In this document: positions 1 through 64,000 of the stretch, piece by piece
How the letters are laid out: the number at the start of each line of letters is the position of its first letter
How positions within the stretch are numbered: position 1 is the first letter of the stretch
From: Anaerolineae bacterium
Lineage (GTDB): Bacteria; Chloroflexota; Anaerolineae; UBA4142; SHND01
Assembly: GCA_020851635.1 (NCBI GenBank)
Contig: JADZCJ010000032.1
Location: forward strand, 1 to 64,000
Reading direction: 5' to 3'
DNA: 64,000 nucleotides
Position numbers and translations under genes: made by a program
Notes under the pieces: model-generated
What the model was told of the DNA's origin: nothing
The model's input: the letters and a program-made list of their open reading frames with translations, nothing else
Databases searched by the model: none

Positions 1-1351
1 ACGCTAGCATCACGACCAAGACCAAACTCACCAAGCGTTCGTCTTTATGCAGCCACAGCGGATGAATTTGGAGCGGGCCTTTGACGATCGCAAAGCGTTT
101 CTCGGCCAGGTCTTGTTGCTTGAAGCGTTGCAAGACTTCAACGGCACTCAAGTCCCAGCGATTGGTCACGAGCGGATAGCGTCCGTCGCGTTGTTGCGCT
201 TGGGCCAGCGCGACGGCATTCACTTGAAACGTCAGGGTGAGGGCACCGTCCTCGCCCGTTAACGCCACCTCGACCAGCGTTTTCGCCGCATTGCCGCGCT
301 GCGCCAGATGAATCTGTTCGAGCGTATACGTGCGCTGTTTGTATTTGCGCTGATTCAGGTGTTTCTGAATGGTGGTGAGGCGTTGGCACAACTGGTCCAT
401 CTGGGCTTGGCGCTTTTCCGCATCGAGTTTTGCTTTCGTGCGGCTATACACCACCAACACCCGCAGCCGCAGTGCGCGACTTTCATAGGTCAGGGTGTGT
501 TCCCGCCAAACGGCCGCATACAGCGGGACACTGTTCGCCGCCGCCCGTTGCGGCACGTAGTCCAAGGTGGCGGCGTGCAACTCGTCCGCAGACACCGCAT
601 CAATTAGGGTTTGCAAAGCCGCATCTGCGGTCATCGGGCTGATAAAGCGTTGCTGGTGCGCCGCATACCAGTCCAGCGTTTCCGGCGTTGCCATCGCACG
701 ATCATGCACGACGGTCGTTTCGGTCGGCGGGAGTTCTTTGAGCAAGGCGTGGACCGCCGTCATATTATCACGCGGCGTGGTCGCCTCCGCGGTATTGCCG
801 ACGAGCACCCGAAATGCGAGGGGTAAGCCCTCGCCCGTCACGTTCAAGCCCAGATTGAGTTGCTTGCTATCGGGACGTTGATCCCGACTGTAACCGAACT
901 TGACCCATTCGCTCTCGGTGTACAGGCCTTCAAAATAGGTCGAGGTGATGTCGTAATGCAACCATGCCAAGGGCAGTTGATAGTGTTGGATGGCTTGGCG
1001 AAGCACGTCCTGCCAAATCGCCTGATGTTTTGGAAAGAGCGTATCGAGGGTTTCCCCCAAGCGGGTGTCATGCGCCTGTTCGGGTTGCACCGCTAGGGGT
1101 GTGGCGAGGGCCGTCTGTTCTAACCAGTCGGCCACTTTGTAGAGTGGGCGCGGGGCTTGCAGCCGATTGCAGACCAACAGTTGCGTGATCTGCCCATGGC
1201 TTACCGTGTGCGCGCTGGGACATTGCCGATTCACCGCCGCCACCACCCCCAGTTCACGCAAGAGCGGCAAGGTCAGCAGTGCCGCACCGGGATTCCGAGC
1301 GACTTGGGATTGAAACGAGCGCGCAAAGAGTTCGGCTTGGGTTGAGTTCAA
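1..1351 (-). CDS. IS1634-type (DUF4277/DDE) transposase, 3' end outside window
   Basis: A single open frame runs from 1351 leftward off the window edge (about 450 codons visible, no stop). Translated by hand it begins MNSTQAELFARSFQSQ and contains LHYDITSTYFEG and VVHDRAMATPE. This pattern is typical of IS1634/IS4-superfamily DDE transposases: an N-terminal DUF4277-like part, then the RNase-H-fold core with aspartates. I chose a TTG start at 1351 because an in-frame TGA lies four codons upstream and AAGG sits 6 nt before it. No frameshift is visible, so the copy may be intact, but the C-terminal catalytic Glu and the far terminal repeat are outside. It lies tail-to-head behind elp3 and probably marks a mobile-element insertion at the end of this block. 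Confidence 0.8.
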   Translation of the reverse strand, partial: MNSTQAELFARSFQSQVARNPGAALLTLPLLRELGVVAAVNRQCPSAHTVSHGQITQLLVCNRLQAPRPLYKVADWLEQTALATPLAVQPEQAHDTRLGETLDTLFPKHQAIWQDVLRQAIQHYQLPLAWLHYDITSTYFEGLYTESEWVKFGYSRDQRPDSKQLNLGLNVTGEGLPLAFRVLVGNTAEATTPRDNMTAVHALLKELPPTETTVVHDRAMATPETLDWYAAHQQRFISPMTADAALQTLIDAVSADELHAATLDYVPQRAAANSVPLYAAVWREHTLTYESRALRLRVLVVYSRTKAKLDAEKRQAQMDQLCQRLTTIQKHLNQRKYKQRTYTLEQIHLAQRGNAAKTLVEVALTGEDGALTLTFQVNAVALAQAQQRDGRYPLVTNRWDLSAVEVLQRFKQQDLAEKRFAIVKGPLQIHPLWLHKDERLVSLVLVVMLA

Positions 1352-1381
1352 GGCACACCTTCACCAGCAAAGATGGAGGGT

Positions 1382-1410
1382 ACGCTACGCCGATGTTATT
1401 TGGTTGTCAA
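1382..1410 (-). promoter_or_regulatory. Predicted promoter of the transposase
   Basis: On the minus strand a perfect -35 TTGACA (1405-1410) is followed 17 bp later by TAGCGT (1382-1387), a weak -10. It sits 31 bp ahead of the proposed TTG start. This is prediction from consensus only. Confidence 0.35.
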
Positions 1411-1446
1411 GGTGCCATTAGATTCTCCCAACCCTTGAATACAGGC

Positions 1447-3063
1447 TCAGATGGACTTGAGCATATACAGGTCTTCCAGTTCAAAGCCCAATTTCCGATA
1501 ATACTCGCGCGTGCCCAGCGCGGAAATGACCGCCAGCCGCTTGAACCCCGCCTCTCGCGCAATTTCTATCGCGCGTTCTGCAAGACGTCGCCCCAACCCC
1601 GAGTGCTGCACCTTGCCCGCATCGTTCGTCCCCAACTCGATTGCCGGTCCAAAAATATGGAGCTCGCGCACCATCGCGTTGCCGCGCAGTTCCGGCAGAA
1701 TCTCGTCGCTCGGCACGTCTGCGTGCGGCAGACTCAGACGTAAAAAGCCCGCGAGTTTTCCGGTCGGTGTCAGATACTGCAAGAAATGTTCGGTCGTTGC
1801 ATCGGTCTCGTACCGATAATCCTGCATTTCCAACGTCGCTCGGTCAACGCGCTCATTCCGCACTTCTCTGCATCGGATGCACTGACACTGCCATCCGCGC
1901 CGTTTCATTTCTGACTGGACGACCACGCGCAAATTTGATTGCGTGCTGCCCGCCGCAATATACTGTGCAGGGATGTCACGAATCACGCGGTTGATGCGAC
2001 AATAGGGTGGCGTAAAGCGTTTTGCCTGCGCCAGCGTCTCGATCAATTCCTCATCCGTGTACGGGCGATATTTGCCAGCTTGCCACAAGCGATACAGTTC
2101 CGTGTCCTCGATCAACATGCACGGATATATCTTGAGCTCATCCGGGCGCAGCGCCGTATCCGTCCACAAATTCTCGTAATCGCGCACATCGCCTTCGGGC
2201 GTCGCGCCATACAGATTTGGCATCCAATGCAGGTGCAGTTTGAATCCGGCAAGCCGCAGCAGCCGCACCGCGCGCCGCGTGTCCTCGATCGTGTGATCGC
2301 GCCGGTTCAGTTTCAGAATTTCGTTGTTCGTGCTTTGTGCGCCCAACTGGATCTTGGTCATGCCCAGCCAGCGCAGACGCCGTACCTCTGCCATGTCCAC
2401 ATAATCGGGACGGGTCTCGATCACCAGCCCCACATTGCGATGCGCGGCCGTCTCATTCCGCACCTGCGCCTCTTCCAGCGTTTTCGCAGGGTCGCCGCCG
2501 TTCATCGCATCCAGACAGCGCCGCACATACCATTCCTGGTATTTCTTGGGGTACGCTGACCACGTCGCGCCGATGATCAATAGTTCGATTTTGTCGGTGG
2601 GGTGCCCCATTGATGCGAGCGTATCCATCCGCACCTTGACGGACTTGAATGGGTCAAAACGCTCCCGCATCGCGCGCTGGACGGCAGGTTCATCGGGCAA
2701 ATAACTGCGCGGCACGCCTTTGGCGTCGGGGCAAAAGATGCAATCGGCAGGGCACGGATACGGACCGGTCAACACCGCCACGGGCGCAACGCCCGAAATC
2801 GTGCGCGTCGGCTTTTGACGCAAGCGTTCAAACAATTCCCGCTCGAACGGGATGACGCCCTGCGCCGTCAATTCCTTGTATGCCTCGACGACCAGAGTTT
2901 GCGGCGCCGAATTTCCGTCCGCCCCATGCACATGCTTGACCATCAGCGCATTCAACTGTGTCGCCGAGAGCTTGCCCGCCGCGCGTACAGCATCAAAAAA
3001 CGCCAGTAGTTCCTCTTGCCTGACGTTCACCCAAGCTGTAGATTCGGGTTCGTGAATCAGCAT
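1447..3063 (-). CDS. elp3: Elp3-family tRNA uridine(34) acetyl/carboxymethyl synthase (radical SAM + GNAT)
   Basis: Elp3 makes the carboxymethyl group at C5 of wobble U34 in tRNA, using acetyl-CoA and SAM radical chemistry; the bacterial Dehalococcoides enzyme works without Elongator partners. The protein (538 aa from ATG 3063) has the radical-SAM cluster motif CPADCIFC (Cys 104, 108, 111) and an Elp3-typical HRNVGLVIETRPD segment. It ends in a GNAT acetyltransferase domain (GLGRRLAERAIEIAREAGF). I prefer ATG 3063, with AAAGAGAC just before it, over a GTG 13 codons upstream. It is transcribed divergently from a Trm9-like methyltransferase, whose start lies 76 bp away. Length and domain order match stand-alone bacterial/archaeal Elp3. 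Confident in the family; substrate tRNAs are not visible. Confidence 0.93.
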   Translation of the reverse strand: MLIHEPESTAWVNVRQEELLAFFDAVRAAGKLSATQLNALMVKHVHGADGNSAPQTLVVEAYKELTAQGVIPFERELFERLRQKPTRTISGVAPVAVLTGPYPCPADCIFCPDAKGVPRSYLPDEPAVQRAMRERFDPFKSVKVRMDTLASMGHPTDKIELLIIGATWSAYPKKYQEWYVRRCLDAMNGGDPAKTLEEAQVRNETAAHRNVGLVIETRPDYVDMAEVRRLRWLGMTKIQLGAQSTNNEILKLNRRDHTIEDTRRAVRLLRLAGFKLHLHWMPNLYGATPEGDVRDYENLWTDTALRPDELKIYPCMLIEDTELYRLWQAGKYRPYTDEELIETLAQAKRFTPPYCRINRVIRDIPAQYIAAGSTQSNLRVVVQSEMKRRGWQCQCIRCREVRNERVDRATLEMQDYRYETDATTEHFLQYLTPTGKLAGFLRLSLPHADVPSDEILPELRGNAMVRELHIFGPAIELGTNDAGKVQHSGLGRRLAERAIEIAREAGFKRLAVISALGTREYYRKLGFELEDLYMLKSI

Positions 3064-3125
3064 GTCTCTTTGATGTGGACCTGTAGCGACGCCGAGAACC
3101 ACGCTGCTGCAGATTCCCGCCGTGC

Positions 3126-3131
3126 TATAAT
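3126..3131 (+). promoter_or_regulatory. -10 element placing the mRNA 5' end at the GTG start (leaderless)
   Basis: A perfect TATAAT lies 7 nt before GTG 3139. With the usual 6-8 nt from -10 to the first transcribed base, transcription would begin at or next to the start codon. No Shine-Dalgarno motif precedes the GTG and no good -35 is seen. Confidence 0.6.
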
Positions 3132-3138
3132 CTTACTT

Positions 3139-3858
3139 GTGGAAGAGGAAACCGTCAATAAACTTTTAGAAATCAATCGCATTTTTTACTCGCAATTCAG
3201 CGATGATTTTTCGGATTCCCGCTCCGGCGACCGTTTGGACCTCGACCCCTTTCGACACTACCTCTCGGATGGTATCCGCCTGCTGGATATCGGCTGCGGC
3301 AACGGACGCCTTGCAGTCGCTCTCGAAAAGGCGGGTTTTGCGCTCGATTACTTTGGAATTGACGGTTCGGCGGAACTTGTCGCCTTTGCAAATTCACAAG
3401 CCGACTCGTTTCAGAGCGTTCGCGCTGAATTTCATGTCGCAAATCTGGTCCCTTTTTCATGGCGCGACGCAATCAGTCACCATGCCCCCTTCGACGTGAT
3501 TCTCTCACTTGCCGTCCTGCATCACATCCCGAGTTTTGATCTCCGCTCTCAAATCATCACCGAAATCCGTTCGCTGCTGAAACCCGGGGGCATTTTTGTC
3601 ATGTCCAACTGGCAGTTCACCCACAGCGACCGCCTCCGCAAAAAAATCCGAGACTGGTCACAGGTTGGGCTGGATCCGACCCAACTCGACCCCGACGACT
3701 ATCTCCTCGATTGGAAGCGCGGCGGCACAGGTTATCGCTATGTGCATCTTGTCACAGAATCCGAAGTTGTCGCCCTTGCGCAATCCGCGCATATGAACGT
3801 TTTAACCCAGTTCTATGCCGACAACGACTTGAACCTCTACAGCATCTTTCGACGTTAG
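3139..3858 (+). CDS. Class I SAM methyltransferase resembling Trm9/ALKBH8 (tRNA mcm5U methyltransferase)
   Basis: The SAM-binding motif is LLDIGCGNGR (residues 48-57), followed by FDVILSLAVLHHI and LLKPGGIFVMSNWQF, then a C-terminal HLVTESEVVALAQ segment. This order and wording resemble Trm9 and the ALKBH8 methyltransferase domain. Those enzymes methylate the carboxymethyl group that Elp3 installs at tRNA U34, giving mcm5U. I place the start at GTG 3139, a 239-aa product of about Trm9 size, because TATAAT is only 7 nt upstream; longer readings would put the promoter inside the gene. Head-to-head arrangement with elp3 supports, but does not prove, a shared pathway. An unrelated small-molecule methyltransferase is the alternative. 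Confidence 0.75.
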   Translation: MEEETVNKLLEINRIFYSQFSDDFSDSRSGDRLDLDPFRHYLSDGIRLLDIGCGNGRLAVALEKAGFALDYFGIDGSAELVAFANSQADSFQSVRAEFHVANLVPFSWRDAISHHAPFDVILSLAVLHHIPSFDLRSQIITEIRSLLKPGGIFVMSNWQFTHSDRLRKKIRDWSQVGLDPTQLDPDDYLLDWKRGGTGYRYVHLVTESEVVALAQSAHMNVLTQFYADNDLNLYSIFRR

Positions 3859-3881
3859 CATCCTTCGACGCGAATGAGCTC

Positions 3882-4532
3882 TCACTTGCGCCCATAGTCC
3901 GCCGGATTCTCTCCCCAATCTCTCGTTCGCCATTTTAATATCCGATTGGGATACCGGTTCGTCCTCAGCCATTCCTGTGCGCGGTCAATGCGTTCAAACA
4001 ATTCCGCATTCCGCGCATTTCTCTCCAATTGCGTCTTGCACCGTTTTGCCGCCACCCACGCGATCGCGTTGCGCGAATCCGAATACACGGGCGCGCGGTC
4101 GTTCTGGCGCTTTAATATCTCGAGCGTTTCGACAATTGCCAAAAACTCGCCAATATTGCTCGTTCCTTCGGGAAAAGGACCTCTTGCAAAAAGCGGTTCT
4201 CTCGATTCCGTCTTGACCGCCCGATACTCTATCACGCCAGGGTTCCCACGGCACGCCGTATCCGCACAATAACTCGGCACAATTGGCAGATTGATACCCG
4301 ACAGCCGCGTCTCTTCCCGGCGCGCGCTCGGTGTTGCACGATAGTTCGCATGTGTCCGCCTGACGTTCCGCCCTTGCGCCAGAGCCGCTTTTGCCTCCGC
4401 ACGTGTTCCAAAGGACTTGAATTGCGCTCCTGCGAATCCGTTCACCTGCGCCGACGCCTCATCCCACGTCTCAAAGATCCCCGTCTTGCGACCCTGCCAC
4501 ACCACATAAAATTTCTGTTTTTTGTTTGCCAT
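3882..4532 (-). CDS. rnhA: Ribonuclease HI with N-terminal viroplasmin-type hybrid-binding domain
   Basis: Cuts the RNA strand of RNA-DNA hybrids. The N-terminus, from FYVVWQGRKTGIFETW (residues 8-23), is the Cauli_VI/viroplasmin-like hybrid-binding domain. Residues ~85-216 are an RNase HI core very close to the Bacillus halodurans type, with acidic residues Asp91 (DTACRGNPG), Glu129 (GEFLAIVE), Asp152 (YSDSRNA), Glu208 and Asp212 (ENPADYGRK). The chosen ATG at 4532 has a G-rich GGGGG stretch before it; a longer in-frame reading adds 34 unlike residues and was rejected. Minus-strand TTGGAA and TTATTT spaced 17 bp apart, 11 bp from the ATG, could be its promoter. It converges on the methyltransferase gene, with 23 bp between them. 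Confidence 0.9.
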   Translation of the reverse strand: MANKKQKFYVVWQGRKTGIFETWDEASAQVNGFAGAQFKSFGTRAEAKAALAQGRNVRRTHANYRATPSARREETRLSGINLPIVPSYCADTACRGNPGVIEYRAVKTESREPLFARGPFPEGTSNIGEFLAIVETLEILKRQNDRAPVYSDSRNAIAWVAAKRCKTQLERNARNAELFERIDRAQEWLRTNRYPNRILKWRTRDWGENPADYGRK

Positions 4533-4631
4533 AACCCCCATCCAAATAACGCGAAATCGGATACAATTCCAATGTATCATATCACACGGCACTTCGCGTA
4601 CCGCCGAGTGCCAATCGCTCGAATCAATTCC

Positions 4632-4743
4632 CAATCAAAAATCGAAATTCGAAAATCGAAATTCGCAATTCGTCATTCCAAACCAGCGCCGCACTTTATC
4701 GTCGCAATCAGCAATCAGCAATCAGCAATCCAAAATCAAAAAT
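4632..4743. repeat. Two blocks of heptanucleotide-period repeats
   Basis: Block one (about 4632-4680) reads as seven consecutive 7-mers of the form AAAATCG/AAATTCG. After a 23-bp break, block two (about 4702-4743) reads as CGCAATC, AGCAATC x3, CAAAATC, AAAAATC. Both blocks sit directly before the MttB start. The same style of period-7 repeat recurs in other gaps of this window. Confidence 0.85.
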
Positions 4744-4757
4744 CCCCCGAGGTCTCT

Positions 4758-6230
4758 ATGTTCCGTCCGCGCGTCCAATTTCTCGATCCCGCCCTCATTC
4801 CGAACCTGCTTGACGAGGTCTTTGCCATTCTCGAAAATCCCGGAGTCATTTTTCAATGGACGCCCGCGCTCGAGCTGCTCGCCGACCACGGCGCCGACGT
4901 CAATTTCGAAACCAACACCGCGCGCCTGCCGCGTTCCCTGGTCGAGGGCGCGCTGAAAACCGCGCCGCACGAATTTTTTCTCCATGACGCGCCGGGAAAT
5001 CGGCGCGTGCGCTATGGCGGCGACGCGATTCACTATGACCCCGGCTCTTCGGCGCTCTGGATGTATGACAGCGCCACACACGCCTACCGCGCTCCCGTCA
5101 CGAGCGATTTTGTCCAATATGCCCGCATCGCCGACCGTTTGCCCGCGTTCGACGCCCTCGCTACCGCCTTTATCCCCGAAGATGTGCCGGGCGACATGGG
5201 CGATTTGTACCGCCTCTATCTATGTCTCTGCTGTTCCGACAAACCCATAGTCACGGGCGCATTTGCCGTCGAGACGATGCAGGTGATGCGCGAATTGCTG
5301 TCGGTCATGGCAGGCGGCGATGCTGCGCTCAAGGAAAAACCTCGCGCTGTCTTTGACGTCTGTCCCACCCCGCCCCTTCAGTGGAGTGACAACACCAGCT
5401 CCAATATCATCGAAGGGGCGTGGCACTTTATCCCAATCGAACTTGTCGCCGTTCCGCTTGCCGGAGCAGCAGCCCCTATCACCCTGATCGGTTCTGTTGC
5501 TCAGCACATTGCCGAAAATCTCTCCGGTCTCGTCCTGCACCAGTGCGCCCAGCCCGGCGCGCCCGTTGTCTTTGGCGGCGCGCCCTCTATCTTTGATATG
5601 CGTATGGGCGTCACGCCCCTGGGCGCTATCGAGAGCTCCATGATGTCGTGTGCCACCGCGCAGGTCGCCAAGTATCTCGGGTTGCCCACTCATGGGTATC
5701 TCGGTCTTGCGGACACCAAATTGCCCGACATGCAGGCGGGTTGGGAAACGGGCATGAGCGCGCTGCTCGGCGCGCTCGCGGGTGTCAACATGATGAGTGG
5801 GGCAGGGCTGCTCGACAGCGCAGCCGCGTTCAGCATTGAAAAAATGATCGCCGACGCCGAGGTCATTTCAATGGCGCGCAAGACGGTAGAGGGCATCGCG
5901 CGTGTCGAACCCGGCACATTTGCGCTTGAAATGCTCCAGCGCGTTGGACCCGGCGGCACATTCCTCGATTCAGAAGAAACCCTTGCGCGATTTCGGCTCG
6001 ACCAGATCCAACACACTCCCGTTGTTGACCGCGTCACCCGCCGCACGTGGGTAAATGCGGGAATGCCTGATACCATTGCCCGCGCGCGTCTGCAGCGCGA
6101 AAAAATCGAGCGCGAGCTGAAACCTCGCGCCATGGACACAAACCTTGCAAACGAACTGCGCGCAATCGTCGCGCATCGAGCAAAGTTGGACGGCATGGAC
6201 GAATTGCCCAAACTTTCTATTGACGGCTAA
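4758..6230 (+). CDS. MttB-family corrinoid-dependent methyltransferase (non-pyrrolysine type)
   Basis: 490 aa, the usual length for trimethylamine methyltransferase (MttB) family proteins. Family features include the N-terminal segment after MFRPRVQFLD, TPPLQWSDNTS, GAPSIFDMRMG and the glycine/methionine-rich GVNMMSGAGLLDS. No in-frame amber codon interrupts the frame, so it belongs to the non-pyrrolysine branch, where characterised members demethylate glycine betaine or other quaternary amines rather than trimethylamine. No corrinoid protein or activating enzyme is adjacent. Start ATG 4758 has GAGG 6 nt upstream and follows a repeat-filled leader; an upstream in-frame extension is low-complexity repeat and was rejected. 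The substrate cannot be told from sequence. Confidence 0.85.
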   Translation: MFRPRVQFLDPALIPNLLDEVFAILENPGVIFQWTPALELLADHGADVNFETNTARLPRSLVEGALKTAPHEFFLHDAPGNRRVRYGGDAIHYDPGSSALWMYDSATHAYRAPVTSDFVQYARIADRLPAFDALATAFIPEDVPGDMGDLYRLYLCLCCSDKPIVTGAFAVETMQVMRELLSVMAGGDAALKEKPRAVFDVCPTPPLQWSDNTSSNIIEGAWHFIPIELVAVPLAGAAAPITLIGSVAQHIAENLSGLVLHQCAQPGAPVVFGGAPSIFDMRMGVTPLGAIESSMMSCATAQVAKYLGLPTHGYLGLADTKLPDMQAGWETGMSALLGALAGVNMMSGAGLLDSAAAFSIEKMIADAEVISMARKTVEGIARVEPGTFALEMLQRVGPGGTFLDSEETLARFRLDQIQHTPVVDRVTRRTWVNAGMPDTIARARLQREKIERELKPRAMDTNLANELRAIVAHRAKLDGMDELPKLSIDG

Positions 6231-6412
6231 TGGAAACAACCACCGCGCTTGTTCACCTGCTCATCCCCCCAATCCTCATCCTGGTTGTATTGTTTGCAAG
6301 CGCCCGCACATCCCTCGCGACCAGGCGCGCGTCGTCTTTTGATTGGGAAGGTTCGTCGGCGTTCGACACATCGGGCGCCGGGTCCTCATTCCTCTCATTG
6401 ATCAGGGCGTAG
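6230..6412 (+). CDS. Small membrane protein, translationally coupled (hypothetical)
   Basis: A 60-residue frame whose ATG overlaps the last base of the MttB stop codon (TAATG). It begins with an acidic/polar start, then one hydrophobic stretch of about 18 residues (LLIPPILILVVLFASA), then a short Ser/Gly-rich tail. Stop-start overlap and the membrane segment argue for a real coupled gene. No homologue is recognised and the length is marginal, so this could be chance. Confidence 0.35.
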   Translation: METTTALVHLLIPPILILVVLFASARTSLATRRASSFDWEGSSAFDTSGAGSSFLSLIRA

Positions 6413-6433
6413 GGACCGGTTTGTTTCTCTCCT

Positions 6434-7546
6434 TTATTCGCCAATAACTCCCGCGCCGCGCAGCTCTTCCACTTGTTCCCGCGAGACCCCCAATTGTTCC
6501 AGTACCGCTTCCGTGTCCTGCCCCAGGCGCGGCGTCCTTCCGTCCAGGTTGATCGGATTTCGCGCGCCTGCCAGCGGCTGTTCCAACGCCTCGCTTACAC
6601 TCAACAGCGGTTCCAGACAGCAGTCCACCCGTTTCGAAAACTCGGTCCACTCGGCGCGCGAGCGCTCTCGAAACACCTCTGCCACGCGCGGAATCGCCTC
6701 GTCGTCGAACTGCCCGTCAATCAACTCCGAGCGTCCTGCCTCGATGCAAAACGCCTTCCAAAAGATCGGCTCCAGCGCGCCCAGCGCCATAAATTCACCG
6801 TCGGACGTTTCATACACGTTGTAACAGGGGTATGCGCCCGCCAACGGCATCATCCCGCGCTGCGGATTCTCGCCTTCGGCGCGATACACTGCTCCGTTGA
6901 CCGTTTGCATCCAATCCAGCGCGGCGCCATAAAGCGAAACATCCAAAAAGGAGCCAACGCCCGTCCGTTCGCGCTCCACCAGCGCCGCCGCGATACGCAG
7001 AGCAGCTTCCATGCCGCCCGCCAGGTCCGCCATCTGAATCGGCAGGGGCATCGGCTTTTTCTCGCGTTCGCCGTTCAGCTTTAGTATCCCCGCCAGCGCC
7101 ATATAATTCAAATCATGCCCCGCGCGCGCCGCATACTCGCCGGTCTGCCCGTACCCGCTCAGCGAACAATAGATTATGCGCGGGTTGCGCTCTCGCACAC
7201 TCGCATAATCCAGCCCGCGCCGCGCCAGCATGTTCGGGCGAAATGACTCGACAAATACATCCGCACCTTCAGACATGCTCAGCACCAACTCGCGCCCGCG
7301 CGCCGTGTCAAAATCTATTGCCACGCTCTTTTTGTGGCGGTTGTTTTGCGCAAACACCGCTCCCTCGAACTGGTCTTGCCCGAGAGCTATAAATGGCGGC
7401 ATCCCCCGCGCATAATCCCCCAGGGGCGTCCGCTCGATCTTGATCACCTCCGCCCCCATCTGCGCCAACAATTGCGTCGCATGCGGTCCCGGCAGCAGCC
7501 GCGACAGGTCCAATACCCGTACCCCGCTCAATGCATTACTCTGCAT
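6434..7546 (-). CDS. CaiB/BaiF-family CoA transferase, alpha-methylacyl-CoA racemase-like
   Basis: Family III CoA-transferase fold of about 370 aa. The N-terminus NALSGVRVLDLSRLLPGP, the GHDLNYMALAG motif and MADLAGG match the His/Asp pair used by alpha-methylacyl-CoA racemases more closely than the single Asp of formyl-CoA transferases. Either CoA transfer or 2-methylacyl-CoA epimerisation is therefore possible. ATG 7546 has GGGAG 3 nt before it and was preferred over a TTG five codons upstream. It converges on the MttB gene. No acyl-CoA pathway gene is next to it, so its substrate is open. Confidence 0.85.
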   Translation of the reverse strand: MQSNALSGVRVLDLSRLLPGPHATQLLAQMGAEVIKIERTPLGDYARGMPPFIALGQDQFEGAVFAQNNRHKKSVAIDFDTARGRELVLSMSEGADVFVESFRPNMLARRGLDYASVRERNPRIIYCSLSGYGQTGEYAARAGHDLNYMALAGILKLNGEREKKPMPLPIQMADLAGGMEAALRIAAALVERERTGVGSFLDVSLYGAALDWMQTVNGAVYRAEGENPQRGMMPLAGAYPCYNVYETSDGEFMALGALEPIFWKAFCIEAGRSELIDGQFDDEAIPRVAEVFRERSRAEWTEFSKRVDCCLEPLLSVSEALEQPLAGARNPINLDGRTPRLGQDTEAVLEQLGVSREQVEELRGAGVIGE

Positions 7547-7775
7547 AGTCTCCCTTTGCAAAAAGAAATTCAGTCTTTATCAAATCTTTACTTGATCGTA
7601 ACACAAAAGCATTGACTCGTGACTGGATGGATGATAAGGTTATCTCGAAATATCTCGTTGGTTCTCTGGGGGGAAACCAACGAACTTGGTCTAGTTGGGT
7701 TGGGTGTTCGGGAACTATACCGCATATTGCTGCCGAACAACATTCCATCATCGGTGTATTCCCTGGGGGGATGTC
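7547..7775. other. Divergent intergenic region without a recognised gene
   Basis: Between the CaiB-like gene and the Pat-like gene I see no convincing gene. There is a small inverted repeat (CGTTGGTT ... AACCAACG, around 7658-7684), and two copies of CTGGGGGGA about 95 bp apart. No tRNA or known RNA fold was recognised. Confidence 0.4.
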
Positions 7776-7817
7776 AAAAAACAGACGCCGCTGCACGTGC
7801 AGCGGCGTCTGTTTTTT
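7776..7817. terminator. Perfect 42-bp palindrome with A/T tails (bidirectional terminator)
   Basis: Six A, then a 15-base GC-rich arm (CAGACGCCGCTGCAC) and its exact complement, then six T: a perfect palindrome centred at 7796/7797. It has the form of an intrinsic terminator in both directions. It lies 12 bp upstream of the -10 of the next gene, so it would insulate that promoter. Confidence 0.85.
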
Positions 7818-7829
7818 GGTCACCTTTGG

Positions 7830-7835
7830 TAAAAT
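7830..7835 (+). promoter_or_regulatory. -10 element (TAAAAT) 6 nt from the ATG
   Basis: TAAAAT at 7830-7835 followed by 6 nt and ATG 7842. No Shine-Dalgarno is present, so a leaderless transcript is likely. The -35 region falls on the preceding palindrome and is not consensus. Confidence 0.5.
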
Positions 7836-7841
7836 ATCCCC

Positions 7842-10640
7842 ATGCAAAAACCCTCTCCGCTCGACGCGCTCTTTACCCCACACAGTGTAGCTGTCATCGG
7901 CGCCTCGGACAAGCCCCGGAGTGTCGGACGGACGATCCTAAGCAACCTGCTCGCTGCCGTTGCTCGCGAACCCTCTGCCCCTTTTCTCAACGCAGTCTAC
8001 CCCGTTCACCCCACCCAACCGGATGTGCTCGGCGTCAAAGCGTTTCCCAAAATCTCTGATGTCCCCATCGCTGTTGATCTTGCTGTCATTGCTACGCCCG
8101 CGTCCACGATGCGAGAGGTCATTCGAGAATGTGCCGCCGCCCATGTCAAATGCGCCATTGTCATTGCCGCGGGCTTTCGCGAAATTGGCGTCGAGGGCAT
8201 GCAGCTCGAGCAAGAGATTCTCGAAATCGCCAAAACGGCTGGGATGCGTCTCCTCGGTCCCAACTGTCTCGGCGTCATTCGCCCGCAATTCGGTCTCAAT
8301 GCCACTTTTGCGGCGACCATGCCGCGCGCCGGAGAAATCGCCTTTGTCAGCCAGAGCGGCGCGTTGGGCACAGCCGTTCTCGATTGGAGCATCCGTGAAA
8401 ATTTCGGGTTCAGCGCGTTTGTCTCTGTCGGCTCCATGCTTGATATCGGCTGGGACGAATTGATTGATTTTCTGGGCAAGGATGCCAGGACCGAAAGCAT
8501 CGTCCTCTATATGGAATCTCTGGACAAGGCGCATGCCTTTCTCTCGGCTGCGCGCCAGGTGGCGTTGGACAAGCCCATGGTCGTTCTCAAGGCAGGGCGC
8601 TCGCCGCAGGGCGCACAGGTCGCCCATTTGCACACCGGCGCGATCATGGAATGTGATGCGGTCCTCGACGCGGCATTTCGCCGCGCCGGCGTCCTCCGCG
8701 TTGACAGTGTCTCGGACCTCTTTGAGATGGCTCAGGTGCTTGCCAAACAACCCCGCCCGCGCGGTCCCCGTCTTGCCATTCTCACCAATGCGGGTGGTCC
8801 GGCGGTGCTTGCGACCGATGCCCTCGTCTCAAATGGCGGCGCGCTGGCGGAACTCTCTGCCGAATCCCTCGCGCAGCTCGACGAGATTTTGCCGCTTCAT
8901 TGGAGTCACACCAACCCCATAGATATGCTCGGTGACGCCGGACCAGCCGAATACGCTCGCGCCCTCGACATTGTTTCTCATGATGCGAACGCGGACGGCA
9001 TTCTCGTCATCCTTACCCCTCAAGCCATGACCGACCCGACCGCGTCGGCGGAAGCGCTAAAGCCATTTGCCCAGATTCGCACGAAACCCCTGCTTGCCTC
9101 GTGGATGGGCGGCGCCGAAGTTGAAATCGGCGCCAACATTCTGCGTGCCGCAGCCATCCCCGTTTTTCCGTATCCCGATCGCGCGGTGCGGATGTTTAAC
9201 AATCTGGTGCGCTACGCCGAGAACTTGCGCGCTCTGTATGAAACACCCGTCTCGCCGCTGCTGGAGAACATTGATCGGGCGCGTGTGCGTGAGCTCATTG
9301 ACGCGGCGCGGCGCGACGGGCGCACGATCCTCACCGAAGAAGAATCGCGCCAAATCCTCATCGCATACAACATCCCATTTATCGAAACCCGTCTCGCGAT
9401 GAGCGCCGCCCAGTCCTCGAAATTCTCGGACGAGTTTGGCTATCCCGTCGTCATGAAAATCAACACCGACAAGTTGATTCGCAAAACTGAATATGGCGGC
9501 GTTCTGCTCAATCTTACCAGCGCCAATAATGTCAGGACAACGTTTCGCGCCGTCAAGAACACCGTCACCAAATTGTTGGGCGCCGACAAATTTCATGGCG
9601 TCCAGATTCAACCCATGCTGGATATGGAGCATGCTCATCCGTTGCATCTCGGCAGTGTCCTCGACCCTCAATTCGGTCCGGTGCTCCTTTTGGATGCCGA
9701 GAAACGCCCCCTGCCGGCGGATGCGCGCGGCATCCCAGTCCTCCTCGATGCGACCGCAGCGCTTGAACAGGACTCGCGCTATCGTGACGACGCCCTGGCG
9801 CTGCCGCCGCTCACCACCACTCTGGCGCGGCGCATGATCGAACGCACCCGCGTTTTCCGCGTCTTGCGCGAGGCAAAACTGGATCTGTCGTTCCTCGAAC
9901 AGGTCCTCGCGCGCTTTAGCGCGCTCGTTTCCGAACAGCTGTGGATCAAAGCTGTCGAAATTCATCCCCTGATGGTCCTGCCTCCGTCGAGCGAAAACGG
10001 ACCGGCGAACGTTCTTGCCCTCGACGCTCGCATTTTGCTTCACGACCCTGCCATGTCGGAACAATCCTTGCCGCGCCCCGCCATCCGCCCATATCCGCTG
10101 CAGTACGAGACCACAATCACCCTGCGCGATGGCGCGACCGCGCTTTTGCGCCCCATTCGCCCCGATGACGAGCTCTTGCTGGTCAGCTTTCACGAAAAAC
10201 TTTCGGAACAAAGCATCTATCTGCGTTATTTCCACGCGCTCAATCTATCCCAGCGCATCTCCCACGAACGTCTGGCGCGCGTCGCTTCGATTGACTATGC
10301 GCGCGAAATCACGCTCGTTGTCGAACATCGCGCGCCTTCCGACCCGGCACAAACCAACGCAAGCTCCCCCGAACTTTTCGCTGTCGCGCGTTTCACTCGC
10401 CGCAGTGGGACGGGGGATGCTGAATTTGCCGTCCTGATTCGTGATGATGTTCAAAGACAGGGGTTGGGCACTATCCTCTTGACCAAATTGATCGAGATAG
10501 CGCGCACCGAAGGCATCGCGCGCCTCTTGGGGGAAATTCTGCCCGAAAATATCGGCATGAAACGTCTCGCCGAAAAAATGGGTTTTACGCTTGCTTATGA
10601 TATCGAGCAAGCTATAACGAGGGTGGAACTGTCACTTTGA
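7842..10640 (+). CDS. Pat-like fusion: NDP-forming acyl-CoA synthetase domains + C-terminal GNAT acetyltransferase
   Basis: 932 aa with the domain order of PatZ/YfiQ protein acetyltransferases. Residues ~10-300 are the CoA-binding/ligase part (VAVIGASDKPRSVGR; HLHTGAIME with the phosphohistidine position kept). Residues ~480-720 correspond to ATP-grasp, and 760-925 to GNAT (DDVQRQGLGTILL). Compared with the paralogue at 42004, the ATP-grasp core is altered: the FGLGG loop there is replaced here by LLDAEKRPLPADARGIP and an inserted segment. I infer weakened or lost ligase activity, as in sensor-like Pat enzymes whose job is lysine acetylation under acetyl-CoA control. It is a single-gene unit between two terminators. 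Family certain, catalytic status inferred. Confidence 0.88.
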   Translation: MQKPSPLDALFTPHSVAVIGASDKPRSVGRTILSNLLAAVAREPSAPFLNAVYPVHPTQPDVLGVKAFPKISDVPIAVDLAVIATPASTMREVIRECAAAHVKCAIVIAAGFREIGVEGMQLEQEILEIAKTAGMRLLGPNCLGVIRPQFGLNATFAATMPRAGEIAFVSQSGALGTAVLDWSIRENFGFSAFVSVGSMLDIGWDELIDFLGKDARTESIVLYMESLDKAHAFLSAARQVALDKPMVVLKAGRSPQGAQVAHLHTGAIMECDAVLDAAFRRAGVLRVDSVSDLFEMAQVLAKQPRPRGPRLAILTNAGGPAVLATDALVSNGGALAELSAESLAQLDEILPLHWSHTNPIDMLGDAGPAEYARALDIVSHDANADGILVILTPQAMTDPTASAEALKPFAQIRTKPLLASWMGGAEVEIGANILRAAAIPVFPYPDRAVRMFNNLVRYAENLRALYETPVSPLLENIDRARVRELIDAARRDGRTILTEEESRQILIAYNIPFIETRLAMSAAQSSKFSDEFGYPVVMKINTDKLIRKTEYGGVLLNLTSANNVRTTFRAVKNTVTKLLGADKFHGVQIQPMLDMEHAHPLHLGSVLDPQFGPVLLLDAEKRPLPADARGIPVLLDATAALEQDSRYRDDALALPPLTTTLARRMIERTRVFRVLREAKLDLSFLEQVLARFSALVSEQLWIKAVEIHPLMVLPPSSENGPANVLALDARILLHDPAMSEQSLPRPAIRPYPLQYETTITLRDGATALLRPIRPDDELLLVSFHEKLSEQSIYLRYFHALNLSQRISHERLARVASIDYAREITLVVEHRAPSDPAQTNASSPELFAVARFTRRSGTGDAEFAVLIRDDVQRQGLGTILLTKLIEIARTEGIARLLGEILPENIGMKRLAEKMGFTLAYDIEQAITRVELSL

Positions 10641-10647
10641 CAAGAAT

Positions 10648-10685
10648 AAAAAAGGGGCGCGCCAATTCAGGCGCGCCCCTTTTTT
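10648..10685. terminator. Intrinsic bidirectional terminator
   Basis: Six A, GGGGCGCGCC, a 6-nt loop, GGCGCGCCCC, six T. It lies 7 bp after the Pat-like stop and 7 bp before the end of the convergent cysA gene, so it can serve both. Confidence 0.92.
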
Positions 10686-10692
10686 CACTCAC

Positions 10693-12612
10693 TCAAATTG
10701 AAACGCCGGGATCTTCTGTCACGATCATTACCGGACACGGCGCTCGCTGCAAAATCTCGCTCGTCAGGTCTATGCTGCCGAGGCGCGCTGTGCCCCCCTC
10801 CAGATGACGCCCGATCACGATCAGATCGTGTTCGCCTTTTTCTGCTTCCTTTAGAATCTCGTCAACCACGACCCCCGAGCGTTCTTGTATCTCTGCGCTA
10901 ATCCCCTGATTTCGCAGCGTCAGCGTGCCCTCTGCCAGATGTTTGGCGATCCACGGCGGTGTGGGGCGGGCGAGATTCGGCGCGGGACGATTCGGTCCGC
11001 CGCCGCCGAATGTTGGAGCGCTTGCCGGGTCCACATACAACAATGTCGTCCCCGCGCCGGTGCGCCGCGCTAGACGCCCGCCAAAAATGATGTTGCGTTT
11101 GCCCGGTTCGCCGCCCGCGGTGCAAAACAATATTCGTCGGATCGTCGTTTGTTCTCCCTTGACTATGAGCAGCGGCAGGGGCGACCTTCGCACCAGCTCG
11201 CGAAATGTCGTTTCGGCGCGCGGGCTGTCTTTTCTTGGCTCGGCAAGCAGCAATAGATCATACTCGCCCGCTTTGGCTTGCCCCAAAATCTCGTCCGTCG
11301 CGCGCCCTACGCGCGCGTGAAATTCCATCAAGGGCGACTGTGTCCCCACCGTCTCGCGCGCCAAAATAGCCAACTGCTCTGCGGTCGCCTTGTCTTCTGC
11401 CATTGTCACCACGGTCACAAGACCGCCGGTCGCGCGCGCCAACATCTCGCCATAGGTTAACAATTTTTCTGCGTTGGCGCTTTCATCAATTCCCACCAGC
11501 ACGCGCATTGGGATTCGAGGCAAAATATGGAAATTGTTAATCCCCACCCACACCTGTTGTCCCGCCTGAAAATCCAAATGTCCGTCGCTGCGCGGCACCC
11601 GCGCCACCTGGATCGGCAGTCCTGTTTCCCCGAATTCAGCCGGCAGCCGCCAGGTGTTTGGCAGCGGATGCAGACGCAGGCGCAAGCGTTGGAGCGTTCC
11701 CAAAAACAAGACCTGCTCGATCACTCCTTGCCCCAATACAGGAATCGTCAGCTCCTCGCGCGCCGTTGCCAACGTCAGGTCTTCGGGGCGAAACAACACC
11801 TCTAAACGTCCTTCAGGGTCAACTGTCGTATACGAAACCGCGTCCGACAATTCCAGCGAACCCAGATTGACGCGTCCCTCCTTGACCTGTCCCGCCATCA
11901 AATTCGCGCCGCCCAAAAAGGTTGCCACAAACTCCTGCTGCGGGCTGCGATACAGCGCGGTCGGCGACCCGACCTCCAACAATCTGCCGCGGTCAATGAC
12001 GCCGATGCGGTCGCCCAGTTCGAATGCTTCCTCCTGGTCGTGCGTCACCAGGATGGTAGTCACCTTGACGCGCTGTTGGATCTCTTTGAGCGCCAGCCGC
12101 AGTTGGGCGCGAATCTTGACATCCAGCGCGCCAAACGGTTCATCGAGCAGCAGCACCGACGGCTCGAACGCGAGCGCACGCGCGACTGCCACACGCTGCT
12201 GCTGTCCGCCCGACAATTGCTTGGGATAGCGTCCCCCCAAACCGCCCAATCCCACCAACGCCAGTAATTCGTTACTCTTGGCAGTGCGTTGTGCTTTTGG
12301 CACGTGGCGCGCCTCCAGCCCAAACTCGATATTTTCAGCAACCGTCATGTGACGGAACAGCGAATAATTTTGAAACACAAATCCCGTGTTTCGCTGTTGG
12401 GGCGTCAGATGTGTCACGTCACGGCCGTGCAAAAACACGCGCCCCCCATCCGCCGGGATCAGCCCCGCGATGATTCGCAGGATTGTGCTCTTGCCGCTTC
12501 CGCTCGGGCCCAGCAGCACCAGCAATTCGCCGTCGTGGATTTCTAGCGACACATGGTCTACCACCGCGTGCGCGCCAAAGTGCTTGACCAGGTCTTGGAT
12601 AACAATGCTCAT
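10693..12612 (-). CDS. cysA: Sulfate/molybdate-type ABC ATPase fused to two universal stress (UspA) domains
   Basis: Residues 1-~240 are an ABC ATPase: Walker A GPSGSGKS (35-42), Q-loop VFQNYS, signature LSGGQQQR (133-140), Walker B VLLLDEP (153-159). A TOBE-like part follows to ~360. The C-terminal ~275 residues are not normal for CysA. They read as two tandem Usp domains (MRVLVGIDESANAEKLL from ~370, ending LLLLAEP and PLPLLIVKG; then RRILFCTAGG to DLIVIGRH and PCPVMIVTE). Usp domains bind ATP or sense stress, so the fusion may gate import; this is inference. The ATG overlaps the permease stop by 4 nt (ATGA). This is the last gene of a four-gene minus-strand operon. Confidence 0.93.
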   Translation of the reverse strand: MSIVIQDLVKHFGAHAVVDHVSLEIHDGELLVLLGPSGSGKSTILRIIAGLIPADGGRVFLHGRDVTHLTPQQRNTGFVFQNYSLFRHMTVAENIEFGLEARHVPKAQRTAKSNELLALVGLGGLGGRYPKQLSGGQQQRVAVARALAFEPSVLLLDEPFGALDVKIRAQLRLALKEIQQRVKVTTILVTHDQEEAFELGDRIGVIDRGRLLEVGSPTALYRSPQQEFVATFLGGANLMAGQVKEGRVNLGSLELSDAVSYTTVDPEGRLEVLFRPEDLTLATAREELTIPVLGQGVIEQVLFLGTLQRLRLRLHPLPNTWRLPAEFGETGLPIQVARVPRSDGHLDFQAGQQVWVGINNFHILPRIPMRVLVGIDESANAEKLLTYGEMLARATGGLVTVVTMAEDKATAEQLAILARETVGTQSPLMEFHARVGRATDEILGQAKAGEYDLLLLAEPRKDSPRAETTFRELVRRSPLPLLIVKGEQTTIRRILFCTAGGEPGKRNIIFGGRLARRTGAGTTLLYVDPASAPTFGGGGPNRPAPNLARPTPPWIAKHLAEGTLTLRNQGISAEIQERSGVVVDEILKEAEKGEHDLIVIGRHLEGGTARLGSIDLTSEILQRAPCPVMIVTEDPGVSI

Positions 12613-13421
12613 TGTGTGATTTCGGTTCGCTTTCGCAGGATTTCCATCCCAATCAATACCGTGAATGAAAACAGTGCCAGCACCACCGCCACCGCATACG
12701 CGCTGATGTATTGTCTCTCATCCAATGCGGCAAAGATATACAGCGTCGCGGTCTCGGTCTTGCCGGTCACCGCGCCGCCCGCGACCAGCACCCCGCCAAA
12801 CTCACCCAGCGCGCGTGCCAGCGTCAGACTGATGCCGTACAACAGCCCCCATCGAATCCCGGGCATGGTCACGCGCACGAACGTGCGCCAACTGCTTGCC
12901 CCCAGCGTGTGCGCGGCTTGTTCCGGTTCATGTCCGATTTCGCGCAGCACGGGCATTACCTCGCGGATTACGAACGGCAGAGACACAAAGACAGTCACCA
13001 GCAGCATTCCGGGCACGGCAAAAGCGATCTGCGTGTCCGTTGCTTTCACCAGCGGCGCAAACCACCCCTGCCGCCCAAACAGCAAAATCACCATATAACC
13101 GGTGATGACCGGCGAAACGACAAACGGCAAGTCCACCAGCGCGTTGAAAAAAGCTCTGCCAAAAAATTCCTGCCGCACCAGCACCCACGCCACTGTCGTT
13201 CCAAAAATCGTGTTGATGACTACTGCGGCGATTGCCAGCTGTATGCTCAGCCAAAAAGCGGCGATTACCTGTGGGTCGTTGAGCGATTCAAAAAAAACGG
13301 CAGCGCCTTGCGCGAATGCGCCTTGAAAAATCGCAAGCACGGGCAGTAGGATCAGGACCGCAAGATACAACACCGCGATGCCGATCAAAAGTTTGGGTAC
13401 CCACCCCTTTGGCTCACGCAT
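12609..13421 (-). CDS. cysW: Sulfate ABC transporter permease CysW
   Basis: An integral membrane permease (270 aa) with several hydrophobic helices and the ABC-coupling EAA loop EQAAHTLGASSWRTFVRV. The chosen start MREPKGWVPK (ATG 13421) has AGGAG upstream and overlaps the end of cysT by 8 nt; a longer reading would enter cysT further. It forms the inner-membrane channel with CysT, energised by the downstream ATPase. CysW versus CysT naming rests on gene order and similarity to the family. Confidence 0.88.
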   Translation of the reverse strand: MREPKGWVPKLLIGIAVLYLAVLILLPVLAIFQGAFAQGAAVFFESLNDPQVIAAFWLSIQLAIAAVVINTIFGTTVAWVLVRQEFFGRAFFNALVDLPFVVSPVITGYMVILLFGRQGWFAPLVKATDTQIAFAVPGMLLVTVFVSLPFVIREVMPVLREIGHEPEQAAHTLGASSWRTFVRVTMPGIRWGLLYGISLTLARALGEFGGVLVAGGAVTGKTETATLYIFAALDERQYISAYAVAVVLALFSFTVLIGMEILRKRTEITQ

Positions 13422-14277
13422 TGCGCCGCTCCTGCCGCCGTTGAATAAAATCCACCACAAACACCAGCGTAAATGCCATCGCTAAAAGGACCACCGACAT
13501 TGCGCTTGCGCCGCGTTGATTGTCCGATTCGATTTGGCTCAGCACATACACCGCCGCGGTTTGTGAGCGCAGCGGAAAATTGCCCGCCACCACAATGATC
13601 GAGCCAAATTCGCCCAATGCGCGCGCAAAACTCAACAACGCACCGCTGATCACGGCGGGCGCAAGCGCGGGGAGCAACACGCGCCGAAACGTGGTCCAGC
13701 TCGACGCGCCCAGCGTTGCCGCCGCATCCTCCTGATCCAGGTCAATCTCTGTCAGAACGGGTTGCACCGTCCGGACCACAAAAGGAAAACTCACAAAAAG
13801 CAGCGCCAGGATGATGCCCGGCGGCGCAAAGATGATATCTATACCCAACCGGCGGTCCAGGAAACCTCCGATAGCCGTCTGCGGGCCATACAGCACCACA
13901 AGCATCAGACCTGTCACAAGCGTCGGAATCGCAAACGGCACATCAATCAGCGCATTCAAAAATGCCTTGCCGGGAAAACGATATCGAACGAGGACATACG
14001 CGGCAAGAACGCCCATCACCGTATTAATGCCCGTCATGACGGCAGCGGTCCACAGCGAGAGCCGCAGCGCCGCCATCGCTGCGGGGCGGCTGATGTCTTG
14101 CCACAACCCTTGAATCCCGCCGCTCAGCCCGTCGCTCACTACGGCGGCAAGTGGCAGCAGCAACATCGCCGACAAATAAATTAGGGCAACGGCGCGCAAG
14201 CTCCATTGCCCCCACGGACGTGACGCTTGACGCTTTTTGATGGACGCGTCAAACATGGTTGATCCCGCTCTATTCAT
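13414..14277 (-). CDS. cysT: Sulfate ABC transporter permease CysT (CysU)
   Basis: A 287-aa permease with hydrophobic helices and an EAA loop (EDAAATLGASSWTTFRRV). It starts 6 nt after the binding-protein stop; an internal ATG seven codons in (MFDASIKK) is an alternative start. It overlaps cysW, as expected for a stoichiometric permease pair. The typical CysT segment FAIPTLVTGLMLVVLYGP is present. Confidence 0.88.
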   Translation of the reverse strand: MNRAGSTMFDASIKKRQASRPWGQWSLRAVALIYLSAMLLLPLAAVVSDGLSGGIQGLWQDISRPAAMAALRLSLWTAAVMTGINTVMGVLAAYVLVRYRFPGKAFLNALIDVPFAIPTLVTGLMLVVLYGPQTAIGGFLDRRLGIDIIFAPPGIILALLFVSFPFVVRTVQPVLTEIDLDQEDAAATLGASSWTTFRRVLLPALAPAVISGALLSFARALGEFGSIIVVAGNFPLRSQTAAVYVLSQIESDNQRGASAMSVVLLAMAFTLVFVVDFIQRRQERRNA

Positions 14278-14283
14278 TGACGA

Positions 14284-15405
14284 TTATTTTTCTGCCTGGA
14301 CTTGTTCAAGCAGCTTGGTGAATATGCCATCGGGTCCAAAAAACGTTGACGTGACCGTCTTCCAACCGCCTACATCCTCAATCAAGAACAGGTCTTGGAC
14401 CGGCGGGTATTGTGCTTGGGTTCTTTTGGCGACGGTGGTGTCAATTGAGCGCAGCCCGTATTCGGCAAAAACCGTCTGTGCTTCGGGCGTCAAGAGAAAA
14501 TCGCGAAACGCTTCCGCGACCTCGCGTGTGCCATGCCGGTCAACATTCGAGTCCACGACGGCGATGGGGTTTTCAATCAAAATTGTCGAACGCGGTATGA
14601 CGTAATCATACTTTTGCCCGGCTCGATGTGCAACCAGCACCTCATTTTCATACGTAATTGCCACATCGCCTACGCCCATTTCGAAATTGATGATGCTTTC
14701 GCGCGCCCCCTTGTCCAGCACGGTCACATTCTTGAAAACGTCCTTGAGAAATTGGCGCGCCGCATTATCATCTTCTGGGGCATAGCCGTCAACAAAACCG
14801 CGTTTTGCCGCACCCCACGCCGCCATGACATTCCACTGCGCCCCGCCGCTGCTCGCAGGGTCCGGAGTGAGGATTTCCAGCCCTTGGCGCGTCAGGTCTT
14901 TCCAATCCTTTATATTTTTGGGATTGCCCTCGCGCACGGCAAAAACCACGATGGAATTGCTGACCATGCCCCCTGCGCCCTTGCTTTTCCAATCATGCGT
15001 GATCAGCCCCGCATCGCCGATGCGGTTCACATCCGCTTCCAGCGAAAGCGCAACCAGATCTGCTTCAAATCCCCCGACCACCGCCCGCGATTGTGCGCCC
15101 GAACCGAGATATGATTCTTGAAATTCTACGTCCTGACCCGTCTTGTCCTTCCACTGGTGTTGAAACAGCGGGATAAGCTTGCCATACGCCTCGCGCGGTG
15201 TCGTGTATGCGCCCAAAATAATCGTCGTCTTGTTCGCCATTCCCGTTGGCGGGGTCGTGGGGCTTGACGCTTGGGGTCCGCAGGCAAATAATACGATGGC
15301 TGTCACGAGGAGGAAAATCGCGGCTGCGCCCTCTTTGAGCCGGCTTCTCGATTCGCCGGGTCCTTTCGAATCTGCCGGTGAAAGCTTGCACATGTTCTTG
15401 CTCAC
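14284..15405 (-). CDS. sbp: Sulfate-binding lipoprotein (Sbp/CysP type)
   Basis: The first gene of the minus-strand sulfate operon. A basic N-terminus and hydrophobic stretch end in the lipobox LFAC, so the mature protein is lipid-anchored at the cell surface. The mature part has sulfate-binding-protein hallmarks (ESYLGSGAQSRAVVGGFEADLVAL; EILTPDPASSGGAQWNVMAAWG; FEMGVGDVAITYENEV). It captures sulfate or thiosulfate and delivers it to the CysT/CysW permeases. The first ~24 residues are long and polar for a signal peptide, so the true start could be slightly internal, but no better ATG is visible. Confidence 0.9.
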   Translation of the reverse strand: MSKNMCKLSPADSKGPGESRSRLKEGAAAIFLLVTAIVLFACGPQASSPTTPPTGMANKTTIILGAYTTPREAYGKLIPLFQHQWKDKTGQDVEFQESYLGSGAQSRAVVGGFEADLVALSLEADVNRIGDAGLITHDWKSKGAGGMVSNSIVVFAVREGNPKNIKDWKDLTRQGLEILTPDPASSGGAQWNVMAAWGAAKRGFVDGYAPEDDNAARQFLKDVFKNVTVLDKGARESIINFEMGVGDVAITYENEVLVAHRAGQKYDYVIPRSTILIENPIAVVDSNVDRHGTREVAEAFRDFLLTPEAQTVFAEYGLRSIDTTVAKRTQAQYPPVQDLFLIEDVGGWKTVTSTFFGPDGIFTKLLEQVQAEK

Positions 15406-15530
15406 GAACGAATCTCCATAATCCCTAGTGGAATAGTAGGATATGCAATGCCGAGTATAACGCGAACATCGCTCGTGTCAAACTTGCGCGCCCTCCCCAA
15501 TAAAAAGGCGTGCGTCACGATTCCGGACAG

Positions 15531-15720
15531 TAAGGAACGAACGCCGTTTCGTTCCGCGCGCGGCACGCTGCGGCGAGCATGCCCTACTCGGCAGCGTAAG
15601 GAACGAACGCCGTTTCGTTCCCCGCGCGGCACGCTGCGGCAAGTGTGCCCTACTCGGCAGCGTAAGGAACGAACGCCGTTTCGTTCCCCGCGCGACACGC
15701 TGCGGCGAGCTTGCCCTCCT
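15531..15720. repeat. Three tandem copies of a 66-bp palindrome-containing unit
   Basis: The segment AAGGAACGAACG starts at 15532, 15598 and 15664, giving a 66-bp period. Each unit holds a short inverted repeat (GGAACGAA ... TTCGTTCC) followed by a GC-rich part with GCACGCTGCGGC and TGCCCT. The copies differ at only a few bases. They look like a REP-type intergenic element tandemly amplified between two divergent transporter operons. Open frames reading through them are repeat artefacts. Confidence 0.9.
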
Positions 15721-15761
15721 CTCACCCCAAAATATGACCCACACCTCGAAAAAAATCGGCA

Positions 15762-15790
15762 TTGACGCAAACCCTCTCGTTTGTTAAAAT
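15762..15790 (+). promoter_or_regulatory. Sigma70-type promoter of the aap operon
   Basis: TTGACG (15762-15767), 17 bp, TAAAAT (15785-15790). It is followed by an untranslated leader of about 165 nt before aapJ, in which I recognise no known riboswitch. aapJ itself has a strong GAGGAGG ribosome site. Confidence 0.65.
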
Positions 15791-15964
15791 CGCGTTCAAA
15801 CCGCGTCACCGCCGGTCTCTGAACACCCTCTCGGCTGATCAGAGTCCTCTTTGGAATCGCGACGAGCGACGCTGCCATTACTTGTTCTCCCGTCAGTACT
15901 GCTTTATTCCGAGCTGCAGCGCGGCATGGGTGACGCCTCTGCAAGTTCCCTGTGAGGAGGAGAA

Positions 15965-17164
15965 ATGAAGCGCTATCCGCTTTTCGTACTGGTTGCAGTT
16001 GCACTTGTTGCATTTGCTGTCGGTTCCTGTGCCGGCGCCACCGTCACTCCGCCGACTATTGCAGCGCCCACCAGCGCGCCGCAAGCGACCGCGGTGCCGC
16101 AGCCAACGGCTGCCCCAACCCAAGTCGCACAAGCCACCACCGCGCCGCAGCCAACCGCCGCGCCCGGTGGACCCACCGCACCTCCGCCTACTTCGGTCGG
16201 GTCCGAAGTGCGCGGGCGTCTCAAGACCGTTCTGGATCGCGGCACGCTCATCTGTGGCGTCAGCGGTCAAACCCCCGGCTTTAGCGCGCTCGAAGCGGAC
16301 GGCAGTTATCAAGGCATTGACGCGGAATTCTGCCGCGCGGTTGCCGCCGCACTGTTCAATGATGTCAGCAAAGTCGAATATCGCCCGCTGAGCGCCGCCG
16401 CGCGTTTCGCCGCCGTGCAAAGCGGTGAAGTGGATGTGCTGATACGCAATACCACCTTCACCACCAATCGTGACACCGCGGTCGGACTCGAGTTCTTGCC
16501 CACCACATTCTATGACGGTGGGGGTATCCTTGTCGAAAAAGCGCTCAACGCTGCTTCGCTCGCCGATCTCGCGGGCGCAACCATCTGCGTCCTCGCCGGC
16601 ACCACCAACGAACAAGTCCTCACAGACACCTTTAATTCACAAAATATCGCGTTTACGCCGCTCACTTTTCCCGAAGCCAATGCGCTCTATGCGGCTTTGA
16701 ATGAGGGACGCTGTGACGCCGCCACCAGCGACAAATCCCAGCTTGCCGGTCAACGCGCTGCCCAATTGACCAACCCGGACGATTGGGTCATCATGGATGC
16801 CACGCTCTCCAAAGAGCCGCTCGCGCCCGCGGTGCTGCAAAATGACGCGCAGTGGGCGGATGTCATTCGTTGGGTTATCTATGCCACGTTTTACGCCGAA
16901 GAATTGGGCGTCAATTCTTCGAACGTGGACGACAAGCTCGCCAATGGCGATACCAACACCAAGCGCCTTCTCGGCGGCACCGGTTCGCTCGGACCCGACA
17001 TGGGTCTCAGCGCGGATGCATTCTATCGCGTCATCAAACTGGTCGGCAACTATGCCGATATCTATGACAAGACGCTTGGTCCCAACACCAAATTCAACGT
17101 CCCGCGCGGTTTGAACCTCCCATACACACAGGGCGGTCTCCAATACTCGCCCCCGTTCCGGTAG
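15965..17164 (+). CDS. aapJ: Amino-acid ABC transporter substrate-binding lipoprotein (AapJ type)
   Basis: A signal sequence and lipobox (VGSCAG) are followed by a long Ala/Pro/Thr/Gln linker (residues ~20-75) and a periplasmic-binding domain (LKTVLDRGTLICGVSGQTPGF...). It ends like general L-amino-acid binding proteins (AapJ/BztA: MGLSADAFYRVIKLVGNYADIYDKTLG). It presents amino acids to the AapQ/AapM permeases encoded next. The low-complexity linker is probably a surface tether. GAGGAGGAGAAATG gives a clear start. First gene of the operon with its own promoter. Confidence 0.93.
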   Translation: MKRYPLFVLVAVALVAFAVGSCAGATVTPPTIAAPTSAPQATAVPQPTAAPTQVAQATTAPQPTAAPGGPTAPPPTSVGSEVRGRLKTVLDRGTLICGVSGQTPGFSALEADGSYQGIDAEFCRAVAAALFNDVSKVEYRPLSAAARFAAVQSGEVDVLIRNTTFTTNRDTAVGLEFLPTTFYDGGGILVEKALNAASLADLAGATICVLAGTTNEQVLTDTFNSQNIAFTPLTFPEANALYAALNEGRCDAATSDKSQLAGQRAAQLTNPDDWVIMDATLSKEPLAPAVLQNDAQWADVIRWVIYATFYAEELGVNSSNVDDKLANGDTNTKRLLGGTGSLGPDMGLSADAFYRVIKLVGNYADIYDKTLGPNTKFNVPRGLNLPYTQGGLQYSPPFR

Positions 17165-17178
17165 AGCAATACACCTCA

Positions 17179-17210
17179 ACCCGCCTCCGCAATAGCTTGC
17201 GGAGGCGGGT
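17179..17210 (+). promoter_or_regulatory. Intercistronic hairpin covering the aapQ ribosome-binding site
   Basis: ACCCGCCTCCGCAA and its complement (14-bp perfect stem, 4-nt loop), with no T tract, between aapJ and aapQ. The 3' arm contains GGAGG, the only candidate Shine-Dalgarno for ATG 17218. It may stabilise the aapJ message and lower aapQ translation, a common way to make more binding protein than permease. Confidence 0.65.
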
Positions 17211-17217
17211 TCTCCAA

Positions 17218-18399
17218 ATGAATTCATCTTTGCCTGCCCCGTCCGCCGCCCGCGTCCCCTTTTATCGTGACATACGCGTTCTACGCATCCTCGCGCAAAT
17301 TGCGTTTGTCGCCGGGGTCCTCCTTGTTGGCTGGTTTTTATGGAACAATATGGTGAGCGGCTTGGCGCGAATCGGCGGCACGTTCAGCTTTGACTTTCTC
17401 GACAATGCCGCCTCGTTTGCTCTCTCCGAAACCTCACTCCCCTACGACCCTGCCACCGATTCATACCTCTATGCGTTTTTCATCGGGATTCTGAACACGC
17501 TGCGCGTGATCATCGTTGGCATTGTTTTTGCGTCGCTCCTCGGATTGCTGGCTGGCATCGCGCGTCTCTCTACCAATTGGCTCATTTCAAAAATCGCGCA
17601 GGTCTATGTCGAGATTTTTCGCAATACGCCTCTGCTCATTCAACTCTTTTTTTGGTATTTTGTCGGCATCTTGAAATTGCCGCGCGTGCGTGACAGCATT
17701 GAACTGCCCGGCTCGATTTATCTCAGCAATCGCGGTCTCGCGCTGCCGTGGTTCACGCCGACCGACACGTTTGTGCTCTGGCTTGTCATCGCAGGCGTAA
17801 GCATCCCTTTTGCCTATCTCGTGTATCGCCTTTTGGGGCGTGTCCGAGCTCCGCTCATTTACGAATGGCGCGGCGGCTGGGCTTTTCTGGTCTGGCTTGC
17901 CCTCGCGCTCGTCGCCGCGGTCGTGCTCGATCCGTTTCTGCCATCCATTCCTGAAATTCGCGGCTTTAATTTTGGCGGCGGCATCACCCTCTCGCCCGAA
18001 TATGCGGCGCTGCTGCTTGGCTTGGTGGTCTACACAGGCGCGTTTATCGCCGAAATTGTCCGCGCGGGCATTCAGGCGGTCCCCCGCGGCGTGGTAGAGG
18101 CGGCGCGTGCCCTCGGTCTTTCGTATATTCAGACCCTGCGGCTCGTCGTTCTGCCCCTCGCGTTGCGCGTCATTATTCCGCCGCTCACCAACCAATATCT
18201 CAACCTCGCCAAGAACTCGTCTCTTGCCATCGCCGTTGGCTATGCTGATCTCTTTTATATCAGCAACACCATTTTCAATCAGACCGGGCAAACGCTTCAG
18301 GTCATTCTCATGATCATGGCGGCGTATCTCGTTATTTCGCTTGTCCTCTCCGCCATCATGAATTTAGTCAACTCTCGCCTGAAACTGGTGGAACGCTGA
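17218..18399 (+). CDS. aapQ: Amino-acid ABC transporter permease (AapQ type)
   Basis: A 393-aa permease with about eight hydrophobic segments and the EAA loop (VPRGVVEAARALGLSYIQTL). Length and the N-terminal layout (EIFRNTPLLIQLFFWYF) match AapQ/BztB rather than the shorter HisQ type. ATG 17218 was preferred to an upstream in-frame TTG that lies inside the hairpin. It pairs with AapM to form the channel. Confidence 0.92.
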   Translation: MNSSLPAPSAARVPFYRDIRVLRILAQIAFVAGVLLVGWFLWNNMVSGLARIGGTFSFDFLDNAASFALSETSLPYDPATDSYLYAFFIGILNTLRVIIVGIVFASLLGLLAGIARLSTNWLISKIAQVYVEIFRNTPLLIQLFFWYFVGILKLPRVRDSIELPGSIYLSNRGLALPWFTPTDTFVLWLVIAGVSIPFAYLVYRLLGRVRAPLIYEWRGGWAFLVWLALALVAAVVLDPFLPSIPEIRGFNFGGGITLSPEYAALLLGLVVYTGAFIAEIVRAGIQAVPRGVVEAARALGLSYIQTLRLVVLPLALRVIIPPLTNQYLNLAKNSSLAIAVGYADLFYISNTIFNQTGQTLQVILMIMAAYLVISLVLSAIMNLVNSRLKLVER

Positions 18400-18503
18400 A
18401 CGCCATTCGCCTGTCGTCTGTCGCAAATCACAAAATCAGAACTCGGAAAACAATCGCCGGACTCTAATCTCGGCAAACCGCCTTTCGACAAATCTCCAAT
18501 CCC

Positions 18504-19679
18504 ATGTCTTTTGCTCCCGAAACTCTCAAGCCACCCGCTGCCTCTGTAGGTGTGGTCGGCTGGCTGCGCCAGAATCTGTTCAGCACCTGGTACAACAGTT
18601 TGCTTACGGTCATCGCGCTCCTCGTCATCTATGTTTTGGTCAGCGGTCTTTGGAATTTTGTCACGACGGCGGATTGGAGCATCGTCACCGCCAACATGCG
18701 CCTGTTTATGGTGGGTCCCTATCCCGTCGAACAAACGTGGCGCGTAGAAACGAGCGTGTTGGTCTTTTCGTTTCTCGTCGGGGCGAGTTGGGGCGTCTGG
18801 CAGGGTGTGGCGCGCTCTGCCGCGCTTTTGCTGGCATCGATCCTCATCGCGGCAGCTGTCCTTCCGGTTAGCGAGAGTGAACGTTTCTGGTTCATTGGCG
18901 CGCTGGTTCTCTTGTTTGCAGGATTTGCCGTCGGACATTTCACCAAACCGCGCCGACTTTTGGTCTGGCTCTGGCTGCTCTCTCTGCCGGTCGTCGGTCT
19001 CTTGTTATACGGAGTTGGAGGCATCCCGCGCGTGCCCACCGATCAGTGGGGTGGTTTGTTGCTCACGCTCACCCTTGCCATTGTTGGCATTGCGGCATCG
19101 TTTCCACTTGGCGTCCTCCTTGCAGTCGGTCGTCAGAGCGCCTATCCCGCCATTCGCGCCTTTTGTATCGGCTATATCGAATTGGTGCGCGGTGTGCCGT
19201 TGATCACCGTCCTCTTTATGCTCCAAATCATCATGCCGCTTTTTCTGCCGCAGGAAATCACCGTCGAACGCGCGGTCCGCGCGATGGTCGCCTTTGCCCT
19301 CTTTACCGCCGCCTATGTCGCCGAAATCGTTCGCGGCGGCTTGCAGTCCATCCCGCGCGGACAGTCTGAAGCGGCGCAGGCGCTGGGGCTAAATAGCGCG
19401 CTAACGCTTTTGCTTGTCATTCTGCCGCAGGCATTGCGCGCCACAATTCCCGCAATGGTCGGACAATTCATCTCGCTCTTCAAGGACACATCACTCGTGG
19501 CAATTGTCGGTTTGCTCGAACTCGCGCGCATTGCCAACGCCGCCGCTAACCAACCCGAATTTCTCGGCAACCTGGCGCAGGTCTATGTCTTTATCGCCGC
19601 CATCTATTTCATCCTCGCCTATTCCATGTCCTATGGCAGCCGCCGCCTCGAAAAAACTCTCGGCGTGGGTGAAAGGTGA
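18504..19679 (+). CDS. aapM: Amino-acid ABC transporter permease (AapM type)
   Basis: A 391-aa permease partner of AapQ with many hydrophobic segments, VELVRGVP-type entry ([19 protein letters not shown]) and EAA loop [18 protein letters not shown]. The 104-nt gap after aapQ is A/C-rich with loose heptad periodicity, and no clear Shine-Dalgarno precedes ATG 18504. Third gene of the aap operon. Confidence 0.92.
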
Positions 19680-19800
19680 CAGAGGGCGATGGACGAAGGA
19701 CGGAGGACGAGGGGCGAATCGGAAACTCCAATCTCGGTTTCTCAATCAAAAATCGAAAATCGAAAATCCAAATTCAAAAATCAGCAATCAGCAATCACAA
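19671..19800. repeat. Continuous heptanucleotide-period repeat before aapP
   Basis: From the end of aapM to the aapP ATG the sequence can be read as about 18 consecutive 7-mers. It starts as GGACGAA/AGGACGG-like units and shifts to TCGAAAA, TCAAAAA and TCAGCAA units, ending directly at ATG. The phase holds across the whole gap. No hairpin or ribosome site is evident. Confidence 0.85.
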
Positions 19801-20547
19801 ATGTCCACTCCCCCTCAACCCATCATCATCGCCCGTGATGTCCACAAATGGTACGGTCAATTCCACGCGTTGCGCGGCGTCTCGCTCGACGTCAATCGCG
19901 GCGAGGTCGTCGTTGTCTTTGGTCCCTCCGGCTCGGGCAAATCTACCTTTATTCGCACCATCAATCGCCTCGAAGAACACCAAAAAGGACAAATCATCGT
20001 TGACGGCATCGAGCTCACCAACGACATTCGCAACATCGAAAAGATCCGCATGGAGGTGGGCATGGTCTTTCAGCAGTTCAACTTGTTTCCCCACCTCACC
20101 GTCCTCCAAAACATCATGCTGGCGCCCACCTGGGTCCGCAAAGTCTCGCGCGACGAGGCAGAGGCGCGCGCGTATGAACTGCTCAAGCGCGTCGGTATTG
20201 CCGAACAGGCAAAAAAATATCCCGGACAGCTCTCTGGCGGGCAGCAGCAGCGCGTGGCAATCGCGCGCGCGCTGGCAATGCAGCCGAAAATCATGCTCTT
20301 TGACGAACCGACTTCGGCGCTTGACCCCGAAATGATCAAAGAAGTCCTCGATGCCATGACCGACCTCGCCGAATCCGGCATGACCATGATCGTCGTCTCG
20401 CACGAAATGGGTTTCGCCCGCAGTGTTGCCCACCGTCTTGTCTTTTTCGACTCGGGCACGATTGTCGAGCAGGGCGCCCCCGACGAAATTTTTGAAAATC
20501 CCACCGAAGAGCGCACGAAAAAATTCCTCTCCCAAATTCTCCACTGA
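19801..20547 (+). CDS. aapP: Amino-acid ABC transporter ATP-binding protein (AapP/GlnQ type)
   Basis: A 248-aa ATPase with Walker A GPSGSGKS (41-48), Q-loop VFQQFNLFP, signature LSGGQQQR, Walker [15 protein letters not shown] and the switch histidine in [10 protein letters not shown]. It powers the AapQ/M permease. A much longer in-frame reading from 19414 would cover aapM and the heptad repeat and is an artefact. The ATG comes immediately after the repeat, without a Shine-Dalgarno. Confidence 0.95.
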
Positions 20548-20607
20548 TTCCCACATTACGAACCCCTTACACGGTCTTGTCCGTATAACACGACTTTGCC
20601 GCGCATA

Positions 20608-20652
20608 TTGACATTGGAACATCCGGTCTGATATAATCAGAACATATGTTCC
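20608..20652 (+). promoter_or_regulatory. Strong promoter overlapped by nested palindromes (candidate operator)
   Basis: TTGACA (20608-20613), 18 bp, TATAAT (20632-20637), then 8 nt to ATG 20646, so the transcript is probably leaderless. Two inverted repeats are nested on it: GGAACAT (20616-20622) with ATGTTCC (20646-20652), and TCTGAT with ATCAGA around the -10. A dimeric repressor bound there would cover the -10 and the start codon. Confidence 0.65.
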
Positions 20653-21680
20653 AATTGAAACGCCAACTCCATCTCCAGGCAGACCGGATCGAATGGCTGC
20701 TCGCCGCGCACAAAGCGCCCGCGCGTGTGACGGGTGGGCGTGTGACCCCGCGCACAATCCAATTTCATCTCACCCCCGCGCCCACCACCAAGATCAGCCG
20801 CGTAGCAGGATTGGCACAAGAGGTTGCGCTCATGTTGGATGTCCCCTCCGCGCGCATTCTTCGCGAAAATGGTTCCCTTTACATCGAAATTCCGCGCGAC
20901 GGCGCCAAACCTCTGCGTTTTTTGGAAATGTGCAAACGAGCCGAACGCGATCCGGAGATGATGCGCGTCTTGCGTGTCCCGGGCACCGCCCTGATTGGCA
21001 TGGGCGCGGATGGCGTGCCCGTCATGCTGCGTCTCGGCGTCCCTGATGTGCCGCATGTGCTCATCGCGGGCACGACCGGCTCTGGCAAATCCCAGGCGGC
21101 GCGCGCCCTGCTTGCCTCTCTTGTGCTCTATCAACCCGCGCGCGAGACCCGGCTTGTTATTATTGACCCCAAGGCGAGCGATTTTGATGTCTTTGCCACA
21201 GCGCCGCATCTGCTTTGCCCCATCGTTCAGAACGCCAATGAGGTGCGCGCTCGTCTTGAATGGCTCGCCGACGAGATGGAGCGCCGTCAGCTCGCGCACA
21301 TCCGACGCCCACGCATCGTCGTTCTTGTTGACGAACTTGCCGATCTGCTCATGCAGGGTGGAAGCTCACTTCAGGACCTGCTCACACGTCTCGTTCAGCG
21401 CGGGCGCAGCGCGGGCATTTGTATCGTCGCCTGCACCCAAAAACCGACCGCGAGCATTCTCGGCACGCTGGTCAAGGCAAATTTTCCCGTGCGTCTCGTC
21501 GGCAAGGTCACCGGCGCCCATGAATCGCTCGTGGCCGCGGGTGTTTCAAAATCCGGCGCCGAACATCTCGCAGGGCGCGGTGATTTCCTTCTCATTGCGA
21601 ACGGAGAAAAAATCCGTCTTCAAATTGCCCACCTGCCCGCGACCGACGACGCCGCGCTCCAACATCGGTTCTTTTCATAG
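20646..21680 (+). CDS. FtsK/SpoIIIE-family DNA translocase ATPase (short, soluble)
   Basis: 344 aa, without the membrane segments or the DNA-reading gamma domain of cell-division FtsK. Residues ~50-130 look like an FtsK alpha-like region. The motor has Walker A GTTGSGKS (142-149), Walker B RIVVLVDELADL, and the FtsK-typical RGRSAGICIVACTQKP and HLAGRGDFLL. Stand-alone proteins of this form occur in mobile elements and in chromosomal loci of unknown role. A small membrane protein follows 92 bp downstream and may anchor or partner it. Unusually strong promoter architecture suggests tight control. Confidence 0.85.
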   Translation: MFQLKRQLHLQADRIEWLLAAHKAPARVTGGRVTPRTIQFHLTPAPTTKISRVAGLAQEVALMLDVPSARILRENGSLYIEIPRDGAKPLRFLEMCKRAERDPEMMRVLRVPGTALIGMGADGVPVMLRLGVPDVPHVLIAGTTGSGKSQAARALLASLVLYQPARETRLVIIDPKASDFDVFATAPHLLCPIVQNANEVRARLEWLADEMERRQLAHIRRPRIVVLVDELADLLMQGGSSLQDLLTRLVQRGRSAGICIVACTQKPTASILGTLVKANFPVRLVGKVTGAHESLVAAGVSKSGAEHLAGRGDFLLIANGEKIRLQIAHLPATDDAALQHRFFS

Positions 21681-21772
21681 GGCAACTACTCAATATGCCC
21701 GTTCCGTCGCGCGGTTCATCACGGACAGATCTTGCGCTCGTTCGCAAGCTGTCATTTTAGGAGACCCCTCTC

Positions 21773-22228
21773 ATGTGGCGCACCGGCTTTACCCTTGCGG
21801 TCATCATCGCTGCCGCCGTAATGGCATATCAAATCGGCGCCCGTCTCTCGGATGAGGCGATCATGACCATTGTTGGCGTTACTTGCGGAATCGCCGCCAG
21901 CATCCCTATTTCTATTGGCTTGCTCATCGCGCTGACGCGCGAACGAGCCGAACCTCTGGTCGAGGAATATATCGAATCCGAACCTGTGTCCGCGTCGGCA
22001 TCGTACAACATCTATCGCCCGGCAATGCCTCCCCAGCCGCAACCACTATCGCCGCAGCAGCTGACACAACAGCCACAAATAATCGTTGTCGCGCCGCCGC
22101 AACAATCACTCGCGCAAAACTCTCCGACATATGGAAACTATCTCTTGACGCCCGGACAGGCGGCTCTGCCCGCGCCCATGCAGGAGCGCACCTTTCGCAT
22201 TGTCGGCGAAAACGATGATGACGCATAG
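21773..22228 (+). CDS. Two-TM membrane protein with Pro/Gln-rich tail (hypothetical)
   Basis: 151 aa starting at an ATG with AGGAG upstream. Two hydrophobic segments (residues ~5-20 and ~30-53) are followed by an acidic stretch and a long Pro/Gln-rich, probably disordered, cytoplasmic tail ending ERTFRIVGENDDDA. No family is recognised. Its position behind the FtsK-like gene suggests co-transcription, perhaps as a membrane adaptor; that is inference only. Confidence 0.7.
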   Translation: MWRTGFTLAVIIAAAVMAYQIGARLSDEAIMTIVGVTCGIAASIPISIGLLIALTRERAEPLVEEYIESEPVSASASYNIYRPAMPPQPQPLSPQQLTQQPQIIVVAPPQQSLAQNSPTYGNYLLTPGQAALPAPMQERTFRIVGENDDDA

Positions 22229-22295
22229 CATTTCTCGGTCCCCTGGCTCCAATCGCGATCTTGTTGATCGCACCGGTCCCCCGAGCTCCTTCTGC

Positions 22296-22301
22296 TATAA
22301 T
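22296..22301 (+). promoter_or_regulatory. -10 element 8 nt from ATG (leaderless)
   Basis: TATAAT at 22296-22301, then 8 nt and ATG 22310. No Shine-Dalgarno and no good -35 are seen. Confidence 0.5.
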
Positions 22302-22309
22302 ACGTTGCA

Positions 22310-24334
22310 ATGCCAGCACGTTTCCGCGCGCTTTTGCCGCTCTTGGTCATTGCGCTTGTCCTGCTCCTCTTCCCCGCCGCCGCGCCCGCACAATCCGGCA
22401 AATCCGTCATCGTCATACAGCGCGACGCCGAAATTACTCTCGAAACCAACGGCGACGCCAAATTTGTCGAGACCTGGGTCGTGGACTTTCGCAACGGCAG
22501 ATTCACCTTTGCTTTTCGCGAGATTCCCAAAAATCGCTTGCGCGACATTGTCGATTGGAGCGTTACCGAAGGCGACGCCAAGCTCAGCGTTACTTTGGAT
22601 GAGACTGACGAGAAAATAAGGGCGACTTGGTATTTCCCCGAAACCAATCGCGGCGAAAAATTCTCGTCCGACATTCATACCTTTACCGTGCGCTATACGG
22701 TGCAGGGCGCCATGCGGCTCTATCCCGACGGCGACCAGTTCTGGTGGAAATTCGTCGAAGCGGACCGCGCCTACACGATCCAATCTGCCCGCGTCAACTT
22801 GTATCTCCCCGGCGCCTTCCCGACCGACCAAATTCTCGCCACCACCTACACCAACGGCGCCGAGTCCGGCGGCGCGCGCGTGTTGGATGGTTCGACCGTA
22901 CAATTTATGGGCGGTCCCTTTCCCTCCGGCGACGAATGGCAAGTCCGCGCCCAATTTCCCCATGTCATCACTGCCGCCCCCGAAGGATGGCAGGTCTTGG
23001 ATGACCGCGCCGCACAAATCGTCGCGCAAAACGACCTGTACTCTGTGGTTGCAGGCGTCGTAATTCTCATTGGCGGCGGTTTGCTGCTCCTCGTCCTGTG
23101 GTATCTCTATGGTCGCGACAAGCCGACTATATTCAATGCCGAATTTCTCAACGCGCCCCCGGACGATACCCCGCCGGGTGTGGTCGGCGCCCTCCTTGAT
23201 GAACGCGCCGATTTGCAGGATATTCTTGCCACCGTTGCGGATCTCGCCCGGCGCGGCTACCTGATTATCCGCGAGCATGATGTGTTTGGCACGCCCGATT
23301 TTGAGCGCACAGCCAAACCGGACCGCGAGCTTGTCCGCTTTGAGCAAGATACGCTCGATGCGCTCATGCGCGGCATGCCAATGCGCCGTCTGGAGGATGT
23401 GCGCGGCTCGTTCTACTATCACATCAAATCACTCGAGACCGCGCTCTATGATGAGGTGGTCGCCCGCGGCTTTTTCCCCCGCAGCCCGCTCGCCACTCGC
23501 GACCTTTACTTTAGAATCGGCAAATGGGGCGCTGTCCTTGTCCCGACCATCGGCTTGGTCGCGTATTTCATCACCTTTTCCCTGGCGCCGCTCGCGTTGT
23601 TTCCGCTGTTTTCCCTCGAGCTCTTTTTTCTCGCGCTGCTCGGTTTGAGCCGCGTCATGCCCCAACGCACCGCGCAAGGCGCGCTCGCGTGCGCCAAATG
23701 GAGCGCGTTCAGGCGCTATCTTGCCAAAATCGAACAATATACCGATCTCGATGCGGCGCACGACCAATTTGCCAAATACCTGGCTTTTGCGGTCGCCTTT
23801 GGTCTAGAAAAAAGCTGGATCGAAAAATTTCGGGCGACCTCTGCGCCTGCGCCGACGTGGTATATTCCCCGCGCGCCGACGCCGAACGATTGGTTGTTGT
23901 TGCGAGACACGGACAATTCGGGTTCATCACCTGCATCGGAAGAGGTTAGCTCTACATTTCCCGCCTCTCCAACCACTCCCGCCGCGCCGATTTTTTCCGA
24001 TGCTCCCGAACGCGACCGCGCCCCCGCGCGTCCTTTTGAACGCGCGCCTTCGCTCGATCAACTGGCAAACAGTTCCTTTGTGGCGCTCAATACCGTCAGC
24101 GGCAACATGTTCGAGTTTCTCAACACTTCTGCCGACGCCTTTGTCGCCAAACCCGAAACGCGCACCACATCACAGCAAGTCTCTGATAGTGTCGGCGATT
24201 TCGCCAATTGGATCGGTTCTTCGTCGAGCAGCAGCAGCGATTCCTCAAGTTGGTCCGGCAGCAGTTCGTCGAGCAGCAGTTCATCCGGTGGCGGAGGGGG
24301 TGGTGGCGGCGGTGGCTCTAGTGGTTTTGGCTAA
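22310..24334 (+). CDS. DUF2207-family membrane protein with Ser/Gly-rich C-terminus
   Basis: A signal peptide (residues 1-27, ending PAAAPAQS) is followed by an extracytoplasmic beta-rich DUF2207 region (QRDAEITLETNGDAKFVETWVVDF...). Then come a membrane segment near residue 245, a cytoplasmic part, two more membrane segments near 405-450 and a serine-then-glycine tail ending GSSGFG. This layout and the Gly-rich terminus are typical of DUF2207 (YciQ-like) proteins, whose function is unknown. The start follows a -10 box by 8 nt. It may be co-transcribed with larA, 24 bp downstream. Confidence 0.88.
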   Translation: MPARFRALLPLLVIALVLLLFPAAAPAQSGKSVIVIQRDAEITLETNGDAKFVETWVVDFRNGRFTFAFREIPKNRLRDIVDWSVTEGDAKLSVTLDETDEKIRATWYFPETNRGEKFSSDIHTFTVRYTVQGAMRLYPDGDQFWWKFVEADRAYTIQSARVNLYLPGAFPTDQILATTYTNGAESGGARVLDGSTVQFMGGPFPSGDEWQVRAQFPHVITAAPEGWQVLDDRAAQIVAQNDLYSVVAGVVILIGGGLLLLVLWYLYGRDKPTIFNAEFLNAPPDDTPPGVVGALLDERADLQDILATVADLARRGYLIIREHDVFGTPDFERTAKPDRELVRFEQDTLDALMRGMPMRRLEDVRGSFYYHIKSLETALYDEVVARGFFPRSPLATRDLYFRIGKWGAVLVPTIGLVAYFITFSLAPLALFPLFSLELFFLALLGLSRVMPQRTAQGALACAKWSAFRRYLAKIEQYTDLDAAHDQFAKYLAFAVAFGLEKSWIEKFRATSAPAPTWYIPRAPTPNDWLLLRDTDNSGSSPASEEVSSTFPASPTTPAAPIFSDAPERDRAPARPFERAPSLDQLANSSFVALNTVSGNMFEFLNTSADAFVAKPETRTTSQQVSDSVGDFANWIGSSSSSSSDSSSWSGSSSSSSSSSGGGGGGGGGGSSGFG

Positions 24335-24358
24335 TTCCTGATAACTTGCCGGTGAAAC

Positions 24359-25666
24359 ATGACTATGAACATGAACATCAATCTCGCCTATGGCAGCGGG
24401 CGCCTGCCTATTCAACTCCCCTCTGACCGTACTACGGTCATCGAACCCGGATACGTGACCGGCATTGCGCGTGACCGGGAATTTCAGGCGCTCACCGACG
24501 CGCTCTGCAATCCCATCGCGCACGCCCCCTTGCGTGACAGCGTCACCCGGACCGACACGGTCGCCATCCTGATTTGCGACATCACCCGCGCCATCCCGAC
24601 CGCGCGCATTCTCCCGCCGCTTTTGAGCGAGCTCGAACGCGCGGGCGTGCCCGATCAAAATATCGTCATTCTGAACGCGACGGGCACACATCGTATCAAT
24701 AGCGACGATGAATTACGCGCGATGGTTGGCGCAGAAATCTTTGCGCGCTTGCGCGTCGAAAATCACGAGTGTCACGATCAGACCGCGCATCAGCTCCTCG
24801 GCGTCACGCGCGGCGGGCGCAGCGTGCGTGTGGACTCGCGCCTCCTGGATGCTTCTGTGCGCATCATGACCGGTTTTATCGAACCGCATTTCTTTGCGGG
24901 CTTTAGCGGCGGACCCAAGATGATTGTTCCCGGGCTTGCCTCACTCGATACGATCATGCAAATGCACGACGCCGCGCTGATTGGGCAAGCGAACGCGCGC
25001 TGGGGCATCACCCACGGCAACCCTCTCTGGCAGGAACTGCGCGACGCCGTGGATCTGGTGTTTGCAGCGCGTCCCGCTGTCAATTTCAATTACAACATTA
25101 CACTCAATCGCGACCTGGACATTACCGGGATTTTCTGTGGAGAGCTGGATGCCAGTCACGATGCGGGGTGCGCGTTCGCGCGCGAGGTAGCTATGCAGCG
25201 CGTGAGCGAACCATTCGATATTGTCGTCACCTCCAACAGCGGCTACCCGCTCGACCTCAACCTCTATCAAACGGTCAAAGGCATGTCCGCTGCCGCGCAG
25301 GTGGTCAAACAAGACGGCGCCATCGTCGTCGCGTCCGAATGTCGCGAGGGCTTTCCCGCTCATGGCAAATACCGCGCGCTCCTTGCCAAAGGTTCTACGC
25401 CCGACGAATGGCTCCACATGATTCACGCGCACGACTTTGCCCAGCACGACCAGTGGCAGGTGCAGATGCAAGCCCAAATCCAAAAAAAGGCGCAGGTCTA
25501 CCTGTATACTGACGGTCTCACCGCTGAGGATGTCCGCTCAGCCCAAATCACCCCCATCCGCAGCGTCGAAAACACGGTCATGAATCTGCTCGCCGAACGC
25601 GGCAAAAACAGCAGGGTCTGTGTCCTCCCCGAAGGACCCCAGACGATTCCCTATGTGGGGCACTAA
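24359..25666 (+). CDS. larA: Nickel-dependent lactate racemase family protein LarA
   Basis: LarA interconverts D- and L-lactate, or racemises/epimerises other 2-hydroxy acids, using a nickel pincer nucleotide bound to a lysine. The key residues are all in place: His111 (THR), His177, Lys187 (EPHFFAGFSGGPK) and His203, with the same spacing as the characterised enzyme. 435 aa is the normal length. No larB, larC or larE cofactor genes are in the window, so the cofactor must be made from elsewhere. GGTGAAAC lies before the ATG. Because LarA homologues act on several hydroxy acids, lactate is only the default guess. Confidence 0.92.
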   Translation: MTMNMNINLAYGSGRLPIQLPSDRTTVIEPGYVTGIARDREFQALTDALCNPIAHAPLRDSVTRTDTVAILICDITRAIPTARILPPLLSELERAGVPDQNIVILNATGTHRINSDDELRAMVGAEIFARLRVENHECHDQTAHQLLGVTRGGRSVRVDSRLLDASVRIMTGFIEPHFFAGFSGGPKMIVPGLASLDTIMQMHDAALIGQANARWGITHGNPLWQELRDAVDLVFAARPAVNFNYNITLNRDLDITGIFCGELDASHDAGCAFAREVAMQRVSEPFDIVVTSNSGYPLDLNLYQTVKGMSAAAQVVKQDGAIVVASECREGFPAHGKYRALLAKGSTPDEWLHMIHAHDFAQHDQWQVQMQAQIQKKAQVYLYTDGLTAEDVRSAQITPIRSVENTVMNLLAERGKNSRVCVLPEGPQTIPYVGH

Positions 25667-25674
25667 AGCGCCAG

Positions 25675-25721
25675 TTCTTTGCCGTTTGGACACAGCTCTA
25701 CAGTGTCCAAACGACAAAGAA
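25675..25721. terminator. Long stem-loop after larA
   Basis: TTCTTTG-c-CGTTTGGACAC pairs with GTGTCCAAACG-a-CAAAGAA: 18 of 19 positions, 9-nt loop. There is no long T tract, so it may be a terminator, an mRNA stabiliser or an operator. It sits 5 bp upstream of the subtilase -35. Confidence 0.65.
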
Positions 25722-25726
25722 ATACA

Positions 25727-25756
25727 TTGACACTCTTTTCCCAATCGTGCTACACT
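25727..25756 (+). promoter_or_regulatory. Sigma70 promoter of the subtilase gene (leaderless)
   Basis: TTGACA (25727-25732), 18 bp, TACACT (25751-25756), then 7 nt to GTG 25764. No Shine-Dalgarno precedes the GTG. Confidence 0.7.
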
Positions 25757-25763
25757 CGCCATC

Positions 25764-27473
25764 GTGCTCGCTTCCACCGCCACCGTGTCCTCCAATCTCA
25801 CTTCCTCTGCCGATTACGCGTTTTGTCCGCTCTGTGGACGCCGCGCGGATGCGGTCCTTCTCGAACTGGCGCGCCAACTGGAACCGCACATTTCCGCCCA
25901 TCTGCGCGCCAAACATCCCGCTTGGAATCAAGCGCGCGGCGCGTGTCCGCGCTGTGTCCTCGAAGCAGTCGTCGCCACGCGCCAACACCATCACGCCGAT
26001 TCGATCCAATCCGAAACGCTCTCGCCTTTTCCGATCTATTCGCGCGACGAAACCGCGCTCTTGCCCACGCCCTATCGGGTGCGGGCATATCCGCAATTTA
26101 CGGGGCGCGGCATCGTCATGGCGTTCCTCGATTCCGGTTTCTACCCGCATCCCGATCTCACCAGTCCGTACAATCGCATCCTCGCCCACATTGATGCAAC
26201 CGTCCGCGAGCCGTTTGAACGCCCGAATTTTCGCCGTCCTGTTTTGACCAGCTGGCACGGTCTCATGACTACGTCGGTTGCCGCGGGCAACGGTTTTTTG
26301 TCGGATGGACAATATCGCGGCATCGCGACCGGCGCGCAGTTGGTTTTGGTCAAGACCGGCAACCGGCGCGGGTATCGCATCCGCGAGGACGACATTTATC
26401 GCGCGCTCAACTGGGTCATTTACAATCAGCACCGCTACAACATTCGGGTCGTCAATCTTTCCGTCGGCGGCGATTTTCCCTCCAACGGCGCATTGACTCC
26501 CCTTGAAGAGCTGGTTCAAGAAGCGAGCGCGCGCGGGATCGTCGTCGTCTGTGCGGCGGGGAACGACGGCGTGGAGCAGTTGGTCCCGCCCGCCAGCGCC
26601 CCTTCTGCCATCACGGTCGGCGGGCTGGATGATCGCAACTCGCTGGAGCGCAATCGCTTTCGGTTGTATCATTCCAATTATGGCCACGGCGGTTTGCTCA
26701 AAGCCAAGCCCGATCTGATTGCGCCCGCTATCTGGATTGCCGCGCCCATGCTGCCCCATACATGGGTCTATAACGAAGGTCAATATCTGCACAAGCTGCT
26801 TTACGCTTCGGACGAGGAGCTCACCAGACTGCTCCGCACGCGCAAGGCACAAAACAAATTCAAAAAGGAAACGCTCGACTCGCCGCTCGCACATGTCCGT
26901 CGCGTGATTCGCGAACGCATGGTCGAACAAAAATACATCCACGCGCATTATCAGCACGTGGATGGCACGTCAATGGCAGCTCCCATTGTCAGTTCGGTGG
27001 TCGCCCAAATGCTCGAAGCCAACCCGACCCTTGTGCCGGCGCAAATCGAAAAAATTCTTTGCGACACGGCGCGCCCGCTCGAACATTCTCCGCGCGCCCC
27101 CCAGGGTCATGGCGTGCTCGATGCCCCGCGCGCCGTTGGCGCCGCCTTGCGCGCGCCGGGTGGCGCCATGCACGGTCAGCCCTTGTCTCCACATCTGCAT
27201 GATGGGCTTGTCACCTTTCGTTATTACGACGCCGACGCAAAACGCGTCACCGTCATTGGCGAATGGAACGGTTGGCGTCCCAATGCCCATCGCCTCCGCG
27301 AGAGCGCGGGCGTGTGGAGCATCAGCATCCCGCGCCCCGGGCGCGGCGTCTATGCCTACAAATTTCTCGTCGAACGCGAGCCGCGGACTCTATGGGTCGG
27401 CGACCCCGAAAATTCCAACGGCATCCCCGACGGCGCGGGCGGCTTGTACTCACAACTCGAAATCACCGTCTAG
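25764..27473 (+). CDS. Subtilisin-family (S8) protease with N-terminal Cys pairs and C-terminal CBM48/E-set domain
   Basis: A 569-aa serine protease. The catalytic residues are Asp123 (AFLDSGF), His165 (WHGLMTTSVAAG), oxyanion Asn267 (AAGND) and Ser403 (DGTSMAAP). Two features are unusual. The first is an N-terminal CPLC/CPRC pair (Cys21/24, 61/64) that looks like a zinc ribbon. The second is a C-terminal ~90-residue domain (FRYYDADAKRVTVIGEWNGW...) of the glycogen-binding CBM48/AMPK-beta type. No signal peptide is visible, so it should be cytoplasmic. An extra ~70 residues lie before the catalytic serine. GTG start set by the promoter 7 nt upstream. It may head the ligase cluster that follows. 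Confidence 0.9.
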   Translation: MLASTATVSSNLTSSADYAFCPLCGRRADAVLLELARQLEPHISAHLRAKHPAWNQARGACPRCVLEAVVATRQHHHADSIQSETLSPFPIYSRDETALLPTPYRVRAYPQFTGRGIVMAFLDSGFYPHPDLTSPYNRILAHIDATVREPFERPNFRRPVLTSWHGLMTTSVAAGNGFLSDGQYRGIATGAQLVLVKTGNRRGYRIREDDIYRALNWVIYNQHRYNIRVVNLSVGGDFPSNGALTPLEELVQEASARGIVVVCAAGNDGVEQLVPPASAPSAITVGGLDDRNSLERNRFRLYHSNYGHGGLLKAKPDLIAPAIWIAAPMLPHTWVYNEGQYLHKLLYASDEELTRLLRTRKAQNKFKKETLDSPLAHVRRVIRERMVEQKYIHAHYQHVDGTSMAAPIVSSVVAQMLEANPTLVPAQIEKILCDTARPLEHSPRAPQGHGVLDAPRAVGAALRAPGGAMHGQPLSPHLHDGLVTFRYYDADAKRVTVIGEWNGWRPNAHRLRESAGVWSISIPRPGRGVYAYKFLVEREPRTLWVGDPENSNGIPDGAGGLYSQLEITV

Positions 27474-27493
27474 CCGCCAATCTTGCTGGCCAT

Positions 27494-27562
27494 TCGAAAA
27501 TCGAAAATCGAAAATCGAAAATCGAAAATAGCGATGCTCTTTATCGCCGCAATCAGCAATCA
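27494..27562. repeat. Heptanucleotide-period repeat before the esterase
   Basis: CATTCGA-type unit then AAAATCG four times in exact 7-bp register, then AAAATAG, followed by GCAATCAGCAATCA units. The last part plus the following GAGGTCTCT matches the leader of the MttB gene. Confidence 0.85.
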
Positions 27563-27589
27563 AAAACAATCATCAACCCGAGGTCTCTT

Positions 27590-28321
27590 ATGAATCGCTT
27601 TATTGACGGCTGGCACAGCCCATCGCTCGACAAATGGATGGAAATTGTTACTTATGGGTACTATGGTTTTCCATTGCTCTTGTTTCCCACAGCGGCGGCG
27701 GACTTTTTGGAATACGAACGCTTTCAGGTGATTGACGTGCTTGCCCCGTTTATTGACGCCGGCAGGGTCAAGGTCTTTTCCATCAACAGCATCAACCGCG
27801 AGGCATGGCTCAATCGCAATCTGCATCCCGGCGCAATGGCATGGCGTCAGGTCCAATACAACAAATATATCTGCGACGAGGTCATCCCCTACATCTGGAA
27901 CTCTTGTCGGGGTCGCATCGGCGTCGTTACGGCAGGCGCGTCGCTCGGCGCGTATCACGCCGCCAACCAGCTCTTTCGCCGTCCCGACCTGTTTGCGGGC
28001 ACCATCGCCATGAGCGGTGACTATGACATTCGCCACTATATGCACAGCGATTACTATGACGACAACATCTATTTCAACAATCCTGTCCAATACATCCCGA
28101 ACCTCGGCGGCGAATACTTGAATGCGCTCTACTACAAACGTGACATCTTTATCGCCACGGGACAGGGCAGTTATGAGAATCCCGGCGCCTCGCGCTATCT
28201 TTCAGGTCTCCTCATGGCAAAAAGCATCCCGCACGAACTCTCGATGTGGGGCTACGAATGGCCCCACGACTGGCCCACGTGGCGCGCCATGCTCAAATAC
28301 TTTGTCGGCGAGCGTATGTAG
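27590..28321 (+). CDS. Alpha/beta-hydrolase esterase
   Basis: 243 aa, beginning MNRFIDGWHSPSLDKWMEIV, with nucleophile elbow GASLGA (Ser in GASLG), a possible acid in MSGDYDIRHYM and a C-terminal histidine in WPHDWPTW. It resembles the esterase D / DUF-type esterases that act on small esters. GAGG 7 nt before ATG 27590 fixes the start; an upstream in-frame extension covers the repeat region and subtilase end. It is the first enzyme of a run with several carboxylate-amine ligases, so it might release or transfer an acyl product. No signal peptide. Confidence 0.82.
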   Translation: MNRFIDGWHSPSLDKWMEIVTYGYYGFPLLLFPTAAADFLEYERFQVIDVLAPFIDAGRVKVFSINSINREAWLNRNLHPGAMAWRQVQYNKYICDEVIPYIWNSCRGRIGVVTAGASLGAYHAANQLFRRPDLFAGTIAMSGDYDIRHYMHSDYYDDNIYFNNPVQYIPNLGGEYLNALYYKRDIFIATGQGSYENPGASRYLSGLLMAKSIPHELSMWGYEWPHDWPTWRAMLKYFVGERM

Positions 28322-28415
28322 TGACGGCTTTGGCCGTCCACAGCCAGTCGTCCGCGACCACCTGATTTTCAATCATTACCGAACGTGGTATAACTTGTTC
28401 GCTGTCTCATTTTAT

Positions 28416-28760
28416 ATGACCCTCTTGTATCCCGACGGCGCAGTCGCCGAGGATTTCACCGCCGGCGGTGGCAGCAAACAAAATGCCACCGAGGACGACC
28501 TCATTCATGCCCTCGCCGCCCTCGAACGCGGCGACATCGAGTATGTTGGATTGGAGGACGACACCTCCAAAATGTTTATGCAGACCGCGGGCGATGGCGC
28601 GAACGGATACATTCTCGAATGCAATAACGGACAGGACGATTCCATGATGCGCGCGCCGGGCACATTGAGCGGAACACAGATTATCGCCGCCCTGTCATCC
28701 TTTTTCAATCACGATGACGCGTGGCGCACAATGTTCCGTTGGGAGCGAATGACGCATTGA
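28416..28760 (+). CDS. Small acidic protein of unknown function
   Basis: 114 aa starting MTLLYPDGAVAEDF. It is acidic, without membrane segments, and has a YILECNNGQDD motif and aromatic C-terminus. No family recognised; the layout is faintly reminiscent of small immunity-type proteins, but I cannot support that. The next gene's proposed start overlaps its stop by 3 nt, implying coupling. A possible TTTTCA/TATAAC promoter (17-bp spacing) lies just upstream. Confidence 0.6.
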   Translation: MTLLYPDGAVAEDFTAGGGSKQNATEDDLIHALAALERGDIEYVGLEDDTSKMFMQTAGDGANGYILECNNGQDDSMMRAPGTLSGTQIIAALSSFFNHDDAWRTMFRWERMTH

Positions 28761-29203
28761 CCAGCCAAATTCTTTTCCTGTGCAGTGGCAATTACTATCG
28801 CAGCCGTTTCGCCGAAATCCTGTTCAATCACCTTGCCGTCGAGAACGACCTGGAATGGCGCGCCGAATCGCGCGGCATCGTCGCGCAGTGGAGCTATAAT
28901 CCCGGACCGATTTCACCGACTGCGTTGGCAGAGCTCCGGGAGCGAAATATTTACGTGGACACCACGCGCTATCCGATGCAGCTGACCGCGCAAGATTTTG
29001 CGAGCGCCTCGCGGACTATTGCCCTGTATGACGTCGAGCATCGCCCCATGCTCGAAACCTTTTTCCCGGACCGGGTGTCGGCGGTTGAATTTTGGCAAGT
29101 CCCCGATCTGGATGCAATGACCCCGACCCGGGCGTTTGCCTTGATTGGCGAAAATGTTCGCTCGTTGATCGCCCAACTTGTGCCTGCTCCTGTACGACCT
29201 TGA
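28757..29203 (+). CDS. Low-molecular-weight protein tyrosine phosphatase-like protein
   Basis: The active-site loop C-x5-R is present very near the N-terminus (LFLCSGNYYRSR, Cys9 and Arg15 from the TTG start). A VPDLDAM segment lies where these enzymes carry the general-acid Asp. Normal members read C-L/T-G-N-x-C/S-R-S, so the two tyrosines in the loop are unusual and could change specificity. The TTG at 28757 overlaps the previous stop; GGGAG lies 12 nt upstream. Possible roles are dephosphorylating a protein or a phosphorylated small-molecule intermediate of the neighbouring ligase pathway. Confidence 0.72.
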   Translation: MTSQILFLCSGNYYRSRFAEILFNHLAVENDLEWRAESRGIVAQWSYNPGPISPTALAELRERNIYVDTTRYPMQLTAQDFASASRTIALYDVEHRPMLETFFPDRVSAVEFWQVPDLDAMTPTRAFALIGENVRSLIAQLVPAPVRP

Positions 29204-29243
29204 CCCTCACGAATTGGATCACCGCACTCAAGGAGAGTTTCGC

Positions 29244-30161
29244 ATGGACAAAAAAATCGGACTGATTGTCGGGCGCGAATGGTCTATGCCGCCCAAATTC
29301 ATAGAGCAAGTGAACAATCGCAATCAAGGCGTGATTGCCGAATACGCCAAGCTCGGCGGTACGCGCATGGACGAGCCGTGCGAATACGCCGTGCTGGTTG
29401 ACCGCATCTCGCACGAAGTGCCATACTATCGCTCGTATCTCAAGAACGCTGTCCTCCAGGGCGCCCATGTTGTCAACAATCCGTTCATGTGGACGGCGGA
29501 CGACAAATTCTTTGGCGCTTCGCTCGTCACCAAACTCGGCATCGCTTCGCCCAAAACGGTTGTCTTGCCAAACAAAGAATATGTCCCCGGCATCGTCCAC
29601 AATGAATCGCTGCGCAATCTCGAATTTCCCATTCCCTGGGAAAAGCATATCGAGTATCTCGGCGGGTTTCCGATCATCTTGAAAGACGCGCATGGGGGCG
29701 GTTGGAAACAGGTATACAAAATCAGCAATATGGAGGAATTGTGGGCGCGTTATGACGAGAGCGGACTGCTCACCATGATTCTACAGGAATTTATTCGCTG
29801 GGACGACTATATCCGCTGCATGTGTCTCGATCAGGGCGATATTCTCGTCATGAAGTATGACCCGATCAATCGCAAGTATCTCAAACACGAGCTCGACAAG
29901 GAAATGTATGACCGCGTTTATAGTGATTCGGTCAAACTCGTCCGCGCGCTCGGTTATGACATGAATACGGCAGAATGGGCGATTCGCGACGGCGTGCCGT
30001 ATGCCATTGATTTCATGAATCCTGCGCCCGATATGGACGTTTACTCGCTCGGTCAGGAATTTTATGATTGGTGCATCACCCATCTCGCCGACATGTGCAT
30101 CAAGCTTGCCCAAGACCCGCGCCCCCAACCCCAGGAATTTCGCTGGAACCAGCTCTTTTAG
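29244..30161 (+). CDS. ATP-grasp ligase, first of the cluster
   Basis: 305 aa with AAGGAGAG before ATG 29244. The fold signature of ATP-grasp carboxylate-amine ligases is visible: FPIILKDAHGGGWKQVYKI (ATP-binding lysine and glycine loop), a middle MILQEFIRWDDYIRCMCLD segment, and C-terminal YAIDFMNPAPDMD (metal ligands). It resembles RimK/D-Ala-ligase-like enzymes but no specific substrate can be assigned. It would activate a carboxylate as acyl-phosphate and couple it to an amine. 111 bp of repeat-like spacer separates it from the next ligase. Confidence 0.82.
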   Translation: MDKKIGLIVGREWSMPPKFIEQVNNRNQGVIAEYAKLGGTRMDEPCEYAVLVDRISHEVPYYRSYLKNAVLQGAHVVNNPFMWTADDKFFGASLVTKLGIASPKTVVLPNKEYVPGIVHNESLRNLEFPIPWEKHIEYLGGFPIILKDAHGGGWKQVYKISNMEELWARYDESGLLTMILQEFIRWDDYIRCMCLDQGDILVMKYDPINRKYLKHELDKEMYDRVYSDSVKLVRALGYDMNTAEWAIRDGVPYAIDFMNPAPDMDVYSLGQEFYDWCITHLADMCIKLAQDPRPQPQEFRWNQLF

Positions 30162-30272
30162 CGCCAAACGACTAAAGATTAGAGATTGTATGCGAACAGG
30201 TGTCAAGAGATGACCAGTCCTTTGACAAGCGACCGCAATCTCCAGTCTCCGGTCTCCAAACTCTCTTTCCCC

Positions 30273-31625
30273 ATGCTCAACCAAGCCATTGACACCTACC
30301 ACTCGCTCTTGACGCCCGACATCGCGAACGCCAGCTGGGACCAGCTGCAGGACCAGGCGCGGCGCCGCGGGTTGTTTTTTGGCACGCGCGATGTGATCAC
30401 TGTCTTGCGTCCGCGCCTGCTCACCTTTGACCAGTATCACTTTTTGCAGAACGCGATCTCTTCTGTCATGCCCGCGTTCAGCAAGGCATATCAGGCGGCG
30501 CTGGCGGATGATACCATTCGTGCCCGATTTTGTTTGACCGATTGGGAAGAGACGATGGTCCGGGAACCCTTTGGTTTTCAGGAACCCAGTCCCTCGTCGC
30601 GCATGGATACCTTTTACCTGCCCGATTGGGGCGTTCTGCAGCTGACAGAATTCAACGCCGAGATTCCTGCGGGGCAGGGCTATACGGATGTCTTGTCAGA
30701 AGTGTTTTACGGCATGCCCATCATGGGCGAATTTCAACGCGAGTATAATGTCTTTCCTCTGCCCACCCGCAATCAGATGTTGCGCACCCTTCTCGACTCG
30801 TATCGTGAGTGGGGCGGCGCTGAACGTCCGCGCATCGCCATTCTGGATTGGCAAGAGGTGCCGACCTACAGCGAATTTGTGCTTTTCCGCGACTATTTTG
30901 AATCGCAGGGTTACGAGGCGCGCATCGTTGACCCGCGCGAATGTGAATTCAAGAACGGCGAGCTCCTCGCGGGCGATTTTCACATCAACCTGATCTACAA
31001 ACGCGTCCTGATCAGCGAATTGGTCGAACGCGGCGACCTTGGGTTGGAACATCCTGTCATCCGCGCGGTGCGCGCAAACGCCGTTTGCATGGTCAACCCG
31101 TTTGCTTGCAAGATTCTGCACAAAAAAGCGTCACTTGCCGTGCTAACGGACGAGCGCAACGAGCATTTGTTCAACACCGATGACCTGCTCGCAATCGCCA
31201 ATTTCATTCCGTGGACGCGCGTCCTGCAAGAACGCAAGACGGTCTACAATGGCGAAACCGTGGACCTGATGCCCTTTCTTGCCCAAAACAAGGACGAATT
31301 TGTAATCAAGCCGAACGATGAGTATGGCGGCAAAGGCGTCGTCCTCGGTTGGACCGTTTCGCAGAGTGAATGGGAAGCATTACTGCAGGAACGGATGCAA
31401 GAACCTTCCATCGCCCAGAAAAAAGTGGCTTTGCCTGGGGAACCCTTTCCCAGTTTTGTGGACGGTAATGTCGAAATCTATGACCGCATGTTGGATACCG
31501 ACCCCTACATTTGGGACGGCAGCTACATGTCCGGCTCGTTGTGTCGTCTTTCCACTGCCGCGCTTCTCAACGTCACCGCCGGCGGCGGCTCGACCGTTCC
31601 AACGTTCCTGATCGAAAAAAGATAA
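30273..31625 (+). CDS. Circularly permuted ATP-grasp-type ligase
   Basis: 450 aa. The ATP-grasp core lies near the C-terminus (DEFVIKPNDEYGGKGVVLGW), with an N-terminal WGVLQLTEFNAEIPAGQG segment holding metal-binding residues. This is the order of circularly permuted ATP-grasp proteins seen in amidoligase clusters. I chose ATG 30273 because the sequence just upstream (30171-30272) has loose heptad periodicity like other intergenic gaps; ATG 30210 is the alternative and would add 21 residues. No Shine-Dalgarno is obvious at either. Product unknown. Confidence 0.8.
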   Translation: MLNQAIDTYHSLLTPDIANASWDQLQDQARRRGLFFGTRDVITVLRPRLLTFDQYHFLQNAISSVMPAFSKAYQAALADDTIRARFCLTDWEETMVREPFGFQEPSPSSRMDTFYLPDWGVLQLTEFNAEIPAGQGYTDVLSEVFYGMPIMGEFQREYNVFPLPTRNQMLRTLLDSYREWGGAERPRIAILDWQEVPTYSEFVLFRDYFESQGYEARIVDPRECEFKNGELLAGDFHINLIYKRVLISELVERGDLGLEHPVIRAVRANAVCMVNPFACKILHKKASLAVLTDERNEHLFNTDDLLAIANFIPWTRVLQERKTVYNGETVDLMPFLAQNKDEFVIKPNDEYGGKGVVLGWTVSQSEWEALLQERMQEPSIAQKKVALPGEPFPSFVDGNVEIYDRMLDTDPYIWDGSYMSGSLCRLSTAALLNVTAGGGSTVPTFLIEKR

Positions 31626-31674
31626 CGATTCGCCATCTGCCATCTGCCATCTGCTATCTGCTATCTGCTACTCG
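31626..31674. repeat. Heptanucleotide repeat (CCATCTG / CTATCTG)
   Basis: Seven consecutive 7-mers: one CGATTCG, three CCATCTG, two CTATCTG, one CTACTCG. It lies between two ligase genes and just before an AGGAG ribosome site. Confidence 0.9.
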
Positions 31675-31687
31675 CCAGGAGACACTC

Positions 31688-32800
31688 ATGCTCACGCCTC
31701 CCAGTTTCAATATCGGCATCGAAGAAGAATACCAGATCGTTGATCCCGAAACGCGGGAACTCAGATCTTACATCACCCAGTTGCTTGAAGACGGCAAAAT
31801 GGTGCTGATGGAGGCGATCAAACCCGAGCTGCACCAGTCCATGGTCGAGGTCGGCACAAATGTCTGCAACACGCCCGCCGAAGCGCGCGCCGAATTGGTG
31901 CGTTTGCGTCGCGGCGTCATGCAGCTCGCGGCAAAAAACGGATTGAAAATCGTTGCGGCGGGCACCCATCCTTTTTCGAGTTGGCTTGACCAGGAAATCA
32001 CCCCGTTCGAGCGCTACATGGGCGTCAAGCAAGACATGGCGGAACTCGCCCAACAACTCCTCATTTTTGGCACGCACGTGCATATCGGAATCGAAGACCT
32101 GGAATTTCGCGTGGATGCGATGAATGTGGCGCGTTACATGATGCCCCATGTGCTCGCCCTTTCCACCAGCTCGCCATTCTGGACGGGGCGCCGGACCGGG
32201 CTGAAATCGTACCGCAGCATCATCTTTCGCAATTTCCCGCGCAGCGGGTTTCCCCCCTACTTTGGTTCCTGGGCGGAATTTGAGACCTTTGTCAGTGCGC
32301 TGATGCGCGTCCATGCCATTCCCGACGGTTCTAAACTGTGGTGGGACGCCCGGCTCAACCCGCGTTATCCCACGCTCGAATTCCGCGTCTGCGATGTGTG
32401 TACGCGGGTGGACGAAGCCATCTGTATTGCCGCCATCTTTCAAGCCATCGTCTATAAATTGTGGAAACTGCGCCGCGACAACATGACCTTTCGCATGTAT
32501 CCGCAGACTTTTTACGAAGAAAACAAATGGCGCGCCGTTCGGTATGGCATTGACGGCAAGCTTATTGACTGGGGCAAACAGCAAGAAGCTCCCGCCCGCG
32601 AGCTCATCCGCGAATTGATCGAATGGTTTCTTGGAGATGTGCTGGATGAGCTTGGCACCCGCAAAGAGGTGGAATACGCCTACCGCATCCTCGAAGAAGG
32701 CACCAGCGCTGACCGCCAGTTGCGTGTCTATGAAGAAACGGGCAGTCTGAAAGCGGTCGTGGATAATCTGATCCAGGAGAGCGAAGAAGGCGTCTGGTAA
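31688..32800 (+). CDS. Glutamate-cysteine ligase 2 family carboxylate-amine ligase (YbdK type)
   Basis: 370 aa, beginning MLTPPSFNIGIEEEYQIVD; the IGIEEEYQ glutamates are the metal ligands of the GCS2 family. GTHVHIGIED and WWDARLNPRYPTLEFRVCD are also family signatures. YbdK-type proteins join an amino acid to the side chain or alpha-carboxylate of glutamate-like substrates, but outside glutathione pathways the substrates are mostly unknown. AGGAG 7 nt before the ATG. Together with three ATP-grasp ligases it forms the core of the cluster. No glutathione synthetase homologue stands out nearby, so I do not call it a glutathione gene. Confidence 0.9.
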   Translation: MLTPPSFNIGIEEEYQIVDPETRELRSYITQLLEDGKMVLMEAIKPELHQSMVEVGTNVCNTPAEARAELVRLRRGVMQLAAKNGLKIVAAGTHPFSSWLDQEITPFERYMGVKQDMAELAQQLLIFGTHVHIGIEDLEFRVDAMNVARYMMPHVLALSTSSPFWTGRRTGLKSYRSIIFRNFPRSGFPPYFGSWAEFETFVSALMRVHAIPDGSKLWWDARLNPRYPTLEFRVCDVCTRVDEAICIAAIFQAIVYKLWKLRRDNMTFRMYPQTFYEENKWRAVRYGIDGKLIDWGKQQEAPARELIRELIEWFLGDVLDELGTRKEVEYAYRILEEGTSADRQLRVYEETGSLKAVVDNLIQESEEGVW

Positions 32801-32839
32801 GTATCGCGATGCCGGATAGCCGGGAACGGAGTAAACAAG

Positions 32840-33139
32840 ATGAAGGTTTTGGACGAACACATTGAATTAACACCAGAGGTGCGAAATGGTAAGCCGCGTA
32901 TCGCAGGCACCCGCATCACAGTGGCAGATGTCGTGATCATGCACTGGCGAATGGGTCAGAGTCTGGACGAGATTGCGGGCAAGTACAATCTCCCTCTCGC
33001 TGCTGCTCATGCGGCGATGGTTTACTACTACGATCATCGCAAAGAAATTGACGAAAGCATTAACCAAGATCAAGCCTTTGTAGAAGCCCTTCGCCGTGAA
33101 AACCCCTCGCTACTCCAAGCCAAGCTAAAGGCCTTGTAG
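32840..33139 (+). CDS. DUF433 protein (antitoxin-like)
   Basis: 99 aa, beginning MKVLDEHIELTPEVRNGKPRIAGTRITV, the standard DUF433 opening, followed by DEIAGKYNLPLAAAHAAMVYYYDHRKEID (helix-turn-helix-like). DUF433 proteins are usually encoded just before a DUF5615 PIN-like toxin. Here no intact toxin follows; only a 12-codon frame does. GGAG lies ahead of the ATG. It is the first gene of an insert between ligase genes. Confidence 0.88.
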   Translation: MKVLDEHIELTPEVRNGKPRIAGTRITVADVVIMHWRMGQSLDEIAGKYNLPLAAAHAAMVYYYDHRKEIDESINQDQAFVEALRRENPSLLQAKLKAL

Positions 33140-33140
33140 A

Positions 33141-33179
33141 ATGGCTGAAAAGGACCGGTATCATCATACAAGCGCTTAA
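33141..33179 (+). pseudogene. Possible stub of a DUF5615 toxin start
   Basis: Two bases after the DUF433 stop, ATG opens a 12-residue frame MAEKDRYHHTSA. DUF5615 toxins commonly begin with a similar MAEK.RYHLDE-like stretch, so this may be what is left after a deletion or insertion. The evidence is short and weak. Confidence 0.25.
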
Positions 33180-33200
33180 ATGTCAGCTGTTTGGAGGACT

Positions 33201-34466
33201 ATGAAAATACTATTTGACAACAATGCAACAGAGAACAATCCTGTGAAAGAACTGGTACAGGAATTTTTGGATTCTGTTTCCACCCTCGAGAAGCAACATG
33301 ATATGCCCATCATCATTTTTCAAGATGGTGTCAAAGGTTCCTACTACATAAAGTGCTCACTTTTGGCAACGGATGCCGCGTCCTTAAGCGATTTGGATGC
33401 GAAGCTAGATGTCAGTAGCAAGGAAGGATATAGGGCTAACCGCGAGCTTCTTCTTGGCAATGAAACCTATCTGAAGATGGAAGCTGACGCGTTACAAGGT
33501 CGAGAATTCAACGATATTATCGTGGAGTACAATACGAGTTATAAGGCCAGCTCATCATTAAAAGTCTGGGGTGGACAACACCGTATTAGCTCTATTTCAA
33601 GAGGCGGAAAAAAGCCCAACCGCTATCACGGATTCCGGATTTACTTTGATTTGAGCAAAGAGCAGCGAACCGAGGTCGCGCTCATTTCAAATACTAATAT
33701 CGCCGTTTCAAATGACATGTTTGATCGTATGGTCGAGGAAACAATTTTTGGGAATGCATTACGTACTTGGTGCCAACAGATTGGTCTCCTTGACCCCGGT
33801 GAGGACTTTCCTGATACGGGTGCTCGCTCTGAGAAAATTACGGTCAAAAAGGCCAGAAGTTTTATTGTGAATTTTTACCTCGCTCAGAAGATAGGGCAGA
33901 AGTTGAAGGAATCGGAATTGGACAAAACAGTCCATGAGCCATATTTAACTTCGACGGGAGTTTCTATTGACCCCAAATATGAAGAAATTATGAAAAAACA
34001 ACAAATTCTGGCAGATACTGACTTGGTGAAGGCGGGGGAAAGATTTGCAGCGCTCAATAGCGCACAATATCGGGCTGTAACGGATCCAAATGGATCGGTC
34101 GAGAATCGAAAAGCATACCGCAACAAAGCACTTGTTGAATCAGTTCTATGTGGTTGGAGCTATGTTGCGGGTTTGTTGCAGGCGCATCCCGCTAGGCTTG
34201 AAAATCACTATCGCATCCCAAAGACGTCTGCCAAGGTGTTTGACCCATTAAACGCAGAAGAAATGTCTAAATTTAAATATGATATGGACCCGCCGACCTA
34301 TCGTGGGCTTGGTACTCGCTCAGCGCTCAAGGATAGACAGAGAATTGCGCAAGTGTTTCTGGCAAAGAGTCGCGAGAACAATGTCGTAATCGATAAATCA
34401 TTCATGAACAAAGCTGTAAGTACCGTAGTGGGGCTTCTTTCACTGTCGAAAGGTTACACAAAATAA
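33201..34466 (+). CDS. DGQHR/DndB-like domain protein
   Basis: 421 aa from ATG 33201 (GGAGG 5 nt upstream). It carries VWGGQHRISSI (residues 122-132), the QHR signature of the DGQHR/DndB superfamily; the first residue of the motif is Gly instead of Asp. DndB-type proteins are associated with DNA phosphorothioation loci or occur as orphans in islands. The codon usage is much more AT-rich than neighbours: the 60-base line 33481-33540 has 25 G+C by hand count, against 41 for 35461-35520. Its stop overlaps the next start by one base. Likely horizontally acquired; function not established. Confidence 0.72.
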   Translation: MKILFDNNATENNPVKELVQEFLDSVSTLEKQHDMPIIIFQDGVKGSYYIKCSLLATDAASLSDLDAKLDVSSKEGYRANRELLLGNETYLKMEADALQGREFNDIIVEYNTSYKASSSLKVWGGQHRISSISRGGKKPNRYHGFRIYFDLSKEQRTEVALISNTNIAVSNDMFDRMVEETIFGNALRTWCQQIGLLDPGEDFPDTGARSEKITVKKARSFIVNFYLAQKIGQKLKESELDKTVHEPYLTSTGVSIDPKYEEIMKKQQILADTDLVKAGERFAALNSAQYRAVTDPNGSVENRKAYRNKALVESVLCGWSYVAGLLQAHPARLENHYRIPKTSAKVFDPLNAEEMSKFKYDMDPPTYRGLGTRSALKDRQRIAQVFLAKSRENNVVIDKSFMNKAVSTVVGLLSLSKGYTK

Positions 34467-34996
34467 TGTTGGATTTTCGAGACTATCTTCATTTTGCAGA
34501 GAGGTATTTGCTTCTGGGCGAGGATGAAGTGGCAAAGGGACTGGATGCACAGTGGGTTCTGGTACCCTCCACAATACTGGCATGGTCAGCTATTGAGTGC
34601 TTTGTGAATAACAGGCTAGATGAGCTTGGGGCATTACCTGATGACATGTTCGAGCTTCATGAGCGCGCATTCCTTCTCGAAAGAAGACTAAAGTTTGAGG
34701 ACAAAGGGGCTTCAATTGGCCAATTTATTCTTGAAGGAACAGAATACAGGAGGATTGAGGACAAGATTTTTTTCCTAATGTCAAAGTTGGGCAAGTCACC
34801 ACCCCCGAAAATAAAGGGTGATGTACTCTGGCAAGAGTTTTTGGAATTTAAAGAGGTACGAGACGGCCTAATACATCCAAGGAGACATAAGGATTTCGAA
34901 TTGAATGTTACAAGCGTGAATCGCTACCTCGAAACCTCGAAAAAAATTATCCGATTGATCTCAATAAATATTTGGAAAGAAAAGATCGAGATATGA
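34466..34996 (+). CDS. HEPN-like protein (putative RNase), coupled to the DGQHR gene
   Basis: 176 aa, mostly alpha-helical by composition. A C-terminal motif VRDGLIHP gives R132-x4-H137, the Arg/His pattern of HEPN ribonucleases and their relatives. The surroundings (ILAWSAIECFVNNRLDEL early, then RD...H late) follow the usual HEPN helix order. The ATG shares its first base with the last base of the DGQHR stop (TAATG), so the pair is translationally coupled. AT-rich like its partner. Could be a toxin, a defence effector or a non-catalytic scaffold. Confidence 0.62.
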   Translation: MLDFRDYLHFAERYLLLGEDEVAKGLDAQWVLVPSTILAWSAIECFVNNRLDELGALPDDMFELHERAFLLERRLKFEDKGASIGQFILEGTEYRRIEDKIFFLMSKLGKSPPPKIKGDVLWQEFLEFKEVRDGLIHPRRHKDFELNVTSVNRYLETSKKIIRLISINIWKEKIEI

Positions 34997-35035
34997 AATC
35001 GCCTTCGCCTAGACTGCAAATGAATGGAGTCTCGA

Positions 35036-36238
35036 ATGTCTATTCACAATACCACCATCCTCGCCCTCGGCAGCTATTTCAAAGGCGCCGCGTTTCTGCA
35101 AGAGTGCAAAGCGCTCGGCTGCACCGTCTATCTGCTGACCAAAGAAAAGTACAAAGACTCGGACTGGCCCCGCGAATCCATTGACGAAATGTTCTGGATG
35201 CCCGAAACGCACGCCCAGCCCGACCTCACTTATGCGGTCAGCTATATGATGCGAACGCGCAAGATTGACCGCATCGTTCCGCTCGACGATTACGATGTCG
35301 AAGTGGCGGCGAACCTGCGCGAACATTTGCGTATTCCCGGCATGGGCGAGACCACGGTGCGTCATTTCCGGGACAAACTCGCCATGCGCGTCCAGGCGCG
35401 TGACGAGGGTGTGAACGTCCCTGATTTTTCACCCGTCCTCAACTATGACGATTTGCGCGAGTTTATGGGTCGCGTCCCCGCGCCCTGGGTGCTCAAGCCC
35501 CGTTCCGAAGCCGCGTCGTTTGGCATCAAAAAGCTCAATTCGCCTGACGAACTGTGGGAAAAACTGAACGAGCTCGGCGACCGCCAGTCCTATTTCGTCC
35601 TCGAACAATTCATCCCCGGCGATGTGTTTCACGTTGATTCTGTCATTTGGGAAGATAAAGTCCTGTTCTCTATCGCCAGCGGATATGCCAAACCACCTCT
35701 CACCGTCGTCTCGGGTGGCGGTGTCTTTCGCTCCCGCAACCTCGTCTACGATTCTCTCGATGCCGTTGCCCTGCGCGCGTTCAACCAACAGGTGATGAAA
35801 GCGTTACGCATGAAACGCGGCGTCACTCATGCTGAATATATAAAGGACGCCGACGGCAAGCTCTACTTTCTCGAAACAGCCGCGCGCGTGGGCGGCGCAA
35901 ACCTTGCCGAAATGATCGAAGCCGCCTCGGGTCTGAACCTCTGGCGTGAATGGGCACGCGTCGAAGTTGCCAACGCGCGCAAGCAAGAATACGAATTGCC
36001 GCCCATCAAACAGTCCTATGCGGGCATCACCGTTTGTCTCGCCCGACAGGAATGGCCCGACATGTCCGCCTACGACGACCCCGAAATCGTCTGGAAACTG
36101 GTCAAGGAACACCATGCCGGTCTGATTGTCCAATCCGACCACTCTGTGCGTGTGCGAGAACTCCTCGACGGGTACGGCGAACGCTTTGCGCAAGATTTCA
36201 TGGCGTTCATGCCCCAACTCGACAAACCCACGGATTGA
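35036..36238 (+). CDS. ATP-grasp ligase (carbamoyl-phosphate-synthase-like type), last of the cluster
   Basis: 400 aa from ATG 35036 with GGAG 9 nt upstream. An N-terminal nucleotide-binding-like part (TTILALGSYFKGAAFLQ) precedes the ATP-grasp core (APWVLKPRSEAASFGIKKL; YFVLEQFIPGDVFHVDSV; YFLETAARVGGANLAEMIE). It resembles biotin-carboxylase/CPSase-L-like ligases, including peptide-forming ones such as carnosine-synthase-type enzymes. It returns to the GC-rich style of the earlier ligases, so the AT-rich genes before it are an insert within the same cluster. It ends at a bidirectional terminator. Confidence 0.85.
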   Translation: MSIHNTTILALGSYFKGAAFLQECKALGCTVYLLTKEKYKDSDWPRESIDEMFWMPETHAQPDLTYAVSYMMRTRKIDRIVPLDDYDVEVAANLREHLRIPGMGETTVRHFRDKLAMRVQARDEGVNVPDFSPVLNYDDLREFMGRVPAPWVLKPRSEAASFGIKKLNSPDELWEKLNELGDRQSYFVLEQFIPGDVFHVDSVIWEDKVLFSIASGYAKPPLTVVSGGGVFRSRNLVYDSLDAVALRAFNQQVMKALRMKRGVTHAEYIKDADGKLYFLETAARVGGANLAEMIEAASGLNLWREWARVEVANARKQEYELPPIKQSYAGITVCLARQEWPDMSAYDDPEIVWKLVKEHHAGLIVQSDHSVRVRELLDGYGERFAQDFMAFMPQLDKPTD

Positions 36239-36254
36239 CCTGCCCGCCAGCTTG

Positions 36255-36306
36255 TGTTTGAAATAAAAAAATGACGGGCATGCCCGCCATTTTTTTATTT
36301 CAAACA
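36255..36306. terminator. 52-bp palindromic bidirectional terminator
   Basis: TGTTTGAAAT, seven A, TG, a GC stem, CA, seven T, ATTTCAAACA: near-perfect palindrome between convergent genes. The stop codon of the nucleoside hydrolase gene lies inside it. Confidence 0.92.
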
Positions 36307-37257
36307 TTCCATCAACAGCTCTTTCCAGCGCGGCGCATCCAGCGCGTGATGCACCAGCGCGTTGCGCTCACGCACCCCCCATTCGTCCGTAAACCCCGCT
36401 TGCGTGCCGACGGTGTGTCGTTCATCCACCACCGTCATCCCTCGCGTCAGTTCTCCGCGCAGCTCCACGTCCACGCGGTAATGTCCGCTGCGTTTTGAAA
36501 TGCCCGGATCAATCGCAATTGCCATCGCCGTCGGGTCGTGCAGTGTCATGCCGGGATCGCCTTGCCAGTGTTTGGCGAGTTCAACCGCATGTGCGTTACA
36601 GTCCATCGCGAATTCCGCATAGGGCGTGTTCAAAGCATACACGGCGGCAATGTCCGCATCGGTCAATGCCGCGTCCCCACGTCCCACTTCCCAGCCCACC
36701 ATTTCCAAATTCATCCCACTGCGAAACACAATGCGCGCCGCTTCCGGGTCACACCAGATATTGTATTCCGCCGCGGGCGTCACATTTCCAACCACGTTCG
36801 CCGCGCCGCCCATCACGACACAGCGCGAAATCTGTTCTGCCATCTCGGGCGCGCGCGCGAGCGCGGCGGCAATGTTGGTCAGCGGTCCCAACGTTACCAG
36901 TGTGACCTCGTTCGCATGAGCGCGCGCCAGTTCCACCAGCGCATCAACCGCGCGCGCTTTTTGCGCTTGCAGCCCGGGTTCGGCATAATTCATTCCACCC
37001 ATGCCGTCGGGACCGTGATACCAATAAGCATGTACCGGCTCGCGCAGCAGCGGGCGGTCACAACCCACATACACCGGCGTTTGCGCTCCGCACAGCTCCA
37101 CTGTGTACCGCGCGTTCCGCGACCCGTCGCGCACGTGCATATTGCCCGACACGACCGTCACAGCCAACACGTCAATGTCGGGGTGCCGCAGCGCCATCAA
37201 AATTGCCACCGCATCATCCGATGCCGTGTCCGTATCAATAATGAATTTCCGTTTCAT
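36295..37257 (-). CDS. Inosine-uridine-type nucleoside hydrolase
   Basis: Cleaves N-glycosidic bonds of ribonucleosides to base and ribose. The calcium-binding DTDTASDDA (residues 8-16) opens the protein. VTLGPLTNIAAAL, a mid-protein AEYNIWCDPEAA and a late HDP (TLHDPTAMA) complete the site. 320 aa is the family norm. Base specificity (purine or pyrimidine) cannot be read with confidence. It could supply purine bases to the molybdenum-hydroxylase operon 9 kb away. Its ribosome site GGAGG is embedded in a terminator-like hairpin just upstream. Confidence 0.92.
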   Translation of the reverse strand: MKRKFIIDTDTASDDAVAILMALRHPDIDVLAVTVVSGNMHVRDGSRNARYTVELCGAQTPVYVGCDRPLLREPVHAYWYHGPDGMGGMNYAEPGLQAQKARAVDALVELARAHANEVTLVTLGPLTNIAAALARAPEMAEQISRCVVMGGAANVVGNVTPAAEYNIWCDPEAARIVFRSGMNLEMVGWEVGRGDAALTDADIAAVYALNTPYAEFAMDCNAHAVELAKHWQGDPGMTLHDPTAMAIAIDPGISKRSGHYRVDVELRGELTRGMTVVDERHTVGTQAGFTDEWGVRERNALVHHALDAPRWKELLMECLK

Positions 37258-37266
37258 CTAAAAAAA

Positions 37267-37295
37267 CCTCCCCTCTCCCATTGGGAGAGGGGAGG
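37267..37295 (-). promoter_or_regulatory. Terminator/attenuator hairpin holding the nucleoside hydrolase Shine-Dalgarno
   Basis: A perfect 13-bp stem (CCTCCCCTCTCCC with its complement, 3-nt loop) is followed on the minus strand by six T, then 2 nt to the nucleoside hydrolase ATG. The distal arm contains GGAGG, the only ribosome site. It is both a good intrinsic terminator for upstream transcripts and a potential block to translation. Confidence 0.7.
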
Positions 37296-37327
37296 GCCTG
37301 GGAGGGCCTGGGAGCGCCAACTGGGAG

Positions 37328-37347
37328 CGCCAATCTCCTGATTGGCG
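37328..37347. terminator. Small hairpin at the end of the lipoprotein gene
   Basis: CGCCAATC, 4-nt loop, GATTGGCG, starting 3 bp after the minus-strand lipoprotein stop. A second copy of GGGAGCGCCAA lies immediately to its left. Confidence 0.5.
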
Positions 37348-37350
37348 TAT

Positions 37351-39108
37351 CTATTGCACCGTCACATCCAGCGTGTAATCCACCCGCGCATTTCCGAACG
37401 GCACCACCTGAATCACATAGTCCTGCGTCGCAGGCAGTTGCCCCTCAAAGCTCGTCGCCCCACTCTGCGAACGAATCAGCGGCTGACCGTCGTCCAACCC
37501 ATAGATTGTAATCCCCGCGCTGTTGGGCGGCGCAGTGAGATTTGCTTTCATAGTCTGCCCGCCGTTCGCCTTGAGCAGATAGGTAACGATTCGCCCCTGG
37601 CTGGTTGTTCCTTGAACGCTTGCCGAAATCGCGCCGGGCGCAAACTGGATGCGCACCGGGATCGTCACGTTCAACGAGTAATTTGCCGTTGGTGTTGCAT
37701 TGCCCGCGAGCACCTGGACGATATACGTGCCTGTCGTCGGCAGATTCCCTTGCCAGTATGTCCCTTCGGGGTTGCCTCGCTGTGGAGGCAGCGGGAATCC
37801 GCCGGGCGAAAGCACGGCAACGCGCGCGCTATTGCTGTTGGACGAGAGCGAAAGCTGCATATTCTGGTTCGCCTGTGCGCTCACGCTGTAGGTCGCGATT
37901 TGATTCGCCACAAGCTGTCCTTGCACCTCAGCTTCGGTTGCGCCCGGCTCCATCTGAATCACGCCGGTCGGCGGACCGGGTGGCGGAACGGTGGTCGGTG
38001 GGGGAACGCTGGTCGGCGGCGGCGCGGCTTGCACACGAATCAGGGCATAAAGCGAGACGTTCGACGCGCCCACCCCAACGAGCGTGCCATCGTCCGCGCG
38101 CAATTTCCAGTTACTGCGATACGTCCCCGGCTGGGCGGGTGCCACCATGTTGATCGAAATCTCGCCCTGCGTGCCCGCGGCAATGTTGGCTGCAATCGGC
38201 ACCATGTTTGGCGCGCCCAATGGGTCGCCGCTGATAAATTGCATATTCTGCAAACCGGTTCCGGGACCCCACGGACACGTGCCGCTGTTCAATACGCGCC
38301 AGGTTTTCGTAAACTGCGAGCCGGGCGCCATGACCGTATTGTCCGGAATCGTCACATCCGCCACATAATTCGCTTTATAAACACAAGGGGCAGGTCCCGC
38401 CGTCGGCTCGACAAACGCCGTGGGCGTTGGCAAAAGCTGCACGGGGGTCGGCTCGGCTGCGGCGGCTGTCGCTTCCGGCGTTCCTTCCGGCACGGCGGTG
38501 ACCTGCCCGATAGTTGCGAATGTCCAACCAAAATTTACCGTCGGTTTGGAACGGTTGTTTAGTTTCACCGTGTCGGCGATGACGCCCTGCGCCTGCTGCG
38601 GGAACATCCATTGTCCCTGACCCAAAATTCCTGCATTTTGCGCCGTCGTCGCGTCCACCGAGACGCAGAATGCGCCGCCGCTCAAACCCTCGAATTTGTA
38701 CGAGGGTGTGCTGACGGTGGTTGTCGTTTGCGCCGCGAGCGTGCCGGGACATTCACCCTGCGCGATCTGAACGATCACGCCCGCAATGATCGGCTCGCCC
38801 GGGTCCTTGGTGGCGTTCCCGTTCGAATCGTTAAACACATCGCCGCCAATCAGCATCGCTTCCTGCGGCGCCGCCGTTTCAACAGATGCGGGAGTCGCAT
38901 CCACCACGACGTTTGTGGGAAAGGGCAGGGTGGGAGACGGTCGGGCATTTGCATCCTCGCCGCCTCCGAACATCGAGCAGCCGCTCAACGCCATGACGCC
39001 GACGGCAGTTACAATGAGCACAACTAGAGCGAGCACAAAAAATTGTTTTGATTTCATGTTGGATGTGAATTTTGCAATGACACGAGGCGTCGTGCGCCGC
39101 GCGTTCAT
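37351..39108 (-). CDS. Surface lipoprotein: SdrD-B-like, NBR1-type Ig-like and two pre-peptidase C-terminal (PPC) domains
   Basis: A signal peptide with lipobox LSGC, then a Pro/Thr-rich linker. Next comes a Ca-binding SdrD_B-like repeat (GGDVFNDSNGNATKDPGEP), followed by an NBR1-like Ig domain (ADVTIPDNTVMAPGSQFTKTWRVLNSGTCPW). Two PPC-type beta domains follow (residues ~395-480 and ~485-585). It is probably an extracellular adhesive or scaffold protein. The first ATG forms an ATGA overlap with the penicillin acylase stop, which supports the 585-aa form. A start 17 codons later (MKSKQFFVLAL) would give a more usual signal peptide. Confidence 0.82.
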   Translation of the reverse strand: MNARRTTPRVIAKFTSNMKSKQFFVLALVVLIVTAVGVMALSGCSMFGGGEDANARPSPTLPFPTNVVVDATPASVETAAPQEAMLIGGDVFNDSNGNATKDPGEPIIAGVIVQIAQGECPGTLAAQTTTTVSTPSYKFEGLSGGAFCVSVDATTAQNAGILGQGQWMFPQQAQGVIADTVKLNNRSKPTVNFGWTFATIGQVTAVPEGTPEATAAAAEPTPVQLLPTPTAFVEPTAGPAPCVYKANYVADVTIPDNTVMAPGSQFTKTWRVLNSGTCPWGPGTGLQNMQFISGDPLGAPNMVPIAANIAAGTQGEISINMVAPAQPGTYRSNWKLRADDGTLVGVGASNVSLYALIRVQAAPPPTSVPPPTTVPPPGPPTGVIQMEPGATEAEVQGQLVANQIATYSVSAQANQNMQLSLSSNSNSARVAVLSPGGFPLPPQRGNPEGTYWQGNLPTTGTYIVQVLAGNATPTANYSLNVTIPVRIQFAPGAISASVQGTTSQGRIVTYLLKANGGQTMKANLTAPPNSAGITIYGLDDGQPLIRSQSGATSFEGQLPATQDYVIQVVPFGNARVDYTLDVTVQ

Positions 39109-41612
39109 TCCAAAATCAATACCCCCTCTTGATGTTCCAGAATCTTTTCACGCGACCACCACAACGCATGATGCTTGCCTGCCAACCACAGCGGCATTTG
39201 ATCGTCATAATGCCGACTCGCCGGATGCCCCGACTGACCCGTCGGATGCACCCCGCGTGAATTGTCCCAGTTGCTCAAATCCAGAATTTGCCGCCACGAC
39301 GCCGAGACGGCGACACTGTCTGCGATGGGCAGTTCGGGGACGAACGCCGCCTGCCAGACGGTGGACGTATCGCCGCCGTACGGAAACGGACCGCGATTAA
39401 AAATCAGGTTCAGCGGCTTTACCGCGCCGAGCGCATGTTGAAATCGCGCCCGGTGCAGTTCGCCCCATTGCCATTTTTGCATATCAAACGCCACATTCGT
39501 TTCCAACCACTGAATGGTATCGTTCAACGCATTTGCGAGAATATCAACGCTTGTTGCGGGTGCGCCTGATTCGTCTCTCATCCACTCTGATTCTTCGTTT
39601 TCCAGAATACGGAGCGCAATCAGGTATGCGCGGTCCACATACGCGCTGTTGATCGGATGAAGCAGGGGATGAAAACCGAGACCGATAAAAGTCGCCGTCA
39701 AATCTCCCAGCCACGGCGAGAACAATCGTTTCATTGCGAAATAGAGCGTCGTTTCGTACAACGCCCCGGCCGTCGAATCGGGACTCAGCTGGCGGTCCCA
39801 CGCATTCAACTCGTCCAGCGCCTCGCGCGCTGTCAGTCCGCGCTTGCCAAGCGCAGGGTGCATCAAAATCGCATAGTAAAATGCGCGCGTGAGTTTTTGA
39901 AAGGATTCGGCGGGAATGCAATAGACATCCTTTTGGATGACGGCGAAATCGTCCGCGCTCAACGTATCGCTTTGGCTCAACAGGTCGAGGATGCGTTTCG
40001 CGCGAAAACCATTCATGGTATCGAGCGAAAGATGATGTTGATATTCTTTGCCGACCACCGCGTTATTTGCCGTCACGACCAGATGCTCGGGCGGGTTGTA
40101 GGTATGCGGCAGTTCATCAAACGGCACGTGCCCCGTCCACGCGTATTCGTCGGTCCAACCCGGCACGGGCGTCGCGCCTTTGCCGTTCTTGCGTATCGGC
40201 GTTTTGCCCGCCAGCTGGTATCCGATGTTGCCCGCGCGGTCCGCATACACGAACGACAGCGCCGGTTCGGTCCAATCGTTCAATGCCGCGCGAAACTCTT
40301 GCCAGTTGCTCGCGGACATGATCCCTAGACCTGCCTCAATCGTCCGCGAGACATCGTATCCGACCCATTTCAGCGCCAGTTTCAATTCCTCGGCGGGTTG
40401 TCCTTGCGTCGGCGGCGCTTTCGCGCCGTGCGAACCCATTCGCTTTGCTGGATTGGACCACCATGCATCCATCACCGGACCATGCCGCGTGATTGTTACA
40501 TCGAACGGGCGCGGTTTCTTTTCGCCCTTGACGCGGAGCTCTTCATGCGCCACCTGTGCGGACTCCCAGTCATTGCCGACGCGATAGCGGGTTGGTTCTT
40601 GCGCGTCGAATTTCTCGATATACAGGTCCTGGGCATCCACAAAGGCGTTTGTAACACCCCACGCGATATCACTATTGTGTCCGATTACGATCAGCGGCAC
40701 CCCGGGCAGCGTCACGCCCGCCGCTTGCCATGCGGGCGTTATCAAATGCGCCTCATACCATAAAGACGGCATCTGCAAGGGCAGGTGTGGATCGTTCGCG
40801 AGCAGCGGCAAACCGGTCGTCGTTTTTGTGCCATCCACAACCCAATTGTTGCTCATGCCAATCGGCGCGCTCACGTTCATAAAGTCCTGCGCTTGGCGCA
40901 GCGCTGCCGCCAAGCGCTCCAAGCCGGGAATGCGCGTCTGGTTCATGATCACCGGGTTTGCAGCCGACAGGTCACTGCCCAGCAGCTTGGCAGTCCTGTC
41001 GGGTCCGAGCCGCTCCAAAATCGCGCTCCGCAGTAATTCGGCATCCCAATTCAGCCCCTGCCCCCACGCCATCATCTTGATCCACACCAGCGAGTCCATC
41101 GGATGCCATGGCTCGGGTGTAAAGCGGAGCAGGGTGAATTCAAGCGGCAGTTTTTTTGGATTCATCTCCAGAAACGCATTCACGCCCCGCGCGTACGCGT
41201 TCAGGACGTTTGCCACCCGTTCGGACGCATTTTCCCAATCGTTTTTCGCCGCGCGCCGCAGCCCGATAATACGCATCAGTTGGTCTGTGCCCACCGCAAT
41301 GTCGCCCACGATCTCGCTCACGCGCCCCGAAGCCAGTCGGCGGTTCAATTCCATGTGCCACAGACGTTCCTGGGCATGAACAAAACCTTGCGCGCAAAAC
41401 ACATCCGTTTCATTGCGCGCATAAATGTGCGGCACCCCCCATTTGTCGCGGATCACCTGTACGCGGTCGTTCAACCCGGGCAGTTCGAGCCGTCCGCTGA
41501 TGATGGGCAGAGGTCGCCGCCACAAATACGCCAATCCCGCGATGGGCGCGGCGATCGCGGCAGTGAGCAATCCGGCAACGGCAAGCTTTCGATTTCGACT
41601 CATCTCAGACAT
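39105..41612 (-). CDS. Penicillin acylase family (Ntn) hydrolase
   Basis: An N-terminal-nucleophile amidohydrolase made as a precursor and self-cleaved. The processed beta chain would start at the Ser of MSNNWVV (Ser254 from ATG 41612), followed by family residues in LLANDPHLPLQ and HNSDIAWGVTN. A hydrophobic N-terminus (AVAGLLTAAIAAPIAGLAYL) suggests export or membrane anchoring. I chose the MSEMSRNRK start; ATG three codons later is equally possible and a much longer reading was rejected. Substrates of this broad family include beta-lactams, N-acyl homoserine lactones and other amides. It is coupled to the lipoprotein gene downstream. Confidence 0.9.
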   Translation of the reverse strand: MSEMSRNRKLAVAGLLTAAIAAPIAGLAYLWRRPLPIISGRLELPGLNDRVQVIRDKWGVPHIYARNETDVFCAQGFVHAQERLWHMELNRRLASGRVSEIVGDIAVGTDQLMRIIGLRRAAKNDWENASERVANVLNAYARGVNAFLEMNPKKLPLEFTLLRFTPEPWHPMDSLVWIKMMAWGQGLNWDAELLRSAILERLGPDRTAKLLGSDLSAANPVIMNQTRIPGLERLAAALRQAQDFMNVSAPIGMSNNWVVDGTKTTTGLPLLANDPHLPLQMPSLWYEAHLITPAWQAAGVTLPGVPLIVIGHNSDIAWGVTNAFVDAQDLYIEKFDAQEPTRYRVGNDWESAQVAHEELRVKGEKKPRPFDVTITRHGPVMDAWWSNPAKRMGSHGAKAPPTQGQPAEELKLALKWVGYDVSRTIEAGLGIMSASNWQEFRAALNDWTEPALSFVYADRAGNIGYQLAGKTPIRKNGKGATPVPGWTDEYAWTGHVPFDELPHTYNPPEHLVVTANNAVVGKEYQHHLSLDTMNGFRAKRILDLLSQSDTLSADDFAVIQKDVYCIPAESFQKLTRAFYYAILMHPALGKRGLTAREALDELNAWDRQLSPDSTAGALYETTLYFAMKRLFSPWLGDLTATFIGLGFHPLLHPINSAYVDRAYLIALRILENEESEWMRDESGAPATSVDILANALNDTIQWLETNVAFDMQKWQWGELHRARFQHALGAVKPLNLIFNRGPFPYGGDTSTVWQAAFVPELPIADSVAVSASWRQILDLSNWDNSRGVHPTGQSGHPASRHYDDQMPLWLAGKHHALWWSREKILEHQEGVLILE

Positions 41613-41912
41613 GGATTTCAAATTACTTTTAAATTCCAACTGAAAATCGGCAAAACGCGCATCGGTCGGGATATTTTTGAGATGCGTTGCCGACATGGAG
41701 GAAATTAGAAGTGCCCGACAATCCGATAGGAAAAAGCCAATCAACGTTATCACAAACGCGCGCGGGTGTCAACGAAAAATGGGCGTTTCTTGTCTATACG
41801 CAATCCGCTGTCGTCGGCGCAGCCCCATTCATTTTGGACGCGTTACACACGAAACTTTGACCCGGTCTGTTCCTCGCTGCAATAGATTGGTATGCGCGGC
41901 GCTGCATGGCTC
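41613..41912. other. Intergenic region between divergent genes
   Basis: The stretch upstream of the penicillin acylase and second Pat-like genes holds no recognised gene, repeat or RNA. Its right end runs into the promoter at 41913. Confidence 0.4.
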
Positions 41913-41941
41913 TTGCCACTCGATGAATCCTCGACTATATT
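41913..41941 (+). promoter_or_regulatory. Predicted promoter of the second Pat-like gene
   Basis: TTGCCA (41913-41918), 17 bp, TATATT (41936-41941), about 62 bp before the start; AAGGAG at 41990-41995 gives a normal ribosome site. Confidence 0.5.
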
Positions 41942-42003
41942 TGATATGCAGATGCATCACGCCATTCTTTTTTGATCTACCGCAAGCCCAAGGAGTTATC
42001 CCG

Positions 42004-44751
42004 ATGGCACAACCCGCCACCCCCACGTTCGCCGCCTTTGACCGCGCGGGCGACGTCCTCAAGTTCGAACCGAATCCCCTCGACGCGATTTTCGCGCCCA
42101 GGAACGTCGCGCTGATTGGCGCATCCGAGACCTCGGGCAGCGTGGGGCGCACCATTCTCTGGAACCTCATCTCGAACCCCTTTGGCGGCACTGTCTTTCC
42201 CGTCAACCCCAAGCGCGCATCCATTCTGGGCATAAAAAGTTATCCCAGAATCGCAGAGGTCCCCGCCAAAGTTGACCTTGCCGTAGTTTGTACCGCGGCC
42301 CCCAGCGTGCCCGATTTGATTGGTGAATGTGTGGACGCAGGCGTCAAAGGCGCCATTATCATTAGCGCGGGATTCAAAGAAATCGGACCCGAAGGCGTAG
42401 AGCTCGAACGCCGCGTTATGGAAAACGCCAAGCGCGGGCGGATGCGTATCATCGGTCCCAACTGTCTTGGGGTCATGAACCCGTTGAATGGCTTGAATGC
42501 CACTTTTGCTTCGGCGAGCGCGCGCCCAGGTCAGGTCGCATTTCTTTCGCAAAGCGGCGCGCTGCTCACGGGCGTGCTGGATTGGAGTCTGCGCGAAAAC
42601 CTGGGGTTCAGCGCGTTTGTCTCGGTCGGCTCGATGATTGATGTGGGATGGGGCGACCTGATTCAGTATTTTGGCGACGACCCGCGCACCGAAGCCATCG
42701 TCATGTATATGGAGACCATCGGGGATGCGCGCTCTTTTCTTTCTTCCGCGCGTGAGGTTGCCTACACCAAGCCCATCATCGTGATCAAACCGGGACGCAC
42801 CGAGGCGGCGGCGCATGCGGCGGCATCGCACACCGGCTCGATGACTGGCAGCGACGATGTCCTTGATGTGGCATTCAAACGCGTCGGCGTCCTGCGTGTT
42901 GATTCGATCATGGACCTCTTTTATTCGGCGGAATTGCTCGGCAAACAGCCGCGCCCCAAAGGACGCAACCTTACGATTCTCACCAACGCGGGCGGACCGG
43001 GCGTCCTTGCGACGGATGCGCTGGTTGAAGGCGGCGGCAAACTCACCCCGCTTTCGTCCGAAACGATGCAAGCACTCGATCAGCTCTTGCCCGCCGCATG
43101 GAGCCACAACAACCCAGTGGACATTCTTGGTGATGCCAGTCCCGAACGCTACGCCAAGACGCTGGAATTGACCGCGCGCGACCCCAACGCGGACGGCTTG
43201 CTCGTCATCCTCACGCCTCAGGCAATGACCGACCCGACCATGACGGCGGAAATGCTGAAACCGTATGCGCGCATCCCGAACAAGCCCGTCCTTGCCAGTT
43301 GGCTCGGCGGCAGCGAAATCCAGGCGGGCGAAACCATCCTTTCGCGTGCCGGGATTCCGACTTTTGAATACCCCGACATTGCGGCGCGCATGTTCAATTA
43401 CATGTGGCAGTATACGGAAAACCTGCGGCTGTTGTACGAAACCCCCTCCTTTGCGGAAGCGACCAACCCGAATCGCTCGCACGCGTCCGAGATCGTTGAC
43501 CGCGCGCGCGCGCAAGGACGCACGATACTCAACGAATATGAATCCAAACAACTCCTGTCCGCATACGACATTCCCACCGTCGAAACGCGGGTGGCGCTGA
43601 CCAAAGACCAAGCCGCCGCGGCCGCGGATGAAATCGGATATCCGGTAGTCCTGAAACTCTACTCGGACACGATTACGCACAAGACCGATGTGGGCGGCGT
43701 CAAACTCAATTTGCCCGACACCCGTGCGGTGCGCGACGCCTTTATTGCAATCAAGTCCTCTGTGACCGACAAGGCGGGCGCCCAACATTTTGGCGGCGTC
43801 ACTGTCCAGCCCATGGTCAAACTCGACGGCTATGAATTGATTATCGGCAGCTCGCTCGACGCGCAGTTCGGACCCGTGCTCTTGTTTGGGTTGGGCGGAC
43901 AACTGGTCGAAGTTTTCAAGGACCGCGCGCTCGGTCTGCCCCCCCTCAACACCACGCTCGCGCGCCGCATGATGGAGCGCACCAAGATTTACACGGCGCT
44001 GCAAGGCGTGCGCGGACGCGCCCCGGTGGACATTGAAGCGCTCGCTCAACTGATGGTCCGCTTTAGCGAAATCGTCGTGGAACAGCGTTGGGTCAAGGAA
44101 ATTGACATCAATCCGCTGCTCGCCTCACCGGAGCAATTGATCGCCCTTGATGCGCGCGTCATTCTCTACGAACCGAATGTCACGCCCGAACAGCTCCCGC
44201 GCCCTGCGATCCGCCCATATCCGCTCAAATATGTCGAGACCTGGGTCGCAGAGGACGGCACCCGGCTGACCATTCGTCCCATCCGTCCCGAAGACGAACC
44301 GCTGATGGTCGAATATCACAAACAGGTGTCGGAACGCAGCGTCTATTTGCGCTATCTTCATCCGATGGCGCTCGACACGCGCATCGCGCATGACCGCCTT
44401 TCGCGCATTGTCTTTATAGATTATGACCGCGAGATGGCATTGGCGGCGGAATATCAAAACCCCGAAACGGGCAAACGCGAGATCGTCGGCATCGGTCGCC
44501 TGTCCAAAATCTATGGCACCTCCGACGCCGAATTTTCTCTGCTCATCGTGGATCGCTTTCACGGCAAGGGACTTGGCACCGAGTTGCTGAAAATGCTCGT
44601 CCAGATCGGACGCGACGAAAATCTCGATCGCATCATTGCCTTTATCTCGCCCGACAATCATGCAATGCAAAAAGTGTCCAGGCACTTGGGCTTTACGCTC
44701 CACCGCAGCGCAGATGATCCCACCATTATCGAAGGCGAACTTGTTCTCTGA
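42004..44751 (+). CDS. Acetate/acyl-CoA ligase (NDP-forming) fused to GNAT, ATP-grasp motifs intact
   Basis: 915 aa, paralogue of the protein at 7842 with the same domain order. The CoA-binding part has [15 protein letters not shown], the phosphohistidine region [12 protein letters not shown], then ATP-grasp with [20 protein letters not shown] retained, and a C-terminal GNAT ([15 protein letters not shown]). Because the nucleotide-binding loop is kept, it may both make acetyl-CoA plus ATP from acyl-CoA (or the reverse) and acetylate lysines, unlike its degenerate paralogue. AAGGAG 8 nt before ATG 42004. A longer in-frame reading overlaps the penicillin acylase start and is rejected. Confidence 0.9.
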
Positions 44752-44850
44752 CTAGCAGGTTGTCGGAGTGAAATCAAACTATAACTATTTTTGAGATGCT
44801 ACGACGCGCGTCCATAGTTACAATTGAGGTCTCTCCGACAACCTGCTAGT
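44751..44850. mobile_element. MITE-like element with 18-bp perfect terminal inverted repeats
   Basis: ACTAGCAGGTTGTCGGAG (44751-44768) is repeated as its exact reverse complement at 44833-44850. Inner arms are also partly complementary (CAAACTATAACTAT against ATAGTTACAATTG). The 100-bp element starts on the last base of the preceding stop codon, encodes nothing, and both ends carry CTAG, a target duplicated by several IS groups. I infer a non-autonomous transposable element; a giant terminator is a weaker alternative because there is no T tract. Confidence 0.7.
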
Positions 44851-44940
44851 GCAACAACATGATGAAATTGCCAAGTCAAGTGACGGCACGCGAGTTTTAA
44901 GACCCAATACTCCACTCCGCAATCTCATGTTGTTGCGCTA
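44847..44940. mobile_element. Second palindromic MITE-like element, abutting the first
   Basis: TAGTGCAACAACATGA (44847-44862) pairs with TCATGTTGTTGCGCTA (44925-44940), one mismatch in 16 bp. Its left end overlaps the last four bases of the previous element, as if one inserted at the end of the other. The inside has no gene. Confidence 0.5.
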
Positions 44941-45009
44941 CTGGTTCCCATAAAGCAAGCCCTCGACCAATATCCCAAGACGACGCGACATCTCTCAGGA
45001 ACAAAATGT

Positions 45010-45978
45010 ATGAATCAAGTCCCGTTCGCAAATACCGGCGTTCAGCTCTCTCAAATGTGTCTTGGCGCCATGATGTTTGGCTCGCGCTGTGACGAGGCAG
45101 AAGCCGACAGGATTCTGGGCGCTGCGCTCGACGGCGGCATCAACTTTATTGACACTGCCGCCATGTATGCGAATGGCGGGACCGAGGAAATCCTTGGGCG
45201 TATTCTCCCCGGGCGCCGCGAGAAACTATTCATCACGACCAAGGTTCATGCCGGAGTTGACGGAGAGACCATCCGCGCGAGCATTGACGGCAGTCTCAAG
45301 CGAATGCAAACCGATCACGTTGAACTGTACATGATTCACTGGCCCCAGCCGCAGATGGACCTGCATGAAATAATGCATGCCCTGAATGATGTGGTCGTCG
45401 CGGGCAAAGCGCGATTCGTCGGCTTTTGCAATTGTCCCGCATGGGTTTTTGCGCGCTGCAACCGCATCGCAGAGGCAAACGGTTGGGCGCCCCTCGTCTG
45501 CAATCAAGTGCCGTACAATTTGATCGAACGCGGCATCGAGGTCGAAATCCTGCCGCAGGCGCTTGCCGAAAAAATCGCCATCACCACGTATCGCGCGCTC
45601 GTGATCGGGCTGTTGGCAGGCAAATACACGGCGGGACAGCCCTTGCCCGCCAACTCGCGCGGCGAGACCGACCCGCGCGTTCCCGTATGGCTCTCGAAAT
45701 ACGGTGATGGCATCGAACGCCTCAAAAAATTCGCCGCCGGGCACGGGGTGCCACCCGCGCACGTTGCGACGGCATGGGTTTGTGCCAGACCCGGCGTCAC
45801 CGCTCCGATCGTCGGCGTCAGCACACTTGCCCAGACCCTCGCCGCCATTGAGGGGTTTTCCTTTGAACTCTCTCGGGCACAAGCGGACGAGCTCGCCTCT
45901 TTTTTCGATACCGAGGTCAAAGAAGAAGCGGGCGGCAAATTCCCCGAACTCCGTCGCGCGCTTGACTTGGGCGTGTGA
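45010..45978 (+). CDS. Aldo/keto reductase
   Basis: 322 aa NAD(P)H-dependent reductase with the catalytic tetrad Asp48 and Tyr53 (FIDTAAMYANG), Lys78 (ITTKV) and His110 (YMIHWPQ). C-terminal cofactor-binding segment APIVGVSTLAQ. AGGAAC before ATG 45010. It resembles the broad aldo/keto reductase group used on sugars or small aldehydes; the substrate is unknown. It is a lone gene between the MITE-like elements and the molybdenum-hydroxylase operon. Confidence 0.9.
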   Translation: MNQVPFANTGVQLSQMCLGAMMFGSRCDEAEADRILGAALDGGINFIDTAAMYANGGTEEILGRILPGRREKLFITTKVHAGVDGETIRASIDGSLKRMQTDHVELYMIHWPQPQMDLHEIMHALNDVVVAGKARFVGFCNCPAWVFARCNRIAEANGWAPLVCNQVPYNLIERGIEVEILPQALAEKIAITTYRALVIGLLAGKYTAGQPLPANSRGETDPRVPVWLSKYGDGIERLKKFAAGHGVPPAHVATAWVCARPGVTAPIVGVSTLAQTLAAIEGFSFELSRAQADELASFFDTEVKEEAGGKFPELRRALDLGV

Positions 45979-46032
45979 CACACATCCCCGACAATCGAGT
46001 CCCGAATCTATTCGTTTTTGCTATTCCTGTGT

Positions 46033-46198
46033 TAGAATGAGCTTACTTCGATCAATTGGTCGTATGTTTTGCATACGGCGAGTTCGGGCATCCCCGCTCG
46101 AAAAGTGCCATTGATTGGTTTCCCGGGATCCTTTCATTCGGGCAAACCCCGCATGATGGTTCCAATTCCCTTTTTGTAAACATACAAGGTCGCTCACC
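46033..46198 (+). promoter_or_regulatory. Structured 5' leader of the molybdenum-hydroxylase operon
   Basis: TAGAAT (46033-46038) is a likely -10. The following ~155 nt contain three successive stems: CGTATG/CATACG (46061-46077), CGAG/CTCG (46079-46100) and GGTTTCCCG/CGGGcAAACC (46117-46148). AAGG precedes the ATG. I do not recognise a known riboswitch, but a leader of this length and folding before a molybdenum/purine operon is a candidate cis-regulator. Confidence 0.45.
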
Positions 46199-47119
46199 AT
46201 GAAAGTTTTTGACAACTATCATTTGCCCACAACGGTTGTCCAAGCCCTCGAGCTGCTGGCACAGTATGAGGGACGCGCGCGTGTTGTTGCTGGGGGCACG
46301 GATCTGCTTGTGGATACACAGGCCGAGTATTACGAGGGGCGCCGCCCTCATTTCGACGCGTTGATTGACGTGACCGGGATCGCGGGCGCGGGCGAAATTC
46401 GCGCGCGTGATGAATACATCGAGATCGGTTGTGGCGTCACACATACACAAATCGTCGCTTCGCCGCTGATTCAAAAACACGCAGCCGCGCTCGCCGAAGC
46501 ATGTTCTGTCGTCGGCGGTCCCCAGGTCCGCAATGTGGCAACGCTGTGCGGCAATGTGGCGCATGCGCTGCCGGCTGCGGACGGCACGGTGGCGCTGATG
46601 ATTCTGGATGCCGAAGCGGCGGTCGCGCGCCAATCTCGGAGTGGGACCGACTCACCCGACTGGGTCCCGCTCGCCGCGTTGTTTCAGGGACCCGGCAAGA
46701 GCGCGGTGGATTCGACGCGCGAGCTGATCACGGCGCTCCGCTTTCGCGCGTTGGGGGCGCGCGAGGCAAGCGCGTTTTCGCGCGTCATGCGCCCGCAGGG
46801 CGTTGCGCTTCCGATTCTTGGCATGGCAACCCGTGTCCGCCTCAGCGCTTTGGATATCCATGCGCGGATCGAGGATGTGGCAATCAGCGCGGGTCCCGTC
46901 GCCCCCGTGCCGTATCGCGCGTCGGCGGTCGAAGAATTTTTGCGCGGCAAAACGGCGGATCAACCTGTGCTGCAAGAGGCAGCAGAGTTGCTGGTGGCGA
47001 ACGCCCACCCGCGCACCTCGGCGCACCGCGCGACCAAAGAATATCGGTTCGAGCTTTTGCCGATGTTGCTGCAACAAACGCTGCGCGCAGCTCTCGAACG
47101 CGCGGCGCAGTCCGCATGA
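46199..47119 (+). CDS. Xanthine dehydrogenase-family FAD-binding subunit
   Basis: 306 aa, the FAD domain of molybdenum hydroxylases (like E. coli YgfM). FAD contacts are visible in RVVAGGTDLLV and QVRNVATLCGNVAHALPAAD, with a typical C-terminal CO-dehydrogenase-flavoprotein-like part. It passes electrons from the Fe-S/Mo subunit to an acceptor. First gene of the operon; its stop overlaps the next ATG by 4 nt (ATGA). The matching Fe-S/Mo protein is encoded one gene downstream. Confidence 0.93.
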   Translation: MKVFDNYHLPTTVVQALELLAQYEGRARVVAGGTDLLVDTQAEYYEGRRPHFDALIDVTGIAGAGEIRARDEYIEIGCGVTHTQIVASPLIQKHAAALAEACSVVGGPQVRNVATLCGNVAHALPAADGTVALMILDAEAAVARQSRSGTDSPDWVPLAALFQGPGKSAVDSTRELITALRFRALGAREASAFSRVMRPQGVALPILGMATRVRLSALDIHARIEDVAISAGPVAPVPYRASAVEEFLRGKTADQPVLQEAAELLVANAHPRTSAHRATKEYRFELLPMLLQQTLRAALERAAQSA

Positions 47120-47907
47120 GTTTGTCGTCTGATCGCTCGCGCTCTCCACTGCGGTTTCTGGCATACAACATACTCGGCGGCGGACGTGGGCGCGAGCAGG
47201 CGTTGCGCGAAATCATTGCGGCGCAAACTGCCGATGTTATTTTGCTGCAAGAGGTTGCGAGACCGGATTTTGTCAGAGCCCTGGCGGAACAGCTCGGACA
47301 TGCTTGCCTTGTCGCCGCAAGCAACAGCCATCTCACGTTGGCGCTGCTCACGCGGCTGCCCATTATCAGCGCGTCCGACTTGCATCCGCGCGTTTTGCGA
47401 CACACTTGTTTGCGCGCAACGCTGGAACACGCGCCCGGAGAATCGCTGACCGTTTTTGGTGTCCATCTTGGCGCTCCGGCGTTTACGCTTCCGATTGAAT
47501 TGTATCGCCTGCGCGAATTGAATTTGATCTTGAATCACGTTCGTCAGAGTGGGGGACAGCAAGTGGTCATCAGCGGCGATTTCAATTCCATTGCTCCCGG
47601 CGACCATCCTGATTTTAGCGGGCTGCCGTTCAAACCGCGGGTCTCGATCTTTTTGCAGGGTGGAGCTGTGGCGCGACAGGTGATCGGGATGATGCGCTCA
47701 CGCGGGTTCACTGATGCGTTTCGGGCATTGAATCCCAACCGGGACGGATTCACTTTGCCTGCTTTTGACCCCAAGACCCGGCTCGATTACTTTTTTGTAA
47801 ACGCTGCCCTGCGTCCGTTTCTGAGACATTGCGCCGTTGTGACGTCGCCGGTGAGCGTCCTGACGGCTTCCGATCATTTACCCGTGTATTTGGAACTCGC
47901 CCTATAG
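47116..47907 (+). CDS. Endonuclease/exonuclease/phosphatase (EEP) superfamily hydrolase
   Basis: 263 aa with the EEP residues RFLAYNILGGG (Asn), VILLQEV (catalytic Glu), VVISGDFNS (Asp/Asn) and a final SDHLPVYLEL (Asp-His). Such enzymes hydrolyse phosphodiesters in DNA, RNA or phospholipids, or phosphomonoesters. It is wedged between the two xanthine-dehydrogenase subunit genes with 4-nt overlap upstream and 30 bp downstream, so it must be co-expressed, yet it has no obvious role in purine oxidation. It might act on a nucleotide or cofactor; unknown. ATG 47116 is preferred over a longer reading inside the FAD gene. Confidence 0.82.
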   Translation: MSLSSDRSRSPLRFLAYNILGGGRGREQALREIIAAQTADVILLQEVARPDFVRALAEQLGHACLVAASNSHLTLALLTRLPIISASDLHPRVLRHTCLRATLEHAPGESLTVFGVHLGAPAFTLPIELYRLRELNLILNHVRQSGGQQVVISGDFNSIAPGDHPDFSGLPFKPRVSIFLQGGAVARQVIGMMRSRGFTDAFRALNPNRDGFTLPAFDPKTRLDYFFVNAALRPFLRHCAVVTSPVSVLTASDHLPVYLELAL

Positions 47908-47937
47908 CCACTTTTGGGGGCGTCGAATGGAGGACTC

Positions 47938-50712
47938 GTGTCAATTCTGAATTTTACCGTCAACGGCAATCCCGTTTCTGTAGAGATCGAACCAAACGAA
48001 TATCTTGCCTATGTGCTGCGCTACAAACTTGGTCTGACGGGCACAAAAATCGCGTGTGACGAAGCCGAGTGCGGCGCGTGCACGGTGCTTGTGAACGGTA
48101 CCTCGGTGGATTCGTGCATCTACCCCGCGCTCAAAGCACAGGGCGCCGAGGTGATGACGATCGAAGGATTGGCGCGTCCCGATGGTCTCCATCCGCTGCA
48201 GGCGCAATTTATTCAACAGGGCGCTGTCCAATGCGGCTTTTGCACACCGGGCGTCCTCATGCAGTCCAAAAACCTGCTCGATCAAAACCCGGACCCCGAC
48301 GACCACGACATCAAGGTCGCGCTCAAAGACACCTTTTGCCGCTGTGGCTGCTATGTTTCGATGATGAATGCCATCAAGAATGCGGCGCAGGAACTGCGAG
48401 AGCCGGAAACCGAACATCTCTTTAACATACCCAACTTGCCGCAGGTAAAAGCGCCGCTCAACGTCATTGGCAAACCTATAACCCGTCCGGACGCCGTCGC
48501 CAAAGTGACCGGCGCCGCGCGGTATACAGATGACTATAATTTTCCCGACATGCTTCACGGCGCAACTCTGCGCGCCAAATTCCCGCATGCCAGGATCTTG
48601 AGCATTGATACCTCGAAAGCCAAAGCGTTGGATGGTGTGCGCGCGGTCTTGACCCACAAAGATGTTCCCGGCTCTAAACATCACGGTCTTATTTACAACG
48701 ATTGGCCCGTGCTCTGTTATGACAAGGTGCGCTATATGGGTGATGCCGTCGCCATTGTCGCGGCGGACACGCGCGAAATCGCGCAGCGCGCGCTGGAACT
48801 GATCGAGGTCGAATATGAGGAACTGCCCGTTGTAGACAACCCTGTTGACGCGCTCAAACCCGAGACCATCATTGTCAACGACGGCACGGGCCACGGCAAT
48901 CTGCTCAAGCATATTCATGTCGAAAAAGGCGATATCGAAAAGGGGTTTGCAAAAGCCGAGGTGATTATCGAGAACGAATATCGTTCACCTTTTTACGAAC
49001 ATGCTTTTATGGAGCCCGAGTGCGCCATTGGGCAGGCGCTCGACAATGGGCGCATCGAGGTCATTGTCGGCTCGCAGATTCCGTACGAAGACCGTCGCCA
49101 GATTGCAGCTGCCCTCGACCTCCCCGAGTCCAAGGTCCGCGTGCGCGGCGCGTTGATCGGCGGCGGTTTTGGCGGCAAAGAAGATATTGCCGCGCAAATT
49201 CATGTCGCGCTGCTCGCGCGTGCGATCGGGCGTCCCGTGAAAATGTTGTATTCGCGTCACGAGAGTCTGGTCTTTCATCCCAAACGGCACGCGACCGTCA
49301 TTCGACTCAGAACGGGGGCGAAAAAGGATGGCACTCTGGTTGCCTCGCACGCTACCATCTATGGCGACAGCGGCGCATATGCCTCTCTGGGTGACAAGGT
49401 CATGACCCGCGCGGCGACCCATGCCGCGGGTCCCTACCATGTGCCAAACGTCCTGATTGACTGCTACGCCATGTATACTAACAATCCGCCTGCAGGCGCG
49501 TTCCGCGGGTTTGGCGTCACACAGTCCGCGTTTGCCGTCGAATCCAATATGGATGAACTCGCGCACAAGCTCGGACTGGACCCCTTTGAACTGCGCCGCA
49601 AAAACGGTCTTGCGGTCGGCGATACCACCAGCACGGGCCAGCTCGTCCGCGAGAGCGCCGGACTTTTGGAATGTATCAGGTTGGTCGAGCAAGTGGTCAA
49701 AGCGCAGCCGGAAATCGAGAATCAAACATCAAAAATCCGCGCCTGGGGTCTCGCCTGCGCTTTCAAAAACACGGGTCTTGGTGGCGGCTCGCCCGACAAG
49801 AGCGCCGCCGAAGTCGAAGTCTTTGAAGACGGCACCGCCGAAGTGCGCACGAGCGCGGCTGAAATTGGACAGGGACTGCCGACGATTCTTGCCATGATTA
49901 CGGCAGAAGAATTGGGCTTGCCCTACGAACGGGTGCGCGTCCTCTTGAGCGACACCGACCTGACGCCCGATGGCGGACCGACCACCGCCTCGCGCCAGAC
50001 TTTTGTTTCGGGTAACGCCGCTCGCTATGCGGCAAAAGGCATGCGCGAGATTCTGGCAGAAACGGCGAGCGAACAGCTCGACGCCGCCCCCGACACCTTG
50101 ACGTTCAAAGATGGCTACATAAGACAGAATGGGCACAAAATGCCGTTCGAAGAAGTGGTCAAGCGCGCCCGCGAGGAAAATCGCCCGACGCGTTATTTAC
50201 ACGAGTATCATGCGCCCGCCACCACTCCTCTCGGGTCTGAAGGGGATATGCACTTTGGTTTTTCGTATGCCGCGCAGGCAGCCCTCATCGAACTCGACAG
50301 CGATACGGGTGAGGTGCATGTGCTCAAGGTCGTCACTGCAACGGATATCGGGCGCGCGTTGAATCCGCTCGCTTTGCAGGGACAGGTCGAGGGCGGCATC
50401 ATGATGTGTCTGGGGAATGCGCTCACCGAAGAATACATTATCGAAAAGGGCAAGGTATGGACAGACTTGCTCGCCAAATACAAGATGCCGAGCATCAAAC
50501 ATACTCCCGAAATTGTTTCCTTTCTGGTCGAAGACGAAATCTCGACGGGACCTTACGGCGCAAAAGGAGTTGGCGAAATCTCGTCCATTCCTACTACCCC
50601 TGCCATCACCAACGCCATCTACAACGCCTGTGGCGTCCGCATCCGTCGGCTTCCCGTAGACCAGGACGCTCTACTCTTGGCAATGCGTAGTGGAAAATCT
50701 GAAACCAAATGA
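47938..50712 (+). CDS. xdhD: Fused [2Fe-2S]/molybdopterin subunit of a xanthine dehydrogenase-like enzyme (XdhD type)
   Basis: 924 aa. The N-terminal plant-ferredoxin domain has Cys40, 45, 48, 60. The second cluster domain has Cys99, 102 (CGFCTPG) and Cys134, 136 (CRCGC; the normal motif reads CRCTG). From ~155 onward is the molybdopterin domain (GALIGGGFGGKED; PAGAFRGFGVTQ; GPYGAKGVGEISSIP with the catalytic Glu). Fusion of the two domains with a separate FAD protein matches E. coli XdhD/YgfM, linked to purine or selenium-dependent metabolism. GTG 47938 has GGAGG upstream. Its stop overlaps the next ATG by 4 nt. Substrate (xanthine, hypoxanthine or other) cannot be fixed. Confidence 0.92.
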   Translation: MSILNFTVNGNPVSVEIEPNEYLAYVLRYKLGLTGTKIACDEAECGACTVLVNGTSVDSCIYPALKAQGAEVMTIEGLARPDGLHPLQAQFIQQGAVQCGFCTPGVLMQSKNLLDQNPDPDDHDIKVALKDTFCRCGCYVSMMNAIKNAAQELREPETEHLFNIPNLPQVKAPLNVIGKPITRPDAVAKVTGAARYTDDYNFPDMLHGATLRAKFPHARILSIDTSKAKALDGVRAVLTHKDVPGSKHHGLIYNDWPVLCYDKVRYMGDAVAIVAADTREIAQRALELIEVEYEELPVVDNPVDALKPETIIVNDGTGHGNLLKHIHVEKGDIEKGFAKAEVIIENEYRSPFYEHAFMEPECAIGQALDNGRIEVIVGSQIPYEDRRQIAAALDLPESKVRVRGALIGGGFGGKEDIAAQIHVALLARAIGRPVKMLYSRHESLVFHPKRHATVIRLRTGAKKDGTLVASHATIYGDSGAYASLGDKVMTRAATHAAGPYHVPNVLIDCYAMYTNNPPAGAFRGFGVTQSAFAVESNMDELAHKLGLDPFELRRKNGLAVGDTTSTGQLVRESAGLLECIRLVEQVVKAQPEIENQTSKIRAWGLACAFKNTGLGGGSPDKSAAEVEVFEDGTAEVRTSAAEIGQGLPTILAMITAEELGLPYERVRVLLSDTDLTPDGGPTTASRQTFVSGNAARYAAKGMREILAETASEQLDAAPDTLTFKDGYIRQNGHKMPFEEVVKRAREENRPTRYLHEYHAPATTPLGSEGDMHFGFSYAAQAALIELDSDTGEVHVLKVVTATDIGRALNPLALQGQVEGGIMMCLGNALTEEYIIEKGKVWTDLLAKYKMPSIKHTPEIVSFLVEDEISTGPYGAKGVGEISSIPTTPAITNAIYNACGVRIRRLPVDQDALLLAMRSGKSETK

Positions 50713-52097
50713 GTCAAACGCCCATCGAGTATCTCGAATCACACCGCGAGACTTTTCTCGCCGAACTCAAAGCGTTCCTTGCACTTGAAACCATCTCGAC
50801 CCTCTCCGAGCATCGCCCGGATATTCAGCGGGGCGCGGAATGGGTTTCGGAAAATCTGGAGGTGATGGGTTTCGAGCATGTCGAGATTATGCCTACCGGA
50901 CAAGGTCGCGGACAGCCGCTTGTCTATGCCGATTGGCTGCATGCCGACGGCGCGCCGACAGTGTTGGTCTATGGGCATTTTGACGTCCAGCCGGTTGACC
51001 CGTTGAACGAATGGCTCACGCCGCCGTTCGAGGCGACCATCAAGGGTGACACGATCTATGCGCGCGGCGCGTCCGACATGAAGTCGCAGACTCTCGCCTT
51101 TATGAAGGCGCTTGAGGCGCTCTTGAAAACAGGCGCGCTCGCCGTCAACGTCAAACTGATTATCGAGGGTGAAGAAGAGGTTGGTTCGCCTAACATGGCG
51201 TCCTTTTTGCGCGAGCACAAGGAAAAATTGAAATGCGATGTCGCGCTCAATGCCGATTCGCAAATGGTGTCCCGGGACCAGCCGAGCATCGTCTATGGCT
51301 TGCGCGGCTTGTGTTATTTCGAGCTCTGGGTGCATGGTCCTGCGTCTGATCTACATTCCGGTCTGTTTGGCGGCTCGATTCACAACCCCGCGCAGGTCTT
51401 GTGCGATTTGGTTTCGGGCATGCACGACGCGCAGGGGCGCGTGACCCTGCCGAACTTTTATGACGAGGTGCGCACACTGGCCCCCGCCGAACGCGCCGAA
51501 CTGGCGCGCTCTCCCATCACCGACGCGGACTGGGCGCGGGCGGCAGGCGTCAAAGCATTGTGGGGGGAAGGAGGGTTTTCGACTGTAGAGCGGACGGGCG
51601 CGCGCCCGACGCTCGAAGTGAATGGGCTGTATGCAGGGTTCATCGGCGAGGGCAGCAAGACCGTCTTGCCCGCCAAAGCGATGGCAAAAATCTCGACACG
51701 CCTTGTGCCAAACCAGCGTCCCGAAAAAATTCTGGGGCAACTCGAGTCCTATCTGGCTGCCCACGCGCCCGAAACCGTGAGTTGGGAGGTCAAACAGTTC
51801 GCGGCGGGCGAACCTGTGCTGCTCAATCGCGATTCCAAATCTGTTCGAGCCGCCGCGCGGGCGCTCGAGGAAACGTTTGAGGTTGCGCCCGCGTTTCAGC
51901 TGCTCGGTTGGAGCGTGCCTATCACAAATCACCTCAACGACGAGTTGGGCGTGGACGTGATTTGCATGGGTTTTGGGCTTGCCGACGACGGCACGCACGG
52001 ACCCAACGAACACTTTTATCTGCCGAATTATTATCGCGGCATCGCCAGCTATCTCCGCTTTTTCCAAAACCTCTCGAAAGGAAACGAGACTGATTAG
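50709..52097 (+). CDS. M20-family dipeptidase
   Basis: A 462-aa di-zinc peptidase with metal and catalytic residues in YGHFDVQP (His, Asp), GASDMKSQ (bridging Asp), EGEEEVGS (Glu-Glu), ADSQM and the C-terminal GTHGPNEHFYL (His). Closest in style to CNDP/PepV-like dipeptidases (beta-alanyl or general dipeptides). ATGA overlap with the Mo subunit. It probably trims dipeptides or ureido-type amides in the pathway. No signal peptide, so cytoplasmic. Confidence 0.92.
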   Translation: MSQTPIEYLESHRETFLAELKAFLALETISTLSEHRPDIQRGAEWVSENLEVMGFEHVEIMPTGQGRGQPLVYADWLHADGAPTVLVYGHFDVQPVDPLNEWLTPPFEATIKGDTIYARGASDMKSQTLAFMKALEALLKTGALAVNVKLIIEGEEEVGSPNMASFLREHKEKLKCDVALNADSQMVSRDQPSIVYGLRGLCYFELWVHGPASDLHSGLFGGSIHNPAQVLCDLVSGMHDAQGRVTLPNFYDEVRTLAPAERAELARSPITDADWARAAGVKALWGEGGFSTVERTGARPTLEVNGLYAGFIGEGSKTVLPAKAMAKISTRLVPNQRPEKILGQLESYLAAHAPETVSWEVKQFAAGEPVLLNRDSKSVRAAARALEETFEVAPAFQLLGWSVPITNHLNDELGVDVICMGFGLADDGTHGPNEHFYLPNYYRGIASYLRFFQNLSKGNETD

Positions 52098-52159
52098 GGT
52101 TCCGGCTGCCGACCGTCATTCTTTGGCAATGCTCTAATCCATAATCTGCGACTTTATCC

Positions 52160-53845
52160 ATGCCGAACGTAACTTTTGACCACTATTACCGCTACGACGA
52201 ACTCTCGCGCATCGTCAACGAATTTGCGCAGGAATACCCAAAGCTTGTCGAGATCACAAGCATTGGCAAGAGTTTCGAGGGACGTGATGTTTGGCTTGTT
52301 ACGCTGACCAACACGGCGACGGGACCCGACATCGAAAAACCCGCGCTCTGGGTGGACGGCAACATCCACGCCTCCGAAGTTTCACCCGCATCCGCCTGCA
52401 TCTATTTTATCAACTATTTGCTGACAAACTACGGCAAGGATGCGGAGGTCACACGCGCCCTTGACACGCGCGCTTTTTACATCTGTCCGCGCGTGAATCC
52501 TGATGGCGCAGAACTCGCGTTGGCGGACAAACCCAAGATTATCCGCTCGTCCACACGCCCTTATCCGTATGACGAAGACCCGCTGACAGGGCTGCTCGAA
52601 GAGGACGTGGATGGCGATGGGCGCATTCTCTCGATGCGAATTGTTGACCCAAATGGTCCGTGGAAGGTGCATCCCGACGACGCGCGCTTGATGGTCCAGC
52701 GCGACCCGACGGAAACGGACGGCACATATTATCGTGTCCTGCCCGAAGGTCCTGTCAAAAATTACGACGGGGTGACGCTTACCGTGCCGCGCGACAAACA
52801 GGGGCTTGATCTCAATCGCAATTTCCCTTATGGCTGGCGGCAGGAGGGCGAACAAAGCGGCGCGGGACCGTTTCCCGCGAGCGAACCCGAGGTGCGCAAC
52901 CTCGTCGCTTTTATCGCCGCGCATCCCAACATTACGGGTGGCGTCGCATTCCACACCTTTAGCGGCGTGCTGCTGCGCCCGTTCGACGGCAAGAGCGACG
53001 ACGAGTTTGCAGCTGAAGATTTGTGGACCTATAAAAAAATTGGCGACAAGGGGACCGCCATCACGGGCTACCCCAACATTTCAGTGTTTCATGATTTCAA
53101 ATATCACCCCAAGAGCGTCATCACCGGCGCGTTTGACGAATGGATGTTTGAGCATATGGGGATTTTTGCCTGGACGGTCGAAATCTGGAGTCCCCAGATG
53201 CGCGCGGGCATTGAAAAATTCAAGTTTATTGATTGGTATCGTGAGCATCCGCTTGAGGATGACCTCAAATTGTTGAAATGGAATGACGAGGCGCTGGGCG
53301 GCAAGGGTTATGTGAACTGGTACAAGTTCAATCACCCGCAGCTGGGCGAGGTCGAGCTCGGCGGGTGGGACGTGGCGTACTGCTGGCGCAACCCGCCGCT
53401 TGAACAGTTGGAAAAAGAACTGGCGCTCTTTCCCAAGTGGCTGCTGTGGCATTCGCTGATTTCTCCCAAATTAGAGCTGCACGATCTCGACGTCAAAGCG
53501 CTTGGGCAGGGGACGTATCGTGTCCGTGTTACTGTGCAAAATAGCGGTTGGCTGCCGACCTATATCACCAAGCGCGCGCTGAATGGCAAGATCGTGCGCG
53601 GCGTGATTGCCGAAATCGAACTGCCCACAGGCGCATCCCTGGAAACCGGACAGGCGCGCGTGGACATTGGTCAGTTGGAAGGGCGCGCATACAAAGCGCC
53701 CGTCTATGGCGTATGGGACCAGGACCCGACTGACGACCGCGCCAAGGTGGAATGGGTGGTGCGCTTGCCGCAGGGCGGCACGGCGCAAATCGTCGCCCGG
53801 CATGAACGGGCGGGGGTAGTGAGAACGCAGGTCACACCGGGTTGA
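52160..53845 (+). CDS. M14-family zinc carboxypeptidase
   Basis: A 561-aa metallocarboxypeptidase. The zinc ligands are His70 and Glu73 (GNIHASEVS) and a later His in AFHTFSGVLLRP; the catalytic Glu is in WTVEIWSPQ. DLNRNFPYGW is the substrate-carboxylate region. A C-terminal beta domain (LDVKALGQGTYRVRVTVQNSGWLPTY) follows, common in larger M14 enzymes. No signal peptide is visible, unlike secreted relatives. It follows the dipeptidase by 62 bp, giving the operon a peptide-degrading branch. Confidence 0.92.
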   Translation: MPNVTFDHYYRYDELSRIVNEFAQEYPKLVEITSIGKSFEGRDVWLVTLTNTATGPDIEKPALWVDGNIHASEVSPASACIYFINYLLTNYGKDAEVTRALDTRAFYICPRVNPDGAELALADKPKIIRSSTRPYPYDEDPLTGLLEEDVDGDGRILSMRIVDPNGPWKVHPDDARLMVQRDPTETDGTYYRVLPEGPVKNYDGVTLTVPRDKQGLDLNRNFPYGWRQEGEQSGAGPFPASEPEVRNLVAFIAAHPNITGGVAFHTFSGVLLRPFDGKSDDEFAAEDLWTYKKIGDKGTAITGYPNISVFHDFKYHPKSVITGAFDEWMFEHMGIFAWTVEIWSPQMRAGIEKFKFIDWYREHPLEDDLKLLKWNDEALGGKGYVNWYKFNHPQLGEVELGGWDVAYCWRNPPLEQLEKELALFPKWLLWHSLISPKLELHDLDVKALGQGTYRVRVTVQNSGWLPTYITKRALNGKIVRGVIAEIELPTGASLETGQARVDIGQLEGRAYKAPVYGVWDQDPTDDRAKVEWVVRLPQGGTAQIVARHERAGVVRTQVTPG

Positions 53846-53900
53846 GATTTGGATACATCAGCTCCCGAACCCGCGCACTAATGGAGGGGTCAACAAAATC

Positions 53901-55106
53901 ATGAACAACAACATCAAATCCGAAATTCAGAACCGGGTCGCCGCGCGCCGCGACGACATTATCCAATTCATGCTCGACATTTGCGCGATTCCTTCAATGA
54001 ACTCGCAGATCGGTCCCGTCGGCGAACGGATCGCGCAAGAACTAAAGCAGCTCGGTTTCGAGGGCGTACGTTTCGACCTGATGGGCAACATCCTCGGACA
54101 TATCGGGAGCGGTCCCAAAACGATGGTGTATGACTCGCACATTGACACCGTCGGCATTGGCGACCCTGCCTCCTGGGAGTGGGACCCGTTCAAAGGCAAA
54201 ATCGAAAACGGCATCCTCTTTGCGCGCGGCGCGTGCGATGAAAAGGGTTCGACGCCGGGGATGATTTATGGTCTTGCCATTGCCAAACAGCTGGGCTTGC
54301 TCGAAGGTTGGACGTGCTATTATTTCGGCAACATGGAAGAATGGTGTGACGGCATCGCGCCCAATTCGTTTGTCGAGGCAGACCCCAAAATCCGCCCCGA
54401 TTTTGTCGTCATTGGCGAGCCGACCAGGATGCAGGTCTATCGCGGGCACAAAGGACGCGTCGAGTTGGAAATCACCGCCAAGGGGCGCTCGGCGCATGCC
54501 GCGTCAAATTTTCTCGGCGACAATGCGATCTATAAATTGCTGCCCATCATTGCGGGCATCCGTGATCTCGACGCCACACTTCCATCTGACGATTTTCTCG
54601 GCAAGGCGGTGGTGACGGTCAGCGACATGAAGGTCAGCACCGTTTCGCTCAATGCGGTTCCCGACCAGGCGACCATCTTTATTGACCGCCGTGTCACCTT
54701 TGGCGAGACCAAAGAGAGCGCAATCGCTGCCATTGATGCGCTCATTCCCGACGAACAGCGCGACAAGATCAAACTCGCCGAGCTCTTTTACGACGAGCCG
54801 AGCTATACAGGTTTTGTGTTTCCCGTGGACAAATATTATCCTGCGTGGGCGTTGGATGAATCACACCTCCTCGTTATTGCGGGTCAAAAGACCATCGAAT
54901 CTCTCTGGAATGAGACGCGCCCAACAGGGAAATGGAGTTTCTCGACCAACGGCACCTATTGGGCGGGCAAGGCGGGCATCCCCTCCATCGGTTTTGGTCC
55001 CGGCGACGAAATCTATGCCCACAGCACCCTCGACCAAAACAAACTGGATGATGTGGTGGCGGCGACGGAATTTTATGCGTTGTTGCCGAAAATGATCAAT
55101 GCATGA
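53901..55106 (+). CDS. ygeY: YgeY-family M20 hydrolase (selenium-metabolism-linked)
   Basis: 401 aa. M20 metal residues lie in YDSHIDTVG, RGACDEKGS, NMEEWCDG and the final DEIYAHS. The length and motifs match YgeY, the peptidase/deacetylase-like enzyme found beside ygeW, yqeA and xanthine-dehydrogenase genes in purine-fermenting bacteria. It likely cleaves an amide or ureido bond of an intermediate after ring opening. ATGA overlap with the following PLP-enzyme gene supports joint action. GGAGG before ATG 53901. Confidence 0.9.
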   Translation: MNNNIKSEIQNRVAARRDDIIQFMLDICAIPSMNSQIGPVGERIAQELKQLGFEGVRFDLMGNILGHIGSGPKTMVYDSHIDTVGIGDPASWEWDPFKGKIENGILFARGACDEKGSTPGMIYGLAIAKQLGLLEGWTCYYFGNMEEWCDGIAPNSFVEADPKIRPDFVVIGEPTRMQVYRGHKGRVELEITAKGRSAHAASNFLGDNAIYKLLPIIAGIRDLDATLPSDDFLGKAVVTVSDMKVSTVSLNAVPDQATIFIDRRVTFGETKESAIAAIDALIPDEQRDKIKLAELFYDEPSYTGFVFPVDKYYPAWALDESHLLVIAGQKTIESLWNETRPTGKWSFSTNGTYWAGKAGIPSIGFGPGDEIYAHSTLDQNKLDDVVAATEFYALLPKMINA

Positions 55107-56050
55107 ATCAATCCGACATCAATGATGCCCGCAGCATCATCCGAGACAAACTACATCGCACCCCCACCGTGTCTGCATCGGCGTTGGGCGACATGACGGG
55201 CGTGCAGTTGTTTTTGAAATGCGAGCAATTTCAGAAAACGGGCTCGTTCAAACCGCGCGGTGCGTTGAACAAGCTCGCGCACCTGTCGCAGGTGGAATTG
55301 GATCGGGGTCTTGTCAGCGCCAGCGCGGGGAATCATGCCCAGGGTTTGGCTTTTGCTGCCCGTGCCTTTGGCGCACGAGCGACCATCGTCATGCCGCACG
55401 ACGCGCCGCAGGCGAAAATTGATGCCGTGCGCGGTTACGGCGGTGCCATTGTCTTTGCCGAGTCGGTCAACACCATGTTCGACAAAATGCGCGAGCTTGA
55501 GCAGGAGCATGGCTATACGGTCGCCCACCCGTTTGACGACCCCTATGTCATTGCGGGGCAGGGGACGGTGGGTATGGAAATTTACGAGGATGTGCCCGAT
55601 GTCGAATATGTGTTTGTCCCCATTGGGGGCGGGGGCTTGATCAGTGGCATTGCCACTGCGCTAAAACTAAACAATCCGCGAATAAAGATCATTGGCGTTG
55701 AATCAACGGCAGGCGGCGCATACTATGCGAGCGTGCGGGCAGGCAAAAACACGCGCGTCATCTGCTCCGAGACCATCGCGGGCGGCATCGTGTGTCCGAT
55801 GATTGGCGAAAACAACTATCCTCTCATGCAGCAGTATGTGGACGATGTCGTCAAGGTGAACGATGACGAATTGAAACACACTATCCGTCTCTTGCTCGAA
55901 CGCTGCAAGATGATGGTCGAAGGTGCGGGCGCAGCCGCCACCGCTGCCGTCCTCTCCAACAAATACGCCCTGCCCAAAGACGCTCGCGTCGTCACCCTCC
56001 TCAGCGGCGGGAATGTGGACCTGGCGCGCCTTCAAGAATGGATTCAATAA
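55103..56050 (+). CDS. Threonine/serine dehydratase-like PLP enzyme (catabolic, no regulatory domain)
   Basis: A 315-aa fold-type II PLP enzyme with the Schiff-base lysine in TGSFKPRGA, substrate loop SAGNHAQG and phosphate-binding GGGGLISG. It lacks the ACT domain of biosynthetic threonine deaminase. In E. coli-type clusters the gene beside ygeW/ygeY is ygeX, a longer (about 400 aa) 2,3-diaminopropionate ammonia-lyase; here a shorter threonine-dehydratase-like protein takes that place. It may therefore perform the same beta-elimination, releasing ammonia and a 2-oxoacid. Start overlaps ygeY. Confidence 0.88.
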   Translation: MNQSDINDARSIIRDKLHRTPTVSASALGDMTGVQLFLKCEQFQKTGSFKPRGALNKLAHLSQVELDRGLVSASAGNHAQGLAFAARAFGARATIVMPHDAPQAKIDAVRGYGGAIVFAESVNTMFDKMRELEQEHGYTVAHPFDDPYVIAGQGTVGMEIYEDVPDVEYVFVPIGGGGLISGIATALKLNNPRIKIIGVESTAGGAYYASVRAGKNTRVICSETIAGGIVCPMIGENNYPLMQQYVDDVVKVNDDELKHTIRLLLERCKMMVEGAGAAATAAVLSNKYALPKDARVVTLLSGGNVDLARLQEWIQ

Positions 56051-56095
56051 CCCGCAATCGGCAACCCAAAATCACAAATCTGCACGGAGATTATT

Positions 56096-57076
56096 ATGCA
56101 AACCAACCTACGCGGTCGCGATTTCATTAGCGACCTTGATTTTTCCAAAGAAGAGGTCGAAACCGTCCTCGATGTGGCATGGGACTTGAAACGCAAGCGC
56201 GCGTTGAACGAATCGCACGCCTTGCTGCGCGACAAAGTGCTCGCCATGCTCTTTTTTTTCACCTCCACCCGCACGCGCGGCTCGTTCGAAGCGGGCATGG
56301 CGCAGCTCGGCGGACACGCCGCATTCATTGATTCCGAGACGACCCAGATTTCGCACGGCGACACCGCCAAGGAAATCGGCGAGATTTTCGGGCGCTATTT
56401 CGATGGCATCGCCATTCGTCAGTGCGACTGGCAGTTTGGCAACAAATATGAAAATGAGGTTGCCGCCGCTTCGCGCGTGCCGATTCTCAACATGCAGGAC
56501 GACGTGTATCACCCGTTCCAGTGTCTCGCTGACCTGATGACGATTTTCGAGAAAAAAGGACGCGACCTGCGACGCAAGAAGATGGTCGTCAGTTGGGCAT
56601 ACGCGGCATCCTACTCTAAACCCATCTCGGTCCCCCAGTCCTTGATTTTGCAAATGACGCGCTTTGGCATGGATGTTGTCCTCGCCCACCCGCCGGAATT
56701 CAAACTCATGCCCGATATTGTGCAGCAGGCACAGGACAATGCGAAAAAATACGGCACGGGTTTTGAAATCGTTCACGACATGGATGAGGCGTTCAAGGAA
56801 GCCGACATTGTTTATCCCAAATCGTGGGGACCGCTCTTGACCACCACAGGCAAAGAGGATGGCAAGACGCTGATTGACAAATACAAGTCCTGGATCACCG
56901 ACGCCCGCCGCATGAAACTCGCCAAACCCGATTCGATTTATATGCACTGCCTGCCCGCCGACCGCAACCTCGAAGTGACCGACGAGGTCATAGACGGTCC
57001 GCACTCGGTCGTCTATGACGAAGCGGAAAACCGCCTCCACGCGCAAAAAGCCGTGATGGCGCTCACGATGTCGTAA
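56096..57076 (+). CDS. ygeW: Knotted carbamoyltransferase YgeW
   Basis: A 326-aa aspartate/ornithine-carbamoyltransferase family protein. The carbamoyl-phosphate loop is FFTSTRTRGSFE, followed by HGDTAKEIGEIFGRYFDGIAIRQ and QDDVYHPFQCLADL, and HCLPADR near the C-terminus. In purine-fermenting bacteria YgeW runs toward carbamoyl phosphate, which carbamate kinase then uses to make ATP; the next gene is carbamate kinase. It is shorter than the E. coli protein. GGAG lies 8 nt before the ATG. Preceded by a short heptad-like A/C-rich gap. Confidence 0.92.
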   Translation: MQTNLRGRDFISDLDFSKEEVETVLDVAWDLKRKRALNESHALLRDKVLAMLFFFTSTRTRGSFEAGMAQLGGHAAFIDSETTQISHGDTAKEIGEIFGRYFDGIAIRQCDWQFGNKYENEVAAASRVPILNMQDDVYHPFQCLADLMTIFEKKGRDLRRKKMVVSWAYAASYSKPISVPQSLILQMTRFGMDVVLAHPPEFKLMPDIVQQAQDNAKKYGTGFEIVHDMDEAFKEADIVYPKSWGPLLTTTGKEDGKTLIDKYKSWITDARRMKLAKPDSIYMHCLPADRNLEVTDEVIDGPHSVVYDEAENRLHAQKAVMALTMS

Positions 57077-57104
57077 TCGTTTCATCCTGATTCTCGAAAG
57101 GCAC

Positions 57105-58049
57105 ATGACTATGCCCGTCGCTGTCATCGCCGTCGGCGGCAATTCGCTTATCCTTGACGAAAAACACAAGACGGTTGCGGACCAATATGCCGCAACCGTG
57201 GAAACCTCAAAACATATTGCGGGCATGCTCCAGGCGGGGTGGAATGTCGTCCTCACGCATGGGAATGGTCCACAGGTGGGCTTTATTCTCCGCCGGTCAG
57301 AGTTGGCGCTGCATGAACTTCATCCTGTCCCGCTCGATTACTGCGGCGCGGACACGCAGGGCGCGATCGGATACATGTTTCAACGCGCCCTGCGCAATGA
57401 ATTTCGCGCGCGCAAGATTACCAGGCAAGCCGCGACGATTGTGACGCAGGTGCTGGTGGACCGGAACGACCCGGCGTTTCAAAACCCGACCAAGCCGATC
57501 GGTTCATTCATGAATGCCGAGCTCGCCGCGCGCAAACGCGCCGAAGAGGGCTGGCAGATGGTCGAAGATGCGGGGCGCGGGTGGCGGCGCGTCGTGCCAT
57601 CTCCCTTGCCCAAGGCGATTGTCGAGCGGGACGCCATCGAGCAATTGATTCGCGCGGGCTTTGTCGTCATCTGCGCGGGGGGCGGCGGCATTCCTGTCTA
57701 TCAAGCTGAAGATGGGAATCTGGTCGGTCTTGAAGCGGTGATTGACAAGGACTTTGCTGGCTCGCTTCTCGCTTCCAGCGTCAATGCCGACCTGTTTCTG
57801 ATTTCGACCGCCGTCGAAAAGGTTGCGCTCAATTTCAACAAGCCGAATCAGCAGTGGTTGGACCAACTCACCCTCGCTCAGGCAAAGGAATATCTGGCGC
57901 AAGGTCACTTTCACAAAGGTTCAATGGGTCCTAAAATTCAAGCGGTGGTCTCTTTTCTCGAACGCGGCGGCAAGCAGGCGCTCATCACCAATCCGGAGAA
58001 TTTGGAACGCGCGCTAAACGGCGAAACGGGCACACGCATCACGCCATAA
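57105..58049 (+). CDS. arcC: Carbamate kinase
   Basis: A 314-aa amino-acid-kinase fold enzyme: AVIAVGGNSL (phosphate loop), LTHGNGPQVG, FVVICAGGGGIPVY, and a C-terminal GSMGPKIQAVVSFLE. It converts carbamoyl phosphate plus ADP to ATP, CO2 and ammonia, the energy-yielding end of ureido-compound degradation. It lies 28 bp after ygeW, the expected partner. AAAGG precedes the ATG; an in-frame ATG two codons later is equally possible. Confidence 0.95.
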   Translation: MTMPVAVIAVGGNSLILDEKHKTVADQYAATVETSKHIAGMLQAGWNVVLTHGNGPQVGFILRRSELALHELHPVPLDYCGADTQGAIGYMFQRALRNEFRARKITRQAATIVTQVLVDRNDPAFQNPTKPIGSFMNAELAARKRAEEGWQMVEDAGRGWRRVVPSPLPKAIVERDAIEQLIRAGFVVICAGGGGIPVYQAEDGNLVGLEAVIDKDFAGSLLASSVNADLFLISTAVEKVALNFNKPNQQWLDQLTLAQAKEYLAQGHFHKGSMGPKIQAVVSFLERGGKQALITNPENLERALNGETGTRITP

Positions 58050-58066
58050 CCCGGTCAAACTGTCCT

Positions 58067-59332
58067 ATGTTCGTCTCTCACTTGCAATGCACGATCTGTG
58101 GCAAGAGTTATCCGCCCGATGCGCTGAAATATGTTTGTCCCTTGCACGGCGATGAGGGGATTTTGGATGTGGTCTATGACTATGCCGAAATCAATCGTCA
58201 TCTCTCGCCCGCGCAGATTTCTGCGTCCCGCGACACATCCATTTGGCGGTACTGGGACCTCCTCCCATTGACCGACCGCGCAAACATTCCACCCCTGCAG
58301 GTAGGGTGGACTCCCCTCTATCATGCGCGGCATCTTGGCGCGCAGCTGGGTCTGGACAAGCTTTACTTGAAAGACGACGGGCGCAATCCCACCGCCTCGT
58401 ACAAGGACCGCGCGAGCGCCGTCGTTGTCGCCAAAGCGGGCGAACTCGGCGAAAAAATTATCACGACTGCGTCGAGCGGCAATGCGGGCGCGGCATTGGC
58501 GGGCTGCGCCGCAAGCGCGCACCTCCCTTCGGTCATCTTTGTGCCCGAAACCGCGCCCACCGCCAAAGTGGCGCAGCTCCTCATCTTTGGCGCGCGCGTT
58601 TTTCTCGTGCGCGGCACCTATGACCAGGCAAGTGATTTGTGTCTCGCCGCCGCCAAGGAATTTGGCTGGTACTGCCGCAACACCGCCTACAACCCATACA
58701 CCACTGAAGGCAAAAAGACCGGCGCGCTCGAAATCTGCGAACAACTCGCGTCGGCGAATTCCTGGTCTCCGGTCTCTGCCTGGTCCGCCCCTGACCGCAT
58801 TTTTGTCAGCGTCGGTGACGGCAATATCATCGGCGGGGTATGGAAGGGTCTGCGCGATCTGCACGCGCTCGGCTGGATTGATAAAATGCCAAAACTGATG
58901 GGCGTGCAGGCGGAGGGCAGTGCAGCTTGTTACAATGCGTGGAAAGCGGGCGCGGATGAAATCACTCCCATTCATGCGTCCACGATCGCGGATTCGATTG
59001 ATGTCGGGCTGCCGCGCGACGGACGCCGCGCCGTGCGAGCTGTGCGCGCGACAAATGGCGAATTTCTCACCGTGAGTGATGACGAGATTTTGGAGGCGAT
59101 GCCGTTGTTGGCGCGCGGCGAGGCGATTTTTGCCGAACCCGCCGCCTCTGCTGCGTATGCGGGATTGCTCAAGGCGGTGCGCGCTCAAAAAATTGACCGT
59201 GCGGAAACCGTCGTCGTGCTGTTGACGGGGAACGGGCTAAAGGATATTCGCAGTGCGGTACAAGCGGCGGGCGAGGCGCAGACGATTGATCCGACGCTTG
59301 ACGCGGTGAAACGCGCAATCTCTGCCGCTTGA
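58067..59332 (+). CDS. thrC: Threonine synthase
   Basis: 421 aa PLP enzyme with an N-terminal zinc-ribbon-like start (Cys8, Cys11, Cys24), the Schiff-base lysine in NPTASYKDRAS and loop SSGNAGAAL. It converts O-phosphohomoserine to threonine, or in this setting could work on a similar beta/gamma-phospho or amino substrate. It starts 17 bp after carbamate kinase, so it is likely in the same transcript, giving the operon a second PLP enzyme of the same fold as the dehydratase. Long threonine synthases of this type are common outside enterobacteria. Confidence 0.87.
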   Translation: MFVSHLQCTICGKSYPPDALKYVCPLHGDEGILDVVYDYAEINRHLSPAQISASRDTSIWRYWDLLPLTDRANIPPLQVGWTPLYHARHLGAQLGLDKLYLKDDGRNPTASYKDRASAVVVAKAGELGEKIITTASSGNAGAALAGCAASAHLPSVIFVPETAPTAKVAQLLIFGARVFLVRGTYDQASDLCLAAAKEFGWYCRNTAYNPYTTEGKKTGALEICEQLASANSWSPVSAWSAPDRIFVSVGDGNIIGGVWKGLRDLHALGWIDKMPKLMGVQAEGSAACYNAWKAGADEITPIHASTIADSIDVGLPRDGRRAVRAVRATNGEFLTVSDDEILEAMPLLARGEAIFAEPAASAAYAGLLKAVRAQKIDRAETVVVLLTGNGLKDIRSAVQAAGEAQTIDPTLDAVKRAISAA

Positions 59333-59342
59333 TTGATGCGTT

Positions 59343-60989
59343 TTGATTGCCAAATTCGCCGGACTCGGCCCGCTTGCGGTCCTGGGACTGACGCTGGTAT
59401 GGTACGCGGCGTTGGTCATTCAGTATCCAACGCGCGGCGCGATTGGCAACGATCCCGCGACCTATGTCGGGATGGCGCTCGATCTCGCCGAACGCGGCAC
59501 AGTGACGCATTCTTTTGCGCTCTTTAACAATCTATCGGATACGGGTTTGAGCTGGGACGCATTTATCACTCCCGGTTATCACACCGTCCGCGAGACCGGT
59601 GCGATTGCCCCAAACTTTGCTTTTGGCTTGCCGCTCTTGCTCGCGTTCGGTTACCGGCTCTTGGGTGAATCTGCCCTCTACCGGGCGACGCCGCTGATGG
59701 GGCTGCTCGCGCTGCTCGTAACGTTTGCGCTCGCGCTCGAGTTTTGGCGTGACCTTGGACGGGCACGTCGTTATTGGGTTGGCGCGCTCGCCGCCCTGCT
59801 GCTTGCAACCTCTCCCAGACAAATCCAACTCGCGTTGGTGCCCATGTCCGATGTCCCGACACAGTTGTTTTGCGCGCTTGCAATCTGGTGCGCTCTCCGC
59901 GCCTTTCGACCATCCGACACAACTGTCCGTTGGAACACGATCGTCTTTGCTGCCCTCTGCGGCCTCGCTCTCGGCATCGCCTACCTCATCCGTCATTCGG
60001 CGCTTGTCCTGTTCATCCCTATCAGCGTTACCGCATTGTGGAGCATCAGAGAAAAGGGTCTGCCGGTGCGACAAATCGGCATCGCGCTCTTGACCTTTGC
60101 GGTCACGATTCTCCCCGATGTCATTTACCGCGCCACAACGCTCGGCAGCCCCTTGGCGGTCGAGAGTCCCGAGAGCGCGCAGCTCGCGTTGTCGGACGCC
60201 CCGCGCCAAATTATCCAAACTCTCGCCGCCCTGTTTTCCGTCACGGGTCCCGGTCCGGTCCTTTTGGTGCTTGTCATTGTGCTGGTGCTTTGGCGAGAAA
60301 ATCAAGAACGGTTCGCCATCGTCGTTTTGACCGCATGGGTCCTCGCATTCATCCTTTTTCACGCGCCTCTGCGGCTGACGGGAGTCTTTGAAAACAGTTT
60401 GCGCTATGTATTGCCGGCATATCCTGCAATTGCACTGCTCATCGGGCGCGCGATGGTGGCGCTCTTTGACCGGGGTTGGAGCGCTCTGCGTGAATGGCGC
60501 ACGGATGGACTTGGACGAAACCAACCCATACAACGGGGTTTGGCTGTGCTCGGTGCGTTGCTCGCTGCGCTCTTGTTTTTGCTCGCCATCCGCGCGGTCG
60601 CAGGTCCCGAACGCTTTGTCCTGCGTTCCTATGGCTGGATGAGCGCAGCTGCCCGCTCTGATCTTGATGCGCTCTCGCAAACCTTGCCGCAAAATGCCGT
60701 AATCGGAGTTTCCGATCAAATGGCGGGCGCGGTGATGTTGTATGTCAAACGCGATATTTTTCGTCCGGCAGCTTTTCGTAAACCCGAGGACGAATTTCCG
60801 CTTTTTCTGATCAAGCTGCGAGCCGAGGACCGCGCGGTATACTTGCTGGGTGATTGGAAATGCTCGCCTCTCGCCAATGCGAGCGAGTCCTTGCCAGAGT
60901 GGTTGGCGGAATATCCGATGTCGGATACGGGGCTTGAAATCGAGGATCTGCCGTACGAGTGCGAACAAAGAATCTATGAGATAAAATAA
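59343..60989 (+). CDS. Polytopic membrane protein, GT-C glycosyltransferase-like (PMT/ArnT type)
   Basis: 548 aa with about ten hydrophobic segments. The first loop after TM1 contains GNDPATYVGMALDLAERG, with the acidic residue placement of GT-C (GT39/83) enzymes, which use polyprenyl-phosphate sugars on the outer face of the membrane. SPRQIQLALVPMSDVPTQLF is another family-like loop. The C-terminal ~130 residues are soluble (LSQTLPQNAVIGVSDQMAG). A TTG start at 59343 gives a good N-terminal membrane helix; no Shine-Dalgarno is clear. Donor and acceptor unknown. Confidence 0.75.
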   Translation: MIAKFAGLGPLAVLGLTLVWYAALVIQYPTRGAIGNDPATYVGMALDLAERGTVTHSFALFNNLSDTGLSWDAFITPGYHTVRETGAIAPNFAFGLPLLLAFGYRLLGESALYRATPLMGLLALLVTFALALEFWRDLGRARRYWVGALAALLLATSPRQIQLALVPMSDVPTQLFCALAIWCALRAFRPSDTTVRWNTIVFAALCGLALGIAYLIRHSALVLFIPISVTALWSIREKGLPVRQIGIALLTFAVTILPDVIYRATTLGSPLAVESPESAQLALSDAPRQIIQTLAALFSVTGPGPVLLVLVIVLVLWRENQERFAIVVLTAWVLAFILFHAPLRLTGVFENSLRYVLPAYPAIALLIGRAMVALFDRGWSALREWRTDGLGRNQPIQRGLAVLGALLAALLFLLAIRAVAGPERFVLRSYGWMSAAARSDLDALSQTLPQNAVIGVSDQMAGAVMLYVKRDIFRPAAFRKPEDEFPLFLIKLRAEDRAVYLLGDWKCSPLANASESLPEWLAEYPMSDTGLEIEDLPYECEQRIYEIK

Positions 60990-61086
60990 AATGTCAACAT
61001 AGTATCTCAGCGCTGGCTCTTACGTTCCACAACTCTCCTCCTTTGAGGTCAATATTATTCCGAATAGCTTTAACTGGCTGACACAT

Positions 61087-61150
61087 GGAAACGCGAATCC
61101 TCGCGAATTTTTGCGAATAAAGATCGAGATTCGCGCAGATTCGCGTTTCC
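61087..61150. repeat. 13-bp inverted repeat with GCGAAT-rich interior
   Basis: GGAAACGCGAATC (61087-61099) pairs with GATTCGCGTTTCC (61138-61150). The interior repeats GCGAAT and ATTCGCG. It is the only structure I see in the 257-bp gap between the glycosyltransferase and the next gene; it could end transcription or be a degraded mobile palindrome. Confidence 0.6.
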
Positions 61151-61246
61151 CTCCGCGTTGTCGAGACGGAATCTATCAGCTCACTCTAGTTGCAGTAGGA
61201 TTAACGTCCGAACGCTTGATTATTTGATCGAATCCAGAGGTCATAC

Positions 61247-62757
61247 ATGCTTGGTCTTGGCACACCGGAGCTCTTGATCATTATAGTGCTCGCCCTGCTC
61301 CTCTTTGGCGCGGGCGGAGTGGGCGCTGCCGCGCGCGCGCTGGGCAAAACGCGCAAGGAACTGAGCCAGCTTTCGGACGAGATCCAGGCGCCATTCAAAG
61401 AGGTCGTGACAGAGGTCCGAGATGTAACCCTTCTTGATGCGCCTCCGCTGCAAGTTTTTGTCAGTTCCGTGATGGACCCGGAGCGCGAGGGCTTGATTGC
61501 CGAACGCGCCGCTGCCAAACAGGCGATTCAGGAAATTCGCATCACGCGTGCCTGGCGCTTTGAAGATAGTCCCGCTTCGCCGGACAGCGCGCGCTGGGTG
61601 TATTTAAAAAGGGTTGAAGAATGCGACATCTTCGTCCTTGTCCTGGGTAAAGAAATTACGCGCCCCGTGATGCGCGAATATTGGCGCGCTCGCAGGAACA
61701 AGAAACCACGTTTGGTATTTTTGAAAAAAGGGGAGCGTTCACCTGCAGCGCAAGCGTTTCTCAACCTTGTGCGAAACGAGGTGACGTACAAGGAGTTTGA
61801 GACCGCAAGGGACTTGAGCATAGAGACCTGGCGCGCGGTCGGCACGCTGCTGATCAACGCATTTCGAAAAAAACTCTCGCAAAACGATGTCGTTATCATC
61901 ACTTCATTACTCGCGCAACTGCCACCCGAGAGGGTTGCCGAGGAGCGCATTCAAGTGGGAGAAACGAACGCGCCGAACAAAAGAGACAGTACAGAATTAC
62001 CGTCCGTGAGGACCGGCAGAGACGGCAAGCGCATGCTTCTTGTTCCCGCCGGATGGTTTCTAATGGGCACAAGCGAAACAGATGCTATCAAGCTCCAGGC
62101 AAAGTATGGAGTATCGCGCGACTATTTTGGGCGTGAAATGCCGCAGCATCGTGTCTACCTGGACGCGTTTTACATTGGCGAAACGCTCGTGACAAACGCA
62201 GAATACAAACGCTTTCTGGATGCCAATTCGCGCGTGGCGATTCCCGATGATTGGGACAAGACCTGGCGCACTTTTCCCGCAGGCAAAGCCGATCACCCGG
62301 TCGCATATGTCAGTTGGCAAGATATCGGCGAGTATGCCTCCTGGGTTGGAGGGCGCTTGCCCACTGAAGCAGAATGGGAAAAAGCCGCGCGTGGCACGGA
62401 TGGACGCTGGTATCCATGGGGGAACACGTTCCCGGACGAGACCCGCTGCAATTTTGATGACCCGAGTCGAGGGACAACCCCGGTTGCAAGATACGCACCG
62501 CGCGGTAACAGCCCGTACGGCGTGATGGATATGGCGGGCAATGTGTGGGAGTGGTGTGCCGATTGGTATGAGGGCGGCTATTACAAATACTCCCCCAATG
62601 AAAATCCAAAGGGACCTCTCTCCGGGAATTACCGCGTCGTTCGGGGTGGTGCGTTCTCCTTGCTACAGGGTATGTCCGCTGTGCGTCCCGCGACCTTGAC
62701 GCTCCCGTCTCTCGTTACGGGCCTCTAGGGTTTCGGGTGGTGGTCGCTCCTGTCTGA
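61247..62757 (+). pseudogene. TatA-like / DUF4062 / formylglycine-generating-enzyme-like fusion with a C-terminal frameshift
   Basis: The open frame (61247-62728, 493 aa) has three parts. Residues 1-~48 look like TatA/E (GTPELLIIIVLALLLFGAGG plus amphipathic helix). About 68-150 is DUF4062 (LQVFVSSVMDPEREGLIAER). About 268-480 is an FGE-sulfatase domain (GTDGRWYPWGNTFPDETRC, MDMAGNVWEWCADWYEGG). The normal FGE ending is lost in this frame after VVRGGAF. It reappears in the -1 frame as YVRCASRDLDAP and LGFRVVVAPV, ending at TGA 62755-62757. A one-base deletion near 62655-62675, or an assembly error, would explain this. The truncation leaves most domains intact. Confidence 0.8.
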
Positions 62758-62800
62758 CTCTGAGCTCTGTCCCTCTGAACTCTGTTACTCTGAAGGGGGT

Positions 62801-62819
62801 CTGGGGGCAGCGCCCCCAG
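62801..62819. terminator. GC-rich hairpin upstream of the PLP-enzyme gene
   Basis: CTGGGGGC, 3-nt loop, GCCCCCAG. It is followed by an A/T-rich stretch rather than a T run. CTCTG repeats at 7-8-bp steps (62757-62793) precede it. Confidence 0.5.
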
Positions 62820-62854
62820 CGCGAAAAATTTACACGTTTTGAACGAGGAATCAA

Positions 62855-64000
62855 ATGTCCATCATTCTCGGTCCCACCTTTCAAGAAATGCTCCACCCGC
62901 AGACGATTGCGCCCGACACCCGCGCTCGCGCGCTGCAAATGAAAACGCAAGACCCGCTCGATCCCATTAACCTGTTCAACATCACCTGGCGCGATGCAAA
63001 TAATGACATCTTTTATTTTGTCATGCCTCGAGCGCTCACGGGCGTTGATGCCAATATTGTGGTCCTCTATGGCAAAGAATTCCCGACGGGCGCGCACAAA
63101 GTCGGCGCCGCATACTCGGTCCTTGTCGAAAAGGAACTCTTTGGCGAGGTGGACCCGAGCCAACACACGCTCGTCTGGCCCTCGACGGGCAATTACGGCA
63201 TCGGCGGCGCGTGGGTCGGCTGTCGCATGGGTTTCGACGCGATCGTCGTTCTTCCCGAAGGCATGAGCGCGGAACGGTTCCAGCGCATCGAGTCGTATGG
63301 GGCGCGAGTCATCAAGACGGTCGGTTCCGAGTCCAACGTCAAGGAAATCTATGACAAGACCCACGAACTCGCCCTCCGGCCCAACGTTCGCATCCTCAAC
63401 CAGTTCAGCGAAATGGGCAACTATCGCTTTCATTATCACGTGACGGGCAATACCATCGTCGAGCTGGCGCAAGAATTGAAAACGCGCGGCATCGGCACGG
63501 GGTCGGTTTCGGCATTTTGTTCCGCGATGGGGAGCGCGGGCACGATTGCGGCGGGAGACCGGCTCAAGAAGGTGTTTGGGACAAAGATTATCGGGCTTGA
63601 GCCGGTCCAATGCCCCACGTTGTTCAACAACGGCTATGGCACTCACGACATTCAAGGCATCGGCGACAAACACGTCACCTGGATTCATAACGTCATGAAT
63701 CAGGATGCCATCATGTGCATTGACGACATTGAATGTAAAAAAGGGCTGCAGCTGCTGAGCGAAGAAGCGGGGATGGAAACCTTGCACAAGCGTTTTGGCG
63801 TCCCGCAGCCCGACGTGGAAATGATGTCGGATTTGTTTGGCATCAGCGGCATTTGCAACGTGCTAGGAGCGATCAAGACCGCCAAATTTTATGGCATGAA
63901 CTCTCGCGACACCATTGTGACCATCGCGACCGACGCCCTCGATCGCTATTATTCCGTCATGGCAGAAATGACGCGAACATACGGTCCGATGGACGAAGCG
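62855..64000 (+). CDS. Fold-type II PLP-dependent enzyme (lyase/synthase beta-like), 3' end outside window
   Basis: 382 residues visible, open to the right edge. It begins MSIILGPTFQEMLHP after a GAGGAA ribosome site. The Schiff-base lysine is Lys82 in FPTGAHKVGAAYS, the substrate loop is PSTGNYGIGGAW, and SAMGSAGTIAAGDRL is the phosphate-binding turn. It is related to threonine synthase/cysteine synthase-type enzymes but does not match a single well-defined one. As the third PLP enzyme of this fold within 9 kb of ygeW, it could belong to the same catabolic programme, although the glycosyltransferase and FGE-like genes separate it. Confidence 0.82.
   Translation, partial: MSIILGPTFQEMLHPQTIAPDTRARALQMKTQDPLDPINLFNITWRDANNDIFYFVMPRALTGVDANIVVLYGKEFPTGAHKVGAAYSVLVEKELFGEVDPSQHTLVWPSTGNYGIGGAWVGCRMGFDAIVVLPEGMSAERFQRIESYGARVIKTVGSESNVKEIYDKTHELALRPNVRILNQFSEMGNYRFHYHVTGNTIVELAQELKTRGIGTGSVSAFCSAMGSAGTIAAGDRLKKVFGTKIIGLEPVQCPTLFNNGYGTHDIQGIGDKHVTWIHNVMNQDAIMCIDDIECKKGLQLLSEEAGMETLHKRFGVPQPDVEMMSDLFGISGICNVLGAIKTAKFYGMNSRDTIVTIATDALDRYYSVMAEMTRTYGPMDEA

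Follow-up and report, generated by a model that had tools for sequence, protein, structure and literature searches.

Stand-alone Elp3 paired with a Trm9-like methyltransferase in Anaerolineae: a candidate two-enzyme wobble-uridine pathway in place of MnmE and MnmG

The chemistry of the wobble uridine is described as domain-specific, with mcm5U in eukaryotes and cmnm5U or mnm5U in bacteria, where MnmE and MnmG are the usual enzymes. Of this group of modifications, a 2020 review gives only cmnm5U, mnm5U, and nm5U to Bacteria and assigns mcm5U to archaea and eukaryotes (PMC7694415), while in eukaryotes mcm5s2U34 is described as corresponding to the (c)mnm5s2U34 of bacteria (PMC5400242). The yeast mcm5U pathway involves at least 15 proteins, and the coupling of Elp3 with Trm9 has been described in eukaryotes and proposed in some archaea (PMC5372719). 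Trm9 is activated by Trm112 in both eukaryotes and archaea (PMC5372719, PMC7694415). In Sulfolobus, the genes for Elp3 and Trm9 are clustered (PMC5372719), and a 2017 review recognised clear archaeal Trm9 candidates in Sulfolobales and Halobacteriales only. In the open-access literature we found neither a report of bacterial Trm9 or mcm5U nor a paper joining Elp3, MnmE, and Chloroflexi, in agreement with the preliminary description of the locus presented here, which knew of no established bacterial Elp3-Trm9 pathway.

The window analysed, a stretch of 64,000 nucleotides from an Anaerolineae bacterium (contig JADZCJ010000032.1), carries elp3 and a methyltransferase gene head-to-head, with a gap of 36 bp between the longest open reading frames (Table 1). 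The length given for Elp3 is counted from the upstream-most GTG; translation may in fact begin further downstream, at the ATG at 3063 or another codon. The TATAAT hexamer stands at a similar distance before the methyltransferase start in about ten orthologues, which makes the GTG start probable; since this GTG lies just downstream of the hexamer and the spacing is repeated in orthologues, the methyltransferase mRNA is probably leaderless. A consensus promoter scan of the intergenic region returned a weak minus-strand site and nothing else. Directly downstream of elp3, which is left untruncated, lies a transposase with DUF4277 and DDE_Tnp_1 domains (2-1351, minus strand) that runs off the window edge and that we take to be IS1634-like. 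The methyltransferase gene adjoins a gene for a bacterial RNase H1-like protein with a Cauli_VI (RNase H1 N-terminal) domain (3882-4541, minus strand), and a homologue of the MttB-superfamily trimethylamine methyltransferases is found beyond it beside a family III CoA-transferase (4758-6227, plus strand, and 6437-7561, minus strand).

Table 1. Features of the divergent elp3-methyltransferase locus (window coordinates)
Feature	Position	Strand	Remarks
elp3	1447..3102	-	Stand-alone radical SAM/GNAT protein, predicted tRNA U34 carboxymethylation enzyme; 551 aa
Divergent intergenic region	3103..3138	.	TATAAT at 3125-3130, 8 nt upstream of the methyltransferase GTG
Trm9-like class I SAM methyltransferase	3139..3858	+	239 aa, GTG start; predicted cm5U34 carboxyl methyltransferase
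Codons of methyltransferase residues 187-203 (DYLLDWKRGGTGYRYVH)	3697..3747	+	Two predicted strands matching the two-stranded lid of YlTrm9

The stand-alone Elp3 that the preliminary description had recognised by its CPADCIFC motif and GNAT domain is complete. It scores 499.9 bits against TIGR01211 (cut-off 350), covering 49-521 of the 522 profile positions, and contains the Pfam domains Radical_SAM (PF04055), Radical_SAM_C (PF16199), and GNAT (PF00583). Searches of the PDB matched it to DmcElp3 (5l7j, E 1e-112) and to 6iaz, another solved stand-alone Elp3 (E 2e-116); CPADCIFC aligns with the cluster cysteines of both, and the GNAT region is aligned to its end with the solved structures. On the Elp3 tree, the branch of the window's protein is long, at 0.79 changes per site against a median of 0.18 in other class members. 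Compared with the bacterial, stand-alone Elp3 of Dehalococcoides mccartyi (5l7j), it belongs to the same family, with the same domain order and cluster cysteines. The two differ in company: at E <= 1e-30, the methyltransferase family was found in 28 of the 301 genomes sampled from the phylum, all of the window's class, and in no genome of another class, which gives no sign of a Trm9-like partner for Elp3 in the other classes of the phylum.

Generic profiles identify the partner as a SAM methyltransferase and nothing more specific. Its Pfam match is PF13847 (Methyltransf_31, E 1.8e-20), and it falls below the NCBIfam cut-offs for UbiG (50.8 against 102.95 bits), UbiE (22.7 against 216), CmoM (22.6 against 366), and CmoB (24.2 against 275). 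Using the single protein as query, the search for related loci returned distant partial methyltransferase matches and nothing closer, and plasmid searches gave no close relative. A profile built from 56 orthologues (A1) was more discriminating. Against 177,635 PDB sequences, its first match was Trm9 of Yarrowia (YlTrm9, 5cm2_Z; E 1.4e-15, positions 25-223), the only one of the five alignments listed to span the C-terminal lid, the other four ending at about 170 or earlier. In Thermoplasmatota, A1 retrieved about 40 full-length homologues at 65-126 bits, compared with 50-62 bits for generic methyltransferases, most of which were matched over the core only.

The reverse profile A2, made from archaeal Trm9-like proteins (Thermoplasmatota and one Natronorubrum protein) and YlTrm9, matched the methyltransferase at 100.4 bits over its full length (positions 11-225 of 228), ahead of a runner-up methyltransferase at 71.6 bits in the window's genome; across 150 genomes, nearly all of its highest and full-length matches were elp3-linked genes. 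Because the archaeal members of A2 had been recruited through A1, which makes this test partly circular, we added a search with YlTrm9 alone, which is not. It again placed the methyltransferase first in its genome (E 1.2e-7, against 1.4e-4 for the next protein) and the elp3-linked gene first in five other Elp3-positive genomes tested, and gave only partial matches in four genomes with MnmE/MnmG. The best specific match is thus Trm9 and not a ubiquinone or small-molecule methyltransferase, in both search directions.

The motifs and C-terminal layout that had been likened to Trm9 from the sequence were located: TR/SR at 27-28, HH at 128-129, and, within the last third of the protein, D-x4-W, RYxH, and NLY. 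In yeast Trm9, the substitutions R29A, H115A, R241A, Y243A, and N271A abolish tRNA affinity and activity (PMC5372719). Residues R29, H115, R241, and N271 of the yeast enzyme map to R28, H128/129, R200, and N232 of the window protein. All four are kept in 35 of 56 family members and at least three in 55 of 56, compared with at least three in 2 of 14 control methyltransferases; position 232 is Asn in 40 of the 56. The fifth residue, Tyr243, which we equated with the second Tyr in the RYY of YlTrm9, is not kept, the aligned position 202 being Cys, Val, or Ala in the bacterial family. A2 has 12 invariant positions outside the SAM motif; of these, family members match 10.1 on average and controls 3.6. 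These literature-residue and invariant-position tests supplement a third one with a modest margin, in which YlTrm9 matched 14 of the 25 sites outside SAM motif I that are conserved at >=90% in the bacterial family, and controls matched 6-13.

An AlphaFold2 model of the methyltransferase (pLDDT 95.8, pTM 0.91) places strands at 187-192 and 198-203, in the segment aligned with the Trm9 lid, where D187, W192, and R200 are invariant in the family alignment. YlTrm9 has a two-stranded active-site lid (PMC5372719), and the model predicts that the bacterial protein has one as well. Comparison of the model with the PDB by fold assigns it to the class I SAM fold, all 1000 aligned chains reaching a Z-score of 8 or more. 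With Foldseek, 5cm2_Z ranked fifth and had the highest target-normalised TM-score (0.77) among the matches listed; with VIA-align, METTL6 headed the list and 5cm2_Z was not among the best 50. As the scores of METTL6 and of several small-molecule methyltransferases equal or exceed that of Trm9, the fold does not discriminate between class I members.

The bacterial protein and eukaryotic Trm9-Trm112 or ALKBH8-TRMT112 have in common the class I SAM fold, the lid (predicted here), the coupling to Elp3, the TR, HH...R, D-x4-W, RYxH, and N motifs, and four of the five functionally tested residues. They differ in that the bacterial protein, about 27% identical to YlTrm9, lacks Tyr243 and the PWP that follows TR, has an insertion of about 20 residues before the lid, and occurs in a host without Elongator and without a stand-alone Trm112. 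Archaeal Trm9, known from Haloferax (HVO_1032) and Sulfolobus and represented here by the Natronorubrum bangense and Thermoplasmatota proteins, is connected to it by reciprocal, mostly full-length profile matches and by common residues R28, H128, R136, W158, D187, W192, R200, and N232, whereas the archaeal proteins keep YH after R(F/Y). A full-length Trm9-like protein is present in about 40 of 116 Thermoplasmatota genomes (L099-L118 among the loci), and none of 20 such genes checked has Elp3 within 1.5 kb. In a family tree of these very distant proteins, the bacterial family forms a separate, well-supported clade, and the tree is too weakly resolved at depth to group it with the archaeal and eukaryotic Trm9 proteins ahead of other methyltransferases. 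The kinship to Trm9 proposed in the preliminary description thus stands as far as the searches in both directions go and is qualified by Tyr243 and the tree, because of which we call the protein Trm9-like and not Trm9. In the most economical reading, the protein acts like Trm9.

The head-to-head arrangement is a recurrent one. In an even draw of 150 genomes from the window's class (Anaerolineae, Chloroflexota), a single-copy, mostly full-length orthologue of the methyltransferase was found in 64 genomes and Elp3 in 73, including 63 of the 64 carriers (hypergeometric 3e-30, the genomes not being independent). Of the 63 genomes with both genes, 52 have them no more than 1.1 kb apart, spanning 16 families and 38 genera; these counts are of genomes and not of independent events. 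As 51 of these pairs are divergent and one is tandem, the arrangement recurs in 51 of the 64 carriers and is thus not a matter of chance. In the remaining 11 carriers of both, the genes are not linked in the assembly, so the association is not due to a shared promoter alone. With a more sensitive profile, the methyltransferase was also recovered from an additional Elp3 genome (G055:C8), after which nine remain that lack it; relatives with Elp3 alone occur in families f11 and f23. On the Elp3 tree the nine sit in three places, consistent with the loss of a partner that their ancestor had. Around the pair, no additional gene is clearly conserved from family to family.

Elp3 and the usual bacterial enzymes exclude each other in this sample. 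MnmG was found in 48 of the 150 genomes and MnmE above its cut-off also in 48 (both in 44, either in 52), and none of the 52 overlaps with the 73 Elp3 genomes; neither protein was found in the window's genome. This mutual exclusivity suggests that, where MnmE and MnmG are missing, modification of U34 at C5 falls to Elp3. The MnmE-MnmG(-MnmC/MnmM) pathway targets the same position, C5 of U34, in bacteria, but with different chemistry (cmnm5U/mnm5U), and never occurs alongside Elp3 in the class. MnmA is present in the window's genome (352 bits) and in 21 of 23 Elp3-positive genomes tested. A separate group of 25 genomes, many of them at least 90% complete, has neither Elp3 nor MnmE/MnmG above threshold. 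They cluster in families f5, f10, and f12 and include G003, G008, G010, G034, G041, G046, G073, G099, G102, G119, G122, G138, and G141; MnmA was present in all five tested, and these genomes either lack the C5 modification or have a third system.

An alternative close to the two-enzyme reading is that the methyltransferase makes mcm5U and needs a Trm112-like partner drawn from the YcaR-type small proteins. PF03966 proteins occur in 128 of the 150 genomes, many as small open reading frames, and the activation of Trm9 by Trm112 in eukaryotes and archaea (PMC5372719, PMC7694415) would give such a partner a precedent. However, the one PF03966 domain found in the window's genome forms the N-terminal part of a 342-aa protein in which it is fused to another methyltransferase; no stand-alone PF03966 protein was found there, in a search that short divergent homologues could escape. 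In addition, no PF03966 match was obtained in 8 of the 64 carriers; one of these eight is from the same genus, and most reach a completeness of 97% or more. Nor does the presence of PF03966 follow the methyltransferase, as it is common in MnmE/MnmG genomes too. On these grounds an obligate free Trm112 appears unlikely from the genome data, and we hold a dependence on a YcaR-type partner to be unlikely as well. The fusion itself (G000:C97:13919-14026; L120:520-1545) consists of an N-terminal Trm112p zinc-knuckle and a class I methyltransferase that does not resemble Trm9. We weighed it as a candidate for the genuine Trm9 and discarded it, since its YlTrm9 score is lower with coverage only to 127 of 193, LEHL replaces HH, and the RYxH motif is missing.

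Two further alternatives give the methyltransferase another substrate. It could be an anticodon-loop enzyme that forms the methyl ester of cmo5U, like CmoM, or m3C32, like METTL2/6, its company with elp3 then reflecting common action on the anticodon loop. The weak CmoM and CmoB matches (22.6 and 24.2 bits) point this way, although the cut-offs are far above them, as do the METTL6 structures at the top of the VIA-align list (Z 22.0), although Z-scores within the class I fold lie close together and do not discriminate. An enzyme for cmo5U or m3C32 would not be expected to need cm5U synthesis, whereas this one tracks Elp3 in 63 of 64 genomes, and its lid and C-terminal motif align specifically with Trm9; we find such a target quite improbable. 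Even less credit goes to an unrelated small-molecule or protein methyltransferase that shares a divergent promoter with elp3 by accident. The UbiG and Methyltransf_31 profiles do score well over the SAM-binding core, but such generic matches end at about 156-176 and remain far under family cut-offs, the co-occurrence with Elp3 is kept where the genes are apart, and no carrier genome has MnmE or MnmG.

Taken together, these comparisons make it likely that Elp3 and the Trm9-like methyltransferase constitute a two-enzyme wobble-uridine pathway to mcm5U and mcm5s2U, which replaces MnmE/MnmG and apparently works without a free Trm112. This supports the interpretation in the preliminary description, which had suggested an mcm5U modification made by two proteins with neither Elongator nor Trm112; the exclusion of MnmE/MnmG and the lack of a stand-alone Trm112 in the window's genome add to that case. 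We infer its substrate, product, tRNA set, and Trm112 independence as follows. Elp3 would place a carboxymethyl group, derived from acetyl-CoA by radical SAM chemistry, on C5 of U34, and the methyltransferase would use SAM to methylate the carboxylate of cm5U34, yielding mcm5U34. Thiolation at C2 would be expected to continue through MnmA, so that the tRNAs also thiolated by this enzyme (expected to be those for Lys, Gln, and Glu) would carry mcm5s2U34. The two proteins would take the place of MnmE and MnmG with no Elongator subunits and apparently no free Trm112. On balance, it also seems probable that about half of the class has swapped MnmE/MnmG for this two-protein, Trm112-independent route to mcm5U and mcm5s2U.

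If this is true, the rule that wobble-uridine chemistry is domain-specific would not hold, since about half of the members of one bacterial class would have replaced MnmE/MnmG. In the two-enzyme reading, bacterial Elp3 gains a downstream step, and a route otherwise known only from archaea, yeast, and humans becomes apparent in a large bacterial group. It would provide a minimal, two-protein model of a pathway that takes many proteins in yeast, and a way to ask why Trm9 elsewhere needs Trm112.
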